NCBI RefSeq assembly: GCF_000744255.1 | Contig: NZ_JQLO01000001.1 | Coordinates: 1,612,001 to 1,676,000, forward strand | Reading direction: 5' to 3' | Source: Carnobacterium divergens DSM 20623 | Lineage (GTDB): Bacteria > Bacillota > Bacilli > Lactobacillales > Carnobacteriaceae | Length of the DNA: 64,000 nucleotides | Part shown: piece after piece, positions 1 to 64,000 of the stretch | Position numbering within the stretch: position 1 is the first letter of the stretch | Layout: every line of letters starts with the position of its first letter | Position numbers and translations under genes: made by a program | The notes under the pieces: model-generated | What the model was told of the DNA's origin: nothing | The model's input: the letters and a program-made list of their open reading frames with translations, nothing else | The model's database searches: none

Positions 1-23
1 TTAAAATAATGTTTAGTCAGTCT

Positions 24-104
24 CTAGATAGATAAATAAAAAGAGATTAAAAATAAGCACACCCCTGCTATAAAAAATAAATTTAATTTTTTTTTAGTTT
101 TCAT
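24..104 (-). CDS. Tiny membrane-peptide reading frame (26 aa), possible gene fragment
   Basis: A 26-codon frame starts at ATG (104) just behind a G-rich ribosome-binding stretch (GGGGGGAAGTAGG) and stops at TAG (24). It encodes a lysine-rich N-terminus (MKTKKK) followed by one hydrophobic stretch, like a signal peptide or single membrane helix. It lies downstream of the glycosyltransferase on the same strand. It could be a small membrane peptide made with the glycosyltransferase, or the start of a secreted protein cut off by a stop. I do not recognise a family, and the short length leaves coding status uncertain. Confidence 0.25.
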   Translation of the reverse strand: MKTKKKLNLFFIAGVCLFLISFYLSI

Positions 105-262
105 CCTACTTCCCCCCCTTTATAACAAAATAAAAACTTCCATTGTTGTCCTTTATTTATATACTTTTCTAGGTGAAAATACCCCTGGTGCTTAACGTTT
201 TTTAATTAAACAGCATCATAAAAAACAACTTCTTCCGTTAAAATATCTAACTAAACAACACC

Positions 263-1567
263 TTACTGATTTCGATCAAAAGTAGCACTATGAACTGTTT
301 TTTTCCAATTATTTTGTGGCTTGAACCAAGTAAAAAAACCAACTATTTGTGCTGCCATATACGTAATAGAATTCCAAACAAATCCTACAATTAATCTAAA
401 ATAAAGAATAACTTTATCTATAAATTTTTCTCTCTCATCAAAATACGTACCCGCTTCTTGTAAAAAATATACTGTTGGAATAATGACAAGATTTAAAAAT
501 TCAATCACTAGCCAAAATAATAATACTGAAAATAAATCTGGTAAATAAATTAACAGGCGTTTATCTAGTATTGCCAATGAAATGATTATTAAAAATGCAA
601 TAGGACGAACCATTGAGTACGAATAGAATAGCGTTTCACATTTACTTAGACCCTCAATAATTGATTTCGCATGGAAAATAGATTTCATTTGTTTCCATGT
701 TGTAGTAAATGCAACAAACCAATGACCTTGTGCCCATCTTGTTCGTTGATTATGACTTGCAATCACTGAATTTGGTTTTTCATCATATACAACTGCAAAA
801 TGGTTCCATCCGCTCTTTTTACTTTGAAGGGATAATTCAACCTGTAGTTCAAAATCTTCTGTATAGCTACGAGGATTCCAACCGTTTTTTTCTAAATACA
901 TTGTTTGCAAAACAAATCCGGTTCCGCCAATTGCAGCATTCCAACCAAGTCGATAATTGGCATATTGAACTGCTCGATTTGTAATAAAATAAACTGCTGC
1001 ATAGCCAGAGGCTGTCATTGAAGTTGCCACATTTTTCACACCTAAATAGCCTTGAACTACTGTGAGTTCTGGTTTTGCAATCAACTGAGAGTTCATTTCC
1101 ATTAAATAGTCTTTATCCACAATATTATCTGCGTCAATAAAAGCAATGTAGTCATATACTTTCCAACGACCCGTTTCAATAAACCTTGCAATAGCATGTG
1201 GTTTCCCTCTTGGTTCATCAGGTTTTGAAGTGTTGACAAAAGCTTCCGCTCTTTTATATTTCTCAATCACTTCAACCGTATGGTCTGTGCAATTATCAGC
1301 AATGATAACAATATCAAATAGAGCTGGATCATAATTTTGATTTATTAAACTCTCTATCGTAGGTCCTATTACATCCTCTTCATTATGCGCCGGCACTAAA
1401 AATAAAAATCTATGTTGGTCTTTTGCAATTTGATAATCTCTTTTGGGTTTAATTAATCCAAATAGAGATAGCATTGTAAAATAAATTAAATTCGCAAATA
1501 CAACTGTAACTAATATGATACAAATGACCTCTAGAGGTAAATATATATAATTTGGTAAATCAAGCAT
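263..1567 (-). CDS. Membrane family 2 glycosyltransferase (processive type)
   Basis: This 434-aa protein has an N-terminal membrane helix (about residues 10-36), a cytoplasmic GT-A domain and three C-terminal helices (about 318-414). The layout is that of processive GT2 enzymes such as IcaA, NodC or BcsA. Visible catalytic motifs are DAD at 145-147 (nucleotide-sugar and metal binding), TED at 236-238 (general base region) and QRTRW at 274-278 (the QxxRW motif of processive synthases). It therefore probably polymerises or transfers a sugar at the inner face of the membrane for an exopolysaccharide or envelope glycan; the sugar cannot be read from sequence. The ATG follows an AGGGAGA ribosome site. 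No other polysaccharide genes are in view, so the product is open. Confidence 0.85.
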   Translation of the reverse strand: MLDLPNYIYLPLEVICIILVTVVFANLIYFTMLSLFGLIKPKRDYQIAKDQHRFLFLVPAHNEEDVIGPTIESLINQNYDPALFDIVIIADNCTDHTVEVIEKYKRAEAFVNTSKPDEPRGKPHAIARFIETGRWKVYDYIAFIDADNIVDKDYLMEMNSQLIAKPELTVVQGYLGVKNVATSMTASGYAAVYFITNRAVQYANYRLGWNAAIGGTGFVLQTMYLEKNGWNPRSYTEDFELQVELSLQSKKSGWNHFAVVYDEKPNSVIASHNQRTRWAQGHWFVAFTTTWKQMKSIFHAKSIIEGLSKCETLFYSYSMVRPIAFLIIISLAILDKRLLIYLPDLFSVLLFWLVIEFLNLVIIPTVYFLQEAGTYFDEREKFIDKVILYFRLIVGFVWNSITYMAAQIVGFFTWFKPQNNWKKTVHSATFDRNQ

Positions 1568-1807
1568 TTTTTAATCTCCCTTTTCATTTTGAGTTATTTA
1601 TAAAAAAAATTATTATTGGATTTTTATCTTATAAAGCATTTAAATAGTGATTTCATTAGTATAAGAAATGATTTTTCCAATAAATTTATTATAGACTATA
1701 TTTTTTTTAAAAAAATTCCAATTATTCCTTTTGAAAATGGAATTTCTGACATAAAAAACCAACACTATTTATTAATACAGATCAATTCTATTCGTTTATT
1801 CAATCAA

Positions 1808-3313
1808 TTATTTCCCAAATTTTTTAGTCAATTTAGCAAGATTATAAGCGGCTAATAATTCTGACCAGTCTTCTTCTGTTGGATAAATTTGAAAACAAAG
1901 TACCTCTGTATTTGAAACAGACAGTGTTGATAGATTAGTAATAATTACATCATAATTATTTTTTTCAATATTTTTTAGAATTTGTTCAAAATGAAGTGAT
2001 CCAGTTACTATCGTTGTATTAAATTTATCATTGAATCTATAATCCACCTCTTCTTTAATCATTTTTGTATGATTCTCATCTGTATAATAAACAATTCCCA
2101 GATTTAAGGTAATAAATTGGTTTTCCATTTTTATAAAATATTTCTCTAAATGAGTAAGCAAGACATACATATAATTATTTAGTTCATAGTCTTCAATAAA
2201 CTCATTTTCAAATATTCTTTTTATCTGTTTTAATATAAAATACATCCCTTCAGAATAGTCTTTACTAAAATACTGAATGACTTCTGAAATATGATCGTAT
2301 AAAATAAAAGGTTTTCCATATTGCAGCATTCTAATATTACATAGGTGAACCATTACTTTTTCTTTTTCTGCTTTAGGAAGTTTGATTTGATATTCACGTG
2401 TTACGTTCTCAAGTAAACACTCAAATTGCAAGATAGTTTCATGAACTTCAGGATTAATAAATGAAGAGTCTTTTAGTTGCTGATAACTAAAACAAAATCG
2501 TCCATTTAAAAATGGACGAAATAATTGCAATAACAACTGCTCATCTACTTTTATACGAAAGGCATTTTCTATTTTTTTTAAGATAAGAGTATTATTTAAA
2601 GCCGAAAAATTTATTCTTGAATCTTGTTGAACAATAGTTTCAAAAAAATGACCATGCTTTATTCGAATTAATTTAATTAGTAAAAATATTTCTATTCTTT
2701 CTTTGGAAAAAAAATCTAATACAATATTGTTTGTATCCGTTAAGTAATCAACTAAGTTTCCAACTGCTTTTACTTGATTCTTACTAAAAACATCTTTATT
2801 TAATGGGTAGCATTCAATTAGGTAATGAATATAGAAATTGATTATTTTAATTTCATTTCCTATAAGTTTAAGTGGATTTAATTTTATTTCCATCTCTTCT
2901 TCTTTTAAAACAGAATTCATTTTTTTTATAATTCTTCTCAAGGATGATGAACTTATATACATATCTTCAGCTAAATTATCTACCGAATATTGTTCACAAA
3001 ATAATAATTTTTCAAGAATATTGAATTCTTTGCTTTCAAGAAGAAAACAGTTATATATATAAGCTATTGAATAATTTTTAGGAATAACTAATTTTAATCC
3101 GCCTTTCCCTGTTTCTAGAATTTTAATGGGGGAAAATAACTCATTAGCACGCTCGATATCTGTTTTTAATGTTTTATTTGTCATATTTAAACTTACACAA
3201 ATATCACGTATCAATAATCCCTCTTCTTTGTATACAAGCTCCATTAATTGTAAAAGTCGTTCATCTTTTTCGGATAATAAATTTTTCACGATTATGACAC
3301 TTCTCCTCTTCAT
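1808..3313 (-). CDS. Mga/AtxA-like transcriptional regulator
   Basis: A 501-aa protein with the Mga family layout: an N-terminal HTH around residues 20-60, a second HTH around 105-135 (SSSSLRRIIKKM is a recognition-helix-like segment), then a long helical PRD-like part and a C-terminal EIIB-like region. Mga family members control surface-protein genes in Gram-positive cocci and can respond to PTS phosphorylation. It is transcribed in the same direction as the downstream glycosyltransferase and lies downstream of a secreted surface-protein gene, which suggests it controls neighbouring envelope genes (inference). A GTG at 3289 behind AGGAG is an alternative start. A second, frameshifted Mga-like gene lies at 55.7-57.2 kb. 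Confidence 0.8.
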   Translation of the reverse strand: MKRRSVIIVKNLLSEKDERLLQLMELVYKEEGLLIRDICVSLNMTNKTLKTDIERANELFSPIKILETGKGGLKLVIPKNYSIAYIYNCFLLESKEFNILEKLLFCEQYSVDNLAEDMYISSSSLRRIIKKMNSVLKEEEMEIKLNPLKLIGNEIKIINFYIHYLIECYPLNKDVFSKNQVKAVGNLVDYLTDTNNIVLDFFSKERIEIFLLIKLIRIKHGHFFETIVQQDSRINFSALNNTLILKKIENAFRIKVDEQLLLQLFRPFLNGRFCFSYQQLKDSSFINPEVHETILQFECLLENVTREYQIKLPKAEKEKVMVHLCNIRMLQYGKPFILYDHISEVIQYFSKDYSEGMYFILKQIKRIFENEFIEDYELNNYMYVLLTHLEKYFIKMENQFITLNLGIVYYTDENHTKMIKEEVDYRFNDKFNTTIVTGSLHFEQILKNIEKNNYDVIITNLSTLSVSNTEVLCFQIYPTEEDWSELLAAYNLAKLTKKFGK

Positions 3314-3379
3314 GTAGTCTCTCTTCTCACATAGGAGTTTTATCTTAACAGTTTAATATTATAAAATAAAATATTTTTT

Positions 3380-3424
3380 TATAATTCAATCTATTCTTTT
3401 TTTTAATAGTTATAAATTCAATCT
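3380..3424. promoter_or_regulatory. Direct repeat upstream of Mga-like gene
   Basis: TATAATTCAATCT (3380-3392) and TATAAATTCAATCT (3411-3424) are near-identical and their CAATCT parts start 32 bases apart, about three helical turns. They lie 67-111 bases upstream of the Mga-like start codon, so they may be an operator or activator site of that gene. The role is inferred from position and spacing only. Confidence 0.3.
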
Positions 3425-4116
3425 CAGACACATTCCAATACAAAATCAATTTGAATACATGTGGATGTAGAGTAGCAACTGAGAAAATTTAAATTAAACT
3501 AGAAAAAGGAATACACAAATAATCGTTTTCGATAACAAACAAAATTAAAAATAGCATATAATATCTTTCTATGATTATGGAATTGCAATTGATTCTCAAT
3601 TTAATTAAAAGGTGACAAAAATTATAAAGAAGTCCAAATCTTTTACAATAATCGATGAATTTGCAGTATATTAGCCTTTTATTTTCAATGCATTTTGAAT
3701 AAAAATTCTTTCTACTTAATCAATCTATCGATAAAAAATATCTTGCCTATTGACTTCAATCCATAACTTCTCAAATATAAATTTTTACTATCATTATTTA
3801 TTTTTTACTTAAGTAAAAGTCGTGATTTTTTTGATTCCTCACTGTGTTATAAAACGTTGATGAATTTGATAGTTACTTGTCTTTTTATTCTTTTATACGA
3901 ACTATATCTTGCTTGATTTACGAATAAGACTTAACCTTTCAATCCAATTTTACGTATGATTCGGTAATTTTTTCTCTTTTCTTCAAAACGAATTGAGTAC
4001 AAATATATCCATAATTTTTCTTGTTTTAATTAAAGTTTACTTAGATTTTTTTCTAATGATGTATTTGAACTTTACTGTTCTAATCATTTACGCTCATACT
4101 TACAAGTCACATTAAG

Positions 4117-4379
4117 CTATTCTGCGGCTTTAAGAAGGATCGTCCACGAAATCTCTTCACATCTTACAGATGATTCAAACATCTTGTTCTTGAGGTGATT
4201 TAAACTATTCATTTCTATAGAGCAATTTTTTATAAAAATAAACTCTTTGCGTAATAATTCGTTATCGTATTCTACTTTTTTTTCACTTGTTAGGATTTCT
4301 TTTAAATTATTTATTTCTTTTTCAACATAAAAAAATTTGATAAAGCGTCTTCATTATTTTGATTAGCTTCAATTATATT
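4117..4379 (-). pseudogene. Remnant of an unrecognised gene, frameshifted
   Basis: Read on the minus strand, two frames join at an A/T homopolymer near 4328-4337. The first gives a segment containing EANQNNEDALSNFF and the second continues with EKEINNLKEILTSEKK and ends at a TAG (4117). The composition (rich in E, K and N, with helical heptad-like spacing) looks like real protein rather than random AT-rich DNA. There is no start codon or ribosome site, and a stop precedes the first part. I recognise no family. It is most likely the C-terminal leftover of a lost gene. Confidence 0.35.
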
Positions 4380-4404
4380 TTAAATTCATATTCTTACTTA
4401 GTTA

Positions 4405-4447
4405 ATTAAAAAAGCCCTTAGAATCAGATTTTTAGTCTCATTCTAAG
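4405..4447 (-). terminator. Terminator of the beta-helix surface-protein gene
   Basis: The arms CTTAGAAT and ATTCTAAG (4417-4424 and 4440-4447) form a hairpin followed on the minus strand by GGCTTTTTT, about 40 bases past the stop codon of the surface-protein gene. Confidence 0.75.
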
Positions 4448-4487
4448 AACCACTAAACTTTCACATAAATCTCTTTTTACATTTTTA

Positions 4488-6740
4488 TTATTTATCTACG
4501 ACTAAATAACATTTTCCATCTACAACTTTTGTTGAAAATGTCACGTTGGAGATTGTACGTGTATCAATTTTAGAAAATTTATCTCGTACTGGTGTTTGTT
4601 CAAACAAGTGTGCCTCGTGACCTGATTCTAATAAATCTTGTTCTGTTGTTTCAATACTTTCACTTTCAATTTTCACTTTTACTTTATACATACCTTTATC
4701 CAAAGCTGTTAATTGTTCATTAGTAAAAATAGCTTGATAGCCATTATAACGACCAACCCCATTATCCCAATCTAAATTAGCTCCGTTTGTTGAAGCTACT
4801 TCTTTTTCTTCACTATCAACTAATGAAATTGTTTTTTTGATCCCGTCTTTATTACTTAGATCCCAGCTTCCATTATCAATCAAACCTTCTAAAATTAATC
4901 CATAATCTTGCCAGTATCCCTTTGTAAAATTATTAAATGTCTTTTCTTCTAACTTTGTTACAATTACTGTTGTGGTGTCAGAAATTTCTTCACCATTCTT
5001 TTGAACAGCACTTACTTCTGTCCCTGCTTTTAATGGTTCAGTCAGTGGGAATGTCCAACGTCCATCTGTCCCAACGATTACTTCTCCGGCTACTTTACCA
5101 TCAATTGTGATTATAACTGTATTTCCTGGTTCACCAAGGCCATTGATTACTTTATTAATATCTAAAATTTTATCAATTGAAGGAGCAGGTATTTTTGATG
5201 CTTCATGAATAACCGTTTCTGTTGTAGCTTTTGATACACCATTTTCATTTTTTTGAACAGCACTTACTTGATCATTTTCGTTTAATGGTGCTTCTAATGG
5301 ATATGACCATGTTCCGTTATCATTTACTGTTACTTCTCCAATAACTTCTCCGTTAACAGTAAGTTCAACCGTATTTCCCGGCTCACCTGTTCCATTTAAT
5401 GAAGTATCTTTATCAGTTATAGTTTCCATTCCTGGGGCGTCAATAATAATTTCTTTTTTACCTTGACCACTGATACGACCGTAATCATCCATTTGAAAGA
5501 TTTTTTCTAATTCTGCATTTGATGATGTTGTATTAATAGAAGTATATTTATCCATTTCTGTATTTAACACCATTGAATCATAACTTAATTCTGGAGAGCG
5601 TTCATAGTTACCTCCAGTTTTGTTCCATGCATTTAATGAAACATTATTAAATGATAGTAAGGAAGACTTTCCAAAAAAGATGTTTCCTTTTTCCTTATGA
5701 TTCAATAAATCATAGTTACTTTCAATTAAATTAAATTCAGAAAATTTGCTCATATCAATTAAGTTCTTTGTATTTCCTTCAAGTTTAATAGTAGAATCAA
5801 TTACGTTCACAACTGTTTCCTTCTCATTTATATCAATTATGGCATCGTTGTTCAAACCTAAGCTATTTACCTCTAAAATTGCTTTGTTAGTTATATTTAT
5901 TTTAGGTGTTTCATTAAAATTATGACCATTCACTTTAAAGGCTTTTCCTGGAGTTTTAATAGATAACTTACTTCCATCTTTTATATTAATTTGAGATATT
6001 TTGTCAAAAAATACTGGATAACTATTATTGCCATCTGGAGAAAGATCGATATTTACTTTAGCGTTTTGGTTAATTGAAACAGAACCATTAACATCTGTTC
6101 CACTAAAATAAAATGCAGAAAATGAAGCTCCCTCTGTAGCAGCAGTACCGTTATACTCACTATCATTAGCAAAAATAACATGTCTAACCCACGCATTTTC
6201 TGCTTTAGTACTTACATTATTTTTTCCAGAGAATATAACAGTACTGTTTTGAGCAACAATAAATCGCTTACCTTTAAAATTAGAATTATCTATATTTACT
6301 TGCCAGTTATCACCATTAGCTAGAAATAGTTTTGCATTATCTACTTCTTTAGCATTTACATTTAAATTTGTTACAGAAAATACACCTGGTGTTGTATTGT
6401 TAACGCCTTTAATATGATGATTATTCAGCTCTAATGTATTTCCTCGTCCATCTATTTTTAAGTTTCTTGCCGGAATATCTACTACGTCTTTAGATAAATC
6501 GATATTTCTCATAAAAATAATATTTTCAACTGATACATTTTTTAACGCCGCAACAAGTTCTTCTGCTGTACTTACCTCAACAGTTGTCCCATTTACTTTA
6601 TTATTAACAGCGTCGACAGATTCAGTTGCTTGAGCAGCTAGCGGTAAAATAGCACTACCTAAGGTTAAAACTACTGCACTAAAGGTCACCGTTCTCTTTA
6701 AATACTTTGCACTAAATTTCATCATCTCTTCTTTTTTCAT
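4488..6740 (-). CDS. Secreted surface protein: beta-helix region plus two Ig-like (Big_6 type) repeats
   Basis: About 750 aa with a signal peptide (basic start, hydrophobic core, cleavage likely near AQA-TES). Residues from about 50 to 430 carry repeated short strands with many N, D, V and I residues, like a right-handed beta-helix of pectate-lyase type. Two homologous Ig-like repeats of about 85 residues follow; both contain GEPGNTV and a W-(S/T)-(Y/F)-PL strand. A distinct C-terminal module of about 130 residues contains GYWQDYGLILEGLID. No LPXTG motif, WxL domain or membrane anchor is visible, so attachment is unexplained. A TTG at 6752 touches the AGAGG site directly, so the ATG at 6740 is the better start. 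Adhesion or glycan binding is a guess from architecture. Confidence 0.75.
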   Translation of the reverse strand: MKKEEMMKFSAKYLKRTVTFSAVVLTLGSAILPLAAQATESVDAVNNKVNGTTVEVSTAEELVAALKNVSVENIIFMRNIDLSKDVVDIPARNLKIDGRGNTLELNNHHIKGVNNTTPGVFSVTNLNVNAKEVDNAKLFLANGDNWQVNIDNSNFKGKRFIVAQNSTVIFSGKNNVSTKAENAWVRHVIFANDSEYNGTAATEGASFSAFYFSGTDVNGSVSINQNAKVNIDLSPDGNNSYPVFFDKISQINIKDGSKLSIKTPGKAFKVNGHNFNETPKINITNKAILEVNSLGLNNDAIIDINEKETVVNVIDSTIKLEGNTKNLIDMSKFSEFNLIESNYDLLNHKEKGNIFFGKSSLLSFNNVSLNAWNKTGGNYERSPELSYDSMVLNTEMDKYTSINTTSSNAELEKIFQMDDYGRISGQGKKEIIIDAPGMETITDKDTSLNGTGEPGNTVELTVNGEVIGEVTVNDNGTWSYPLEAPLNENDQVSAVQKNENGVSKATTETVIHEASKIPAPSIDKILDINKVINGLGEPGNTVIITIDGKVAGEVIVGTDGRWTFPLTEPLKAGTEVSAVQKNGEEISDTTTVIVTKLEEKTFNNFTKGYWQDYGLILEGLIDNGSWDLSNKDGIKKTISLVDSEEKEVASTNGANLDWDNGVGRYNGYQAIFTNEQLTALDKGMYKVKVKIESESIETTEQDLLESGHEAHLFEQTPVRDKFSKIDTRTISNVTFSTKVVDGKCYLVVDK

Positions 6741-6760
6741 TTTTTCATTCAACCTCTTTC

Positions 6761-6790
6761 TCTATTTATCTCTATTTATCTCTATTTTTA
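6761..6790. repeat. Three tandem 10-bp repeats before the surface-protein gene
   Basis: CTCTATTTAT occurs at 6761-6770 and 6771-6780, and a third copy with one change (CTCTATTTTT) at 6781-6790. They sit immediately upstream of the ribosome site of the surface-protein gene, in its leader or promoter. The unit is one helical turn long. Confidence 0.8.
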
Positions 6791-6859
6791 TTTATTACCT
6801 CTCCATATATTTAAGTTTTTTTATAGGGAACTTATAAACCCGTACTTATAAAATTAGTT

Positions 6860-7072
6860 TTATCTGAATTTCAAACTTAAGCACTCTTCCCATACATCAA
6901 TACATTTTATATATTTCACGTTATAAAATTTTTCTAAAATAATTTTTTTTACTTCGTCTAAAGAATATTCGACATTCAAAGCTAATACCTTTGAAACTTT
7001 TAAATCATTTATTGTCATAAATTCAATATAATAAATAACATCATCATTCCAATACTTGTCAATTAATCCCAT
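6860..7072 (-). CDS. Small protein of unknown function (70 aa)
   Basis: The start codon follows a strong AAGGAGG site at good spacing, which supports a real gene. The 70-aa product is acidic to neutral, has no signal peptide or membrane helix, and contains two cysteines near the C-terminus (CIDVWEEC). It lies 120 bases upstream of the beta-helix surface-protein gene on the same strand with no obvious terminator between, so the two may be co-transcribed. I do not recognise the family. Confidence 0.6.
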   Translation of the reverse strand: MGLIDKYWNDDVIYYIEFMTINDLKVSKVLALNVEYSLDEVKKIILEKFYNVKYIKCIDVWEECLSLKFR

Positions 7073-7554
7073 TTCAACCTCCTTGTCTCCTACCTTATAT
7101 TAAATTAAAATTCATAAGTTTATAATTAAAAAAATTCTTCTTTAGTTCTTTTTGGATTTATTTTCTAGGTTCTACTAATCATTTGTTTCTAAAACTTTTT
7201 TTCAACAAAATTAGTATACTTTATTTTATTCCAAAATAATTTCCAATTTTTCCTTATAAAAATAACTTTTTTGACACAATACAATATAAATATGTCAATT
7301 TAAAAGATAAATTACGTATTTTTTTTGCGCTATTTTGAACTATTAAAGCAAGCGATTCCATTGCGAATTTTTGTATAAACTAAAAAAACGTATATCTTTC
7401 AAATTTGATTAATATTTACGTTATTTCTAATAGATGATCAATTTTATCTCAAACAACTATGTCTAAAATATTAAATTTTCTTAGACTTTTTTTGTATAAA
7501 ACATTAACAATTTTAATTCCTTGAGTGATCGTAACTGCTAGTTTTATCGATTGA

Positions 7555-7860
7555 AATACTAAGTTTTTTTCGAATTTTTTTTTACTCAGACGATGGGGAT
7601 GGACTTGCACCTTACTGTTTGACCAGTTGTTTGATAAATATATGAGTATTACAGATATTTATGAGACTGTACATTCATCATTATAAGAGTTTGAATACTT
7701 TTCGATGTTAGATAAAACATGGCTTAAGTTTTATTGCCGTCGTCAAGTAGAGAAAGGTCATTTTTATTCATTAATTTCTGCTACTATTAGTGCAATTATT
7801 AATTTTTATCCTTATTTTCCTTCACTTTTTTACTATTCAAATCATGCCAAAGCTTCGTAA
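7555..7860 (+). pseudogene. Remnant of an unrecognised gene with an in-frame stop
   Basis: From 7555 to 7860 one plus-strand frame stays open except for a TAA at 7684-7686. It encodes segments such as FDQLFDKYMSITDIYETV before the stop and MLDKTWLKFYCRRQVEKG after it, then ends at TAA. Length and residue mix exceed what is expected by chance in such AT-rich DNA, but no start codon with a ribosome site is present. The family is unknown and the opposite strand also has a short protein-like frame here. Confidence 0.3.
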
Positions 7861-7889
7861 AGCCATTATGTAATTTATCTGTATTTTTC

Positions 7890-7927
7890 AAAAAAAAAAA
7901 GCATCTTCCATTAAATGAAAGATTGCT
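7890..7927 (-). terminator. Terminator of the response regulator gene
   Basis: On the minus strand an imperfect hairpin (AGCAATCTTTC with GGAAGATGCT) is followed by a run of ten or more T residues, just past the stop codon. Confidence 0.75.
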
Positions 7928-7934
7928 TTTCTCC

Positions 7935-8597
7935 TCATTGACCTAATTTGTAGCCCAGACCTTTACAGGTGATAATATTTTGTTGACCAATTTTTTTCCG
8001 TAAATTTTTGATATGTGTGTCTAATGAACGATCATTTACATCATAATCGTACTCCCAGACGCTTTCAATCAATTTTTTTCGTGTGACAATATTGCCCCGG
8101 TTTTCAATTAAATAATGTAAAATTTCGGCTTCCTTAACGGTCAAATTGGCTTCTTTCCCTTCATGTAATACCTTTAAGTTATCCAACTCAATCGTATAGT
8201 CTCCAATGATTGTTTTTGTTTGCTTTATTGGATTACTTCTTCTTAAAATCGCTTCAACTCGCTTCACCAATAGTAACGGTGAGAATGGTTTTTCAACAAA
8301 ATCATCTGCAAGTTTACTAAAGCTCACTAGTTGGGTTTGCTCATCTACCATTGCTGTTAAAACAATGATTGGTACTTGAGAAAAGGAGCGAACTTTCGTT
8401 AACAATTCAATTCCATCCATTCCAGGAAGCATGATATCCACAATAATTAAATCGATGGCTTTATTCATTGAAATAAACTCATAGGCTTTTTCACCATTAT
8501 CAAAAGATTCCACTGTGTATCCTTTTTCTCTTAAAAAAATTGAAATCACTTCATTTGTATTTAGATCATCTTCTACGACTAAAATTGTTTTATTCAC
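7935..8597 (-). CDS. OmpR/PhoB-family response regulator, orphan
   Basis: The protein has a receiver domain and a winged-helix DNA-binding domain. The acidic pair (EDD), the phospho-acceptor Asp in IIVDIMLPGMDG and the conserved Lys in VEKPF are all present, and the C-terminus has the typical SLDTHIKNLRKKIG recognition-helix region and GLGYKL ending. It should bind DNA when phosphorylated. No histidine kinase gene lies beside it, so its partner is elsewhere or absent. I prefer the GTG at 8597 because the receiver domain starts right there (VNKTILVVEDD). An ATG at 8648 with AAGAGG upstream would add 17 residues. It is divergent from two small lipoprotein genes. Confidence 0.85.
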   Translation of the reverse strand: MNKTILVVEDDLNTNEVISIFLREKGYTVESFDNGEKAYEFISMNKAIDLIIVDIMLPGMDGIELLTKVRSFSQVPIIVLTAMVDEQTQLVSFSKLADDFVEKPFSPLLLVKRVEAILRRSNPIKQTKTIIGDYTIELDNLKVLHEGKEANLTVKEAEILHYLIENRGNIVTRKKLIESVWEYDYDVNDRSLDTHIKNLRKKIGQQNIITCKGLGYKLGQ

Positions 8598-8681
8598 AAT
8601 AACTTTGCCTACTTTCGTTGCAATCTTTAATAGTACAATAGCATACAACTTACCTCTTGGAAAAGGGCTTCATAAAAACTT

Positions 8682-8697
8682 CAGATAAGATACAGAT
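8682..8697. promoter_or_regulatory. Candidate response-regulator binding repeat
   Basis: CAGAT occurs twice in the same orientation with an 11-base period (8682-8686 and 8693-8697), in the 166-base gap between the response regulator and the divergent lipoprotein genes. OmpR-type regulators usually bind tandem direct repeats spaced about one helical turn, so this is a plausible site. It is short and unproven. Confidence 0.3.
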
Positions 8698-8762
8698 GAA
8701 TTCCATACATTTTTTGACAATTCTCTTCTATACTTGACTTAATTCAAGAAAGGAGCAATTTT

Positions 8763-8930
8763 ATGAAATCAAAAAAATTAAAAATGATCATTACTTGTTT
8801 AACAATGGCTTTTATCTCTTTAGGGTTAATGACTGGCTGTGGGAAAAAAGAGAACGATAAAAAGGAACTAACACCAACGGCTACTTCAGAAATTAATGGT
8901 AAAAAGGTACAATTAGCGCCTATGAAATAA
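8763..8930 (+). CDS. Small lipoprotein (55 aa), first of a tandem pair
   Basis: The ATG follows AAAGGAG. The product has a lysine-rich start (MKSKKLKM), a hydrophobic core and a lipobox ending LMTGC, so it should be lipidated and exposed on the outer face of the membrane as a mature peptide of about 30 residues. It is paralogous to the next gene: both start MKSKKLK, have GCGKKE after the lipobox and carry an EI(N/D)GKKV segment. Function is unknown. It is divergent from an orphan response regulator, which suggests shared control. Confidence 0.7.
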   Translation: MKSKKLKMIITCLTMAFISLGLMTGCGKKENDKKELTPTATSEINGKKVQLAPMK

Positions 8931-8973
8931 TTATATTCTAGAATACCAATAACTGATGAAAGGAATTATTTTT

Positions 8974-9168
8974 ATGAAATCAAAAAAATTAAAACTAATC
9001 GTTGTTGCACTCGCGTCTTTATTTGTTTCAACAAGCTTTTTAGCAGGTTGTGGTAAGAAAGAGGCAGATGAACAGACTAAAACGACTGTAAAAGAAATAG
9101 ATGGGAAAAAAGTCAAAGTTACTGAACAAGGTAATGGTACTGCAAAAATAGAAATGCCTGATAAATAA
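8974..9168 (+). CDS. Small lipoprotein (64 aa), second of a tandem pair
   Basis: The ATG at 8974 follows GAAAGGA at normal spacing; an ATG at 8956 that would overlap this ribosome site is less likely. The signal peptide ends in the lipobox FLAGC and the mature part is short and charged, with VKEIDGKKVKV matching the segment in the upstream paralog. The gene begins 43 bases after the first lipoprotein stop and both share the terminator at 9208-9254, so they form one unit that arose by tandem duplication. Function is unknown. Confidence 0.75.
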   Translation: MKSKKLKLIVVALASLFVSTSFLAGCGKKEADEQTKTTVKEIDGKKVKVTEQGNGTAKIEMPDK

Positions 9169-9207
9169 TTGGACTAAATAGGATTACTGTTGTCTGTAAA
9201 AACAAAT

Positions 9208-9254
9208 GAACCGATTGAATGTTATTTAGCGTCAATCGGTTCATTCATTTTTTT
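9208..9254 (+). terminator. Terminator of the lipoprotein pair
   Basis: GAACCGATTGA (9208-9218) pairs with TCAATCGGTTC (9232-9242), followed by a T-rich tail on the plus strand. Confidence 0.85.
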
Positions 9255-9260
9255 ATGACT

Positions 9261-9303
9261 AAAAAGAGTACCTCAATTCATTAAAAATCAATTTTGAGGT
9301 ACT
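9261..9303 (-). terminator. Terminator of the VOC dioxygenase gene
   Basis: AGTACCTCAA (9267-9276) pairs with TTGAGGTACT (9294-9303); on the minus strand the hairpin is followed by CTTTTT. Confidence 0.8.
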
Positions 9304-9312
9304 TGCTATTAG

Positions 9313-10173
9313 TTATTTTTCAACTTTCACTAAAAGATGAATTCCATTTGGATCAGTCACAGCAAGTGTCGTATCATTTTCTCTCCACTCAAAAGGATAC
9401 TCTGCGTCATTCAATCGCAACGCGATTGCTTGGGTATCTTCTGCTGATGGTACCTCGATGGTAAAATAATTTAATCCTCGCATATCTTCTGGCAATGGTG
9501 GTAAATGACGACCTGACCAGATGTTGGTTCCTATATGGTGATGATAGTCCCCAGCGGCAATAAATTTAGCAGAATTTTGTAATGTTGATTTTAAAGACAT
9601 TCCAATTAATTCTACATAAAAATCTTCTGTTTTCGCTAAATCTGCTACAGTCAAATGAACATGACCAACCGTCGTTCCAGATGGCATCCCCCTAAAATTT
9701 CCTGTTGCTTCTCCTAAAACACCTTCTGCATCCATTTCAATCGTGATGCCCTCAATACGACCATCTGATTCAATCGTCCAAACTTCTTTTGGTTTATCGC
9801 GATAAATTTCAATCCCATTCCCTTCAGGATCCGTTAAATAAATTGCTTCGCTATATCCATGATCACTTGCACCTGCTAATGGATAGTTAACCTTTAATAG
9901 ATGGTATAAGCTATCCCCTAGATTTTTTCGTTCTGGAAGTAAAAAGGCAATGTGGTATAAGCCGGTTGTTGATTGACTTTTCTTTTGCGGGGTTACTTTT
10001 TGAAGCCTTAATAAAATTTTTTCATCCTCTTGATTGCCAAGTTGTATTTCTGTTTCTGTTTGCTTTTTTACATCTAATCCAATTATTTCTTGGTAGAATT
10101 CGCTCATTAATGGCAAGTTTTCAACTTTTAAGGCCACCATTCCAATATGGGCTGCTGGGTGAATATTTGTCAT
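9313..10173 (-). CDS. VOC-family (glyoxalase-fold) ring-cleavage dioxygenase-like protein
   Basis: At 286 aa it has two vicinal-oxygen-chelate modules, the length and layout of CatE-type catechol 2,3-dioxygenases of Bacillus. The C-terminal module shows likely metal ligands: the His of GHVHLTV, the His cluster in DYHHHIGTN and the Glu of YFTIEV, a 2-His-1-Glu set that would hold iron or manganese. The family cleaves catechol-type rings outside the diol or has related thiol-protective roles; the substrate cannot be assigned here. The ATG follows GAAAGGATG at good spacing. It is a single-gene unit with its own terminator. Confidence 0.8.
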   Translation of the reverse strand: MTNIHPAAHIGMVALKVENLPLMSEFYQEIIGLDVKKQTETEIQLGNQEDEKILLRLQKVTPQKKSQSTTGLYHIAFLLPERKNLGDSLYHLLKVNYPLAGASDHGYSEAIYLTDPEGNGIEIYRDKPKEVWTIESDGRIEGITIEMDAEGVLGEATGNFRGMPSGTTVGHVHLTVADLAKTEDFYVELIGMSLKSTLQNSAKFIAAGDYHHHIGTNIWSGRHLPPLPEDMRGLNYFTIEVPSAEDTQAIALRLNDAEYPFEWRENDTTLAVTDPNGIHLLVKVEK

Positions 10174-10359
10174 AGTCTATCATCCTTTCCGATCTCACTT
10201 TACTAGTTAAATCTATTTAACAATACTTTTTTTATTACTTCAAGTAATAAACTTCTTTTTTTGTAAGTTTAGTGTTCAATTCATATCTTTTGCATATTTT
10301 AACCATTAAAGGTAGGATGAGATTAGAAGTAACTAGAGAAATTTGAGGAGGAATTTAAG

Positions 10360-10545
10360 ATGTCAAATACAACTAAAGAACAAGTCAACCATTATCTAGT
10401 CGAAGCAAAAAAAGAAGTCGATCGATTAACAACACACCGCACAGAAAATTTAGCAGACGCCATTAACTACATCGAAAATGAACTGAAAATCGAAACCTTA
10501 AAAGGTGAAATCACAGCCTATGAAAAAGTATTAAATCTTCTATAG
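10360..10545 (+). CDS. Small helical protein of unknown function (61 aa)
   Basis: The start follows a strong GAGGAGGAATTTAAG site and the gene ends four bases before a strong terminator. The product is highly charged, without cysteine, signal peptide or membrane helix, and is predicted almost entirely helical from its heptad-like spacing. It looks like a conserved small cytoplasmic protein of lactic acid bacteria, but I cannot name the family. Confidence 0.7.
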   Translation: MSNTTKEQVNHYLVEAKKEVDRLTTHRTENLADAINYIENELKIETLKGEITAYEKVLNLL

Positions 10546-10546
10546 T

Positions 10547-10580
10547 AAAAAAGCATTGCGAAAATTTCGCAATGCTTTTT
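10547..10580. terminator. Bidirectional terminator
   Basis: GCATTGCGAAA and TTTCGCAATGC form a perfect hairpin flanked by A-run and T-run, serving the 61-aa gene on the plus strand and the acetyltransferase gene on the minus strand. Confidence 0.9.
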
Positions 10581-10582
10581 AT

Positions 10583-11767
10583 TTAAAAATAATCGGCTAA
10601 AACTGGAGTTCCAGTATTCAATAGATTGGCTAATTGTTCCAGTTCAGTTGTATTTCCAGAAATACGCTCATAAAACGCTAAATGATGAATGGGTTGATAG
10701 TTCATAAAAATTTGCGTCCACGTTTGAATATCTGCAGATAAAACACATTCTAATTCAGTCTTTGATGGATTTTCAAGCATTGATACAATTGTTTGGTTTT
10801 CGCTCACTTGAAGTTTCCAAACACCCTCGTTCCAAGATGCTGATTCATCCTTCACTTTTAAATAACAAGTACCTGTTTGCCCTTTTTTAAAATCATAGTT
10901 TTTCAAGAAAGGTTCGAGATCCACAATTCGCGCCATCATAAAAGGAACAATTTCTTGTTTAATACGTGGGTTGCTTAATAAATATGCTTCATTATTATCT
11001 GTTCCAGTAAAATAAACAAATTCATTAAAGCTCGCACTATGAGAAGATATAAATTGCCATAAACGATCATAAGCCGTTTTTGTTAAATAAATCAATTCAT
11101 GAATGGTAAAGGTCATACCCGTACCTTCATAGATGACGTAACCCGTTGCTGTTCCTTCTTCATTATAATAAATGCCAATTTTACGTTGGCTATGCTTTAA
11201 CATCAAGTAGTCCCACCACCAGTCGCTCCGTTTTAAAGGGCCTACTGCGGTTTTATTTTTTTCTTCATAAAGAGCTTTTAAAGTTTCTAGAGCATCTCCC
11301 CATTGAAGGCGCTTTAACGTGCCCTCTGTTCCTTTAGTAAAGGGAAGTTCATTCACTTCAAAAGTTAATTTTAAACGATCGAAAACTTGCTCGAAACCAT
11401 ATTTACGGTAAAAACCATAGGAAAAAGGCGCTAAATAAGATAAACTCATGCCAGCTGCTCTCATTTTTTCAAGAGATAGCCTCATTAGTTTTGCAACATC
11501 CCCGCCACCTCGATACTCAGGGTAGCTGGCTACATAACCAATTCCACCCATTTGGTAAACACTACCATGCAGATGAACGTTAAAAGGCGTTACCATGACC
11601 TGACTCGTTAAAACATCTCCTTGAAAAGCACCTAAAGAAATTGACTCTTCACACAATCGTTCAAAAACAGCTCTTCTTTTTTCAGTCACTTCCTGATTAA
11701 ATGCATACGCTGCCAATTCCATCATTTGGTCACGATCTTTTGCTGTTACAACTTGATAATCTGACAT
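10583..11767 (-). CDS. Eis-like GNAT acetyltransferase
   Basis: At 394 aa it has the three-part layout of the Eis family: an N-terminal GNAT domain, a second GNAT-like domain and a C-terminal SCP2-like domain. The acetyl-CoA motif is visible as YPEYRGGGDVAKLM (about 82-95), and FYRKYGFE (about 119-126) holds the tyrosine at the position of the Eis catalytic Tyr. The protein ends in a free carboxylate phenylalanine (LADYF), also used in Eis catalysis. Eis enzymes acetylate amines, including aminoglycosides in mycobacteria; the Firmicutes relatives have unknown substrates, so a resistance role is only a possibility. Confidence 0.85.
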   Translation of the reverse strand: MSDYQVVTAKDRDQMMELAAYAFNQEVTEKRRAVFERLCEESISLGAFQGDVLTSQVMVTPFNVHLHGSVYQMGGIGYVASYPEYRGGGDVAKLMRLSLEKMRAAGMSLSYLAPFSYGFYRKYGFEQVFDRLKLTFEVNELPFTKGTEGTLKRLQWGDALETLKALYEEKNKTAVGPLKRSDWWWDYLMLKHSQRKIGIYYNEEGTATGYVIYEGTGMTFTIHELIYLTKTAYDRLWQFISSHSASFNEFVYFTGTDNNEAYLLSNPRIKQEIVPFMMARIVDLEPFLKNYDFKKGQTGTCYLKVKDESASWNEGVWKLQVSENQTIVSMLENPSKTELECVLSADIQTWTQIFMNYQPIHHLAFYERISGNTTELEQLANLLNTGTPVLADYF

Positions 11768-11853
11768 GCTCCCACTCCCTCTACTTACATTTACTAGTTC
11801 ATTTTACCATAATAAAAAAAAGTTGCATCCTTTTTTAATCGCTAGCTAAGGAA

Positions 11854-11899
11854 CAAAAAAAGCTTGTTAAGCTAAGAGAATTCTTAGTTTAACAAGCTT
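11854..11899 (-). terminator. Terminator of the TetR-ABC exporter operon
   Basis: A long hairpin (AAGCTTGTTAA with TTAACAAGCTT, extended by CTAAG/CTTAG) is followed on the minus strand by TTTTTTT. Confidence 0.9.
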
Positions 11900-11910
11900 C
11901 TATTTCTTTA

Positions 11911-13806
11911 TTATACAGCGGCTTTTTCTGAAAACTGGCTATTATATAAATCAGCATAAAAACCATCTTTCGCCATTAATTCATCATGAGTCCCTGTTTC
12001 AATAACAGAGCCATGGTTCATTACAATAATATTATCCGCATCTCGAATCGTTGATAAGCGATGAGCAACAACAAAACTTGTTCTGCCTTTTAATAATTTA
12101 CGCATGGCTTTTTGAATCAAGACTTCTGTACGAGTATCCACACTTGACGTTGCTTCATCAAGAATTAAAACTTCTGGATCTGCAAGGAAGGCTCTAGCAA
12201 TCGTAATTAATTGACGTTGTCCTTGTGAAATATTGCTAGCATCTTCATTTAAAACCGTATCGTACCCATGTGGTAATTTGCGTACAAAGTCATCGACATG
12301 AGCCGCTTTGGCAGCTTCAATAATATGATCATCTGCTTCGTTTCGTTCATTGCCATATTTAATGTTGTCATAGATACTTCCATTAAATAACCACGTATCT
12401 TGCAGTACCATTGCGAAATGACTACGCAATTCTTCACGAGTCATATCTCTTGTGTCGGTACCATCTAACTTAATGCTTCCACCTTTAACGTCATAGAAAC
12501 GCTCTAGCAGATTGATTAGAGTTGATTTACCAGCACCAGTTGGGCCTACAATCGCCACCATTTGGCCTTCTTTAACATCTAAGTTAAAATCAGTCATCAG
12601 CAAGTTTTCTTTGCCTTCACCATAGCCAAATTGAACATGGTCAAAACTGATTTTATAAGGCGAATTTGGAATTGGTGCAATGCCAGATGGCGTATTGTCC
12701 ATATCCATTTCATCTAGAACTTCAAAAACCCGTTCCGCTGACGCGACTGTTGATTGAATTGTATTCATTAAGTTTGCGATTTGAGTAATCGGTTGTGAAA
12801 ATTGGTTGGTGTATTGTAAGAATGCTTGCACATCCCCTAATGTCATATTCCCATTAGCAACTTTTACTCCACCAAGAACAGCTACAAAAACATAGCCTAA
12901 GTTTTTAACGAAGTTCATTAGTGGGAAAATCAATCCAGAAATGAATTGCGCTTTCCATGAAGCAGCAAATAATTTTTCATTTTGCTCTTCAAATGTTTCA
13001 ATCGCTTCACCCTCTTGGTTAAAGCCTTTAACAACTACATGTCCGCTATAGGTTTCTTCCACTTGGTTGTTTAAAAGGCCTAAACTTTTTTGTTGGCTAG
13101 CAAAGAATTTTTGTGATTTAGGTGCTACGATTCCAACAACAATCAAGCTTAGTGGTACAGTTGCCAAAGCAACTAAAGTTAATTGCCAACTGATTGTGAA
13201 CATCATATACATAACCCCAAAGAACAACACAATACTTGTAACTAATTGTGTTAAACTTTGTTGCAAGGTGTTCGAAATATTATCCATATCATTAACTGCA
13301 CGTGACATCACGTCTCCGTTTGAATGGGTATCATAATATTCCATTGGCACAGTATTCATTTTAGTTTTTAAATCACGTCTTAATTCAAATACTGTTCTTT
13401 GAGAAACACGCGTCATAATAAATTGTTGTAAGAAACTAAAGACAGCCGAAGCAATATAAAGTCCACCAACAATTAAAAGAATGGTCGCAATTTTATCAAA
13501 GTCAATTGGAAATTTATCAACTGCGATACCAGCTTGTTTCATTTTGAAACCTTTCATCACACCTTTAAAGATTTCCGTTGTTGCTTCCCCTAAAATTTTA
13601 GGCGTTCTAATTTGAAAAATAGTTGAGGTAATGGCTAAAACGAAAACAGCAATAATCGCAATTGAACGTTTTGACATATAACCTAATAAACGTTTCACAG
13701 TTGGCCAAAAGTTTTTAGCCTTTTCAGCTGGCATACGCGCACCAGGTCCGCCGCCCATTGGTCCTTTTCCAGCAGCTGGTTTTGAATGATTCGCTTTTTC
13801 GCTCAT
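11911..13806 (-). CDS. Heterodimeric multidrug ABC exporter, canonical-site subunit
   Basis: A 631-aa half-transporter: a Gly/Pro-rich cytoplasmic tail of about 30 residues, six membrane helices (about 48-340) and a C-terminal ATPase. Walker A is GPTGAGKST, Walker B ends LILDEATSS with the catalytic Glu, and the switch His is in VAHRLS. The signature motif is altered to ISQGQ instead of LSGGQ. Its start overlaps the stop of the upstream subunit by one base (TAATG), so the two are translationally coupled. The pair matches the LmrCD/BmrCD/EfrAB class of heterodimeric drug exporters; which drugs it moves cannot be read from sequence. Confidence 0.9.
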   Translation of the reverse strand: MSEKANHSKPAAGKGPMGGGPGARMPAEKAKNFWPTVKRLLGYMSKRSIAIIAVFVLAITSTIFQIRTPKILGEATTEIFKGVMKGFKMKQAGIAVDKFPIDFDKIATILLIVGGLYIASAVFSFLQQFIMTRVSQRTVFELRRDLKTKMNTVPMEYYDTHSNGDVMSRAVNDMDNISNTLQQSLTQLVTSIVLFFGVMYMMFTISWQLTLVALATVPLSLIVVGIVAPKSQKFFASQQKSLGLLNNQVEETYSGHVVVKGFNQEGEAIETFEEQNEKLFAASWKAQFISGLIFPLMNFVKNLGYVFVAVLGGVKVANGNMTLGDVQAFLQYTNQFSQPITQIANLMNTIQSTVASAERVFEVLDEMDMDNTPSGIAPIPNSPYKISFDHVQFGYGEGKENLLMTDFNLDVKEGQMVAIVGPTGAGKSTLINLLERFYDVKGGSIKLDGTDTRDMTREELRSHFAMVLQDTWLFNGSIYDNIKYGNERNEADDHIIEAAKAAHVDDFVRKLPHGYDTVLNEDASNISQGQRQLITIARAFLADPEVLILDEATSSVDTRTEVLIQKAMRKLLKGRTSFVVAHRLSTIRDADNIIVMNHGSVIETGTHDELMAKDGFYADLYNSQFSEKAAV

Positions 13807-15527
13807 TAGATTTCCTCCTCTCTAAGTTGAGAACTTATAATTTCTTGGTACGTTGCATTGGTTTCTTTCAATTCCTCATGCGTTCCCATTCCAACGAGTT
13901 CTCCTTCGTCTAAGACTAAAATTAAATCAGCATCCACTACCGTACTAATGCGTTGCGCTACGATAACAACAACGGCTTCTTTTGTTTCTGGTTTCAACGC
14001 TTTTCTAAGTGCTGCATCGGTTTTAAAGTCAAGTGCTGAGAATGAATCATCAAAGACAAAAATATCGGCTTTCTTAATTAACGCTCTTGCAATACACAGA
14101 CGTTGTTTTTGTCCACCAGAGAAGTTGCCTCCGCCTTGTTCAACATAGGAATCCAGTCCATCAGGTAATTCTTCAACAAATTCTTTAGATTGTGCAATTT
14201 CAAGTGCATGCCAAATCTCTTCATCAGTTGCATCTTTTTTCCCATATTGAATGTTTTCACGAATGGTTCCTGTAAAGAGCATCGCTTTTTGTGGAACAAA
14301 TCCTACAGCATCTCTTAATTCATGTTGGCTCATTTGACGAATGTCGATTCCATTAATCTCAATGGAACCTGATTCAACATCATAAAAACGAGGAATTAAA
14401 TTGGATAAAGAGGATTTACCAGACCCCGTACCACCAATAATGGCAACCGTTTGTCCATTACGTCCGTGGAAATCAATATCTTTTAAAGCTAATCGTTCTG
14501 CGCCTTCATAGCGGAAATCAACATGATTAAAGTCTAACGTACCACGGTTTTCAGCTGGCATTTTCGTGATTACTTTTGGATCATTAATTTTACTTTCCAT
14601 ATTTAATACTTCATTGATCCGAACAGCAGATGCTTGTCCTCTTGGAATAAAGACGAAAACCATCGACAACATCATAAAGCTCATTAAAATTTGCATTGCG
14701 TAAGTCATAAAGGCAATCAAGTTCCCAACTTCTAATGTACCGTCAGCAATATAGTGTCCACCATACCAAATAATGGCAATATTTGTTGCACTCATGACAA
14801 AAGTCATAACAGGTAACATAAAGCTCATAATAGTATTTACTTTAATAGAAGTATCGGTGAAATCTTTATTCGCTTCATCAAAACGAACAGCTTCAGATTT
14901 ACTGCGATTAAATGCACGAATAACACGAATCCCAGTTAAACCTTCACGGAAAACAAGATTTAATTTATCCGTTTTCTTTTGCATTGATTTAAAGAGTGGA
15001 ACAGCAAAATACATAATTACACCCATAAAAACAGCTAGAATAGGCAAAACATATAGGAAAATTTTTGTTAATTCGCCATCTTTGCTATAGGCTAAGAAAC
15101 TTGCGCCAATCAACATAATTGGTGCCATAATCATCATTCTTAAAAACATCATGACAACGTTTTGAACTTGAACAACGTCATTGGTTGTCCGCGTAATTAG
15201 AGAAGAAGTTCCCATTTCATCAAATTCATCATTGGTAAAATTCGTTACTTTTTTATAAACCTCACTACGTAAGGTTTTCCCTAATTTTTGTGATTGACGA
15301 GCTGCCAGAAAAACATTTCCAGTTGCTGCAGCAATACTGATTAAAGAAAATCCTAACATTTTAAGTCCGACAGACCAAATGTAATCAACGTCTCCTTTGG
15401 CAACCCCATTATTAATAATATCTGAAGTTAAGGTTGGCAAATATAGATCACTAACCACCTGGACGATCATAAACAGAATCGCTCCTGCTACAGCCCAGAA
15501 AGACATTCTTTTTGCTAATTTCAACAT
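13806..15527 (-). CDS. Heterodimeric multidrug ABC exporter, degenerate-site subunit
   Basis: A 573-aa half-transporter with six membrane helices followed by an ATPase domain. Walker A (GGTGSGKSS) and the signature motif (FSGGQ) are intact, but the Walker B catalytic Glu is Asp (VFDDSFS) and the switch His is Gln (VAQRIS). Paired with the altered ISQGQ signature of the partner, this makes one ATP site inactive, the established asymmetry of TM287/288-type exporters. It is the first transporter gene after the TetR repressor, 81 bases downstream, and overlaps the second subunit gene by one base. Confidence 0.9.
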   Translation of the reverse strand: MLKLAKRMSFWAVAGAILFMIVQVVSDLYLPTLTSDIINNGVAKGDVDYIWSVGLKMLGFSLISIAAATGNVFLAARQSQKLGKTLRSEVYKKVTNFTNDEFDEMGTSSLITRTTNDVVQVQNVVMMFLRMMIMAPIMLIGASFLAYSKDGELTKIFLYVLPILAVFMGVIMYFAVPLFKSMQKKTDKLNLVFREGLTGIRVIRAFNRSKSEAVRFDEANKDFTDTSIKVNTIMSFMLPVMTFVMSATNIAIIWYGGHYIADGTLEVGNLIAFMTYAMQILMSFMMLSMVFVFIPRGQASAVRINEVLNMESKINDPKVITKMPAENRGTLDFNHVDFRYEGAERLALKDIDFHGRNGQTVAIIGGTGSGKSSLSNLIPRFYDVESGSIEINGIDIRQMSQHELRDAVGFVPQKAMLFTGTIRENIQYGKKDATDEEIWHALEIAQSKEFVEELPDGLDSYVEQGGGNFSGGQKQRLCIARALIKKADIFVFDDSFSALDFKTDAALRKALKPETKEAVVVIVAQRISTVVDADLILVLDEGELVGMGTHEELKETNATYQEIISSQLREEEI

Positions 15528-15608
15528 AAACTAATCATCCCTTTCTTTCTGTTGGTCGTTACATTGAACGATTTTTTATCTAATAAGTAAAGGCTATCCC
15601 TTACCTCA

Positions 15609-16235
15609 TTATTCTTTAACAGCTACCCCGTATCTTACCCAGCTTAGTTTTTTATCAAAAACCTCAAGCATTTTTTCTTTTGGCCAATCTTTAACAAATC
15701 CTTCGCCAATTGTTTGAAATAGGAAGCTCATAATTAATTTTACAAGCAGATGAACATCTTCATCGCCAATCTTTAAAAGATCCGTATCAACATAATCTTC
15801 AAAGAAATGACCATTCTTTTTAGCATGTTCACATTTTTGTTGCTGCATCGTTTCTGGCGAAACTTTTCTACTTGACCGATAATCCATGTGAACAAATAAA
15901 TGTCTAAAAAACTCTGAATGTTGCTCTTCCGTAATCATTGTTAAAATCATTGGGAAAAAAGCATCAAAAGCGACAAATAAATCCCCATCTGCTTTTTTAA
16001 AACAATCTTCTAAAATTTTCTTTGTATCATGTCGAAGCGTTTGAAAGAAATAATAATACAAATCTTCCTTATCTTCAAAATATTGATAAAAGCTCCCTCG
16101 TGAAATTTCAGCAAGTTTAATAATATTATTAATAGAAGCATCTTTTAATGGTACTCTTGAAAACTCAGTTGCCGCGGCATCTAATAAACGTTGCTGTTTA
16201 TCTTTTGGAAGATTAAAAAAAGTTTGAGTAGGCAT
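15609..16235 (-). CDS. TetR-family repressor of the ABC exporter
   Basis: 208 aa from the ATG at 16235, which follows AAAGGAG at correct spacing; a longer frame to 16277 lacks a ribosome site. The N-terminal HTH is clear (INNIIKLAEISRGSFYQYF, about residues 27-45), and the rest is the helical ligand-binding and dimer domain. TetR repressors release DNA on binding a drug-like ligand. The gene leads the exporter operon and three palindromes lie just upstream, so it very likely represses itself and the exporter together. Confidence 0.88.
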   Translation of the reverse strand: MPTQTFFNLPKDKQQRLLDAAATEFSRVPLKDASINNIIKLAEISRGSFYQYFEDKEDLYYYFFQTLRHDTKKILEDCFKKADGDLFVAFDAFFPMILTMITEEQHSEFFRHLFVHMDYRSSRKVSPETMQQQKCEHAKKNGHFFEDYVDTDLLKIGDEDVHLLVKLIMSFLFQTIGEGFVKDWPKEKMLEVFDKKLSWVRYGVAVKE

Positions 16236-16283
16236 ATCGTTGACTCCTTTCATAGAGAGTTTGGTTAATCTAATCAAGCATTA

Positions 16284-16333
16284 ATGACACGTCGTCATAT
16301 GACACTTTGTCATTATAGATGACAACCTGTCAT
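16284..16333. promoter_or_regulatory. Three tandem palindromic TetR operators
   Basis: Three 15-bp palindromes follow each other: ATGACACGTCGTCAT (16284-16298, one arm base off), ATGACACTTTGTCAT (16299-16313) and ATGACAACCTGTCAT (16319-16333). The consensus is ATGACA-N3-TGTCAT with centres 15 and 20 bases apart. They lie 49-98 bases upstream of the TetR start codon and are the obvious operators for it. Confidence 0.8.
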
Positions 16334-16454
16334 TTTGCAAGTAATTTTTACTGGTTTTTGTCTTATTTTAATGAATGCGTTCTCAATATAAACCAACTAA
16401 ACAAATGATATTTAAGAAAAAAATTAAATTTACATTTTTTAATTGCATAACCCA

Positions 16455-16494
16455 CTTACTTTTGGTAAGATTAATCTTGTAAACATGTTACAAG
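16455..16494. promoter_or_regulatory. Palindromes upstream of the azoreductase gene
   Basis: CTTAC-TTTTG-GTAAG (16455-16469) and CTTGTAA-ACATG-TTACAAG (16476-16494) are two inverted repeats 50-89 bases ahead of the azoreductase start. They are likely operator sites for a redox- or electrophile-sensing regulator; which one cannot be told. No regulator gene is adjacent. Confidence 0.45.
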
Positions 16495-16543
16495 CATTTT
16501 TTAGCTTACTACATTCATAAAACTACGAAAGAGGTTCACAATC

Positions 16544-17164
16544 ATGACAAAATTATTAGTCGTTCGCGCACATCCCTTAACTGGAGAAACATCACGTTCT
16601 ATGCAAGTAGCAGACAAGTTTGTTGAAGCTTATGCTGTAAAAAATCATTTCGATAAAATTGAAGAGCTAAGCTTATACACTTCATTTATTCCAGAAGTTG
16701 ATTTAGATATTTTAAATGCTTGGGGTGCTTTGGCAAACGGAGCAAACTTTGAAACACTTTCTCAAGAACAACAAGACAAAGTTTCTCGTTTCAACGAATT
16801 AACTCAACTATTTTTAGATGCAGATAAGGTTGTTATTGCAAATCCATTATGGAATTTAAATGTTCCAACTCGCTTAAAAGCATGGATTGATACAGTAAAC
16901 GTTGCTGGAAAAACATTTAAATATACTGCTGAAGGTCCTGTTGGATTAGTAACTGACAAAAAAGTACTACACATCCAAGCAAGTGGTGGCGTTTATGAAG
17001 GAAACGACCCTGCTAGCCAATACCTTAAAATGATTTTTAACTTTATTGGAGTAACTGACTACCACCAAATCTTTGTTGAAGGAATGGATCACGATCCAGA
17101 TTTAGCTCCTCAAATTATGGCAAAAGGTTTTGAACAAGCTCAAACTTTAGCTGAAACATTCTAA
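16544..17164 (+). CDS. azoR: FMN-dependent NADH-azoreductase
   Basis: 206 aa with the flavodoxin-like fold of AzoR enzymes: an N-terminal FMN phosphate loop (RAHPLTGETSRSM), the NPLWNLNVPTRLKAWID segment and the QASGGVY loop that binds the flavin ring are present in order. The family reduces quinones and azo compounds by two-electron transfer from NADH, protecting against thiol-reactive quinones. The ATG follows GAAAGAGG. It is a single-gene unit with palindromic sites upstream and a strong terminator downstream. Confidence 0.9.
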   Translation: MTKLLVVRAHPLTGETSRSMQVADKFVEAYAVKNHFDKIEELSLYTSFIPEVDLDILNAWGALANGANFETLSQEQQDKVSRFNELTQLFLDADKVVIANPLWNLNVPTRLKAWIDTVNVAGKTFKYTAEGPVGLVTDKKVLHIQASGGVYEGNDPASQYLKMIFNFIGVTDYHQIFVEGMDHDPDLAPQIMAKGFEQAQTLAETF

Positions 17165-17165
17165 C

Positions 17166-17208
17166 AAAAAAAAAGCATCACCTCCGAAAACGAGGGATGC
17201 TTTTTTTC
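17166..17208. terminator. Bidirectional terminator between azoR and the antiporter gene
   Basis: AAAGCATCACCTC and GAGGGATGCTTT form a hairpin around CGAAAA, with an A-run before and a T-run after, serving both converging genes. Confidence 0.85.
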
Positions 17209-17215
17209 TTTTTAT

Positions 17216-18670
17216 TTAAATAGCTATGACATCTGTAACTAAAAAGTAAAGGGCCGCGACACTTCCAACAAAAATCAAACCGACTACCATTTTTTCAAAA
17301 TTGGAAAAGATATTTTTTGAACGCCCCTGCTCTTTTTGAGCTTGAATATAAACAAAAATACCTGGTACAAAGAGAAGCGTTAATAATAAGTTGTATTTTA
17401 AACCAGCACTAAAGAATGCCCAAATTTGGAAAAGTGTTGCAACAACTCCAATCGCTAATTGGATAGTTCTATTTTTACTTTTTGGTTGCTGATAAGAAAA
17501 TTTTACTTGGTAAAGCGTCACAAATAAATAGGTAATAATCACAACACTTGAAACCATCGAAGCCATAAACTGGTAAGCTTCATCGGTAATTAAAAAGGTA
17601 AACATAAACAATTGAATACAACCACTTGTGATTGCCAATGAATAGGTTGGCGCACCATGCTTGTTTACTTTCCCAAATAATTGTGGAAACAAGCCTTGTT
17701 TTGCTGCAATCAATCCTGTTTCGGCAGGTAAAATTGTCCATGACAGCCACACACCCAAAATTGAAATAGACAGTCCGCCACAAATAAACGCTGCGCCCCA
17801 ATAACCAACAATCGCCTCTAAAACATAAGCCATCCCCGGTTCAGGTAAATGAGCTAGCTCCCCTTGCGGTAAAATGCCAAAGGAAAGAATCGTCACCAAC
17901 ATGTAGATGACTAAAACGCTTAAAACACCAATAATGGTCGCGCGTCCAACATCTTTTTTATATTTTGCACGGGATGACAAGATTGAAGCACCTTCAATCC
18001 CAACAAAAACAAAAATCGTAATCAGCATCGTTGATTTCACTTGATAGAAGACATCTGCCCATTCAAAACGTTGAGAAACTGTTCCCCAAAAATCATAGGT
18101 AAACGTACTTAGCTTAAAGGCAAACAAGCCACAAACAATAAAGACAAAAATCGGAACCAACTTGCAGATTGTAACAACAAAATTGATAACTGTAGCATTT
18201 TCTACTCCTTTAGTTACTAAATAATTCAAAAACCATAATAAAATACTAGCACCAATAATAGAAGGAATATTTTGTCCTCCTTTAAAAATTGGAAAAAAGA
18301 AACCCAAACTACTCATCAACATCGTTGCAAAAGCAACATTGCCTAGCCAAATCGACAACCAGTACCCCCATGCACTTGCAAAACCCGCAAATTTCCCAAA
18401 ACCATCTTCTGCATATTGAAAAATTCCGGCATCTAATTCTGGCAACGCATCTGATAAATTTTGAAAACATAAAGCTAAGGCTATAATTCCGATTCCAACA
18501 ATCACCCAGCTAATCAATACCGCCCCTGGAGCTGCTCCTTGAGCCATATCTTTCATCAAATTAAAAATTCCGGCACCAATAGCAGAACCCATCACTAAGG
18601 TAATCAATGGCAACAGTCCAACTTTATGCTGGTCACTTTTTATTTCTTCTTGCTTACGAATTTTATCCAC
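17216..18670 (-). CDS. APC-family basic amino-acid antiporter (ArcD-like)
   Basis: A 484-aa protein with about 12-13 membrane helices and the APC superfamily start GSAIGAGIFNL in helix 1. Overall it resembles the arginine/ornithine and lysine antiporters of the basic amino acid/polyamine antiporter family, with the typical GIEGASILSSRAKYKKDVGRA-region in the middle of the protein. In lactic acid bacteria such carriers exchange arginine for ornithine, or lysine for cadaverine. No arginine deiminase genes lie beside it, so the substrate is not fixed by context. Confidence 0.78.
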   Translation of the reverse strand: MDKIRKQEEIKSDQHKVGLLPLITLVMGSAIGAGIFNLMKDMAQGAAPGAVLISWVIVGIGIIALALCFQNLSDALPELDAGIFQYAEDGFGKFAGFASAWGYWLSIWLGNVAFATMLMSSLGFFFPIFKGGQNIPSIIGASILLWFLNYLVTKGVENATVINFVVTICKLVPIFVFIVCGLFAFKLSTFTYDFWGTVSQRFEWADVFYQVKSTMLITIFVFVGIEGASILSSRAKYKKDVGRATIIGVLSVLVIYMLVTILSFGILPQGELAHLPEPGMAYVLEAIVGYWGAAFICGGLSISILGVWLSWTILPAETGLIAAKQGLFPQLFGKVNKHGAPTYSLAITSGCIQLFMFTFLITDEAYQFMASMVSSVVIITYLFVTLYQVKFSYQQPKSKNRTIQLAIGVVATLFQIWAFFSAGLKYNLLLTLLFVPGIFVYIQAQKEQGRSKNIFSNFEKMVVGLIFVGSVAALYFLVTDVIAI

Positions 18671-18802
18671 TTTAGTAATCTCCTAAATTCTTATAATCCT
18701 ATCTAGTTTAGCATAGTCAAGCCATTCAAAATAGGAAATCCTTCTCACTTTGCAAGTTTATGCATTTTCCCTGTTGGATTATTCATTTTTCATTAAAAAT
18801 GC

Positions 18803-19732
18803 CTAAGTTTTATTTAATTTCCGACGCTGTTTTTTTGATACTTTTGCCATTTTCACTTCTCTTTTCGGCTCATTTTGAAAGTCAACGCCGTTCAGATATT
18901 GATACACCATAACATTGACAAAAGCTCCTGTTAACAAGATCATTGATACTAAATACAACCATAACATCAACACAATAAAAATACCAATCGTTCCATACCC
19001 TACTGAATTTCCACCGCCAAAACGAACATATAACGAAAAAGCTTGGGATGAAACCAACCAACCAACAGTTGCAAAAACAGCTCCTGGCAATGAGTAGAGA
19101 ATATTCCAGCGATTATTCGGAACCAAGAAATAAATCACTGTAAAAATAACCGTTAAAACAATCACCGTAACGCCCCACTTCAATTGAGTAAAATCCGTTA
19201 ACAAATCGAAAGGCAATGACAATTTATCTTGGATAAACCGAATGAGTTGTTCGCCAAAAACGAATAGAAAGACAATAGCTCCAAGAATCACAATCATGGC
19301 TAACGCAATTAAGAAGGACACTACTCGAACAATAATAAAATTCTTTCGTTTCTTGGTTCCGTAAACACTATTCAATACCGTTTGTAGCGAATTAAAGCCT
19401 TTCGAAGAAGACCAAATTGCCGTTATCAATCCAATTGAAATAGCGCTACTACTTGAGCTATTTAAAAACTGTAGCAAAATTGGTTTTAAGACTTTAAAGA
19501 TATCAGGAGGCATCATCGATTCGATGTAAGGCAGAGTTGCATCGACATCAATCGGTAAAAATGGCACTAAATTTCCTACAACAATCAAAATAGGAAACAA
19601 TGAGAGCAACACATAATACGCTAATTCAGCAGATTGAGAGGAAATATTTACCCTTGCCCAATTATTCTTTGCTAAAATAAAAATGGCGACTGCTGACTCT
19701 TTTATTTTTTCTTTCTTTTCTGTTGAAACCAA
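18803..19732 (-). CDS. YihY/BrkB-family membrane protein
   Basis: About 309 aa with six membrane helices and the family motif region SSSKGFNSLQTVLNSVY. The C-terminal tail is strongly basic. The protein was once annotated as RNase BN in Escherichia coli, which has been disproved; the true role is unknown. The TTG at 19732 follows AGGATG at good spacing. An ATG at 19756 with poor spacing to its ribosome site would add eight residues. Confidence 0.82.
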   Translation of the reverse strand: MVSTEKKEKIKESAVAIFILAKNNWARVNISSQSAELAYYVLLSLFPILIVVGNLVPFLPIDVDATLPYIESMMPPDIFKVLKPILLQFLNSSSSSAISIGLITAIWSSSKGFNSLQTVLNSVYGTKKRKNFIIVRVVSFLIALAMIVILGAIVFLFVFGEQLIRFIQDKLSLPFDLLTDFTQLKWGVTVIVLTVIFTVIYFLVPNNRWNILYSLPGAVFATVGWLVSSQAFSLYVRFGGGNSVGYGTIGIFIVLMLWLYLVSMILLTGAFVNVMVYQYLNGVDFQNEPKREVKMAKVSKKQRRKLNKT

Positions 19733-19801
19733 TACGTCACATCCTATACAAGTCATTTTAAAAAGTTCTTATCCTTAGAATAGCATAATTGGTTTTCAAA
19801 C

Positions 19802-19849
19802 AAAAAAATAAAGAGTGAAAATCTAAAAATAGATTTTTCACTCTTCTTT
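19802..19849 (-). terminator. Terminator of the 75-aa gene
   Basis: AGAGTGAAAATCTA pairs with TAGATTTTTCACTCT around a short A loop; on the minus strand the T-rich tail TTTATTTTTTT follows. Confidence 0.85.
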
Positions 19850-20077
19850 TTAATTGTGTAAATTATACGCCATAATCAGTTCATTGATTCCAACATCAAC
19901 TGATTTAACAGTTTGTTGTTTTCCATCATTTGTAATAATAATAGGATTTTGACCCACTTCTTGCTGAACAATGCCTATTACCTCTTTATTTACGACTAAT
20001 TCAAGTTCTACAAAACTCTCAGTATTTTTACTCGTCTCTCTCACTTCTACGCTAATTTCTTTATTGCTTCTAGCCAA
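19850..20077 (-). CDS. Small conserved protein, DUF2969-like (75 aa)
   Basis: The TTG at 20077 lies eight bases after AAAGGAG and is the best start; an ATG at 20101 precedes that site. The protein starts ARSNKEISVEVRET and ends AYNLHN, which resembles the DUF2969 family of Lactobacillales small proteins by my recollection of that family; this is tentative. It has no membrane helix or signal peptide. Function is unknown. Confidence 0.65.
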   Translation of the reverse strand: MARSNKEISVEVRETSKNTESFVELELVVNKEVIGIVQQEVGQNPIIITNDGKQQTVKSVDVGINELIMAYNLHN

Positions 20078-20136
20078 AATGATGAACTCCTTTATCAACA
20101 AATATTTTCTCTTCTTTACTATTATAAAACTTTCAT

Positions 20137-20198
20137 GAAAAAAACGAAACCTTTATTCGCGAATTTGCATCAAATTCCAATAAAGAGTTCGTTTTTTG
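20137..20198 (-). terminator. Terminator of alanine dehydrogenase
   Basis: A long imperfect hairpin (AACGAAACCTTTATT with AATAAAGAGTTCGTT) has an A-run on one side and a T-run on the other. It follows the ald stop codon on the minus strand. Confidence 0.8.
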
Positions 20199-20203
20199 TC
20201 TTT

Positions 20204-21319
20204 TTATTCTACATAATTAATTGCCGAAACATAATTTAACCCATGAGCAAGTGCAACGGCTTCATAAGTAACTTCATGATTCATCAAATTAAGTCCACTA
20301 AAAATTGTTGGATTAGCTTTCGCTGCTTCTTTGATACCCTGATTGGCAATTTGAAGTGCATAAGGTAACGTAGCATTTGTTAGTGCCAGTGTTGATGTTC
20401 TAGCTACTGCACCAGGCATATTGGCAACGGCATAGTGAATGACACCATGTTTTAGATAAATAGGATCATCATGAGTCGTAATTTTATCTGTTGTTTCAAA
20501 AATGCCTCCTTGATCAATGGCAATATCAACTAAAACAGCGCCTTTTTTCATTTCCTTGACCATCTCTTCCGTAACTAATTTTGGTGCCTTTGCTCCCGGT
20601 ATTAGAACGGCTCCAATTACAACATCCGCGTCGCGTAATTCCTGTGCAATCGTGTATCCGTTAGAAATCGCTGTATTGATTTGATTGCCAAATAAATCAT
20701 CTAATTCCGCTAATCGTTTTGAACTAACATCTAAAATTGTCACAGAAGCACCCATTCCAATGCCAACTTTAGCTGCATTCGTACCGGCTTTCCCTCCACC
20801 AATAATCACAATTTTACCACGCTTAACCCCAGGAACGCCTGCAAGCAAGGTTCCATTGCCGCCATATTGACTTTCTAAAAATTGAGCGCCAATTTGCACA
20901 GACATTCTTCCTGCCACTTCACTCATTGGTGTTAACAACGGCAAGGTTCTTTCATTGTCTACCATCGTTTCATAAGCAACAGCTGTCACTCCACTTTCTT
21001 TTAATGCTAGCGTTAATTCTTTTACTGGCGCTAAATGTAAGTAAGTAAACAAAATCAAGTCTTCTCTAAAATAACGATATTCTGATACTTGTGGTTCTTT
21101 TACTTTCATAATCATATCGGCTGACCAAACGGTTTCAGCTTCTTCAATCATTTTTGCCCCTACTTTTACATATTCAGCGTTAGAAAAACCCGCTCCAACG
21201 CCTGCTTCATTTTCAACAAACACCTCGTGTCCTGCTTCAACTAATGTCGCAACACCCGCTGGCACAATCGCCACTCTATTTTCATTGTTCTTAATCTCTT
21301 TTGGAATTCCTATTCTCAT
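20204..21319 (-). CDS. ald: Alanine dehydrogenase
   Basis: 371 aa, the usual length. It interconverts L-alanine with pyruvate and ammonia using NAD. The family N-terminus [14 protein letters not shown], the catalytic His region TYLHLAP and the NAD-binding glycine loop [14 protein letters not shown] are present in order, and the [20 protein letters not shown] segment is typical. It is a lone gene with its own terminator. In this context it may supply pyruvate from alanine or recycle NADH. Confidence 0.95.
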
Positions 21320-21564
21320 TCTTTAAGCCCCCTACTATCTAATTCTTACTATATAAATAGTATACGCCTTTTTTTAGGTCAAAAACAAGATTTTGTTCAA
21401 CTTTGAGCATATCTTAATGATTTAATAACAAAAAATCAACCTTAAGACCTAGTCGTTTCTAACAGTTCTGTAAGTTTCGTCACTTTTTTGTAAGGTGATT
21501 CAATTCAAAAAAAAAACAAATACTTTATACTTAAAGAGTAATAAAAAAAAGGAGAATGATTTGT

Positions 21565-21930
21565 ATGAAAAAAGTAATTTTAAGTAGTAGTATTTTATTA
21601 ATTATTTTAGCTATCGCAGCCAGTGCTTTAGCCATTATCGGATTTGGCGATCGCTTTAATCCACTAGTAAAGAGTGAGCCTGTCTATGTTTTGACTTCAA
21701 CAAAGGATGCTGTCAAAGTTCCAGAAGGCGGTTATCATTATACTCAAAAAGCTTATAACCAAGATGGGGACGAATCTCCCATTAAATATTACGCAGGAGG
21801 CATTTTAAAGGAAGGCGCGTATCTTAAATTAGATGCTAAAGGGGACTATGTTCGTGAGTGGGAAGAAGTCACACAAAATGACGTTCCAAAAAAAGCTTTA
21901 GAGAAATTAAATCAGCTTAGTCCAAATTAA
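21565..21930 (+). CDS. YxeA-family (DUF1093) small exported protein
   Basis: 121 aa from the ATG at 21565, which follows AAAGGAG; an upstream ATG at 21556 overlaps less well. One N-terminal membrane helix or signal peptide is followed by a small beta-rich domain with the family pattern YTQKAYNQDGDESPIKYYAG and YLKLDAKG. The family is widespread in Firmicutes with unknown function; some members neighbour antimicrobial-peptide exporters, which is not the case here. Confidence 0.8.
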   Translation: MKKVILSSSILLIILAIAASALAIIGFGDRFNPLVKSEPVYVLTSTKDAVKVPEGGYHYTQKAYNQDGDESPIKYYAGGILKEGAYLKLDAKGDYVREWEEVTQNDVPKKALEKLNQLSPN

Positions 21931-21967
21931 AAAAAGGTTGAAAAGAGAACTCTCTTTTCAACCTTTT
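21929..21967. terminator. Bidirectional terminator
   Basis: AAAGGTTGAAAAGAGA and TCTCTTTTCAACCTTT form a strong hairpin between the converging yxeA-like and ywbE genes. Confidence 0.9.
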
Positions 21968-22166
21968 AATTTGGATTGATTTTTTGAACACGCCCAACTT
22001 GGTCCTCTTCTACTAACATGACTTTAATGCCGTGTGGATGAGTAGGACTGTTGGTTAAAATTCTTTTAACATGTCCTTTTGTTAATTTTCCAGTGCGTTG
22101 GTCTTTTTTTAACACAATTTCAACCGATGCACCAATTTGGATATCTTTTCTATTTTTGCCATTCAT
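21966..22166 (-). CDS. ywbE: YwbE-family protein (DUF2196)
   Basis: 66 aa from the ATG at 22166. The product contains GKNRKDIQIGASVEIVLKKD and LTKGHVKRILTNSPTHPHGI, the hallmark of YwbE, a small beta-strand protein of unknown role found across Firmicutes. The frame is open further upstream to 22253, but the family starts at this methionine and the extra part has unlike composition. The gene is convergent with the YxeA-like gene. Confidence 0.85.
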   Translation of the reverse strand: MNGKNRKDIQIGASVEIVLKKDQRTGKLTKGHVKRILTNSPTHPHGIKVMLVEEDQVGRVQKINPN

Positions 22167-22281
22167 TTTTTCACCCACTTTAATTGAATTCAATTTAGTA
22201 TACCATAATTTACAAGATGGCATTTTTTCTCCTTGCGCTTCTAGCCTATTCATTCCATAATAGTAGTAGAGGAGTGATTTA

Positions 22282-23193
22282 ATGAGTTCGATTATTTTAC
22301 AAGCAACGGGATTTTTATTGATTATCTCAGTTGCCTATTTATTAAAACAAGGAGGGCTATTTAAGCAAAGTGATGGCCACCTCTTATCGAAGGTAATCGT
22401 CAATCTTACCTTACCAGCTGCTATTATTTTGGGATTTAATGGTGTTCAAGTAAATTCCGTTTTCTTTTATTTAATTTTAATTGGTTTTCTTACGAATGTG
22501 GTGCTCGTGTTTTTTGGCGGTTTCATTTGGAAAAAGAAAGATCCCATCCAACAAGGCTTTATGATGTTTGGAATCTCAGGTTATAATATTGGCAACTTTA
22601 CCCTTCCTTTTGTACAAGGTTTTTTTAGCGCCGCCGTTCCTTTTTTATGTATGTTCGACATGGGAAATGCCTTAATGTTATCAGGAGGTTCAACCATTTT
22701 AGTAGAAAAAATGACGGGTAAAAGTGAATCTAAATTTTCTGCACTTCAAAGCTTAAAACGGTTGTTTTCTTCTCCTCCTTTCACGGTTTACATTCTGATG
22801 TTTTTTCTTGCCATCTTTCATATTACAATTCCAAAAACCGTCTTATCCTATGTCCACTTATTTGCTAGCGGAAATGCCTTCTTATCAATGTTTATGATTG
22901 GTTTGTACTTAGAAATCTCGATTCAAAAAACCGATTTAAAACTTGTCAGTAAAGTATTAATTACTCGTTATTTACTGGCTACCGTCGTGGCTTGTTTTTT
23001 CTATTTCGTATTGCCGTTCCCATTGTTTATTCGTAAAGTGCTTGTCTTACTTGCATTTGCTCCAATTGGTAGTTTGTCTACGATTAGCTCAATCGCCTTT
23101 GGTTGTAAAGCCTCTGTTGCAGGATTTATTTCATCGGCAAGTATTATTCTTTCATTAATTATTATGACCGGAATTTTGATTGTTTTACTTTAA
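22282..23193 (+). CDS. AEC-family transporter (auxin efflux carrier type)
   Basis: A 303-aa membrane protein with about ten helices and the two repeated halves of the AEC family; the GYNIGNFTLPFVQG segment is the conserved crossover region. Bacterial members export or take up small organic acids such as malate. The ATG follows AGGAGTGATTTA. A 10-codon frame and a GNAT gene follow on the same strand, so the three may be co-transcribed. Confidence 0.85.
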   Translation: MSSIILQATGFLLIISVAYLLKQGGLFKQSDGHLLSKVIVNLTLPAAIILGFNGVQVNSVFFYLILIGFLTNVVLVFFGGFIWKKKDPIQQGFMMFGISGYNIGNFTLPFVQGFFSAAVPFLCMFDMGNALMLSGGSTILVEKMTGKSESKFSALQSLKRLFSSPPFTVYILMFFLAIFHITIPKTVLSYVHLFASGNAFLSMFMIGLYLEISIQKTDLKLVSKVLITRYLLATVVACFFYFVLPFPLFIRKVLVLLAFAPIGSLSTISSIAFGCKASVAGFISSASIILSLIIMTGILIVLL

Positions 23194-23221
23194 TATTTAA
23201 CTTTCTTGAAGGGAGTGAACA

Positions 23222-23254
23222 ATGCCAGCGAAAATCACAAATACCACTACCTAA
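23222..23254 (+). other. Ten-codon frame with strong ribosome site
   Basis: GAAGGGAGTGAACA precedes an ATG that opens only MPAKITNTTT before a stop. It sits between the AEC transporter and the acetyltransferase genes, with its stop 25 bases ahead of the GTG of the latter. It may be a leader peptide that helps translation of the GNAT gene, or a leftover of a lost gene. Confidence 0.25.
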
Positions 23255-23278
23255 AAAAAATAAAGGATGTGTAATTAA

Positions 23279-23779
23279 GTGATCCCAACATTACTAAAAA
23301 CGAAACGACTAACGTTAACCCCAGTTCAATTAAGCGAAGCTACGGTTCTCTATAATGTTTGGTCGAATTCAACCGTTACCAAGTATATGAATATTGCACC
23401 ATTTGAATCGCTTCAACAGGCAAAAGAGATGATTGCTTTTTTTGAAGAAAGCTTGCTAACTGAAAAAGCAGTGCGCTATGCTATTTATTACCAGAATAAT
23501 TGCATTGGCAGTTGTGGTTTTAATTGCTTTGACTGGCAAGCAAAGGAAACTGAAATCGGCTATGAAATTTTACCGACTTTTTGGAATCTTGGATTAGGAA
23601 CTGAAATTGTTGCTCTTCTTTGCCAGACCGCTTTTGAAAAGCTCGGATTGGAAACGGTGTTTGCTTCTATCGAAAAAGAAAATACCGCTTCAAAGAAATT
23701 AGTTAAAAAATGTGGCTTCCAATTAGCAACAGAACAACATTCAACTTTAGAGGTTTATCGTAAATCTCATACTAATTAA
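23279..23779 (+). CDS. GNAT acetyltransferase, RimJ/RimL type
   Basis: 166 aa starting at GTG behind AAAGGATG. The RimJ/RimL-type layout is clear: LKTKRLTLTP at the N-terminus, a beta strand GSCGFNCFD, GYEILPTFWNLGLGTEIVAL as the acetyl-CoA loop and IEKENTASKKLVKKCGF near the end. Members acetylate N-terminal residues of ribosomal proteins or small molecules; the substrate here is not known. Confidence 0.85.
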   Translation: MIPTLLKTKRLTLTPVQLSEATVLYNVWSNSTVTKYMNIAPFESLQQAKEMIAFFEESLLTEKAVRYAIYYQNNCIGSCGFNCFDWQAKETEIGYEILPTFWNLGLGTEIVALLCQTAFEKLGLETVFASIEKENTASKKLVKKCGFQLATEQHSTLEVYRKSHTN

Positions 23780-23783
23780 AATT

Positions 23784-23827
23784 AAAACACGCCAACAATA
23801 CTAAACGATTGTTGACGTGTTTTTTTA
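23784..23827. terminator. Bidirectional terminator
   Basis: ACACGCCAACAAT pairs with ATTGTTGACGTGT, flanked by A-rich and T-rich tails, between the converging acetyltransferase and aldo/keto reductase genes. Confidence 0.85.
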
Positions 23828-23829
23828 TA

Positions 23830-24747
23830 TTAAGGCAGTTGATTGCCTGCTGCGCGATAAATTTCATACCATTCTTCACGACTTAATTGAATGTCAGAAG
23901 CTTGTGCAATTTGTTTGATTCGGTCGGTATTCATGCTCCCAACAATGGTCTGCATATTTGCTGGATGACGCAAGATCCAAGCTGTTGCAATCGTTGTATT
24001 GCTGACTTGGTAGCGGTCTGCAATTTCATCGATTTTTTGGTTAACCTCTGGGAATTTTTCATTGCCTAAAAAGACCCCTTCAAACATGCCGTATTGATAC
24101 GGTGACCACGCTTGAATGGTGATTTCTTTTAAGCGTGAATATTCTAATACGCCTCCATCATGGAAAATACTTGCTGAATTTTTCATATTCGCGTTGATAC
24201 CTGAGTCAATCATTCCTGTATGCATCACACCGAATTGTAATTGATTTGCGATTAGTTTTTGATCCACTGATTTTTGTAATAAGTCTACTTGTAACGGATT
24301 TTGATTGCTGACACCAAAATGACGCACTTTTCCACTTTTTTGTAAGTCGTTAAAGGCTTCTGCTACTTCTGCTGGTTCCATCAACGTATCTGGTCTATGG
24401 AGTAACAACGTGTCAACGTAATCTGTATTTAAACGTTTTAAGCTTCCTTCAACTGAAGCGATAATATGTTCCTTAGAAAAATCAAAGAATCCCTTACGAA
24501 TGCCACATTTTGTTTGTAAATGAATCTCTTCTCGTTTAATCGATGTTTGTTTTAAAGCTGACGCAAAAATTTCTTCAGAAGCTCCGCCACCATAAATATC
24601 CGCATGATCAAAAAACGTCATGCCTTCACTTACAGATGTTTCAATCACCTTACTAGCCTCTTGAATTGAAAGATCCGACATTCTCATGCAGCCTAAGGCA
24701 ATTTCTGAAACCATTAAGCCACTTTTTCCTAAATCTAATTGTTTCAT
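23830..24747 (-). CDS. Aldo/keto reductase (YdhF-like)
   Basis: 305 aa with the AKR barrel and its catalytic tetrad in order: Asp and Tyr in FFDHADIYGGG, Lys in LQTKCGIRKG and His in LLLHRPD. The C-terminal cofactor part has WILRHPANMQTIVGSMN, typical of NADPH-binding AKR enzymes. It resembles the YdhF/YcsN group, whose natural substrates are unknown. It is a single gene. Confidence 0.9.
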   Translation of the reverse strand: MKQLDLGKSGLMVSEIALGCMRMSDLSIQEASKVIETSVSEGMTFFDHADIYGGGASEEIFASALKQTSIKREEIHLQTKCGIRKGFFDFSKEHIIASVEGSLKRLNTDYVDTLLLHRPDTLMEPAEVAEAFNDLQKSGKVRHFGVSNQNPLQVDLLQKSVDQKLIANQLQFGVMHTGMIDSGINANMKNSASIFHDGGVLEYSRLKEITIQAWSPYQYGMFEGVFLGNEKFPEVNQKIDEIADRYQVSNTTIATAWILRHPANMQTIVGSMNTDRIKQIAQASDIQLSREEWYEIYRAAGNQLP

Positions 24748-24828
24748 AACGATGATTCCCTCCGTTTCTCTTACTCTCTTATTCTACTGCTTAAAGAAAG
24801 GGGTTGCAAACAAAAAATAAAAATAGGT

Positions 24829-24863
24829 AAAAAAACAAGAAAGATCAGGTGATCCTTCTTGTT
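24829..24863 (-). terminator. Terminator of the alcohol dehydrogenase gene
   Basis: AACAAGAAAGATCA pairs with TGATCCTTCTTGTT; the minus-strand tail is TTTTTTT. Confidence 0.85.
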
Positions 24864-24870
24864 TCATTCA

Positions 24871-25902
24871 TTAATGGCTACATCCTTTGTGTAAATCGAC
24901 AACCATTCTTCCTCTAATTTTTCCTTGTTCCATTTCTTCAAAAATATCGTTTACTTCATCTAAGCTACGCGTTTCAACTAACGGCACAACTTTTCCTTCA
25001 GCGCCAAATTGGAATGCTTCTTCTAAATCTTTTCTAGTTCCAACTAATGAACCAACGATTTGAATACCATCTAAAACCGTTTTAACAATTTCTAGATCCA
25101 TCGTCTCAGAAGGCAATCCTACTGCCACTACTTTTGAAGCAGCACGAACTGAATTAACCGCTTGATTGAAAGCTACTTTAGACACTGCTGTTACGACAGC
25201 TGCATGTGCGCCGCCAACAGCTTTTTGAATCCACTCACCTGCGTCACCATCTTTCAATGGGTTGCAAACTAAATCTGCACCTAATTCTTTTGCAAATTCT
25301 AATTTATCATCATTAATATCAACTGCAATTACCTTTGCATTAAAAACATTTTTAGCGTATTGAATGGCTAAATTTCCCAGTCCACCAATACCATAAATCG
25401 CAATCCATTGTCCTGGCTTCACATCAGAAACTTTAATTGCTTTGTAACAAGTCACACCCGCACAGCTGATACTACTTGCTTGAGCCGGATCTAATCCTTC
25501 TGGTACTTTAACTGCATAATCAGCTTTAACGATACATTCTTCTGCCATCGCACCATCAACTGAAAAACCTGCATTTTTAACATCACGACAGAATGTTTCA
25601 CGACCCGTAACGCAATATTCACATGTTCCACAGCCTTCAAAAAACCAAGCAATACTTACGCGATCGCCAACTTTTAAATTCGTAACATCAGGCGCGATTT
25701 CTTTGACGATTCCAATTCCTTCATGTCCAATAACACGTCCTGGAACTTCACCAAAATCACCATGGGCAACATGTAAATCTGTGTGACAAACGCCACAATA
25801 TTCCACATCAACTAACGCTTCACCTTCTTTTAGAGCTCGTAATATTACGTCTTTAATTTCAACTTTCCCGTTATTCTTTTCACTAACTACTGCTGCTTTC
25901 AT
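24871..25902 (-). CDS. adhP: Zinc-dependent alcohol dehydrogenase
   Basis: 343 aa from the ATG at 25902 behind TAGGAGTG. Catalytic zinc ligands are visible in CGVCHTD and GHEG, and the four structural-zinc cysteines in GCGTCEYC and FC. The Rossmann loop is [13 protein letters not shown]. It matches the AdhP/AdhA group of ethanol-active dehydrogenases that interconvert ethanol and acetaldehyde with NAD. It is a lone gene. Confidence 0.92.
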
Positions 25903-26052
25903 CCGATTCACTCCTATGAGATAAATTTGTAACCTCTTACATTATAACATCAAGAGCGTTCTTTTTACATAGTTTCATCTCTTTTTTTATAATATAACAT
26001 CTTATTATTTTCTTTCAGAACAAACCATTATGAATATCATTTGTTTTTAATG

Positions 26053-26087
26053 CAAAAAAAGAACCTTCTAATGAGGTTCTAAAAAAA
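26053..26087 (-). terminator. Terminator of the pentapeptide-repeat gene
   Basis: AGAACCT and AGGTTCT pair around TCTAATG; A-runs on both sides give a T-tail on either strand. Confidence 0.8.
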
Positions 26088-26115
26088 TTAATCTTTATAA
26101 AAAAAACTTAACTCT

Positions 26116-26739
26116 TTATTTAATAACAATGCCACATAATGAAATAATTTTATAAGCCTGACTGTAGTCAATAATCAAGCCTTTTGCAAGCGGAATATCT
26201 AAGCTGATTGTTTCAAAAGTCGCCTCAGATAAATCAACGCCTCTAAGATCCGTGCCTTTTAAATCAATCTCATCCATATCGATATTTTTAAAATGAACCT
26301 TTTTTAAAGTAGCTTCTTGGAAATAGCTTTCATTTAGTCGTCCTTCGGAAAATAGAATATTCTCCATTTTTGTATCCGAAAAATTAATATAGCTTAATAA
26401 GCAGTCAAACCACTGCACATTTTTCAATACGGTTCCAATAAAGTTTCCGCCACTTAATTTACAGGTTTCAAAGCGTGTTCGGTAGAGAATCGAATCTGAA
26501 AAATCTTTATTTGATAAGTCGCAATTAATAAATACGACATCTAAAAATTCCATATTATTAAAGTCTTTGATTTCAAATTGACAATTTTCAAATTTCACTT
26601 CATTGATTTTTTTTACGCCAAATCTCATTTCAATCCGACAATTTTTATAGTGTGTATGACTTTCAATCTCTTCTATATAGATCTCTTCATTTTCAATAAA
26701 TTCGGTTATTTCCTGAACGGGCTCCACTATTTTTTTCAT
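26116..26739 (-). CDS. Pentapeptide-repeat protein (Qnr-like length)
   Basis: 207 aa from the ATG at 26739, which follows GAGAGGAAG. Many consecutive five-residue units with a central Phe or Leu (for example VKFEN, CQFEI, VVFIN, TRFET, IDLKG, TDLRG, VDLSE) form a right-handed quadrilateral helix. Length and layout resemble the Qnr-like proteins of Gram-positive bacteria, which mimic DNA and shield gyrase. Whether this one binds gyrase cannot be judged from sequence alone. Confidence 0.82.
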   Translation of the reverse strand: MKKIVEPVQEITEFIENEEIYIEEIESHTHYKNCRIEMRFGVKKINEVKFENCQFEIKDFNNMEFLDVVFINCDLSNKDFSDSILYRTRFETCKLSGGNFIGTVLKNVQWFDCLLSYINFSDTKMENILFSEGRLNESYFQEATLKKVHFKNIDMDEIDLKGTDLRGVDLSEATFETISLDIPLAKGLIIDYSQAYKIISLCGIVIK

Positions 26740-26941
26740 ATCCAACTTCCTCTCAAGGGTTATTTTCATACTATAGCATATGAAATTCAGTTGGTAAATT
26801 TAGCAGGTTTTTGGGGAAAGTCAAGAAGTTATTTTGTTATATTTTAGTTTAGACAATTATGCTATACTAAAAATAGATCAGTTTCAACAAAATCTAAACG
26901 TATCCACTAAAATCACAAATCGAGTTAAGGAGCGAGTTATT

Positions 26942-27238
26942 ATGAGTCATTTAAATTGGTTTTCCGGAGGTAACGAGCGAGGCAAACAAGCAGAAACTAT
27001 CATCACTGATTTATTAGATGGCTTAAAAAAAAATACAGGTAACAAAGCGTTACAACAAGTATTAGAGAGTTATCTTGAAGAGCTAGAACAAAAAAATACT
27101 TCTGTTCCTTTGATTTTGAGTCGTATGAACTTAGATATTTCTAAAGCAATCACAATTGATGGCGTTCCATTATCTGATTATCAGTCTAAAAAACTAAAAA
27201 CATTAACTTCCATCTCCAATATTAGGTATGGGTATTAG
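26942..27238 (+). CDS. Bacteriocin immunity-like protein (enterocin A immunity family)
   Basis: 98 aa from the ATG at 26942 behind AAGGAGCGAG; the frame is open upstream but without a ribosome site. The length, the helical composition and the C-terminal pattern PLILSRMNLDISKAI then LSDYQSKKLKTLTSI fit the four-helix immunity proteins of class IIa bacteriocins, which protect the cell at the mannose PTS. No bacteriocin precursor with a double-glycine leader is visible nearby, so this is an orphan immunity gene giving possible cross-protection. The assignment rests on pattern, not on a search. Confidence 0.65.
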   Translation: MSHLNWFSGGNERGKQAETIITDLLDGLKKNTGNKALQQVLESYLEELEQKNTSVPLILSRMNLDISKAITIDGVPLSDYQSKKLKTLTSISNIRYGY

Positions 27239-27589
27239 TAATTTATGTAAATAGATAAAAGCTTCCTTCACTAATAACATTAATTTTTACCTCTTTAGTT
27301 TTAGTTGACAGGATAAACTTTACCATCGATCATGGAACTACTTACTGATAAATATGTATTTAAAAAGCGTAAGCAATAGGACGCTAAATCTATGAGTATA
27401 TTTATGTAAATTGGAACAAAGTATATTCGTTGCTGCCGATGCCCTAATAAAAAATTCTTAAACCTATTTCTAATGTACTGATATAATTAAAATCGAGTCT
27501 AATCCAAATTTTTCTAAAATAAAAAAAACTGTTAAAAATATTTTTAACAGTTTTTTTATTTGGTTATCTTCTTCTAAATAACCTTAATA
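27239..27589. other. Intergenic stretch of about 350 bases between immunity gene and tmRNA
   Basis: Apart from the tmRNA terminator I see no gene. A 15-codon frame beginning MELLTDKYVF near 27331 has no good ribosome site. The stretch is AT-rich with stops in all frames. Confidence 0.5.
27527..27560 (-). terminator. Terminator of tmRNA
   Basis: AACTGTTAAAAA pairs with TTTTTAACAGTT, followed by T residues on either strand; it lies 30-60 bases past the tmRNA 3' end. Confidence 0.85.
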
Positions 27590-27952
27590 TGGAGACGAGG
27601 GGAGTCGAACCCCTGTCCAAGCATATCGGCACTTAGACGTCTACGTTCATAGTCATGCTATTAAGGTTTCGCTGAACACTAGCCGCCTGACAGGCATCAT
27701 GTGTCGCTAGTCTGATCATCTCTTCAAAACCTTACAGACGGAAAAGTTTTGCGTATCCCACTTATTATAGGACCCTTACCCGAGCACATGGGCGATGCCG
27801 GGAGGATCTACGTCAACTGTTTTTAGGCAGCTAGAGCGTAAGAGTTATTATTGTTTTTAGCAGTTATATTTAACTGTAACGTTTTTACGTAGTCGTAACC
27901 TACGAAACGCAATCCAAGCTCGACCTACACCTGTCGAATCCGTAACGCCCCC
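27590..27952 (-). ncRNA. ssrA: Transfer-messenger RNA
   Basis: The 363-base RNA starts GGGGGCGTTACGGATTCGAC and ends with the T-arm GTTCGACTCCCCTCG and acceptor strand CGTCTCC-A. The seven acceptor bases pair with the 5' end, with two G-U pairs. The tag frame (minus strand, 27823-27861) reads AKNNNNSYALAA followed by TAA. tmRNA rescues stalled ribosomes with SmpB, whose gene is at 57.8 kb. The 3' CCA is not encoded: the discriminator A is followed by TAT. It sits 0.7 kb downstream of the immunity gene on the opposite strand. Confidence 0.97.
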
Positions 27953-28066
27953 TAGTAAAATTGAAAATTGCTTTCAATGAACATCGGGTTAAAGCGACGC
28001 GGGAGAATAACTTATAAACTAAGTCTTCTTTTGAACTCTCTTTTTTTATTTTAACATGAAAATGAA

Positions 28067-28102
28067 GAAAACAAAAGGGCTGTGCTTGAATTTCACAGAC
28101 CC
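28067..28102 (-). terminator. Terminator of the flavodoxin-phosphatase-HAD operon
   Basis: GGGTCTGTG pairs with CACAGCCC (one bulge or mismatch) and is followed on the minus strand by TTTTGTTTTC, nine bases past the HAD stop codon. Confidence 0.75.
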
Positions 28103-28111
28103 TCTCCGCTT

Positions 28112-28882
28112 TTATATTAAATCATATTTCTTAAGCCCTGTAATAATGCCACCCTCAACGTTACTCGTCGTAACAAATTCCGCGACATTTTTTAAATCGG
28201 ATATCGCATTGCCCATCGCAATCGGATGCTTTACAGCGCCAAACATTTCCAAATCATTGCGTCCGTCTCCAAAAGCAAATGTTGGAATATTCTGGAAGTT
28301 TAATCGCTCTATCAACGCTTCAATCCCTTTTGCTTTTGACCCACCTTTCACAATCGTATCCATACTAAAGGGCGAATTGCGAATAAAGAAAAGTTCTGGA
28401 AACTCACGATGGTAATACTCATCCCCCGCTTCAGCTAGCACAAGAGCCATATGAATATCTTCTCGATGATAAATCGATTCGTCAATTTGTGGAATTGGAC
28501 TGTGAATCATATTGTACGCTTTTTCTAGTAATTCGTTGTGTCTCGTACAACGAATTAAACGATTTGAATAAAACGACAAGCCTTCATTTCGTTCATTCGT
28601 TGCTTCTTTTAAACGATCTAAGACTGCTGTTTCTAAAACAGACGCATAGACCTCTTCTCCATCAAAAGTCACGTGTTGCCCATTCATGGATACGATTGAA
28701 TTAATTCCAGTCATTTCCATAATTTCATCAACTTCAATATTCGTACGCCCCGTTGCTATAATAGGCATACTGCCATTTTCACGTAATTGATGAATCGCGC
28801 TTGCCACTTCTGGATTTACTTGTGAATGTTGGTTTAAAAGTGTTCCATCTAAATCAAAAAATACTAATGCATTAGGTTCCAA
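28112..28882 (-). CDS. HAD hydrolase, Cof type
   Basis: 256 aa from the TTG at 28882, eight bases after AAGGGAG. A frame extends to 28960 but would overlap the upstream gene and lacks a ribosome site. The HAD motifs are in order: FFDLDGTLLN (nucleophile Asp), ATGR, a Lys in the GGSKAKGIEAL segment, and GDGRNDLEMF. The cap is of the C2/Cof kind, as in phosphatases of sugar phosphates, flavin or pyridoxal phosphate. It closes a three-gene operon. Confidence 0.88.
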   Translation of the reverse strand: MEPNALVFFDLDGTLLNQHSQVNPEVASAIHQLRENGSMPIIATGRTNIEVDEIMEMTGINSIVSMNGQHVTFDGEEVYASVLETAVLDRLKEATNERNEGLSFYSNRLIRCTRHNELLEKAYNMIHSPIPQIDESIYHREDIHMALVLAEAGDEYYHREFPELFFIRNSPFSMDTIVKGGSKAKGIEALIERLNFQNIPTFAFGDGRNDLEMFGAVKHPIAMGNAISDLKNVAEFVTTSNVEGGIITGLKKYDLI

Positions 28883-28910
28883 ATTAAAAGCTCCCTTGTA
28901 ATCAATTTTC

Positions 28911-29594
28911 TTATCTAAAGTGACTGGTATCGTTAAAGCTTTCCAAATGAAATTGTCCATTTTGATAATTCACCACAGAAATGCTAGCATTATCTAAAGA
29001 AGTTGGAACATCTAATTCTGGAACAATTCCATTCAACATATTCCGAATCGTATTGCCATGAGAAACAACAAGCACATGATCTCCAGTATCACGATGCTTA
29101 TCAATTAGTTTAAGCAAGCCTTTTTCTACACGTAACCAAAAAGTTAAGAAATCCTCAGCATCGTGTCTTGGATCTGCTTTTTTCGTTCCATCCATGCGAT
29201 CCGCAAGTGTTGCTTTTTCACGCATTTCATGGGCAGTTTTGTACCCTAATTCGTGAGCAATGGTTTCCCATGATTCCGCAATATCTAATCCTTCAAAACT
29301 ACCGTAAAAAGCTTCTCTAAATTCGGCCATTTCTGTAATTGGTAATTTTCTTGAATGATAATTCTCTTCTAAAAAAATTTCGGTTGTTTCTTTCGTTCGA
29401 CTTAAATCACTGCAGTAAGCAGCAGAAAATTTCACTTCTGACAACCCTCTGGCACTTTGTCTAACTTCAAATATACCATCTCTAGTTAACGGCGTATCTG
29501 ACCACCCTTGCATTCTCATATATTCATTAAAAAACGTTCTCCCATGACGAACAAAATAAAATGTACATCCTTTAGCCAAAAAAATCTCCTCCAA
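28911..29594 (-). CDS. Histidine phosphatase (phosphoglycerate-mutase-like)
   Basis: 227 aa with the catalytic RHG motif near the N-terminus (FVRHGRTFFNE), a second conserved stretch around SDLSRTKETTEIF and the second catalytic His in VSHGNTIRNML. This is the broad phosphatase branch, not the glycolytic mutase, judging by length and loops. It starts 12 bases after the flavodoxin-like gene and the HAD gene starts 28 bases after its end, so the three form an operon of redox and phosphatase functions. Confidence 0.9.
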   Translation of the reverse strand: MEEIFLAKGCTFYFVRHGRTFFNEYMRMQGWSDTPLTRDGIFEVRQSARGLSEVKFSAAYCSDLSRTKETTEIFLEENYHSRKLPITEMAEFREAFYGSFEGLDIAESWETIAHELGYKTAHEMREKATLADRMDGTKKADPRHDAEDFLTFWLRVEKGLLKLIDKHRDTGDHVLVVSHGNTIRNMLNGIVPELDVPTSLDNASISVVNYQNGQFHLESFNDTSHFR

Positions 29595-29606
29595 TAAGTG
29601 GTTTCT

Positions 29607-30389
29607 TCATTTATAGTTAGTTGCGTTTATGTTTTTTACTGAAAAGTAATGTAAGACTACAGAAAGTAAGATAAAAAAGATTAAGACAAATGTGACATAA
29701 TTTCCCCAAAAACCTGTGATTGGAAGCCAGTTTTCTATCAAGGATTGAATTCCCATTGTAATCAATGTACTGAATGCCAACATAAAAAATAATTGAATGT
29801 AACGTTTCACAGTAAAGTCCCTCTTTTCAATGCTTATTTGGATTTTTTTTCCGAGGTTTACACACTCTGCATGTTTCCAATCTGGCAGTTCTTTCATAGC
29901 GAAAGTATTTGTTGTAACGGCTTCACCAACAAGCTCCATTCCAGCCGTCGTGCATACTCGATCCATCACAATAAAAGTAGAATCGGTTACTCCTGTTACA
30001 CAGTTTTCTAGTGTTTTGGTGTAGCAGTTGGTTAATAAAATGTACTTCTTTTTTGCATACAAATCTGGCAACATTTCGCCGTCTTTTTTTCCAAAACGCA
30101 CCATCCGACTTCTCATACAATCTAAAAACTGCTTCATTAAACCGGATACATCTTTCCAATAAGTTGGGGTTGCAAAAATCAAGCATTCACTTGCTAGCAT
30201 CTTGTGGTGCAATTGATCCAGAATTTGATTGTGCTCTTTGCTAGGATTCATTTCTAGTGGATAATCCGCTAAGCAAATCATTTCAACGTCACAACCATCT
30301 GATTTTGCTCCTGCTAGGACTGCTTGTAACATTTGAGCAGTGATGCCGAACTTATTTGATGTTCCTAAAATTCCTAAGACTTTTGTCAT
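29607..30389 (-). CDS. Flavodoxin-fold NAD(P)H-dependent reductase with membrane tail
   Basis: 260 aa. The first 190 residues are an NADPH-dependent FMN reductase-like domain: GILGTSNKFGIT is the phosphate loop, FATPTYWKDVSGLMKQFLD the flavin-binding part and LTNCYTKTLENCVTG the third loop. The last 70 residues add two hydrophobic helices, a fusion that anchors the enzyme to the membrane and is not seen in the usual soluble members. It leads the operon with the histidine phosphatase and HAD hydrolase genes. The electron acceptor is unknown. Confidence 0.8.
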   Translation of the reverse strand: MTKVLGILGTSNKFGITAQMLQAVLAGAKSDGCDVEMICLADYPLEMNPSKEHNQILDQLHHKMLASECLIFATPTYWKDVSGLMKQFLDCMRSRMVRFGKKDGEMLPDLYAKKKYILLTNCYTKTLENCVTGVTDSTFIVMDRVCTTAGMELVGEAVTTNTFAMKELPDWKHAECVNLGKKIQISIEKRDFTVKRYIQLFFMLAFSTLITMGIQSLIENWLPITGFWGNYVTFVLIFFILLSVVLHYFSVKNINATNYK

Positions 30390-30462
30390 CTAATGAACAC
30401 ATCCTTACTCTCCTATTGTAACAAACTCGTTTTTTTTTACTAGCTTTAATTTCTAAAAAGCA

Positions 30463-30501
30463 AAAAAAGTGATGCTAAATCATTGATTTAACATCACTTT
30501 T
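30463..30501. terminator. Terminator of ndh
   Basis: AAAAGTGATGTTAAATCA on the minus strand pairs with TGATTTAGCATCACTTTT (plus-strand arms AAAAGTGATGCTAAAT and ATTTAACATCACTTTT), with T-tails in both directions. Confidence 0.85.
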
Positions 30502-30519
30502 CAACTTTTTTAATTCTTT

Positions 30520-31725
30520 TTAATGATATAAATCAAAGCGACCTTTTTCAAACATGACTTTCATGCCGCCAGTTGTCATTAATGATTTGTTTTCAATGAC
30601 TTTTTTCATCATTGATGCTGGATAGCCTTTCAAGTTATGTCCCATTACTTCACCAATCGCTTCGTTGTTCCCGATTGAACAAACAGAGCCTTGTGATTTA
30701 AATGTAAAGGGTACAATTGGTTGGTTCTTTATTTTTGCAGCTAAATTTTTCGCTACATTGTCAGCTTGTTTCAACGCAATTTGTGCGGTTGTTGGGAATG
30801 GACGGTCACAAGTTTTATCCATTACGGCAGAGCAATCGCCAATAATAAAGATAGTTGGGTAACCTGGGGCAGTTAAATCTTCTGCTACCATCACACGGCC
30901 ACGACGTTCTTCAAATCCTGATTTTCCAACAAGGCTACTGCCTTTAACGCCGGTTGTCCAAACGATTGTTTTTGCTTTTACTTCTTTTAATTCATCATTT
31001 TCTTGATAAACAACTGCTTCTGGAGTTACTTCTTTAATTGGTGTGCCAACTAAGAATTTAACGCCACGGTCTTTTAATTTTTGAATGCCATAAGTTGATA
31101 ATTTTTCAACAAACATTGGCAATAAGGTTGGCATTGCTTCAATACACGTAATTGAAATTTTATCAGCTGGTAAATTGTATTCTTTAACTAATTTTGGCAT
31201 TTGTTGCGTTAATTCTCCAAGATATTCAATACTTGTAAAACCAGCTCCACATACAACGATACTTAATAGTGTTTCGTCTTTTGTTTCATTGTATTTTGCA
31301 AATTGAGCATGCATATGCTCTCTTACTTTTACAGCAGTGGGGATATCAACCATCGGTAAAGCAAATTCGTCTACTCCGGTAATACCAAATGATTCAGATT
31401 CAAAACCTAATGCAAAGACTAGATAGTCAAATTCGATTGTGCCATTTTTTGCTAGCTCAACCGTTTTTTCATCTTTGTTGACCATGACAACAGTATCTTG
31501 AATAAAGTTTGTTTGTTTTTGATCAACAACACTCATAATTGGAAAGCTGATTTTTTCTGGTGGATTTGCTCCACTTGCAACTTCATGTAAATAAGTCGCT
31601 TCATAATGGTACTCATTTTTATTTACAATTGTGATTTCCGCATCAAGGTGTTCTTTTTGAACTTGCTTTAAAGTTCTTAAACCAGCATAGCCTGCACCTA
31701 AAATAACGATTTTTGTTTTAGCCAT
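30520..31725 (-). CDS. ndh: Type II NADH:quinone dehydrogenase
   Basis: 401 aa from the ATG at 31725. Two dinucleotide-binding folds are clear: KIVILGAGYAGLRTL for FAD at the N-terminus and VVCGAGFTSIEYLGEL for NADH near residue 165. IIGDCSAV and PTTAQIALKQADNVAKN are the conserved C-terminal FAD and quinone-side motifs. The enzyme passes electrons from NADH to a membrane quinone without pumping protons. It stands with menA, hepT and the cyd genes, so it probably feeds cytochrome bd. Confidence 0.93.
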   Translation of the reverse strand: MAKTKIVILGAGYAGLRTLKQVQKEHLDAEITIVNKNEYHYEATYLHEVASGANPPEKISFPIMSVVDQKQTNFIQDTVVMVNKDEKTVELAKNGTIEFDYLVFALGFESESFGITGVDEFALPMVDIPTAVKVREHMHAQFAKYNETKDETLLSIVVCGAGFTSIEYLGELTQQMPKLVKEYNLPADKISITCIEAMPTLLPMFVEKLSTYGIQKLKDRGVKFLVGTPIKEVTPEAVVYQENDELKEVKAKTIVWTTGVKGSSLVGKSGFEERRGRVMVAEDLTAPGYPTIFIIGDCSAVMDKTCDRPFPTTAQIALKQADNVAKNLAAKIKNQPIVPFTFKSQGSVCSIGNNEAIGEVMGHNLKGYPASMMKKVIENKSLMTTGGMKVMFEKGRFDLYH

Positions 31726-31937
31726 TTTTATCACTCTTTCTACATCATTTATGTATGACGTTTCATATTTGTTTATCCATTGAATAGCTTACAACTTTCT
31801 TGTCCTTTCGTCAACAACCCTGTTTGTGAAAAATAAAACAAAAACCTTTTTAAAACTGGATATTTTTTTCACAAACAATTGTTTCTTAATCTAGTTAAAA
31901 GCTGACGTTTAAGGATTTGATATTTAAATTCTGACAG

Positions 31938-31970
31938 CAAAAAAGAACCATCCAAGTTTGAATGATTCTT
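31938..31970 (-). terminator. Terminator of the DUF1149-like gene
   Basis: AAGAACCATCCAA and TTGAATGATTCTT form an imperfect hairpin followed on the minus strand by TTTTTTGC. Confidence 0.65.
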
Positions 31971-31981
31971 CTCAATCTTTT

Positions 31982-32365
31982 TTAATTCGATTCAAAATTT
32001 AATGTTACACCAGGTTCATCAAAAGCTATTTCGGTTACTTCATAAGTTAGGCGTTCGATATAGTCGATTAAAGGTTTTGAAAGTTCACGCATTGTGTCTA
32101 CTTCCAATTCATTTGGTTGTCCAAAAAATTCTTCGATTTGAGCAATTTGGCTGATCAACCCTTCGATTTTAAAACGATCTAATTCTAGTGCAAATGGTAC
32201 TTCAATACGGAAAATTTTTCCGTTTTCTAAAATATTTTTATCGGCTTCATCTGATGGTACGACTTCATTAATTTTCACTTCAACATTCGTAGTTAACGAT
32301 GGCTCGCCTTCAACTAATTCAAAATTGTATTTATCTACTGAAACCTGTCCTCTTAAAATGTTCAT
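31982..32365 (-). CDS. DUF1149 family protein
   Basis: 127 aa from the ATG at 32365 behind AAGGGG. The sequence has the SecB-like strand pattern of the DUF1149 family, with an E-rich central part and ISQIAQIEEFFG helix before a C-terminal strand pair. It is common in Lactobacillales and of unknown function. It lies between ndh and menA but has its own terminator, so a link to respiration is only positional. Confidence 0.75.
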   Translation of the reverse strand: MNILRGQVSVDKYNFELVEGEPSLTTNVEVKINEVVPSDEADKNILENGKIFRIEVPFALELDRFKIEGLISQIAQIEEFFGQPNELEVDTMRELSKPLIDYIERLTYEVTEIAFDEPGVTLNFESN

Positions 32366-32474
32366 GTTAGTTATAGCCCCTTTTTTAATAATCAAATTTC
32401 TACTTACATTATCGCAATCTTTTATACAAGATTCAATGTTTTTTAATTTTTAATTTTATAATGAGAAAAGGAAT

Positions 32475-33383
32475 TTAAAAATTCACCCATATTCCTATTA
32501 AAAATGTAACGACTTGTAAGGTGGTCATCAAGGCTAGATTTTGAACGGCACAGACAAAGGTTTTACGCTTGTCTTGTACGTGTAAAAATTTGGTGACATT
32601 TTTATTAACAAACGGAATGGCAAGTAATGTCACTAACATCATTTTTGGATAAATTCCGACATAAACTGAAATAATTAATGATACGAAAGCTAGAATATAC
32701 AGCCATTTAAAGAGCTTTAATGCATTGGCTTTTCCTAGATAATAAGGCAATGTGAAGCGTTTGTTCGTCACATCTTCTTCTAAATCACAAATATTATTGG
32801 CTAACATCAAATTAGCAATTGCAAACATATTCGGAATCGATGCAAATAGTATAATAAAGAATGTCTGACTATCGAACGTCATCACATTATACGCATTTAC
32901 ATAAATACTGATTAAATAAATCATAAAGCCCATTGTGAAACCTGAAAAAACTTCTCCTAAAGGCATACTTGAAATCGGCTTTGGACCAGAGGAATAAAAA
33001 ATACCGATAAAATAACAATATAATCCCATGTAGAGTAACGGCCAACCCGTTTGTTTCACTAGATAAAGACCTAGCCCTGCTGAAATGACAACCATAATGA
33101 CAATCAACGTTCCTACTAATTGAATTGGAATATTTTCACGTCCAATGATATTAACCTCTTCACGGTAATTGTGCTCCTTTGACGCTTTCTTATAATCCAT
33201 ATAATTGTCAATCGCATCCACTGCCATATTAAATAGAAACATCGCTATAAAAAAGAGCAGCAGATTCAATAAATGAAGCTCTTGATAATGATACCATGCA
33301 TAAATGATGCCCATAAAATAGGGCAAGATGCTTGCAGTCTTTGCTTGTATTTCAACTAATTCTAAAAAAGTTTTAAATTTCAT
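32475..33383 (-). CDS. menA: 1,4-dihydroxy-2-naphthoate polyprenyltransferase (UbiA family)
   Basis: 302 aa from the ATG at 33383, eight bases after GAAGGA. A nine-helix membrane enzyme with both Asp-rich UbiA motifs: NMAVDAIDNYMDYKKA (NxxxDxxxD) and NICDLEEDVTNKRFTLP. MenA joins the polyprenyl chain to dihydroxynaphthoate to give demethylmenaquinone. The divergent hepT gene 256 bases away makes the chain. No menFDHCBE genes are in view, so the naphthoate could come from elsewhere in the genome or from outside. Confidence 0.9.
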   Translation of the reverse strand: MKFKTFLELVEIQAKTASILPYFMGIIYAWYHYQELHLLNLLLFFIAMFLFNMAVDAIDNYMDYKKASKEHNYREEVNIIGRENIPIQLVGTLIVIMVVISAGLGLYLVKQTGWPLLYMGLYCYFIGIFYSSGPKPISSMPLGEVFSGFTMGFMIYLISIYVNAYNVMTFDSQTFFIILFASIPNMFAIANLMLANNICDLEEDVTNKRFTLPYYLGKANALKLFKWLYILAFVSLIISVYVGIYPKMMLVTLLAIPFVNKNVTKFLHVQDKRKTFVCAVQNLALMTTLQVVTFLIGIWVNF

Positions 33384-33639
33384 ATAACCCATCCTTCATC
33401 TAAACCAATCCTAATTGATTTTACCTAAATTAAATTCTTCTATTACCTAAATATGCGATGAACCCCGATTAATGTCAAGTAATTTTTCTTTTTTCCTTTT
33501 TCTCTCCAAAAAAACTTATTTTTTAATTCACAATCGTTGACACAGGCGGTAGAATACGATAGATTTATGGATGATACTATCTATTTAAAAACCGATAAAA
33601 TAGAAGTGGCCATCCGTGCTACTTGAAAGGAAACCAACT

Positions 33640-34626
33640 ATGCCAATTCATCCTATGTGGGAAAATTTTCCAGCAATCAAAGACGATTTAGCTGAAAGCT
33701 ACGCAGTGATGGAAAAAAAAGTTCGAATTCGTAATAAAGAAGTTGAAACTACCATTCATGACCTCCTACATTCTGGTGGGAAATTATTACGCCCTGCTTA
33801 CTTTATTCTTTTTTCACGTTTTGGTAGCGCCACAAAGAAAAAACATAAAAAATTAATTTATACTGCCGCTTCACTTGAAATATTACACATGGCAACATTG
33901 ATACATGACGATATTATTGATGATTCTCCTACTAGAAGAGGAACACCAACAGTACAAGCAAAATACGGAAAAGATATTGCCGTGTATACGGGAGATTTCC
34001 TTTTCACCGTTTATTTTGATTTGATCGCTGATTCAACAGATTCTTTTAGTACCATAAAATTAAATGCCTTCACAATGAAACGCATCTTAATTGGAGAGTT
34101 AGATCAAATGCATCTACGCTACAACACAGATGTGACTCTTCGCCAATACTTACGACGTGTTACTGGTAAAACAGCTCAACTTTTTTCATTAAGCTGCTTT
34201 GAAGGCGCTCAGATGGGAAAGGCTGATTTAAAGGTAATTACTAGCAGCCATCATATCGGACATAATATTGGAATTGCCTTTCAAATTCTAGATGATATTT
34301 TAGACTATACTGAAAACAGTGAAGTCTTAAAAAAACCTGTCTTAGAAGATGTGAAGCAAGGAGTTTACTCTCTACCGTTGATTCTAGCAATGCGCGGCCA
34401 TCAAAAGGAATTTGCTCCTTATTTAAAAAATGGTGCTGCTATGAGTCAAGAGGATGTCACGATGGTTCTTTCCTTAATCGACAAATACCAAGGCGTTGAA
34501 GAAGCTAAGAATTTAGCAGAACGCTACACAAATAAAGCTTTAAAAGGGATTAATCATTTACCTGAACAACCTGAAAAACAACTTTTATTAGCTTTAACGA
34601 AACAGTTACTTAATCGAAATTATTAA
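33640..34626 (+). CDS. hepT: Polyprenyl diphosphate synthase, heptaprenyl type component II
   Basis: 328 aa from the ATG at 33640 behind GAAAGGAAA. Both Asp-rich motifs of trans-prenyltransferases are present: IHDDIIDDSPTRRG and QILDDILDYT, with GGKLLRPA near the start. It extends allylic diphosphates with isopentenyl diphosphate to the quinone side chain. It stands divergent from menA and next to the cyd operon, which fits menaquinone supply for respiration. The exact chain length is not readable from sequence. Confidence 0.88.
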   Translation: MPIHPMWENFPAIKDDLAESYAVMEKKVRIRNKEVETTIHDLLHSGGKLLRPAYFILFSRFGSATKKKHKKLIYTAASLEILHMATLIHDDIIDDSPTRRGTPTVQAKYGKDIAVYTGDFLFTVYFDLIADSTDSFSTIKLNAFTMKRILIGELDQMHLRYNTDVTLRQYLRRVTGKTAQLFSLSCFEGAQMGKADLKVITSSHHIGHNIGIAFQILDDILDYTENSEVLKKPVLEDVKQGVYSLPLILAMRGHQKEFAPYLKNGAAMSQEDVTMVLSLIDKYQGVEEAKNLAERYTNKALKGINHLPEQPEKQLLLALTKQLLNRNY

Positions 34627-34630
34627 TTTC

Positions 34631-34680
34631 AACATAAAAAGAGGATGTTCATTTAAAATGAACATCCTCTTTTTATGTTT
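34631..34680. terminator. Bidirectional terminator between hepT and the cyd operon
   Basis: AACATAAAAAGAGGATGTTCATT and its complement form a perfect hairpin of more than 20 pairs with T-runs in both directions. Confidence 0.92.
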
Positions 34681-36451
34681 ATTCTCCTCGATCTAAACGA
34701 TATAACGTTTGGTAACGTTCATTTGTAGCTAAAAGCTCTGTTGGTGTGCCAAAAATCTCAATTTTCCCATTTTCAAGAAAAATTACTTGATCCATTTGAT
34801 TGACACCTTGTAAATGATGGGTAATCCAGATAATCGTTTTATCCTTCAACACATCAAACAACGTATCTAGCAATCTTTGTTCTGTGATCGGATCTAAGCC
34901 TACTGTAGGCTCGTCTAACAGCACAATTGGGTTATCCTGCAATAGAATCCGTGCCAAAGCTAAACGTTGTCTTTCGCCTCCAGAAAAGCGGCCACCAGCT
35001 TCTTCTACTAACGTATGAAAGCCTTCTGGTAAACTTGCAATCATTTCACCTAAACCCACTTGATAAAGCGCTGCAATCACTTCTTCGTCCGTTGCTTTTA
35101 TATTTCCTAAGCGGACATTATTTAACACAGTCGTATCAAATAAATATGGATTTTGATTAATAACTCCAATCCAATTTGAAATGCCATCGCCAAATTCATA
35201 AGTTGGAATACCATTAATCGTTATTTCGCCTGCTGTTGGCATTAAATCGCCACGAAGTATTTTCCCAAGCGTACTTTTACCAGCGCCACTTTTACCTAAC
35301 AACGCAAGTTTTTCCCCTTTTGCTAAAGTAATCGATAAATCATCAATAATCGTTTTATTGGTTTCTTCATAAGAAAATGACACATGCTGGATTTGAAGCT
35401 CTTGAAAGACCTCTTCTGTTAATCCTAGGGCGCGTTCACTTGCTTCATCAGCAGAATCATCGATCTTAGGCAAATCATTCATACGTTCCACTGAATCACC
35501 ATAAATAGGCAATTCAGAAATAGCTTGAGGAATCGGTGCAAAAGCATCAATTAATGGAAAAACGGCTAGCACGAAAGCGGCAATCCAGTTGGCACCACCG
35601 CCATGATTCCCTTGAAAAACCGTACTTGTCCAAACTAAAACAGCTAGTGCAATTAACCCAAAGCAAAGCTGAACTAAGAAATCACGAACACGATCAAATC
35701 GTTTGATTTTTTCATCGTAATCACGAACTTCTGCTTCACTCGCTTCATAACTAGTGATAAAGTCATGCTTTCTGCCACTAAATAGCCAATCGCCTACACC
35801 TAAAACCGCATCTGTTAATTGATCGTATAAACCATTACGAGCGGTTTTTTGAGCGTACATTCTTGCACCGTTCACTAAAACCGATACTAATGGCATTAAA
35901 ATTGTAACAACAGCTAGCATCAACAACATCATCAGTGCAAATGGAATTGAAAAGAAGCCCAATCCAATCACCACTAAAATATAAATACCCCATGAAATCA
36001 GTGTTGGAAAAATAGTTCGTAAATACAAGTTTTGGATGTGATCGATATCTTCTGCTAAAATAGCTAAAATATCTCCCGTCTTGTATTTTCCTTTAAAGAA
36101 GATTGCTTCTTTTTCTAAAGAACGATACAATTTCACACGTAAATCAGAGGTCATTTTCAACACCCAGTTATGACTAACTAAGCGCTCAACGTAACGAAAC
36201 GTTGGTCTGCCAATCCCGAAGGCTCTCGTTAGTACAATGGGAACATAAACCAGCATAATATTTTCAGGTAAACTAGCCGAGCGACTAATTAAGTATCCTG
36301 AAACAAACATCAACGCACTTCCACAAAATAGCGTCATAAACCCTAAGAATAAAACAAGGTATAATAATTTACGATATTTTGCCATATAAGGCTTAACCCA
36401 GCTATCTTCGCTAAATGTTTGACGCATTTTTAGCATCATTTTTTTATTCAT
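34679..36451 (-). CDS. cydC: Cysteine/glutathione ABC exporter, CydC-type subunit
   Basis: A 590-aa half-ABC transporter: six helices, then an ATPase with Walker A GKSGAGKST, signature FSGGERQRLALARIL and Walker B IVLLDEPTVGLD. The N-terminal stretch RAFGIGRPTFRYVERLVSH matches the Escherichia coli CydC subunit. CydDC exports thiols and heme-related signals needed to assemble cytochrome bd. Its start overlaps the end of the upstream cydD gene by eight bases. Some Gram-positive naming schemes swap the two letters. Confidence 0.88.
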   Translation of the reverse strand: MNKKMMLKMRQTFSEDSWVKPYMAKYRKLLYLVLFLGFMTLFCGSALMFVSGYLISRSASLPENIMLVYVPIVLTRAFGIGRPTFRYVERLVSHNWVLKMTSDLRVKLYRSLEKEAIFFKGKYKTGDILAILAEDIDHIQNLYLRTIFPTLISWGIYILVVIGLGFFSIPFALMMLLMLAVVTILMPLVSVLVNGARMYAQKTARNGLYDQLTDAVLGVGDWLFSGRKHDFITSYEASEAEVRDYDEKIKRFDRVRDFLVQLCFGLIALAVLVWTSTVFQGNHGGGANWIAAFVLAVFPLIDAFAPIPQAISELPIYGDSVERMNDLPKIDDSADEASERALGLTEEVFQELQIQHVSFSYEETNKTIIDDLSITLAKGEKLALLGKSGAGKSTLGKILRGDLMPTAGEITINGIPTYEFGDGISNWIGVINQNPYLFDTTVLNNVRLGNIKATDEEVIAALYQVGLGEMIASLPEGFHTLVEEAGGRFSGGERQRLALARILLQDNPIVLLDEPTVGLDPITEQRLLDTLFDVLKDKTIIWITHHLQGVNQMDQVIFLENGKIEIFGTPTELLATNERYQTLYRLDRGE

Positions 36452-38186
36452 TTGGTAGCTCTCCTCTCATTTGATTCATCAAGGAGACATACGCCCCATT
36501 TTTTGCTAGTAATTCTTCGTGAGTGCCTGCATCCACAACTTTACCTTGATCTAAAACTAAAATCATATCCATTTCATTTGTCCAATGCAGACGATGAGTA
36601 GCAAAGAAAACTAAATGATTTTCCATCAAAGGCAGAATTGTCTCTTTCAAGGCGACTTCTGTTTCGATGTCTAAATGAGCAGTTGGCTCATCAAACAGTA
36701 AAATTTTACGTTCCGTCTCTAGAAAAGCTCTTGCAATCGCGACTCTTTGGGCTTGCCCCCCGCTCATCATTCGACCACTTTCACCAACAAAGGTATTCAT
36801 CCCTTCTGGCAGCTCTTCAATAAATTCTTTCAGTCCTGCTTTTTGGGCAGCAATTAAAACCGCTTCATCACTTGCTTTTGGTTGATAAAAACGAATATTA
36901 TTTGCTAACGTATCATGGAACAAATAAGGTTTTTGTGGAATATAAACCATTTCTTTTTGCCAATTACGCTGTGCAAAATGAGGGATTTTGGTACCATTTA
37001 TTTCAATTTGAGTTCCATCGATTGGCTGTAAAAAACCACCAATTGTATCAATAAAGGTTGATTTTCCAGAACCACTGGCTCCGATCAAACCAATTTTCCC
37101 AAAGCCCTTCCATTCAAAATTCAACTCATCAATGGCTAAACGATCATTATTTTCGTAGGAAACCTTTAAGTTTTCGATTTTCAGTGTACTTTCAGCATTC
37201 CAAAGAGAGGCCTCATCTGATAAAACCTCAACATCCGTCGGCGTCTCTAATGCTAAAACATCCAAAATAGCACCCATGGCATTTTTCCCATCTAAGGTTG
37301 CGTGATAGTCGCTTGAAAATTCTCTTAAAGGCAAGAAAAATTCAGGTGCTAAAATCAATACTGTCAAAGCTGGCAATAACAACAGCGCCCCTTCAAGTAA
37401 ACGCAACCCTAAGAACAATGCGATTACTGCAATGGATAAGGTTGTAAAAAAGTCTAGTGCAAACGTTGATAAAATTGCTATCTTCAACGTACTGATGGTG
37501 GCTTTTCGATAGCTTTCACTCACATCATGTACATTTTTACGGTATTTCTTACTTAGACCTAGTAACTTTAAGGTTTCCAAGCCTTGTAAGGCATCCACAA
37601 AATGATTTGATAAAATACGGTACGTTTCATATTGTCGATCTGCTTTCCCTTTAGCAGCATAGCCTAAAATAATCATAAAAAGAATAATGATTGGAAAAAC
37701 AATAATCATGATTACACCTGAATCAACATCTAATGTGAAAACATAAATTAAGACAATCCAAGGTATCATCATCATATTCATCATTTTTGATAAAAATAAG
37801 GTGATGTAATTTTCCGCTTGACGGATACCTTCTAACGCCATTGTCACAACGTTTCCGGTTCCTGATTTTTGAACCATATTAGGCCCCAATGAAAAAACTT
37901 GATTCAATAATGCTTTTCGTAACTCTTTGCCTTTTTCATATGAATACTTATCTAGAAGATGTTCTCTAATTAGTGTCAATAAATGACGACCACCAAAAGC
38001 TAAAAAAAAGTACAGCATTCTGGTCAGCTGATGAGACAATCCTTCACCGTTCCATAATCCTGTAATTGAAAGGGCCAAATACCTAGCTTGAAAAATAATC
38101 ATAAAAGCTTGCAGAAAAGAAATTCCTGCAAGCATTATCATCATTTTTTTCATGCCAGATAAACCCAATAAGCGTTTATCCATCAT
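36444..38186 (-). CDS. cydD: Cysteine/glutathione ABC exporter, CydD-type subunit
   Basis: 580 aa with the same half-transporter layout. The central region with NHFVDALQGLETLKLLG, FALDFFTTLSIAVIAL and ILAPEFFLPLREFSSDYHA corresponds to Escherichia coli CydD, which is why I assign this letter. Walker A (GASGSGKST), signature (MSGGQAQRVAIARAF) and Walker B (LLFDEPTAHLD) are intact. It lies three bases after cydB and overlaps cydC. The order cydA-cydB-cydD-cydC is that of Gram-positive operons. Confidence 0.88.
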   Translation of the reverse strand: MMDKRLLGLSGMKKMMIMLAGISFLQAFMIIFQARYLALSITGLWNGEGLSHQLTRMLYFFLAFGGRHLLTLIREHLLDKYSYEKGKELRKALLNQVFSLGPNMVQKSGTGNVVTMALEGIRQAENYITLFLSKMMNMMMIPWIVLIYVFTLDVDSGVIMIIVFPIIILFMIILGYAAKGKADRQYETYRILSNHFVDALQGLETLKLLGLSKKYRKNVHDVSESYRKATISTLKIAILSTFALDFFTTLSIAVIALFLGLRLLEGALLLLPALTVLILAPEFFLPLREFSSDYHATLDGKNAMGAILDVLALETPTDVEVLSDEASLWNAESTLKIENLKVSYENNDRLAIDELNFEWKGFGKIGLIGASGSGKSTFIDTIGGFLQPIDGTQIEINGTKIPHFAQRNWQKEMVYIPQKPYLFHDTLANNIRFYQPKASDEAVLIAAQKAGLKEFIEELPEGMNTFVGESGRMMSGGQAQRVAIARAFLETERKILLFDEPTAHLDIETEVALKETILPLMENHLVFFATHRLHWTNEMDMILVLDQGKVVDAGTHEELLAKNGAYVSLMNQMRGELPNE

Positions 38187-38188
38187 AA

Positions 38189-39214
38189 TTAATATTTCAC
38201 CGCTTTTTCCTTAGTAATTCGTTTGCGGAAAACGTAGTAACTCCAGCTTTGATACGCAATAACAAATGGCAAGATTGAAAGTGATAACCATGTCATTAGT
38301 TTTAACGTATACGGAGAACTTGAAGCTGTTTTAATCATTAAATCAAAGTCAGGTGAGATTGAACTTACCATGACACGTGGGAATAAACCAAAGAACAATA
38401 ATGCGACTAAAGCAATTAAAGTCAACCCACTTGTGATAAATGACAACCATTCTTTGTCTTTATAAATTCCGTATGTTGCTAGTACACTTAGCAATACAAT
38501 CACTACTAACCATGCTAGTGTTGATACAGGGTGAATATCAAAGAAGTCAGTTGAAACATACAACAAGCCTGCAAATGCTACTAACCCAACAAACAAGACT
38601 AAATATAATTTTTTCCCATAAGCTACTGCACGATCTCTTACTTCACCGATTGTTTTCAAACGGATGTAGTTAAAGCCATGTAACAAGCATAATAATGTTA
38701 ATGCGACACCCCCAACAAGTGAGAATGGTGTAAAGTAAGACGTAAACGTTGCTGTCATATTTCCGTCAGCATCTAGTGGCATTCCACTTACCATACTGGT
38801 AAATAGAACTCCAAAAAAGAATGGTGGAATAATGCTTCCAAAGAATAATGTCCAATCCCAGAAGTTACGCCCTTTTTCTGTTTCCATTTTGCCACGGAAC
38901 TCAAACGATACACCGCGGATAATCAAACCGAATAAGATTGTAAATAAAATCAGATAGTAGCCACTAAATACAGAAGCATACCAGTATGGGAATGACGCAA
39001 ACATCGCGCCCCCAGCAGTTAACAACCAAACTTCGTTCCCATCCCAGACAGGACCAATTGACTCAATAATTTGTGAACGCTCTTCGCGGTCTTTTGCTAA
39101 AATACGAGTAGACATCCCAACACCAAAGTCAAATCCTTCTAAGAAGAAGAAGCCTGCGAATAGGACACCGATTAAAATAAACCACAAAAACTGTAAGTTA
39201 CTGATATCACTCAT
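38189..39214 (-). CDS. cydB: Cytochrome bd oxidase subunit II
   Basis: 341 aa from the ATG at 39214, which overlaps the cydA end by eight bases and uses GGGGGC as ribosome site. The N-terminal FFLEGFDFGVGM motif and the following VWDGNEVWLLTAGGAMFASFP region are diagnostic of CydB. It has about nine membrane helices and forms the oxidase with CydA. Confidence 0.95.
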   Translation of the reverse strand: MSDISNLQFLWFILIGVLFAGFFFLEGFDFGVGMSTRILAKDREERSQIIESIGPVWDGNEVWLLTAGGAMFASFPYWYASVFSGYYLILFTILFGLIIRGVSFEFRGKMETEKGRNFWDWTLFFGSIIPPFFFGVLFTSMVSGMPLDADGNMTATFTSYFTPFSLVGGVALTLLCLLHGFNYIRLKTIGEVRDRAVAYGKKLYLVLFVGLVAFAGLLYVSTDFFDIHPVSTLAWLVVIVLLSVLATYGIYKDKEWLSFITSGLTLIALVALLFFGLFPRVMVSSISPDFDLMIKTASSSPYTLKLMTWLSLSILPFVIAYQSWSYYVFRKRITKEKAVKY

Positions 39215-40625
39215 CTCCGAAAGCCCCCTTTTCAAATGGATCTACATTTGCTTTAGAATCATGATCTTGACTTTCTAGCTCATGGTAAGGACCTTTGTCC
39301 ATCTCTTTTTTCACAAGGTAAACCATTACGGCACCAAGGCCTGAGAATAAACAGAAGTAAATAATATTACTAATTAATAGCGACGTTGTTGAAACGTTTG
39401 GTGATACACTATCAGCAATCGTAAAGACGCCGTATACCGTCCATGGGTAACGACCCAATTCCGTAATCAACCAACCTGCTGTATTCGCAATAAATGGTAC
39501 AAACGTACAAAATGCAATGACACGTAATAACCAGTTCATTTCCATTAATGTTTTCTTCTTATTGTTAAACCATAGACCAAGAATAGCAACTAATGATAAG
39601 AATACTCCACTACCAGCCATAATTCTGAAACTCCAGAAAAGAGTTCGAACCGGTGGGAAGTAATTCTGATTGCCGTATTTTTCAATCAATTCTTTATTAA
39701 TTGACAGCATGCCTCGAATGGCACCTTCTGGTTTGTTAAATGAAAGAATACTTAATAAATAAGGGATTTCCAATGACCAAGTTGTTTCTTTCTTTTCAAC
39801 GTCATGAATGCCTAGTAATGCCCATGAAGCAGGATCTCCAGAATCTTCATACAAACCTTCTGTTGCAGCAAATTTCATTGGTTGATCGTGTACTAAAGCT
39901 TTTGTTTGTAAATCTCCACTTAAAATAGAGCAAACGGCACCAATCAAGCCAAGTGTTAAGCCGATATTTAATGACTTTTTAAAGAATGATGTATCTTTTT
40001 TAGCTAGTAATTTAAATGCTGATAAACCAGCAACCACAAAGCCACCAAGAACTACCGCACCAAATAATACGTGACTAAATTCATACCATACTTGAGGACT
40101 TGTTAACAATGCACCAAAATCATTTAATTCAGCGCGTCCATTGTTTAACTCATATCCTACTGGATGTTGCATAAAGCTATTGGCAACTAAAATCCAGAAA
40201 GCCGACATCATCGAACCAAAGACCACTAACCAAATAAAGACCATATGAACTTTTTTACTGAATTTATCCCAGCCAAAAATCCACAATCCAATAAATGTTG
40301 ACTCTAGGAAGAAGGCTAATAACGCTTCTACCGCAAGTGGCGCTCCAAAAATATCCCCTACGAATCGAGAATAGTCTGACCAGTTCATCCCAAATTGAAA
40401 CTCTTGAATGATCCCTGTCACTACTCCAACAGCAAAACTTAATAGGAAAATATGTCCCCAAAATTTCGCCATGTCTTTATAGACATCTTTTTTCTTCACA
40501 ACATACATCGTTTCCATGACAGCAACTGCTAAAGCTAATCCAATTGATAATGGCACAAAGAAATAATGAAAAACGGTTGTCATCGCAAACTGAAAACGTG
40601 CTAGTGTAACGATATCTAATCCCAC
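39207..40625 (-). CDS. cydA: Cytochrome bd oxidase subunit I
   Basis: 472 aa starting at GTG behind GAGGAGG. His20 in TTVFHYF corresponds to the heme ligand His19 of Escherichia coli; the second axial His lies in WYEFSHVLFG. The quinol loop is short, as in most Firmicutes. The enzyme reduces oxygen to water with quinol at high affinity. It heads the cydABDC operon. As no heme synthesis genes are in view, activity may depend on imported heme, as known for Lactococcus and Enterococcus. Confidence 0.95.
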   Translation of the reverse strand: MGLDIVTLARFQFAMTTVFHYFFVPLSIGLALAVAVMETMYVVKKKDVYKDMAKFWGHIFLLSFAVGVVTGIIQEFQFGMNWSDYSRFVGDIFGAPLAVEALLAFFLESTFIGLWIFGWDKFSKKVHMVFIWLVVFGSMMSAFWILVANSFMQHPVGYELNNGRAELNDFGALLTSPQVWYEFSHVLFGAVVLGGFVVAGLSAFKLLAKKDTSFFKKSLNIGLTLGLIGAVCSILSGDLQTKALVHDQPMKFAATEGLYEDSGDPASWALLGIHDVEKKETTWSLEIPYLLSILSFNKPEGAIRGMLSINKELIEKYGNQNYFPPVRTLFWSFRIMAGSGVFLSLVAILGLWFNNKKKTLMEMNWLLRVIAFCTFVPFIANTAGWLITELGRYPWTVYGVFTIADSVSPNVSTTSLLISNIIYFCLFSGLGAVMVYLVKKEMDKGPYHELESQDHDSKANVDPFEKGAFGDE

Positions 40626-40783
40626 TACAAAAAACCTCCTCTTTTTATGTTCATTTTCATAAAACTAATTTTGATATTAATTTTTTGAACTTCACTCTAT
40701 ATTATAATCATTATAAAAAGTTTTACAACCATTAGGGACAAAATTTCTGTTGACTTTCTAAAATTAGGTATGATATAAGCTTT

Positions 40784-41665
40784 TCAAATAACAGGATAAA
40801 AGTCCCACTTGATTAATTTTTCTTTTGTTAGTAACACCATTTTCTTATTTTCAACCCCTTGCGCAATTCCGTAAGCAACTGACATCTCTAAATAGGCCGT
40901 TTTTTGATCCCCTTCTACATAAGAAATACAGGCTTTCTCATAAAAAAGTTCTGCTAAATAGTAGCTATTGTGTAAGTCATTAGCAAACTGAATTCCTTTT
41001 TCAAGATAAATCCTAGCGTCGCTGTAGGCTTTCTTTTTACGATGAATCGATGCAATGTTGTAAAAAATCTTTGTGAGCAAGTATGATTTTTCATTCATGG
41101 ATACACTGTTGATAGCCAATAAACTATCATGCAGATAGTTCATCCCCTCTGCCTCTGCTCCTAAATCAATATAAACTTTTCCTAAACAACTTAAAATCAA
41201 TACTTCATAAGTAGTAAAATAATGATTATTAGGAGAATAAGTGTACTCTAAGGCCATTGTTAAATCATTTAATGCTCCTTTATAATCACCATCCACATAA
41301 TAACGACAACTTCCCTTGCAATAATAATAAAATTGCAAATCCACATCCTCATGAAACTCGTTGATGCAGTTATTTTGTTTCAAAAATACTTTTAGCTGAT
41401 CATATTGGTTATTGTCAAAATAATCACTCATCTTTTTTAACGTATCTTTATTTGAAGAAATATGGTTCACATTAGAAGAAACAGCTTTTTCCACAGAGAT
41501 TCCAAGCCGTTCACACAATTGATGTAATACTACAGCATTTGGGACTTCGAGTCCACTCTCAATGCGGCTCAAGACACTTTGGGAGCAGATTTTTTCAGCT
41601 AACGTTTTTTGAGTCATATTATTCTGTTTCCTAAATTTTTTTATGGTGGAACCTAGATTTGCCAT
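40784..41665 (-). CDS. RRNPP/Rgg-type peptide-responsive regulator
   Basis: About 293 aa from the ATG at 41665. An N-terminal XRE-type HTH (MTQKTLAEKICSQSVLSRIE) is followed by a run of helix pairs with TPR-like spacing (for example YCKGSCRYYVDGDYKGALND and LLTKIFYNIASIHRKKKAYS). This is the layout of PlcR, PrgX and related regulators, which bind short signal peptides. A perfect 14-bp palindrome lies 24 bases upstream. No small peptide gene is evident beside it. It may act on its own promoter or on distant targets. Confidence 0.75.
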   Translation of the reverse strand: MANLGSTIKKFRKQNNMTQKTLAEKICSQSVLSRIESGLEVPNAVVLHQLCERLGISVEKAVSSNVNHISSNKDTLKKMSDYFDNNQYDQLKVFLKQNNCINEFHEDVDLQFYYYCKGSCRYYVDGDYKGALNDLTMALEYTYSPNNHYFTTYEVLILSCLGKVYIDLGAEAEGMNYLHDSLLAINSVSMNEKSYLLTKIFYNIASIHRKKKAYSDARIYLEKGIQFANDLHNSYYLAELFYEKACISYVEGDQKTAYLEMSVAYGIAQGVENKKMVLLTKEKLIKWDFYPVI

Positions 41666-41688
41666 AAAGTGTCTCACTTTCAAAAAAT

Positions 41689-41702
41689 ATGCGAATTCGC
41701 AT
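41689..41702. promoter_or_regulatory. Perfect palindrome upstream of the RRNPP regulator
   Basis: ATGCGAATTCGCAT is a perfect 14-bp inverted repeat in the gap between the regulator and the divergent small gene. It resembles PlcR-box spacing (TATG-N8-CATA outer bases) but differs in the inner bases. It is a likely operator. Confidence 0.5.
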
Positions 41703-41781
41703 TTTATAATTTATATCATTTATTGCATAATGATGTTATTCACTTTTCATGAATAAAAAAGTTTATTGGAGGCGAAAACCA

Positions 41782-41967
41782 ATGGGGTACGCTGATCAAA
41801 TCATCTTCACATTAAATGAAAAAGAGTTTGAAGGATATATCGAAAAAGTTTATGAGAATTCCTTCTTAGTAATAGCGCTGAATTCAGACAAAGAATTCGA
41901 TGAAAAATACCACGGCAAACTAATTGTCCGCAAATCAGATTGTCGGTTACTGGAAGCTTCTCATTAA
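41782..41967 (+). CDS. Small protein, DUF2187-like (61 aa)
   Basis: The ATG at 41782 follows TTGGAGGCGAA; the frame upstream to 41749 overlaps this ribosome site. The product has short beta strands with GYIEKVYENSFLVIAL and ends near KLIVRKSDCRLL, which resembles the KOW-like DUF2187 family of small Firmicutes proteins. The family assignment is tentative. It is divergent from the RRNPP regulator gene. Confidence 0.65.
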   Translation: MGYADQIIFTLNEKEFEGYIEKVYENSFLVIALNSDKEFDEKYHGKLIVRKSDCRLLEASH

Positions 41968-42002
41968 TAAAAACATGACCATCATTAGAATAAACTAGAA
42001 AA

Positions 42003-42032
42003 AAATAAGTAGACTTGTCTGCTTATTTTTTT
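42003..42032 (+). terminator. Terminator of the DUF2187-like gene
   Basis: AATAAGTAGAC pairs with GTCTGCTTATT, followed by TTTTTATTTT. Confidence 0.8.
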
Positions 42033-42145
42033 ATTTTACTAATAATATTAATATTTATTTTAACACTTTATTAGCAATGATGCTTTATTTATTTTTACGG
42101 GATCAGGCTTCATTCAAAAAAAGACTTGTTTTATTTCTTTTTAAG

Positions 42146-42184
42146 AATAAAAAATAAGAATCAGTTATTCTGACTCTTATTTTT
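42146..42184 (-). terminator. Terminator overlapping the fbp stop
   Basis: AAAAATAAGAATCAG pairs with CTGACTCTTATTTTT. The hairpin begins within the last codons of fbp. Confidence 0.75.
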
Positions 42185-44138
42185 GACTAATTACTCCATC
42201 TTGGTAGGCTTTTAATAACTTCTTTAGATCAATTAATTGTTTCATTAATTCCTGCCCTGTATCCGTTTCACTTACCTTTTTACGCTTTAATTCTAAATCA
42301 ATTACGCGTCTTGTTGAAATAATATCTCGCTCATTTTCAATTGCATCCATCCTTGAAGTAAAAGGTTGATGTGAGGCTAATTGCATACCGTAGGAATTGT
42401 AAAGCAACGTATAACCTGCAAGGCCCGTTGTCTTTTGATATGCTTTTGAAAAACCACCATCAATAACAATCAATTTACCGTTTGCTTTAATAGGATTTTC
42501 ACCGATGCGTTCCTTTACTGGAGTATGCCCATTAATAATGTGCCCACAAGTGGGATTCAGATGAAACTCTTCTAAAATCATACGACAACATTTTTCTGTA
42601 TTTCGCAAACGATAATACGCATTTTTTTGTTCCTCATGCGTTTCTTTATCCTCAATAAAATAACGTTCAAAAGTTGTCATCTGATCTTTTCCAAATAATG
42701 AAGAAACCGCACCTGTCCATAAATACCAAATCAAATCTAACTCAGCTGTTTTATCAGTTTCTTTTGATAGCCAACTTTTTCTTAGCGCCAGTTCAAATTG
42801 ATCTAACAATTGTTTCCCTTGATAGGAGATTCCCTTCAATTTTAATGACATCAAACTGCCATCTTCGTTTAATGGAACACAACCATGAATCAATAAATTA
42901 TTATTATACGTTAAATACATACTGCCATGGCTGTAGAGAAATGACATATGTCGCTGCAATTTTTCACTGTGTTGAAACGCCTCACTTAATTTTTCAATGA
43001 CTTGTTGCTCCTCTTCCGTTAAACAATAAGGGTCTAATGGATCAATTGTTGGAAAGTAAGCATTTATTAAGGGATAGACTTTTCCTTTAATCGTAATGGT
43101 TTGGTGGTTATAATCTATTTTAGATAAAAGTAGACGATCTTCCATTTGAAATTCTGGATGGCGTTTAATAATCGGGCCTTCCAATTTAAATTGAATCACC
43201 GCAATTGCTTGATGGATTTTCGTAATTTGTTGCAGCTCATCGGTTAAATAAGACGTCGTTTTTTGATCAATTTTCGGTGCAAAACAGGCTCCGCTTTCTT
43301 TTGAATAAACCCTTTCTGCAAACGTCAATAACGGTCTTAACGGAATACCATAGCCTTCTTCAAGAATTGATAAATTATCATATCGCGCGCAAATTCTTAA
43401 TACATTTGCTAAACAAACTTGTGAACCACTTGCTGCACCCATCCATAAAATATCATGGTTTCCCCATTGAATATCCACAGAATGGTAGTCCATTAAGGTA
43501 TCCATAATTTTATCAGGAAACGGTCCACGATCGTAAATATCTCCCACTACATGTAAATGATCTACCACTAAACGCTGGATTAAATAGGAGATTGCGCTTA
43601 CAAATTGAAAACCTCGATTTAACGCAATGATACTTTGAATAATTGCATTATAATAATCTTCCTTGTCATTTGAATCGTTCGCCTTAAATAGTAATTCTTC
43701 TATTATATACGCAAATTCATTAGGAAGAGCCTTTCTAACTTTTGAACGTGTGTATTTTGACGCTACAAAAACGCACAGCTCTACTAAGCGATTTAAGGTA
43801 ATTTTGTACCATTCATCAATTTCTTGTTGATTTTTTAAAGCTTCAATCGTCAACGTCATTTTTTCTTCTGGATAATAAATCAACGTAGCTAAATGAGTCA
43901 TCTCTTTTTGAGTCAAACGATTACTAAAAATATCCTTGATTTTTTCTTTAATGTTTCCTGAACCGTTTCGTAGAACTTGTTGAAAAGCTTCATACTCACC
44001 GTGTATATCACTAATGAAATGTTCAGTACCTTTTGGTAAATTTAAAATAGCTTGCAGATTAATGATTTCAGTCGCTGTTTCACCAATTGTTGGAAATTCT
44101 TTTGCTAATAAAGTTAAGTATTTTTGATTATTGTTCAT
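42177..44138 (-). CDS. fbp: Fructose-1,6-bisphosphatase, class III
   Basis: 653 aa from the ATG at 44138, behind GGAGGGGG; Bacillus subtilis Fbp is close in length. The calcineurin-like metal motifs are all present: [11 protein letters not shown] (DxH), [11 protein letters not shown] (GDxxDR), [10 protein letters not shown] (GNHD) and later [10 protein letters not shown] and INGHTPVKE. It removes the C1 phosphate of fructose-1,6-bisphosphate for gluconeogenesis. It is a single gene. Confidence 0.93.
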
Positions 44139-44405
44139 TTTGCAGCCCCCTCCATTCTTCATCACTAAATAGGTATACCAATGATTATAACACACATCCA
44201 ATATAGTTTATATTAAAAACAATTAAACAATAAAAACGACTATACCAAATAAAAAAATAGATACATTCCTTTATTAATCTCGATAGTTAAGCAACGAGCG
44301 TCTTGACAAAATTTTGATTTCTTTCTATTAAGTGTTAAAATTAGAACCGATTGAATCCTATTTTTATCTATTAGGTAGATTATTTTTTATAAGAAAGGTC
44401 TTATT

Positions 44406-45692
44406 ATGTCGACAACTCATTTAAACCGGCTTTATCTCTTTTTATCGAGCTTTGCCTTAATTCTCGTTGGGAGTATTATCTTAAAAATAAACACATCCTT
44501 GCTTTCTATTTTCACCTTGTTAATGATGTTGGCATTGCTAATCGATAGCCTGTCGCATTTTTCACAATTTTTATTAAAACGCAAACTAGATTTGAAAGTT
44601 TTAAAGGATAGTCTAATAAAAATTATACTTGGTTTGAGTTTTTATTTTTTTTCAACGATTTCGTATCAATTTTTATTTACTGTTTTTGGCTGTTATACGT
44701 TATTAAAAGGTTTTGCAAAGCTAGTCAGCTATCGCACTTATTATATAAATCAACTATCTGGAAGATTCACGCTTTTAGTAAGTGGACTATTTCTTTCCAC
44801 TACAGGAATTTTGTTAATATTCTCACCTTTTCTATCCTTGGAACAAATTCTAATTGCTTTTGGCATTTACTTTATTCTATCAGGATGTGGCAACCTTTAT
44901 TTGTTGCTGATGAGTTACCTTCCAAATTCAACCATCGACCGTTTGAAACGTAAAATAAAAATTACGCCTCCAATCTTTTTAGAAGCTTTTGTTCCAAAAC
45001 GCGTTTTAACTGAAACAAATAAAATTTTAAAACCTAGTGAAGTTGTAAGTGAAAAAGCCGTTTTTTCAGAACGAAAATCAGATATTGTTCCTGATTTAGA
45101 AATTTATATTCATGTCACAGAAAAAAGTTTTGGCTCAATTGGTCATATGGATTTATGTTTTGATGGCGAAATTATTTCTTATGGCAATTACGATGAAGAT
45201 TCGTATCACTTATTCGATACTATGGGCGACGGCGTTTTATTAACCACAGATAAAGCTTCTTACATTCCATTTTGTATTAAACACAGTCAAAAAACATTGT
45301 TTGGTTTTGGCATTCAGTTAACTCCTCAAGAAAAGCAAGATGTCGCAAATGCCATTAAAAATATCAAAGCTCAATGTTACGAATGGAAATCTAATTATAG
45401 TTTAGCTCTTGCCCAAAATCCTCTAGTTGACCAAACGATGTATCAAGACTACGCCAGTCTAGCTTGTTACCAAGCCAATAGTAAGTTATACAAATTTAAT
45501 CGAGGACCATTTAAATCCTACTTTGTTTTAACAACAAATTGCTGTTTACTTTCCGATTCAATTATTGGTCCTTCAGGAATTGATTTGCTGTCTATGAATG
45601 GTATCTTAACCCCTGGAACCTATTTAAATTTTTTACGCCATGAATTTAAAAAACCGGATAGCGCTGTCATTAGTTATGATATTTACAATTAA
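44406..45692 (+). CDS. HdeD-like membrane domain fused to a permuted papain-like (NlpC/P60-type) domain
   Basis: 428 aa. Residues 1-175 hold six hydrophobic helices in three pairs, as in HdeD/DUF308 proteins. After a charged linker (about 176-230) comes a 200-residue globular domain. There H247 in SIGHMDLCFDGEIISYG and the Cys pair C379-C380 in TTNCCLLSDSIIG have the His-before-Cys order of permuted papain-like or NlpC/P60-like hydrolases (YiiX, DUF4105 and similar). It may cleave a lipid, peptide or amide bond at the membrane. The catalytic reading is inference from motif order; no database comparison was possible. The ATG follows AAGAAAGG. It is a single gene. Confidence 0.6.
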   Translation: MSTTHLNRLYLFLSSFALILVGSIILKINTSLLSIFTLLMMLALLIDSLSHFSQFLLKRKLDLKVLKDSLIKIILGLSFYFFSTISYQFLFTVFGCYTLLKGFAKLVSYRTYYINQLSGRFTLLVSGLFLSTTGILLIFSPFLSLEQILIAFGIYFILSGCGNLYLLLMSYLPNSTIDRLKRKIKITPPIFLEAFVPKRVLTETNKILKPSEVVSEKAVFSERKSDIVPDLEIYIHVTEKSFGSIGHMDLCFDGEIISYGNYDEDSYHLFDTMGDGVLLTTDKASYIPFCIKHSQKTLFGFGIQLTPQEKQDVANAIKNIKAQCYEWKSNYSLALAQNPLVDQTMYQDYASLACYQANSKLYKFNRGPFKSYFVLTTNCCLLSDSIIGPSGIDLLSMNGILTPGTYLNFLRHEFKKPDSAVISYDIYN

Positions 45693-45720
45693 AAAGGAGA
45701 GCCATTCGGCTCTCCTTTTT
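45689..45720. terminator. Bidirectional terminator
   Basis: AAAAAGGAGAGCC pairs with GGCTCTCCTTTTT around ATTC, between the converging membrane-protein and gntR-type genes. Confidence 0.9.
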
Positions 45721-46435
45721 AGCTGCTTTTATTTATATCTAAAATTGTGTAACTACGCTTATCATACCGATGGCGGCTTCTAGAATATTCAAAAGGTTTG
45801 CCGTTTTGTAAGTAAACAACTTGTTCTACTTCAAGTACCGGGTCATGAGGAGCACACTCTAAATAATCAATGTCATACTCCGAAGCCTTGTCTGCATGTA
45901 TTTTTCTAAAAGCTCCACCAAATACTAAACCTAAATCCTCTTTTAAATAACGATAAATTGATCCTAATAAAATATCTTCCGTTAATCCTGTCACAATATC
46001 TGACGGCATATACGTATGTTCAAGAACATAAGGTTGACCTTCTAAGCAGCGCAAGCGAATTAGTTTATAGACCGGCTGATTTTCTTTTAACATCAATTGT
46101 TCCATCACTTTTTCACTTGGAAATTCAATATCAAAGTAAATAATTTTACTTGTGATTTCTTTGTCTGGTAACTGTTTTGTTAATCCATCATATTCTTCTG
46201 CTTTTGTATCAAGTTGATTAATCAGTGCATTTTTCATTACAAATGTCCCCGCACCTCTTTGACGATAAATCAACCCTTCCATCGCTAAGATATCCAAGGC
46301 TTTTTTCATTGTCATGCGACTAACATCAAATTCTTTTGATAAGGTTACCTGATCTGGAATCAACGAATCTACCGGATAAACACCCTCTTGAATTCTTTTT
46401 CTAATAATTTTTGCGATTTGTTGGTATTTAACCAT
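45719..46435 (-). CDS. GntR-family (HutC/UTRA) regulator of glycoside use
   Basis: 238 aa: an N-terminal winged helix (IRKRIQEGVYPVDSLIPDQ, FDVSRMTMKKALDILAMEG and QRGAGTFV) and a C-terminal UTRA ligand domain. This is the layout of repressors of beta-glucoside and trehalose genes that sense sugar phosphates. It lies downstream of the GH31, peroxidase and GH1 genes, and matching CTAG-centred operators lie before itself and before the GH1 gene, so it very likely represses both. Confidence 0.85.
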   Translation of the reverse strand: MVKYQQIAKIIRKRIQEGVYPVDSLIPDQVTLSKEFDVSRMTMKKALDILAMEGLIYRQRGAGTFVMKNALINQLDTKAEEYDGLTKQLPDKEITSKIIYFDIEFPSEKVMEQLMLKENQPVYKLIRLRCLEGQPYVLEHTYMPSDIVTGLTEDILLGSIYRYLKEDLGLVFGGAFRKIHADKASEYDIDYLECAPHDPVLEVEQVVYLQNGKPFEYSRSRHRYDKRSYTILDINKSS

Positions 46436-46487
46436 TGGAAATCCACCTCTTTGCTACTTCTTTTCTTTATCATAACCCATTTAATTT

Positions 46488-46505
46488 AAAAAGACTAGTC
46501 TTTTT
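46488..46505. promoter_or_regulatory. GntR operator upstream of its own gene
   Basis: AAAAAGACTAGTCTTTTT is a perfect 18-bp palindrome 53-70 bases ahead of the regulator start. A half-identical copy stands at the GH1 promoter. Confidence 0.75.
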
Positions 46506-46521
46506 GCGATTCACATCCAGT

Positions 46522-46549
46522 AAAAAACACACAATCCATTGATTGTGTG
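46522..46549 (-). terminator. Terminator of the GH31 gene
   Basis: CACACAATC pairs with GATTGTGTG around CATT/AATG, followed on the minus strand by TTTTTT. It begins within a few bases of the GH31 stop codon. Confidence 0.85.
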
Positions 46550-48886
46550 CTAACTTTCCATCGTATAAATCATTTCAAACAAGCAATCTGCCAACATTCG
46601 ATTGGTTAAATTATTAATCATTCCAATTAACGGCAAACTTTCTTGAAAGGTGATAAAATGTTGATAAATCTCACGTTTTAGTGAATAACTAATATTCGCT
46701 TGATCTAATTTAGAAAATACCTCTTCTACAATCTGCTGACACTGAACTTCTCTGATACCTCTGAAATCAATTACTTTCGTGGTAGCTATCGCGAAATTTG
46801 TCCATTCCACTATCGCCGTTTTACTTTTCACATCAACTTCGATTGAACTGGCTAATTTCTGACTTGAATCTAATTCTACATTTCTAAAAAGACAAGTAAT
46901 TTGACGATTTTTAGGTACTATCTCTAATTCACCCCTTAATGAAATCGTCAATTGCTGTTGCTTCCAATCAAGTTTAAAAGTCGTCTCTAAACAAGCATTT
47001 TCTATCTCTTCATACAAGGTAAACTCATTATCAGATCCTGGAAAAATATGCACTTCTAAATTCGTTGGTAAGTCTTCACCGTTTTTAGAACCATCTTGAT
47101 TCATCGGAACAATCCCTCCCGCTTTGGCAAAAACAGGATAGTCCGTTTGACTGCGAAAAATTTTAAGCATTGTTCCACCTTGGTAACGAACTCCAGTAAA
47201 AAAATCATACCACTTACCAACAGGAAACCATACCACGACTTGACTTAATTTTAAATCACTATCGGACTTTGTTGTAATTGGAGCTACAAATAATTCTGTT
47301 CCAAAATAAAACTGATTGGGCACTTCATAAGCCAGCTCATCCATCGAATTTAAATAATACATCGGCATCACCAAGGGCAAGCCTTCCGTATGAGTCAAAT
47401 AATTGATTGTATATAAATAAGGGACGAGTCGATGTCTTAATTGTAAAAAGTAGCGCATTGAGTTAAAAATCATATCATTAAAACGCCAAGGCTCTTTGCT
47501 GTTAAAAGGATTATCCGAACTATGAAGCCGATTGATTGGACTAAACGTTCCTAATTGCATCCAACGTAAAGTCAGCTCCTCATCATGAACCCCGTGATAA
47601 TGACCGCCAATATCGTGGCTCCACCATGTATAACCGATATTTGTTGCCGTTGCTGTGAAATAAGGTTGAAAATCTAATGACTCCCAAGAAATTACTGTGT
47701 CACCAGAAAATCCAATTGGATAACGTTGACTGCCAGGACCGATAAAGCGAGATAGAATTAAACCTTCTGAGTGATTTTTCTGATTGTCTAAATAATGATA
47801 ATGATTCAACAACCACATAGGATCTAACCCCAAAATTCGACTATTAACTCCCTGTTGCCAATCAATCCACCAAAAATCAACACCTGTTGCTTCCAGCGGA
47901 TGATGCACGTCTTCAAAGTAAGCTTCTCTGAACAATGAATCTGTCAAATCAAACGGAGCCGGTTCTTCTTCTGCAGAATTTAAACCTAAGCGTTTTGCAA
48001 CCCTCAAGTAAGGTTCCTCATACGCGCGAATGCCTTCTGCCGGATGAACATTCAAGGTTGTTTTCAATCCTTTTTGATGCAACCACGATAAAAATTCTTT
48101 TGGTTGTGGAAATAATTCAAGATTCCAAGTATAGCCCGTCCAGCCACTTCCAAAACGATCAGGAATGGTCGTTAAATGCCAATCCATATCAATTACTGCA
48201 ACTGAAAACGGAATTTTTTCCACTGCAAATCTCCTTATCAATTCTTGATATTCCTTGCTTGAATACTGCCAATAACGACTCCACCAATTGCCCAATGCGA
48301 ACCTTGGTAGTAAAGGTGGGCTTCCTGATAGATAAAAGAAATCCTTTAAAGACGCTAAATAATCCCGTCCATAAGCAAAAAAATAAAAATCTTGCCCATT
48401 GTCCTCCCGCTTTTTAAAATTGTAGTTCTCATCAATCAAAAATGACGCGGAATCATCTAATAAACTGTAGCCATTTTTTGCCATCAGGCCTTCCGACAAC
48501 TTTGTAGCGCCATTAACTTTATCAAGGGTTCTTGCAGTTCCTTTTAAAGTGGTTAATTCATCACCAAAGGTCCATTGATCGTGGTAGCTTGCATAATCAA
48601 ATTTTAAATCAATACTTAAATTTTGTGGCGTAAAAGGACCTTTCTTATAATATAAATGGAAATAGTTCGTAGAAATTTCTAGAATTCCTTTTTCTTCCGT
48701 TGCTAAAAATGTAACGGCTGGAAAATCACGTCTGGTGACAACTTGGGTACTTTGATCTTCAAAGGTACCATTTGCGGAATATTCCATCCGAATCAAGCGC
48801 TCTGTTAAAACCGTAAATCGATAATAACGACCTTGAATGACATTTTCTGGATTTGCTTCCCCTTGTAACAAAAATTTCTCTGCCAT
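46550..48886 (-). CDS. Glycoside hydrolase family 31 (alpha-glucosidase or alpha-xylosidase)
   Basis: 778 aa. The GH31 barrel motifs are present in order: NWWSRYW, VAVIDMDWH, DFWWIDWQQG with the nucleophile Asp, and GFSGDTVISWESL with the acid/base Asp. The N-terminal beta domain has the usual FHLYYKKGPFTPQNL-type fold region and the C-terminal part is beta-rich with an additional helical end of about 70 residues. Substrate choice (maltose-type, isomaltose or xylosides) is not settled by sequence. It is encoded between the GntR regulator and glutathione peroxidase genes. Confidence 0.9.
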   Translation of the reverse strand: MAEKFLLQGEANPENVIQGRYYRFTVLTERLIRMEYSANGTFEDQSTQVVTRRDFPAVTFLATEEKGILEISTNYFHLYYKKGPFTPQNLSIDLKFDYASYHDQWTFGDELTTLKGTARTLDKVNGATKLSEGLMAKNGYSLLDDSASFLIDENYNFKKREDNGQDFYFFAYGRDYLASLKDFFYLSGSPPLLPRFALGNWWSRYWQYSSKEYQELIRRFAVEKIPFSVAVIDMDWHLTTIPDRFGSGWTGYTWNLELFPQPKEFLSWLHQKGLKTTLNVHPAEGIRAYEEPYLRVAKRLGLNSAEEEPAPFDLTDSLFREAYFEDVHHPLEATGVDFWWIDWQQGVNSRILGLDPMWLLNHYHYLDNQKNHSEGLILSRFIGPGSQRYPIGFSGDTVISWESLDFQPYFTATATNIGYTWWSHDIGGHYHGVHDEELTLRWMQLGTFSPINRLHSSDNPFNSKEPWRFNDMIFNSMRYFLQLRHRLVPYLYTINYLTHTEGLPLVMPMYYLNSMDELAYEVPNQFYFGTELFVAPITTKSDSDLKLSQVVVWFPVGKWYDFFTGVRYQGGTMLKIFRSQTDYPVFAKAGGIVPMNQDGSKNGEDLPTNLEVHIFPGSDNEFTLYEEIENACLETTFKLDWKQQQLTISLRGELEIVPKNRQITCLFRNVELDSSQKLASSIEVDVKSKTAIVEWTNFAIATTKVIDFRGIREVQCQQIVEEVFSKLDQANISYSLKREIYQHFITFQESLPLIGMINNLTNRMLADCLFEMIYTMES

Positions 48887-48914
48887 TCGCCTCTTCCCCC
48901 TTCGTTAAGATTGA

Positions 48915-48958
48915 TAAAAAAAAAGCAATCAAGAACACGAATGAACTTCATTGCTTTT
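48915..48958 (-). terminator. Terminator of the glutathione peroxidase gene
   Basis: AAAAGCAAT and ATTGCTTTT arms plus an inner GTTC/GAAC pair form a hairpin, with TTTTTTTTT on the minus strand. Confidence 0.75.
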
Positions 48959-48976
48959 ACAATTTTTTAGACAGCC

Positions 48977-49447
48977 TTAATTAATGACTACTTTTTCAAC
49001 TTGGTCGATAAATTCTGAAGGAGGCATTTTTGAAGGAAAGCGTTCAATTAATTCCCCATCTCTGCCAATTAAAAATTTGGCAAAATTCCATTCAATTTTT
49101 TTCCCATCCGTTTGTTCAACTAAATACTTGTACAACGGATCAGCATCTTTTCCCTTAACCTTGATTTTTTGATGCATTGGAAATGTCACACCATAATTTA
49201 ATTGACAAAATTCCATAATCTCATCATTGCTTTTAGGATCTTGCATCATAAATTGATTGCAAGGAAATCCTAAGATTACAAAATCCTTTTCTTTAAATTG
49301 TTCATACATCGCCTCTAAGCCTTCTAATTGAGGTGTTAAGCCACATTTGCTTGCTGTGTTAACAATTAATAGGACTTTGCCTTTGTATTTACTTAAAGAA
49401 ACTTCTTCGCCGTTCATTTGAGTCACATTGAATTGATATACTGACAT
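48977..49447 (-). CDS. Glutathione peroxidase (thiol peroxidase type, Cys form)
   Basis: 156-157 aa from the ATG at 49447 behind AAGAGGG; the frame upstream to 49540 runs through the terminator of the preceding gene and is not used. The active-site residues are Cys35 in NTASKCGLTPQ (Cys in place of Sec), Gln65 in FPCNQF and Trp in EWNFAKFLI. Bacterial Cys forms usually take electrons from thioredoxin to reduce peroxides. It sits between glycoside hydrolase genes without evident functional link. Confidence 0.92.
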   Translation of the reverse strand: MSVYQFNVTQMNGEEVSLSKYKGKVLLIVNTASKCGLTPQLEGLEAMYEQFKEKDFVILGFPCNQFMMQDPKSNDEIMEFCQLNYGVTFPMHQKIKVKGKDADPLYKYLVEQTDGKKIEWNFAKFLIGRDGELIERFPSKMPPSEFIDQVEKVVIN

Positions 49448-49519
49448 TGCAATCCCTCTTTTACAAATAGTTTCTTTTATTGTATCAAACATTGTGTCAT
49501 GTGGGTACGAATTCGATTT

Positions 49520-49552
49520 AAAAAAAAATTGCCCTGTCAAATGAACAGAGCA
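49520..49552 (-). terminator. Terminator of the GH1 gene
   Basis: TTGCTCTGT and ACAGGGCAA (minus strand) pair around TCATTTG, followed by TTTTTTTTT. Confidence 0.85.
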
Positions 49553-49564
49553 ACCTTTTCTTTT

Positions 49565-50971
49565 TTAATCGTTAAAGCCATTTTGGCTACTGATTTGTTT
49601 AAACCAATGACCACTTTTTTTAATCGTACGTTTTCCATCTTCTGCAAGATTTACTGAAATAAATCCGTAACGATTTTTGTAAGCATTGTTCCATGACCAG
49701 TTATCCATACACGTCCACATATGGTAACCTTGACAGTTTGCACCTTCGGTAATAGCTTGGTGCACGTATTTTAAATGGTCTTTCACAAAATCAATTCGAT
49801 AGTCATCTTCGATTTCGCCCTTTTCATTAATGAATCGTTCTTCGCCTTCAACGCCCATTCCATTTTCAGAAATATAGCAACGAATATTGCCATAGTTCTC
49901 ACGCACATTGGTTAAAATATCGTAAATTCCTTTTTCATAAATTTCCCAGCCACGATACGGATTCATTTTTCGGCCTGGCATTTCATAGGTATCAAAGTAA
50001 TCCTCTGGCATCGGTCCATTCGTATGATCAATTGGCGTTTCTTTGGCTTTGACGCGTCTTGGTTGATAATAATTAATACCTAATAGATCAACTGTATTTT
50101 CTTTAATAATAACTAAGTCTTCTTCCTCATATACAGGTAAATGATCAATTTCTTTTAACAATTCAACCAATTCGACTGGGAATTCTCCTTTAACAGAGGG
50201 ATCTAAAAAGGAACGGTTAAAGAACGCATCCGCAATGACTGCCGCTTTCACGTCAGCTGGATTCGTTTCATCCCGCGGATAACTTGGTGTCAGGTTTAGA
50301 ATAATCCCAATTTCTCCACCCAGTTTCATCCCATGATAAGCAGCAATCGCCTTAGCGCTAGCTAGCATTTCATGGTATCCCACTTGAACAGCGTGCTTTA
50401 AATTAATCTCTAACGGATAATGAAATTGATACAAGTACCCTGCTTCAACCGGTACAATCGGTTCATTATGCGTAAACCATTTTTTCACTCGATCGCCAAA
50501 CAATTCGAAACACGTTTTAGCAAAGGTTACATAAGCATCTACCGTTTCACGATTTAACCAACCACCTTTTTCTTGTAAAGCCATCGGCATATCAAAATGA
50601 TATAGATTCATGAATGGTTCAATACCATTCGCAATCATATCGTCAATATAGTCATTGTAAAAAGCAACAGCTTTTGGATTTACCGCTCCCACACCATCTG
50701 GAATTAAACGACTCCATTGAATGGATGTTCGAAAAGTCGTGTGTCCAGTTGCTTTCATTAATTGAATATCTTCTTGGTATTTTTGATAAACTTGTGATGT
50801 TTTTTCAGGTCCAACTTGGTTAAAAAATTTTTCTGGTGCTTCTTTATACCAGTAATCCCACATGCTGTCGCCTTTGCCATCATTTTCGATACGGCCTTCT
50901 GTTTGTGGTCCACTCGCTGCTGATCCCCACCAAAAGCCTTTTGGAAATTGATATTCTGTCAATTGACTCAC
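49565..50971 (-). CDS. 6-phospho-beta-glucosidase (GH1)
   Basis: 468 aa. GH1 catalytic motifs are FTHNEP (acid/base Glu) and YISENGMG (nucleophile Glu). The C-terminal loop TIKKSGHWFKQ is the phosphate-binding motif (Lys-Ser with Tyr or Phe-Lys) that marks hydrolases of 6-phosphorylated beta-glucosides delivered by a PTS. No PTS genes adjoin. Upstream are a promoter overlapped by a GntR-type operator and a cre-like site, so induction by beta-glucosides and glucose repression are likely. Confidence 0.9.
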   Translation of the reverse strand: MSQLTEYQFPKGFWWGSAASGPQTEGRIENDGKGDSMWDYWYKEAPEKFFNQVGPEKTSQVYQKYQEDIQLMKATGHTTFRTSIQWSRLIPDGVGAVNPKAVAFYNDYIDDMIANGIEPFMNLYHFDMPMALQEKGGWLNRETVDAYVTFAKTCFELFGDRVKKWFTHNEPIVPVEAGYLYQFHYPLEINLKHAVQVGYHEMLASAKAIAAYHGMKLGGEIGIILNLTPSYPRDETNPADVKAAVIADAFFNRSFLDPSVKGEFPVELVELLKEIDHLPVYEEEDLVIIKENTVDLLGINYYQPRRVKAKETPIDHTNGPMPEDYFDTYEMPGRKMNPYRGWEIYEKGIYDILTNVRENYGNIRCYISENGMGVEGEERFINEKGEIEDDYRIDFVKDHLKYVHQAITEGANCQGYHMWTCMDNWSWNNAYKNRYGFISVNLAEDGKRTIKKSGHWFKQISSQNGFND

Positions 50972-50993
50972 TCATTTCTATTAATTATTATTT

Positions 50994-51007
50994 TTAAAGT
51001 GCTTACA
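50994..51007. promoter_or_regulatory. Weak cre-like site
   Basis: On the minus strand TGTAAGCACTTTAA matches the catabolite-responsive element consensus at all but two of its defined positions. It lies between the GH1 promoter and the start codon. Confidence 0.35.
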
Positions 51008-51024
51008 TTTTCTTTACACCTTGA

Positions 51025-51060
51025 ATTATACACACTTATACTTTAAATGTCTAGTCTTTT
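51025..51060 (-). promoter_or_regulatory. GH1 promoter with GntR operator
   Basis: On the minus strand TAGACA (51048-51053) and TATAAT (51025-51030) are exactly 17 bases apart. The sequence AAAAGACTAGACATTT overlaps the -35 box and shares AAAAGACTAG with the palindrome before the GntR gene, so repressor binding would block this promoter. Confidence 0.7.
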
Positions 51061-51069
51061 AAAATTTTA

Positions 51070-51093
51070 AAAAAAAAGACTTCCAAGAACATT
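51070..51093 (-). terminator. Terminator of the DUF805 gene
   Basis: AAGACTTCCAA pairs with TTGGAAATCTT; a long T-run follows on the minus strand. Confidence 0.8.
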
Positions 51094-51124
51094 GGAAATC
51101 TTCTTAGTTAATCCATCCATAATT

Positions 51125-51487
51125 TCATTTCTTTTTTTTTGATGGTTGTAAATAAACAACCAAACAGAAAATCATCCCAACAACATCAAGTATCGGAATA
51201 AATTGACAGACTATCCCTAGCACAATAAACCTTCTAGTTGAATACCCTGCGTCATGAAAACGTCTAACGGATAAATTAAGAATAGGAATTACAGATACTA
51301 TTTTATAAATTAAAAATATTCCCAACATGATTGTCGTTTCATTTAATGCTATGTAAAGCAAAAACAAACTACCATTAATAATTCCATCACATAAAAGAGT
51401 CAACCAAAATTCTAACCTAGAGGTACTGCCCTTGGAATCAAATCCATTTTTCCATAAGTTTTTATAAGCTTTTATCAATAAAAACAC
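51125..51487 (-). CDS. DUF805 family membrane protein
   Basis: 120 aa with four hydrophobic helices. The family pattern is visible: SRLEFWLTLL near the start and ILNLSVRRFHDAGYSTRRF in the loop before the last helices. The C-terminus is lysine-rich. DUF805 proteins are common in bacteria and of unknown function. The gene is downstream of the surface-protein operon but separated from it by a terminator. Confidence 0.82.
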   Translation of the reverse strand: MFLLIKAYKNLWKNGFDSKGSTSRLEFWLTLLCDGIINGSLFLLYIALNETTIMLGIFLIYKIVSVIPILNLSVRRFHDAGYSTRRFIVLGIVCQFIPILDVVGMIFCLVVYLQPSKKKK

Positions 51488-51530
51488 TCCTTATCTAAAT
51501 TATTATAACACTCATTATATAATAATGGAT

Positions 51531-51574
51531 AAAAAATTGAAACATAGGCTAGATTTTATCTAGTTATGCTTCAA
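51531..51574 (-). terminator. Terminator of the surface-protein operon
   Basis: TTGAAGCATAACTAGAT pairs with ATCTAGCCTATGTTTCAA on the minus strand, followed by TTTTTT. Confidence 0.85.
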
Positions 51575-51579
51575 TTTTT

Positions 51580-51915
51580 TTATCTTTTCTTCTTATTAAA
51601 TAGATATAGGACTACGCTTATACTAGCAATTCCTATCAGGATCCAATGAAGTTGGCTCAATTCACTTGTTTGCGGAAGATGATGGATTTCATTATCTTTA
51701 ATGATGGTTTCTTGATCTGTTAGCGTATTTTCTTCTTCATTATTCTCAGAAGGCTCATTTGCTTCATCTTCTGTTTGCGTTGTCAGTATTCCTGTTACTG
51801 GAATACTTGTCTCTCTATTTATTTCAATTGTTTCTCCATAAACTGATTGATTCATTAGTAGCAGCGAAAATACCGTACAACAAAGGAACAAATATGAAAA
51901 GTGTTTTTTCTTCAT
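51580..51915 (-). CDS. Sortase-anchored small surface protein (LPQTS)
   Basis: 111 aa: signal peptide (about 1-27), an acidic linker rich in E, D and N (about 45-75), the sortase motif LPQTS at 80-84 in place of LPXTG, a membrane helix and a KKKR tail. The mature protein is only about 55 residues, mostly spacer. Its segment IPVTGIL followed by acidic residues echoes IPVKGTLG in the preceding gene product. It starts two bases after that gene. It may be the wall-anchored partner of the secreted proteins in the operon. Confidence 0.8.
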   Translation of the reverse strand: MKKKHFSYLFLCCTVFSLLLMNQSVYGETIEINRETSIPVTGILTTQTEDEANEPSENNEEENTLTDQETIIKDNEIHHLPQTSELSQLHWILIGIASISVVLYLFNKKKR

Positions 51916-51917
51916 TA

Positions 51918-52541
51918 TTATTTTGTTACTGACTCGCCATTTTTATCTAGTACTTCAAATTTCAAATTCATATTATACGAAACTTTTGTGCTTTCATCTA
52001 CTAGCTTCTCAGGATCAACCGTTCCTTTATAAGTAAACTCATATACGCCTAATTTAGCATCTAATTTCCCTAATAATTGATTAACATTCTCTTTAACAAC
52101 TCCATTAGTTACAACATCAATCGCATCACCTGTTTTTGGCGTGAAGCTTAATTTAGTAAGTGCTGGCTCTTCCGAACCTGTAAAGGTTGATAAGTTCACA
52201 TTGATTGGACGTGCTGATAAATTTTTAATCGTATAATTATATGCCATAATTTCTTTATTTTCCTTTTCTGGATCTGTATTGAATGCAACACTTGTTGGAA
52301 TTGTTACTTTCAACCATCTATCATCTCCTTCAGGAATATTTTCTTCTGGATCTGTATTGTCTAACTTACCAAGTGTTCCTTTTACTGGAATTTCAACACC
52401 TTTTGTTGAATCGTATTGATCACCATCTGCATTATTAATTGTTTGATAACCAGTTGGTACTTGTTCGTCTGCAAAAACCGCTTGCCCCGTTCCAAAAACT
52501 ATTCCCGCTACTATCATTGGTGCTACTACATTTTTTTTCAT
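51918..52541 (-). CDS. Secreted protein with W-x-VTIPT domain (207 aa)
   Basis: A signal peptide (cleavage likely after AVFA) precedes a beta-rich mature protein. The segment RWLKVTIPTSVAFNTD (about 75-90) and the following YNYTIKNLSARPINVN closely parallel EWVHVTIPTKILFFSDK and YKIKNNSDNTTLNV in the large surface protein of the same operon, so they share a domain. The protein lacks the double WxL motif of WxL wall-binding domains. It starts behind AAGGAGAG. Assembly with the LPQTS protein is inferred from the operon. Confidence 0.75.
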   Translation of the reverse strand: MKKNVVAPMIVAGIVFGTGQAVFADEQVPTGYQTINNADGDQYDSTKGVEIPVKGTLGKLDNTDPEENIPEGDDRWLKVTIPTSVAFNTDPEKENKEIMAYNYTIKNLSARPINVNLSTFTGSEEPALTKLSFTPKTGDAIDVVTNGVVKENVNQLLGKLDAKLGVYEFTYKGTVDPEKLVDESTKVSYNMNLKFEVLDKNGESVTK

Positions 52542-52595
52542 TTTATTCTCTCCTTAGTGTTTTTTATTTATATTCAATAGCTTGTACTATTAAAT

Positions 52596-53120
52596 TTATT
52601 CATTTACTTGAATCGTCACTACTGCTTGAGTAGTCCCTCTTTTTTGTTTCGTCTTATTGTCGTATATGTCAACATATGCCGTTGCTTTATACGTTCCTAC
52701 AGCTACTTTTTTTGCTAATTTTGCTTTTGTTATTTCATAGCCCGGCTGAATTATCCCCGATTCGTATACCAAACTTTTATCACTATCTAAATTCACTTTG
52801 ACATTAATTGGATAAGCATTTACGGGTTCATTTTTAATATAGATATTTCCTTCCAACGTTTCTTGATTGAATGTCGCTTCTGGAAAAATTGTTAACGTGA
52901 ATTGTGTTTCATCAACTTCCTTTTGTTTGAAGGCCTTCATTTCCTTATCCGTCATTTTGTGTGCGTCTTTAGTCGGTGGAAAAGCCTCTCCTGCAATTAA
53001 ATCTTTTGGATTTTGATTGTTTTTATACCAATAATAGCCCCCAGCTACTCCTGCCAATAGTAAGAGAAGTAAGAGTATAATAAAAAATCTTTTTTTTAAC
53101 TTATTATTTTTTAATTTCAT
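52596..53120 (-). CDS. Membrane-anchored extracellular protein (174 aa)
   Basis: The ATG at 53120 follows AAAGGAG. A basic start and one helix of leucines (about 11-28) anchor the protein; the rest, about 140 residues outside the cell, has beta strands and ends VVTIQVNE. The gene lies 13 bases after the large surface gene and 54 before the next. I do not recognise a named family. By context it could be an assembly or tethering factor for the secreted surface proteins. Confidence 0.7.
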   Translation of the reverse strand: MKLKNNKLKKRFFIILLLLLLLAGVAGGYYWYKNNQNPKDLIAGEAFPPTKDAHKMTDKEMKAFKQKEVDETQFTLTIFPEATFNQETLEGNIYIKNEPVNAYPINVKVNLDSDKSLVYESGIIQPGYEITKAKLAKKVAVGTYKATAYVDIYDNKTKQKRGTTQAVVTIQVNE

Positions 53121-53133
53121 TGATTGCTCCTTT

Positions 53134-55352
53134 TTATTCCTTGATTGCAAATTTCAACACCATACTACTTTCTGCATGGAAGGCATTTTTTGATTTAGGA
53201 TTAAAATAATCTCCTGCAAAAGAAAGTTCGCTTGAATTTTTAGGCATCAAATCAACAAGATTAGTTGACTTAGAAGCTGCATTCAAGCTTGTTATTTTTT
53301 GCTTGCCATCTACGTTAAGATTCAACCTTAAGGATGCTGTGCCTTCCGTTGGATCGGATTCTTGTTCTGATAAATAGGCAACCTCTGAATCTTGATTAAC
53401 TAAAAATGAAGCCATTGAAACATTCAGAGTTGTATTGTCAGAGTTGTTTTTTATCTTATATTTTTGTGATGTTACTTTTTCTTTATGATCCTTGTCCGAA
53501 AAGAATAGTATTTTAGTTGGAATTGTAACATGTACCCATTCATTTTTACGTTGACTTGGATATCATAATCAAATTGAACTTTTTTTCCCGACTGAAGCGT
53601 TTCTTCTACTCGAACTTTTGCCGGCTGTTTGCCTGGTTTTGTTGTGTCTGGAAAGGAGATAAATTTCACTGGCTTGATTTGGTTGTATTCTTTAGAATCA
53701 ATGTATTTTGCCATATTGTTCATAAAGTCTTCTTCTAATTCTTGTGGGGTTGTTCGCAAAAGTGTGGTGGCTTCTTTCGTTTGTAATTGATTAATTCTTA
53801 ACGGCTGAAAACCTGATTTTGTGACCTCATAATAGGTATTCTTCAATTCTGCATTTTCTTGTAATTCATTCTCATTCACAATCAAGCTATTTCGTTTTGG
53901 CTCAGCATGCCAAAGGTCAATTAAGTCCCCCTCTTTTAACTCTATTGGTTGAAATTCTTTAATTTTACTTAACGCATCGTCCTGCCCCGTCGCACTTATT
54001 AATCTTTGGGAAGGATTCAACTCATCTTCAAGTAATTGAGTTGGTTGGTCCAGTTTTTTCGTTCCTATCCAATAATAGAGTCCTTCACCGAATTCATTAT
54101 TAACCTTAGAATCTGAATTTTTTCGTTTAATCCCTACTTGATCCGTCAATGTATAGGTTTTTGAACTCGTATCATGCATAGTGATCACTCCAACCGAATC
54201 ATCATAGGCTCCTTTTAAATAGATACTCTTTCCCCATCTCACCGTCACAGGTACTTCAATATCTACTGCTTTTCCTTTTCCAGTAATTGTAGCTATCATT
54301 TTTTGATTGCCTATAGTTGTTGTATCTGCTGGTGTTTTAATCTTCACTGAATAGTCAGTATTTCCTAATACTTCTTCACCCAATTTAACATTTTTAATAA
54401 ATTCCATTGGGTTCCTTTTTTCAATAGCCGTTCCTAAATCAACTTCTTGCGAAATCGCTTCTGCAGTTAATAGTCGATTATCCACCACGTTATAATTCAA
54501 ATGAACATCTGATTCAATATAATAATCATCTAGCCTATCTGTTATTCGAACAATTGCTTCTGTTTGTCCTGCTTTACTAAAGTCAGGCTTTTGAATATAG
54601 GTAAAAGTTGGATTATTTGTCAAAGATTGCGATAAAGTGATGTAACTACTTGGCGTTGGAATGGGTGAATTTAATTCCACTGAACTTGGCTCACTTGTTG
54701 TATAAATAAAAGCTGGGGAATCTAAAATATTCGAAAGATTGATTACTTTTTCTGTTAAATCTACATTTGAGATTACGCCGTCAATATAGAGTATCCAAGG
54801 GTTATAATAAGCTGCTTGATTTTCCGGGATGTCTCTCATATAAACTTCTGTGCGCTTTATTTTTACATTAGCTGTCGTAAATTTATTTTGAAGTCTTTCT
54901 ATTATTAATTGCTTTCCACCGTCTGTTGTATTAATTGAAATTGTTCCATCCGTTTCAAAGGTTAAACCACCACCTCGCACCTCTATAGTTCCTTTCATCC
55001 AAGTGTTTTCACCTGGTCCTTTTTCTTCCCCTTCCCATTGAGGAACATCAATCATTATTTTAGAACCTTTTTGCCATCCTAGATGTTCTATAGAATTTGC
55101 TATTCTTCTTTGCAACTGTTCTATAATGTAATCTCCTTTATTAGCAAACATCAAACTTATATCTATTCTTGCCCATGAGGGAACATCTGCCCATTGTGTC
55201 GATAAAAAAGGAGTAATCATTTGCTCCTCAGTAGTCGAAATGTTTGTTAACGGATTGATTGGGATTTTTTCAATTTTTTCAGCTTTAACCGTGCTTGTAC
55301 TCCATAATAATGTTAGAAGAGGAATACAAATCAACTGTTTCTTTTTTATCAA
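53134..55352 (-). pseudogene. Large secreted surface protein, broken by a one-base frameshift
   Basis: The first frame (55352 to about 53545) starts at TTG behind GGAGAG and has a signal peptide (cleavage near VKA-EK), a low-repeat N-terminal domain, then beta-sandwich repeats with KPDFSKAGQTEAIVRITD-like strands and WGKSIYLKGAYDDSVG. Within a run of five A residues (plus 53543-53547) the protein-like reading moves to the -1 frame and continues with NEWVHVTIPTKILFFSDK to the stop at 53134. A sixth A restores one protein of about 740 residues. The continued frame encodes the domain shared with the 207-aa protein. It heads the four-gene operon. Truncation removes that C-terminal domain. A sequencing error in the run is possible. 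Confidence 0.75.
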
Positions 55353-55449
55353 TCGCTCTCCATCCTTTATTTTTTAATTTTCACCATGTACTCTTTTCCT
55401 TGAAAGTGCTCAATAACTTATCTTTTATCAGACAAATCATTGCTATCAT

Positions 55450-55596
55450 TTGTAAACTAATCTAATGATTATTTTACGTTTATACATATTTTAGTTTTAT
55501 CAGCAAAGAATCCTATTTTAAGTGGGTTTCTTTTTTTTTTATTTCATTTTTTTAGTTATACATAATCTCGTAACAAAACATTAGATTAGTTTACAA
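55450..55596. repeat. Perfect 18-bp inverted repeat around a 111-bp spacer
   Basis: TTGTAAACTAATCTAATG (55450-55467) and CATTAGATTAGTTTACAA (55579-55596) are exact inverted copies in the gap between the divergent surface operon and Mga-like gene. Each arm contains TTTACA facing outward. The left arm also has a partial dyad extension inward (GATTATTTTAC), making it about 26 bp long and roughly symmetric; the right arm has a weaker one. It may be a recombination site pair for the nearby serine recombinase or a pair of regulator-binding sites. Confidence 0.9.
55479..55506 (-). promoter_or_regulatory. Promoter-like pair inside the inverted-repeat segment, facing the surface operon
   Basis: TTGCTG (55501-55506) and TATAAA (55479-55484) on the minus strand are 16 bases apart. 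The -35 match is weak, the -10 match good. It would transcribe the surface operon in the present orientation and the regulator if the segment were inverted. Confidence 0.3.
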
Positions 55597-55618
55597 TTAT
55601 ATGATACTTTGATATTCT
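55590..55618 (+). promoter_or_regulatory. Candidate promoter of the Mga-like gene
   Basis: TTTACA (55590-55595) inside the right arm of the inverted repeat and TATTCT (55613-55618) are 17 bases apart. The start codon follows 74 bases further on. On the opposite side the left arm offers TTTACA with a weaker TCTGAT 18 bases away toward the surface operon. Confidence 0.45.
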
Positions 55619-55691
55619 AACATGGATAACACTAGGTGTGTTGACGAGTTCTTGTCCATCAATAGACAGGAAAAAGAAAAAGGAGCGTTCT

Positions 55692-57214
55692 ATGTATTCA
55701 AAAATTTTATCCGAATCAAGGCAAAATGAGCTATTAGTTCTCTATGACATTATCCAAAAAAAACAAACTCTACAGACCTTATCTGAAAATTTAACAATTC
55801 CCAGTCGAACAGTAAAAAGCTATCTACAAAAAATAAATCTTGAAATTGAAGAATCCTTTCATTTTCAAACGTTTATTCAAGCAAATTCTAAAGGAGAGTA
55901 TACAATAAATCCCTCCTTTTCTGAAAAAAAATTACTTATTTACTATCAACTCAAATTAAATTATTTAAAAAAATCCCCTTATTTTATTTTGCTAGTTCTT
56001 CTAACAACAAATTATCAGCTTACTGTAACTGAGGCGACCAATGAATTATTTGTAACTTCCTCCTATTTAAGTCGCATTATAAAAACTCTTAATGAAAAAC
56101 TTATCGTCTTTGATTTTCAAATTACTAAGGAAAATTCCTGCCTATTATTAACTGGCAATGAATTAGCTATTCGTACCTTTAGTTTCCTCTTCCTAGGGGA
56201 TGCTTTTCAAAGTCTAGAATGGCCTTTTAAAGAATTTACGAAAGAAGAATTACGACAACAACTTCCACAGGATATCTTAAAAGATTCAGCTAAACGCTCA
56301 GATACAAAAAAAATTTACTCTATTTTCTATTTGCTGTCCTAACGATCCGAATTAAGCATCAAGCTTTTCCGAAAAAACCAAACTCAGAGGAATTTACTAT
56401 TCTCGATCTCATCCAAAAGAACCATGACGTCTCCAGAATCTTTAATGCTCATTCTTTTGATGGACTTTCGCTAAAGGATTATAAAAGTGAAATTCTTTAT
56501 TTTAATTTTTTTACAAGAATTTTTCTTTCAGATATCATTTTACATGATAAAAAATTAACACTTGGTCAAATTTTTTCAAGAAAAGAAGCAGATGCAACGG
56601 CATTTGCCTCTCATCTAACAACCGAACTTAAACAGCAATTTAAAGGAGACTTTACTGAAGAAACTTCTTTTCTTTTTATCTATTATTTCACGTTGCTATA
56701 TGTATTTTTTCAATTAATGGGTTCTAAAATTCCTTATTTTTTAGAATTGCATTTTCCAAAACCAGACTATAATTTATCAGTCAACGATCAAAAAATGGAT
56801 GAGATAAAAGTTTTTTACGACAAATTTTCAAAAAAAGCACTTCAAGAGCATCATTATAAATTACTTAAACACCCTCTTTTAAAAGATTATTTTTGCAGTT
56901 TAATCTATACTTTATTGCAAATTGTAAAAACACCTCGAATTTTTATTTACTTACAAATAACAAAAGATTTCACTGGTAAATTTTTTATTACAGAGCAATT
57001 GGCAACTATGTTTAACACTGAGACTGTTGTGATTACAGAAGATGTTCGAAAAGCAGACTTAATTATTTCAGATACTCTTGAATTATCTACAAGTTGCAAA
57101 TCAATTTTCTTCCTAAGCTCTCTTAAAAATTACCACCAATGGCAAGAACTTATTCAGATCATTCAACAAATACTATTAGAAGAACTTTTTGTTGAAGAGA
57201 CCTCGGAGGAATAA
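55692..57214 (+). pseudogene. Mga-like regulator broken by a one-base frameshift
   Basis: The ATG at 55692 follows AAAAGGAG. The first frame (to TAA at 56342) encodes the Mga HTH region (SENLTIPSRTVKSYLQKIN) and second HTH (SSYLSRIIKTLNEKL). At a run of eight A residues (56306-56313) the coding pattern moves to the next frame, reading ...LLYFLFAVLTIRIKHQAF and on without stop to TAA at 57214. One extra A would give about 507 aa, close to the 501 aa of the Mga-like gene at 1.8-3.3 kb. It diverges from the surface operon and was probably its regulator. The serine recombinase ATG is one base past its stop. Confidence 0.8.
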
Positions 57215-57215
57215 A

Positions 57216-57791
57216 ATGAAAACAATTGGCTACGCTAGAATCAGCACCAGTCATCAACAATTAGATGCACAAATCAACGCCTTAACAAAGTATGGCTGTG
57301 ATAAAATTTTTACGGAACAAGAAAGTGGAAGAAAAACAAAGCGACGTCAATTAGATAAAGCAATCGCTTCTCTTGAAAAAGGAGACACCTTTGTCATTTT
57401 TAAGTTAGACCGTTTGTCGCGAGGAACAAAACACTTGCTTTCATTAATGGAATTTTTTAATGAAGCTGAAATCAACTTTGTCAGTATTCAAAATAATATT
57501 GATACCAGCACCTCTATGGGAAAATTTTTCTTTACTATCATGAGTGCATTTGCAGAAATGGAAGCAGAATTAATTCGTGAACGAGTATTGTCTGGACTAG
57601 AAGCTGCAAAAGAAAAAGGAATCACGTTAGGAAGACCGATTGAAAATAAAAATTTAAAGACTGTTATTGATCAATATATGAATACAGACTTATCGATTAC
57701 AGAAATCGCAAAATTAAATCAAATTTCAAGACCTACTGTTTATAATTACTTAAAAAGAGAAAATATACCTAAACGTAGCAAAATTCTGTAA
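57216..57791 (+). CDS. Serine recombinase (resolvase/invertase family)
   Basis: 191 aa from the ATG at 57216, behind CGGAGGA inside the end of the regulator gene. The catalytic Ser is in GYARISTSHQQ, followed by EQESGRKTKRRQLDKAI, FKLDRLSRGTKHLL with the active-site arginines, the long E helix and a C-terminal HTH (ITEIAKLNQISRPTVYNYL). The size fits DNA invertases such as Hin and Gin and small resolvases. It is intact, unlike the two neighbouring genes. It could invert the repeat-flanked segment, or be the last gene of a former mobile element. Confidence 0.88.
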   Translation: MKTIGYARISTSHQQLDAQINALTKYGCDKIFTEQESGRKTKRRQLDKAIASLEKGDTFVIFKLDRLSRGTKHLLSLMEFFNEAEINFVSIQNNIDTSTSMGKFFFTIMSAFAEMEAELIRERVLSGLEAAKEKGITLGRPIENKNLKTVIDQYMNTDLSITEIAKLNQISRPTVYNYLKRENIPKRSKIL

Positions 57792-57792
57792 T

Positions 57793-57845
57793 AAAAAAAA
57801 GCTATTCAAGGTCCCTTCGCAGGGCTCTTGAATAGCATTTTTTTA
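57793..57845. terminator. Bidirectional terminator
   Basis: GCTATTCAAG pairs with CTTGAATAGC with an inner CCC/GGG stem, and has A- and T-runs outside; it separates the recombinase gene from smpB. Confidence 0.9.
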
Positions 57846-58301
57846 TTTGATTCGCATCATACGATCCGTTTCACGTTTCATGTCTTTGCGTTTTAAATCT
57901 TCACGCTTATCATAATTTTTCTTACCTTTAGCTAAACCAATCAATACTTTTGCGTATCCGTCTTTAATATAGACTTTTAAAGGAATCAATGTATTTCCGG
58001 TTGCTTTAGTTTCATTTAATAGACGCAAAATTTGTTTTTTATGCATCAATAATTTACGAACACGCAAGGGATCGTGATTAAATTGATTTCCTTGCTCGTA
58101 AGGACTGATATGCACATTGTGCAAGTATATTTCGCCATTTTGAATTTTGGCATAGCCATCTTTCAAATTGATGCGAGCTCCTCGAACGGATTTAATTTCT
58201 GTTCCTTGCAACACCATACCTGCTTCAACGGTATCTATAATCGAATAGTCATGACGCGCTTTTCTATTTTGGGCAACTAATTTGCCATCGCCTTTTGGCA
58301 T
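57843..58301 (-). CDS. smpB: SsrA-binding protein SmpB
   Basis: 152 aa from the ATG at 58301, ten bases after AAAGGAGG; an ATG two codons earlier is too close to it. Typical motifs are [29 protein letters not shown] and the basic tail [18 protein letters not shown]. SmpB binds tmRNA (ssrA at 27.6 kb) and takes it to stalled ribosomes. It closes the secG-est-rnr-smpB cluster that is conserved in many Firmicutes. Confidence 0.97.
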
Positions 58302-58336
58302 ATGCATTTCGCCTCCTTTGGTTCCTTAAAACAACT

Positions 58337-60751
58337 TTATTTTTTCTTTTTCTTTTTGGCCACAGCTGTATAAAATGGTTTTTTACCATTTTTTGCTTTC
58401 GTTTCACTTTTAGTTGAATGATTGTCATTGAAGGAAACTTTCATTTTCTTTTTCTTACCAGTTTCTTTCTTTTTATAGCCGCTATTTGTTGATGTGCGCT
58501 CTTCGCTTCTTCCTCTGCGCTTACTATCACCTCGACCTCGTCCTTTAGCAGGACGATCTTTAAGGGCTGTTTTAGGGGCATTAGGATCTGGAACAATTGA
58601 AAAATCAATTTCTCTTGTTTCAACATCAGCTTTTTCAACTTTTATTTTGATTGGTTGACCAATTTTATACGTAACTCCAGTTCGCTCACCAACTAGCATT
58701 AAATGACTTTCAACAAAATTGAAATAATCTTCTTTCATATTCGACATATGAATTAAGCCTTCAATTGTATTTGGCAATTCAATAAACATTCCAAATTTTG
58801 TTACTGAACTAATCACACCTTCATAAATTTCACCGACTTTATCCGCCATGTATTCTGTTTTCTTAAGCGAATCGGTTTCACGTTCTGCATCCACTGCGCG
58901 ACGTTCCATTTTCGAACTTTGCTCTGCAATGTCTGGCAATAGATTTTCCCATTTAGTCTGCTGCTCGTCCCCAATGCCATTGTCTGCATAAGAACGAATC
59001 AGGCGATGAACGATTAAATCAGGATAACGACGAATTGGGGAAGTAAAGTGCGTATAAAACTCTGCTCCTAAACCGAAATGGCCCAGTGGATCCATATCGT
59101 ATTTTGCCTGTTTCATACTACGTAACAACATCGTTGAAACAACGGCTTCTTCTGGTTCACCACTCACTCCTGCTAATACTTTTTGCAATTGCTTTGGTGA
59201 TACATCTTGACTCGTTCCTTTAACCACGATTCCAAAAGCCGTCACAAATTCCATAAAACGTTGCATCCGGTCTGAATCTGGCTGTTCATGGATACGGTAG
59301 ATAAAAGGTACATTTAATTTGAAATAGTGCTCTGCTACCGTTTCATTTGCAGAAAGCATAAAGGATTCGATCAAACGCTCTCCAACACCACGTTCACGCA
59401 TCAAAATTTCTTTTGGATGACCGTTCTCATCCACAACAATTTGAGCTTCTGGCGCTTCAAAATCAATCGCGCCACGTGCTTTACGTTTTGCGACTAAGAT
59501 TTGATGAAGTTCTCCCATTAATTCAAACATTGGTACTAATTCTTCGTATTCTTTACGAATCTCAGGATCTTTCTCCATTAAAATTTGATTGACTGCAGTA
59601 TACGTCATACGACGTTTTGAATGAATCACACTTGGGAAAATTTTGTGATTCACTACTTCTCCTGCCGAATTGATTTCCATTTCACAACTCATAGTCAAAC
59701 GATCCTCAAAAGGATTCAGTGAACATAAGCCATTTGATAAACGGTGTGGCAACATAGGAATCACACGATCTGTTAAATACACACTTGTTGCTCGTTCAAA
59801 AGCTTCCGCATCTAATGGGCTATTTTCAGTTACGTAATAAGACACATCTGCAATATGCACGCCTAAATGATAGTTTCCGTTGGCTAACTTGCGGACTGTA
59901 ACAGCGTCATCTAAATCTTTTGCATCCTCGCCATCAATCGTTACAATCAATTCCTGGGTTAAATCCGTACGTCCTTTGCGGTCTTCGTCTGAAATCTGCT
60001 CAGGAACTGCATCGGCTTGTTTCAATACTTCTTCTGGAAATTCAGTTGGAATACCATGTTTATAAACAACCGTTAAAATATCTACACCTGGGTCATTTTT
60101 GTGCCCGATTGTTTTTGTTACAATTCCTTGCATACTTGTTGGAAAAGCAACGTCTGGATAATAGGTAATTTCAACTAAGACCATCGCACCATCAACAGGT
60201 TTGATACCTTTTGCTTCAATAAACACTTTATAGTTGCTTAACTTTTTATCTTGAGGCACTACGTAACCATATAAATCCGTTTCTTCAATTCCCTCTTCAC
60301 TATAGGCATAAAATTCGCCTACAAATTGATGAAATTTACGCTCGATAATCGCTTCAACGGATCCTTCTGCTCCACGATCACGCCAAGGCTCTGCTACGCG
60401 ACTAATGTCGATTTTTACAATATCGCCATCTAACGCAAAGTTCGTATGGCCTTGTGGAATGTAAACATCGTCATCCTCATCTTCAATTGAAACAAAACCA
60501 AAGCCTCGATCATTTGCACGAAAGATACCTTCTAATCCTGGTTTTTCTTTTGGTAACTTAAAATGACCTTTTTTATTCAACTCAACGGCCCCTTCTTGCT
60601 CCATTTTAGCTAAGGCTCCTACTAACAATTTAAAATCAGCCGCATTCGTTAGGCCTAAACTTTCACTAATATCTTTGACTGAAAAAGATTTTTTCTTACT
60701 ATTTTCAAGGTAGACTAAAATCGTGTCCTTGATTGTTTTTTTATTTTCCAT
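58337..60751 (-). CDS. rnr: Ribonuclease R
   Basis: 804 aa: an N-terminal winged helix, cold-shock domains, the RNB catalytic domain with DGEDAKDLDDAV, an S1 domain (GEIYEGVISSVTKFGMFIEL) and a long Lys/Arg-rich tail ending in KKKKKK. It degrades structured RNA from the 3' end and, with tmRNA, clears nonstop mRNAs. It starts five bases after the esterase gene and is followed by smpB after 35 bases. Confidence 0.97.
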   Translation of the reverse strand: MENKKTIKDTILVYLENSKKKSFSVKDISESLGLTNAADFKLLVGALAKMEQEGAVELNKKGHFKLPKEKPGLEGIFRANDRGFGFVSIEDEDDDVYIPQGHTNFALDGDIVKIDISRVAEPWRDRGAEGSVEAIIERKFHQFVGEFYAYSEEGIEETDLYGYVVPQDKKLSNYKVFIEAKGIKPVDGAMVLVEITYYPDVAFPTSMQGIVTKTIGHKNDPGVDILTVVYKHGIPTEFPEEVLKQADAVPEQISDEDRKGRTDLTQELIVTIDGEDAKDLDDAVTVRKLANGNYHLGVHIADVSYYVTENSPLDAEAFERATSVYLTDRVIPMLPHRLSNGLCSLNPFEDRLTMSCEMEINSAGEVVNHKIFPSVIHSKRRMTYTAVNQILMEKDPEIRKEYEELVPMFELMGELHQILVAKRKARGAIDFEAPEAQIVVDENGHPKEILMRERGVGERLIESFMLSANETVAEHYFKLNVPFIYRIHEQPDSDRMQRFMEFVTAFGIVVKGTSQDVSPKQLQKVLAGVSGEPEEAVVSTMLLRSMKQAKYDMDPLGHFGLGAEFYTHFTSPIRRYPDLIVHRLIRSYADNGIGDEQQTKWENLLPDIAEQSSKMERRAVDAERETDSLKKTEYMADKVGEIYEGVISSVTKFGMFIELPNTIEGLIHMSNMKEDYFNFVESHLMLVGERTGVTYKIGQPIKIKVEKADVETREIDFSIVPDPNAPKTALKDRPAKGRGRGDSKRRGRSEERTSTNSGYKKKETGKKKKMKVSFNDNHSTKSETKAKNGKKPFYTAVAKKKKKK

Positions 60752-60756
60752 TTAAT

Positions 60757-61512
60757 TTATCCCTCATTCCAAGATAACTGGTTTAAAAAGGCTAGCACAT
60801 CTTTTTCAAGTTCGTGGTGAGCCTTTCCAACCGTTATCACATGACTACTATTTTCATACCAATGAAATGTTACAGCTGCATTGGTTAAAGCTTCTTTTAG
60901 TTGATAAGCGGCGTTTGCATCAATCAATTCATCTTTACCTGCTTGAGCAATGAAGAAGGCTTCTGTAATCGTTGAAAGCTTTTGTTGGATGCTTCGCGTG
61001 AATTCTTGAATCTCTTGTAGCTGCTGTTCGACTTCTTTTTGAATCGTAGGCAATTTTACATTGATTTCATCAGCTGATTCTCCAGCAATTTTTTTTACCG
61101 TTTTAACATAATTTAAAAATGATTTTAAAACCAGTGAATAGTCTCCCATAAATATTGGCGAGCAAAGAGTTCCACCACCAAGAACCCGTTCTTCTTCTAT
61201 GGCTTTCGTTGCAAAAATACCACCTAGCGACAACCCCATAACGGCAATTTCTTGATAGCCTTTTTCGCGTAAAAAAGCGAGGGCTTTCTTAGTATCTTCC
61301 CACCAATCCAGAGGTGTTGCTGCTAAAATATCTTCTGGATTAAGCGTTCCGTGACCTGTAAAGTGCGGTGCGTACACCGTATAATTTTCTTTTTCTAACG
61401 CTCTACCTAGCATCCGCATATCTGCTGAACTGCCTGTATAGGCGTGTAATAAGAGCACCGCTCTTGGGCCATTTTCAAAGAAAAAAGGTTTTGGCAAGAC
61501 AATCTTTGGCAT
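60757..61512 (-). CDS. est: Carboxylesterase (Est30-like alpha/beta hydrolase)
   Basis: 251 aa. The oxyanion region LLLHAYTGSSADM, the nucleophile elbow GLSLGG, the Asp in AGKDELIDANAAY and the His in NSSHVITVG make the full catalytic triad. Its position between secG and rnr is the usual place of this esterase in Firmicutes. It hydrolyses short-chain esters in vitro; the cell substrate is unknown. Confidence 0.93.
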   Translation of the reverse strand: MPKIVLPKPFFFENGPRAVLLLHAYTGSSADMRMLGRALEKENYTVYAPHFTGHGTLNPEDILAATPLDWWEDTKKALAFLREKGYQEIAVMGLSLGGIFATKAIEEERVLGGGTLCSPIFMGDYSLVLKSFLNYVKTVKKIAGESADEINVKLPTIQKEVEQQLQEIQEFTRSIQQKLSTITEAFFIAQAGKDELIDANAAYQLKEALTNAAVTFHWYENSSHVITVGKAHHELEKDVLAFLNQLSWNEG

Positions 61513-61616
61513 GAAACTTCCTCCTACTCAACTCATTCTATCTTCTATTTTACTGTATTTTTCTTTAATTGTATAAAATTATTGTTTTAAAATCGATAAA
61601 TTTCTCATTTTTACTA

Positions 61617-61648
61617 AAAAGAAAACCACCTGTTTAAAATACAGGTGG
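61617..61648 (-). terminator. Hairpin between secG and est
   Basis: CCACCTGT pairs with ACAGGTGG around TTTAAAAT, followed by TTTTCTTTTT on the minus strand. It may terminate secG. Confidence 0.85.
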
Positions 61649-61661
61649 CTCATTAATTTGT

Positions 61662-61898
61662 TTATTTTGCTGTTAAAAAGGCAAGTGCGATGGTAAGAAC
61701 GAAAAATACAATTCCTAACACAACTGTCACACGTTGTAATACGGCTTCAAATCCGCGTGCTTTTTGTTTTCCAAATAATTGTTCAGCTCCACCAGTTAAA
61801 GCACTGGACGCGCTGTTTGTTTTAGTTGGTTGCATTGTAACGACAATAATTAACAAAACTGAAACTACTAACATAGCAATTAAAAGTGCATTATACAA
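61662..61898 (-). CDS. secG: Preprotein translocase subunit SecG
   Basis: 78 aa from a TTG at 61898, eight bases after GGGAGGG; the frame upstream lacks a ribosome site and the family begins at this point (YNALLIAMLVVSVLL). Two membrane helices flank a loop with SSALTGGAEQLFGKQKARG, the hallmark of SecG. It assists protein export through SecYE. Confidence 0.95.
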   Translation of the reverse strand: MYNALLIAMLVVSVLLIIVVTMQPTKTNSASSALTGGAEQLFGKQKARGFEAVLQRVTVVLGIVFFVLTIALAFLTAK

Positions 61899-62001
61899 AT
61901 TTATTGCCCTCCCGTCTGTTCTAAACATTTCATATATCTTAACTTTAGCATAGTTTTCAGAATATTACTAGTAAAGTTCGCTATTTTTTTACACCCTGTT
62001 A

Positions 62002-63687
62002 TTATTTCTCTGTTACGTAGGCCCATTTATAAGAATAGTTCGCTCCAACAAGGTGACTGACGATTCCTTTCACATATGATTTTTCTAAAACAGCTCGGGA
62101 ACGCTGGTAAATTGGCGCAATATTATAGTCATCTAACAGAATTTTTTCTGCTTCTTCCATATCACTCCATCTTTTGTCTACCTGAGCTAAATCAGTTGAT
62201 CCAATTGCATCAACTAACGCATCATACTCCTTGTTAGAATAACTTGTTGTATTATAACTTTTACCTGTTTGGAAAATATCTAAATACGCCATTGGATCAC
62301 TATAATCCGCACTCCAACCAGATAATTGAATGTCGTAGTCTTGTTTTGAATCTAGTTCTAACCGAACTTTAAATGGAACATTTTTTAAGCTAACTTTAAG
62401 TCCAGTTAAGTTTGACTCCCATTGACCTTGCATAAATTCAGAAGATTTTTTAGCACTGTCTGTATCACCAGAAAGTAACTCTATTGTTAACGTCTCTACT
62501 CCTAGTTCTTTTAAGCCTTTTTTCCAAGCCGCTTGTGCTTCTTTTTTATTAAACGTTTGAAGATCACCACTGGATTTTCTAAAATCAATTTTCCCATCAG
62601 GTGATTTTACTAAACCGGCTGGTATTAATCCATTCGCTACAATAGAATCATTTTGTAAAACGGTATCCACATAGGCTTTTTTATCGTAAGACAAAGCCAA
62701 TGCTTTTCGAATATTTTGATTAGCTAATGGTGTTTTATTTCCAGCTTTTTCTTGATTGAATTGAAAATAAAAAACAGAAGATTCTGGAATAGATTTTAGA
62801 TTAAGATCTTCCTGATAGTTAGCTAAATAGTCTCCATCAATCGTAGTGATATCTGTAGCATCACTATCAAATAAATTAATCCGAGCTGAATTTTCTTTGA
62901 CAACATCGACATTAATTGTATCTAATTTAACAGTCTCCTTATCCCAATACATTTGATTTTTTTGATAGACCCACGTTAAACCCGTTCCGTCCCATTTTGT
63001 CAAAGTAAAAGGACCATTATAAATCATAGATTCACTTGTTGTTGAATACCGATTTCCTTTTTCAGCAACGTATTTTTGATTTTGTGGAAAAAAAGTTGGT
63101 GTTGTTAATAATCCTTTAAAATAAGGAACATTCGCAACTAACTGGATTTCTAACGTTTGATCATCTAACGCTTTAACACCGAGTTCATCAATCGATTTTT
63201 CGCCTTTTTGAATTTCGATTGCATTTGCTAAAACGCCCTCAAATAAGTAAGCAAATGCCGCTCCTGAAGCTGGATCAACTGTTTTTTTCCAAGCATAAAC
63301 AAAATCATTAGCCGTAACTAGATCGCCATTAGACCATTTTGCCTCTTTTTTTAGTTTGAATGTATAGGTTAACCCGTCCTTGCTAATTGTTGGCTCTGCT
63401 GAAGCCATCCCTAATTCGACTTCTCCATCTTTAGTTGCTCGATAAAGCCCTTCAAAAACATTATTCATTACAACAGAACTCACTCCATCAACATTTAAGG
63501 CGGTATCCATCGAAGGAATTTCTGCTGTTTCAATAATGGTTAACTCCTGTTTTTTTGCTAGTGTTTCCTTTTTCACTTGTTTTGTTGACTGATTGCTGAC
63601 CTCTTCTTTTTGATTCCCACCACAAGCTACTAAAATCGTCATTACTAACACTGTACTTGACACCATTCCCAGTTTTTTAACGTTCAT
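62002..63687 (-). CDS. oppA: Oligopeptide-binding lipoprotein (OppA family)
   Basis: 561 aa with a signal peptide ending in the lipobox LVACG, so the protein is lipid-anchored outside. The family-5 solute-binding fold shows in NVFEGLYR, EAKWSNGDLVTANDFVYAWKKTVDP, YNGPFTLTKWDG and DYSDPMAYLDIF. It would deliver peptides to an ABC importer. No permease or ATPase genes of an Opp system are in view, so it is likely an additional receptor used by a transporter encoded elsewhere. Confidence 0.9.
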   Translation of the reverse strand: MNVKKLGMVSSTVLVMTILVACGGNQKEEVSNQSTKQVKKETLAKKQELTIIETAEIPSMDTALNVDGVSSVVMNNVFEGLYRATKDGEVELGMASAEPTISKDGLTYTFKLKKEAKWSNGDLVTANDFVYAWKKTVDPASGAAFAYLFEGVLANAIEIQKGEKSIDELGVKALDDQTLEIQLVANVPYFKGLLTTPTFFPQNQKYVAEKGNRYSTTSESMIYNGPFTLTKWDGTGLTWVYQKNQMYWDKETVKLDTINVDVVKENSARINLFDSDATDITTIDGDYLANYQEDLNLKSIPESSVFYFQFNQEKAGNKTPLANQNIRKALALSYDKKAYVDTVLQNDSIVANGLIPAGLVKSPDGKIDFRKSSGDLQTFNKKEAQAAWKKGLKELGVETLTIELLSGDTDSAKKSSEFMQGQWESNLTGLKVSLKNVPFKVRLELDSKQDYDIQLSGWSADYSDPMAYLDIFQTGKSYNTTSYSNKEYDALVDAIGSTDLAQVDKRWSDMEEAEKILLDDYNIAPIYQRSRAVLEKSYVKGIVSHLVGANYSYKWAYVTEK

Positions 63688-63770
63688 CCAAGCACCTCTT
63701 TTTAATCTTATTTTAATCTAATTCTAATTTTAACAAAACCATTATTTAATTACAAACATTTTTTTATTAT

Positions 63771-63820
63771 TAAAAAAAAGAAACTGACACGTTATCAAAT
63801 TAATGAATGCCAGTTTCTTT
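63771..63820 (-). terminator. Terminator of the SDR gene
   Basis: AAAGAAACTG pairs with CAGTTTCTTT around a long AT-rich loop; the minus-strand tail is TTTTTTTT. Confidence 0.7.
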
Positions 63821-63829
63821 TAATTTACT

Positions 63830-64000
63830 TTAATAAACTTCGTAACTTTCACCAGTTTGCAAACCTCGTACACTTTTAACAAATGCATTGGCTACCTTTT
63901 CAGCACTCACTGGATTGAATCCTACAAAGAAGTCTTGGTATTTATCCCAGGATTCTTTCAATACATTTGGACTAACCGTGTTGATGCGAATTCCTCTTGG
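63830..64000 (-). CDS. Short-chain dehydrogenase/reductase, C-terminal part (cut by window end)
   Basis: The last 56 codons and the TAA are present; the rest lies beyond the window. PRGIRINTVSP matches the conserved SDR segment after the catalytic YxxxK, and the protein ends GLQTGESYEVY. SDR enzymes oxidise or reduce hydroxyl and keto groups with NAD(P). The substrate cannot be assigned. Confidence 0.7.
   Translation of the reverse strand, partial: PRGIRINTVSPNVLKESWDKYQDFFVGFNPVSAEKVANAFVKSVRGLQTGESYEVY

Follow-up and report, generated by a model that had tools for sequence, protein, structure and literature searches.

Our analysis of the window, the whole 64-kb stretch of DNA under study, identifies a short intergenic segment that is moderately likely to be an invertible terminator gating transcription of a surface operon and turned by the serine recombinase encoded next to it (Table 1).

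Table 1. Positions of the features of the proposed switch, in window coordinates unless another record is named
Feature	Position	Strand	Remarks
Left crossover site (predicted)	55452..55477	+	26 bp, 12 + AA (55464-55465) + 12; includes left arm; dyad and leave-one-type-out model
Right crossover site (predicted)	55569..55594	-	26 bp, centre TT (55581-55582); includes most of right arm
Invertible segment	55464..55582	.	119 bp, centre to centre; opposite orientation in G001
Terminator-like hairpin and T-rich tail	55505..55542	+	hairpin 55505-55533, -8.4 kcal/mol; faces regulator in window
Promoter-like pair, regulator/recombinase	55590..55618	+	TTTACA-17-TATTCT; -35 in outer half of right site; same in G001
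Weak leftward promoter candidate through segment (putative)	55601..55629	-	TTATCC-17-TATCAT, score 6.9, near background
Mga-domain regulator	55692..57214	+	frame change between 56306 and 56345
Serine recombinase, proposed invertase	57216..57791	+	191 aa
First surface gene	53134..55352	-	two frames; change between 53418 and 53547
Rest of surface operon	51580..53150	-	ORFs 52596-53150, 51918-52541, 51580-51915
Second locus, inverted AA..TT sites	L091 6253-6383 (own genome C1 ~2206252-2206382)

An intergenic segment in opposite orientation in a second genome

Perfect 18-bp inverted arms (55450-55467 and 55579-55596) enclose 111 bp between the minus-strand surface operon, which starts at 55352, and the plus-strand unit of regulator and recombinase, so that a scan of the window bears out the original prediction of such a repeat between divergent units. 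The arms can be extended to 21 bp at 95% identity, and the 64 kb contains no other perfect 18-bp inverted repeat with a spacer of 20-500 bp. A chance origin of the repeat is disfavoured, with a comparable one found in 1 of 200 first-order Markov windows.

An intergenic segment with flanking inverted repeats that occurs in nature in two orientations is what is expected of an inverton, and both features were found here, the second in two genomes only, the window's own and G001. The genus comparison comprised three genomes, namely the window's own (G000), G001 and G002. In blastn the 147-bp stretch from arm to arm pairs with G001 on the opposite strand with the flanks straight, and identity across the interior is 86/110 when it is flipped versus 65/100 with many gaps when it is not. 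The alignment score of the interior correspondingly goes from -5 unflipped to +59 flipped, the top of 1000 first-order resampled sequences being 13. The flank facing the regulator agrees with G001 at 46 of its first 49 aligned bases and the flank facing the surface operon at 57 of 88; G002 gave three matches of 27-36 bases only. Judged from these alignments, inversion of the segment is almost certainly real, and the inverted copy is what the original prediction had proposed to look for in related strains.

We label the divergent operon a surface operon because its proteins begin with signal-peptide-like starts, its first protein has Rib and mucin-binding matches and is 35% identical over 333-367 residues to the product of a plasmid gene annotated as WxL domain-containing, and its last ORF encodes an LPXTG protein of the EF2685/EF0750 family (57.2 bits, cut-off 47). 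Among the five window pieces and three G001 proteins searched there was no Pfam WxL or WxLIP match. The regulator carries a Pfam Mga domain above cut-off, and against NF053736 (AcpB/EbpR/MafR, cut-off 130) its N-terminal piece in the window reaches 63.7 bits and its open relative in G001 89.0 bits. The regulator gene and that of the first surface protein are both open in G001, where this protein has 739 aa. The frame changes of the window strain, of which that in the regulator lies near an A run, may represent decay, phase-variable runs or assembly error, and it may be, as a speculation, that mutation in this strain has silenced an operon whose segment stays in the orientation predicted to be ON.

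These frame changes also count in favour of the idea that the inversion is a relic, turned once after the lineages parted and no longer switching, with a recombinase that is idle or serves another purpose such as resolving. Such a history would fit an orientation difference that was seen in one genome pair only, and it would fit the plasmid relatives, which are all alike in orientation: all nine complete plasmid loci of the LX10 type agree with no flipping among them, and both pEK4L-type records lie the same way round (one collinear 92% match). A second such locus in the window's own genome likewise has the same orientation in G000 and G001. Against the relic stand a recombinase that is open and 95% identical in G001 and site pairs that are kept across distant hosts, and we consider a fixed inversion improbable.

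Site pairs that accompany the recombinase

The recombinase gene is open throughout, in agreement with the earlier claim that a complete serine recombinase gene lies in the regulator unit. Its product matches PF00239 (Resolvase) with 149.3 bits (cut-off 23.3), the catalytic serine S10 and R8 are invariant among 5 relatives, and the best solved relatives are the DNA-invertases 4m6f and 3uj3. Mpi of Bacteroides (NF009949) is a serine master invertase with short invertible regulatory segments; unlike Mpi, the window enzyme scores 62.9 bits, below that family's cut-off of 272, and has one dedicated segment instead of many. Three further such recombinases, 60-65% identical, are encoded in the window's own genome. 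In Vagococcus allomyrinae (L099-L102, L112-L116) several recombinases of the family occur in one genome, most of them in close pairs, and several adjoin WxL-type genes.

The partial dyad that had been noted at the left arm is the left 26-bp site of Table 1, and the dyad of the right site is less regular; hix sites are likewise 26 bp long with an AA centre. A recombinase sharing at least 66% identity with that of the window was found at 18 loci, comprising the window, G001, G168, G169, G071, Amphibacillus sediminis and 12 plasmid records, of which 11 are labelled E. faecalis and one Enterococcus sp. LX10. A site model was trained on five locus types, each being withheld in turn for its own test (the window and G001 together), and it recovered one pair in all 5 withheld types. 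When applied to 1,318,816 bases (the window and all collected loci, after removal of 13 duplicates of the window and G001 loci) at a threshold of 25 and with centres 70-140 bp apart, the model gave 17 pairs, two of them duplicates, which places a pair in 15 of the 18 recombinase loci. All 15 are oriented AA..TT, head to head, with centres 86-117 bp apart (117 bp in the window). At the same threshold and spacing the 1.32 Mb contained no AA..AA, TT..TT or TT..AA pair, and no pair outside the recombinase loci.

The G169 pair was predicted before its use in any training set. In LR962599, one of the 15, the recombinase lies at the opposite end of a linear record and would adjoin the sites if the plasmid is circular. 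No pair was found at three of the loci: in G071 an in-frame stop interrupts the recombinase, and L111 and L059 are truncated at the end of a contig or record. Once wider spacing was allowed, plasmid pEK4L (L048) yielded an extra, lower pair (score 28.1, TT..AA, 232 bp apart), which counts against the switch reading; the same plasmid carries, directly upstream of the regulator, a perfect palindrome with arms of 22 bp and a loop of 4 bp (7486-7533).

Beyond this subfamily, Enterococcaceae recombinases at 56-63% identity gave no pair with this site model, and a search of Enterococcaceae at E 1e-72 gave 0 hits in 105 genomes. Beside a 62% identical recombinase and WxL-type genes, G234 has a pair of perfect 28-bp palindromes separated by 79 bp (L103 1857-1991); as their central AT is self-complementary, they have no direction. 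The search of viral contigs for the recombinase returned no relative, and a phage search returned two records, both below 60% identity. The exact-arm pattern occurs at two loci in viral contigs (L136, L137), matches that are likely due to chance; both loci formed part of the 1.32 Mb scanned with the site model.

A control was assembled from homologues of the regulator, using 30 loci, the best from 194 genomes with a match; 27 of these loci have no such recombinase in the flank. These 27 regulators are 26-47% identical to that of the window, and about 1.5 kb of upstream sequence was available for each, except for one with 223 bp; no site pair was found in any of the 27. The presence of pairs in 15 of 18 recombinase loci and in 0 of 27 regulator-only loci indicates that the sites follow the recombinase, and the 26-bp sites are most likely its crossover sites rather than operators of the regulator.

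This distinction matters for the two models of the original prediction, which leaned both ways: one in which the recombinase inverts the segment and one in which, without inversion, the Mga-like regulator binds the arms as twin operators. The operator model drew on a TTTACA facing outward in each arm. Both boxes are present. The one on the right makes a fair -35, followed 17 bp on by TATTCT, and is kept in G001; the one on the left lacks a good -10. The inverted copy in G001 and the regulator-only control both disfavour twin operators, which we regard as very improbable. What survives of that model is the -35-like box in the outer half of the right site: in 6 of 10 contexts TTTACA in this position heads a rightward promoter-like pair, directed to the regulator and recombinase. 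Inversion by the recombinase has gained from the inverted segment in G001 and from site pairs that track the recombinase subfamily, and the neighbouring enzyme very probably performs it.

A directional terminator, probably turned, and the candidate promoters around it

Terminators and promoters were scored in 11 contexts: the window, G001, three of the nine complete LX10-type loci, both pEK4L-type records, G168, G169 and the second locus in two genomes. Every scored segment bears a directional intrinsic terminator. The stronger terminator points to the controlled gene in 10 of the 11 contexts and away from it, to the regulator, only in the window; the LX10 type has an additional, weaker terminator in the other direction. 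The window hairpin comes from a looser scan, since a stricter one found none in the window and did find the G001 counterpart.

Leftward promoters were scored on the same contexts, on a scale where a score of 7 is reached by about a third of random stretches. The surface side gives scores of 4.3-6.3 across all 11 contexts, which never exceed the background mean of 6.35. The regulator side gives 8.6-10.5 in 5 of the 11, with 10.5 and 9.9 in the pEK4L type, 8.6 in G168 and 10.5 at the second locus in both genomes, the others being 6.9 in the window and G001, 6.2 in G169 and 5.2 in the LX10 type. Inside the segment the best scores range over 3.7-7.3, mostly at or below background, with the top value in G001. 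The original prediction had placed a weak promoter pair facing the surface genes inside the segment; in the window the best such score is 4.4, below the background mean, and the pair is thus unsupported.

An invertible promoter is the main rival to an invertible terminator. It would involve the same inversion by the same enzyme, with an interior promoter pointing to the surface operon or to the regulator and the terminator insulating its back. This is the classical design (fim, hin; PMC2784873), and there are sequences that would suit it: in pEK4L and its relative an interior TTGACA is paired across the right centre with TAGTAT at 17 bp (score 11.4), a partner that is lost on flipping, and the G001 segment holds the leftward pair that scores 7.3. 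The low interior leftward scores speak against it, as does the finding that no promoter position is common to the locus types, unlike the terminator, which is. From these comparisons the element that is consistently turned appears to be the terminator, rather than any convincing promoter. We regard an invertible promoter as the less likely reading, and the terminator rather than a promoter as probably the main effect.

The directions of the terminators and the leftward promoter scores together suggest a model of a fixed promoter on the regulator side and a turnable terminator. In the mechanism that we infer, the recombinase would bind the two inverted 26-bp sites, cut at the central AA and flip the 119-bp segment, and would do so in an ongoing manner. 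The unit of regulator and recombinase would have a fixed promoter; with its -35 formed by the outer half of the right site, this promoter would be there in either state. Leftward transcription through the segment would start from a gated promoter on the regulator side, possibly activated by the Mga-like regulator. With the terminator facing the surface operon, as in G001, leftward transcription would be stopped (OFF); with the terminator facing the regulator, as in the window, transcription would pass (ON).

The weak point of this model is the poor leftward promoter candidate in the window and G001. Its score is near background, the interior leftward pair of the G001 segment is slightly better than this regulator-side candidate, and the LX10 type has no regulator-side leftward promoter, all of which count against the model. 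In G169 the controlled side bears a gene that is, by reading of its ORF, itself a Mga-like regulator, such that the switch there would act one step upstream.

Related loci and known systems

At the second locus of the window's own genome, one of the three further recombinases and a Mga-like regulator are divergent from a surface operon with a Pfam WxL protein. In the gap between these units two inverted sites with GTAAACA-AA-TGTTTAC cores lie 106 bp apart; the pair scores 20.8 in the site model, below the threshold. A strong hairpin spans the right site and is built from both site halves, so turning the segment would remove it. A third surface region of about 15 kb (L092 8009 to L093 9554; own genome C1 2276014-2291550), also present in G001, has several WxL-like and WxL-interacting-type genes between two recombinases about 60% identical to that of the window, each beside a Mga-like regulator gene; this site model found no site pair there. 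Switches related to this one are carried by Enterococcus plasmids and are also found in other families of the order. One E. faecalis plasmid, that of L056, has a second switch-like place (LR962156.1 48883-49230). In G168 (L060; G168:C1:806000-825000) the switch and its surface cluster directly adjoin ORFs resembling conjugation genes, and this locus is perhaps an integrative conjugative element.

The original prediction did not recognise the device as a described one, which was too strong, as cwpV of C. difficile is a close working analogue (PMC2784873). There a 195-bp invertible segment with short inverted repeats lies upstream of a surface-protein gene, the promoter is outside the segment next to a repeat, and an intrinsic terminator is proposed to act in the OFF state (PMC2784873). 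The window locus shares the inverted repeats, the invertible segment before a surface gene and a directional intrinsic terminator in or at the edge of the segment (in the window, by the looser scan only), and it differs in that its promoter position is one that we infer, its site centres are 117 bp apart and its neighbouring enzyme is a serine recombinase encoded beside the switch, whereas the cwpV segment is turned by the tyrosine recombinase RecV, encoded elsewhere (PMC2784873). The switch of the window would thus work like cwpV without being its homologue. In the action of a small serine recombinase on inverted sites it would resemble Salmonella Hin/hix, which uses Fis and an enhancer (PMC3798978); the segment of the window is only 119 bp.

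A second likeness is to the elr locus of E. faecalis, described as a surface operon of WxL, small LPXTG and DUF916 proteins with its own positive regulator (PMC4522977). The operon of the window also has its own regulator, and an LPXTG protein of the family named above, and differs from elr in having no Pfam WxL match. The native elr promoter is described as inactive in vitro and some such surface operons as silent in culture, and the main text of that paper does not use the word recombinase (PMC4522977). Within the open-licence literature we found no report of inversion either at WxL loci or in Enterococcus. In a defined gut community surveyed for invertons, the median for Bacillus-like Firmicutes is given as 0 per genome, and the name Enterococcus is absent from the main text of the survey (PMC11892184), which suggests that such switches may be rare or overlooked in these bacteria.

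In summary, we tentatively propose a mobile family of switch cassettes that has not been described before, each combining a serine invertase, a Mga-like regulator and an invertible terminator of about 90-120 bp with its own LPXTG/WxL-type surface cluster. Members of the family would reside in chromosomes, on plasmids of Enterococcus and, perhaps, on a conjugative element, in several families of Lactobacillales, and with a -35 placed within the crossover site the recombinase could throttle its own gene by binding there. If this is true, a dedicated flip-switch would explain both clonal silence and mixed expression at such loci, would add a serine-recombinase case to the invertible terminators, of which cwpV is the nearest that we found, and would be a switch that seems to travel on plasmids.
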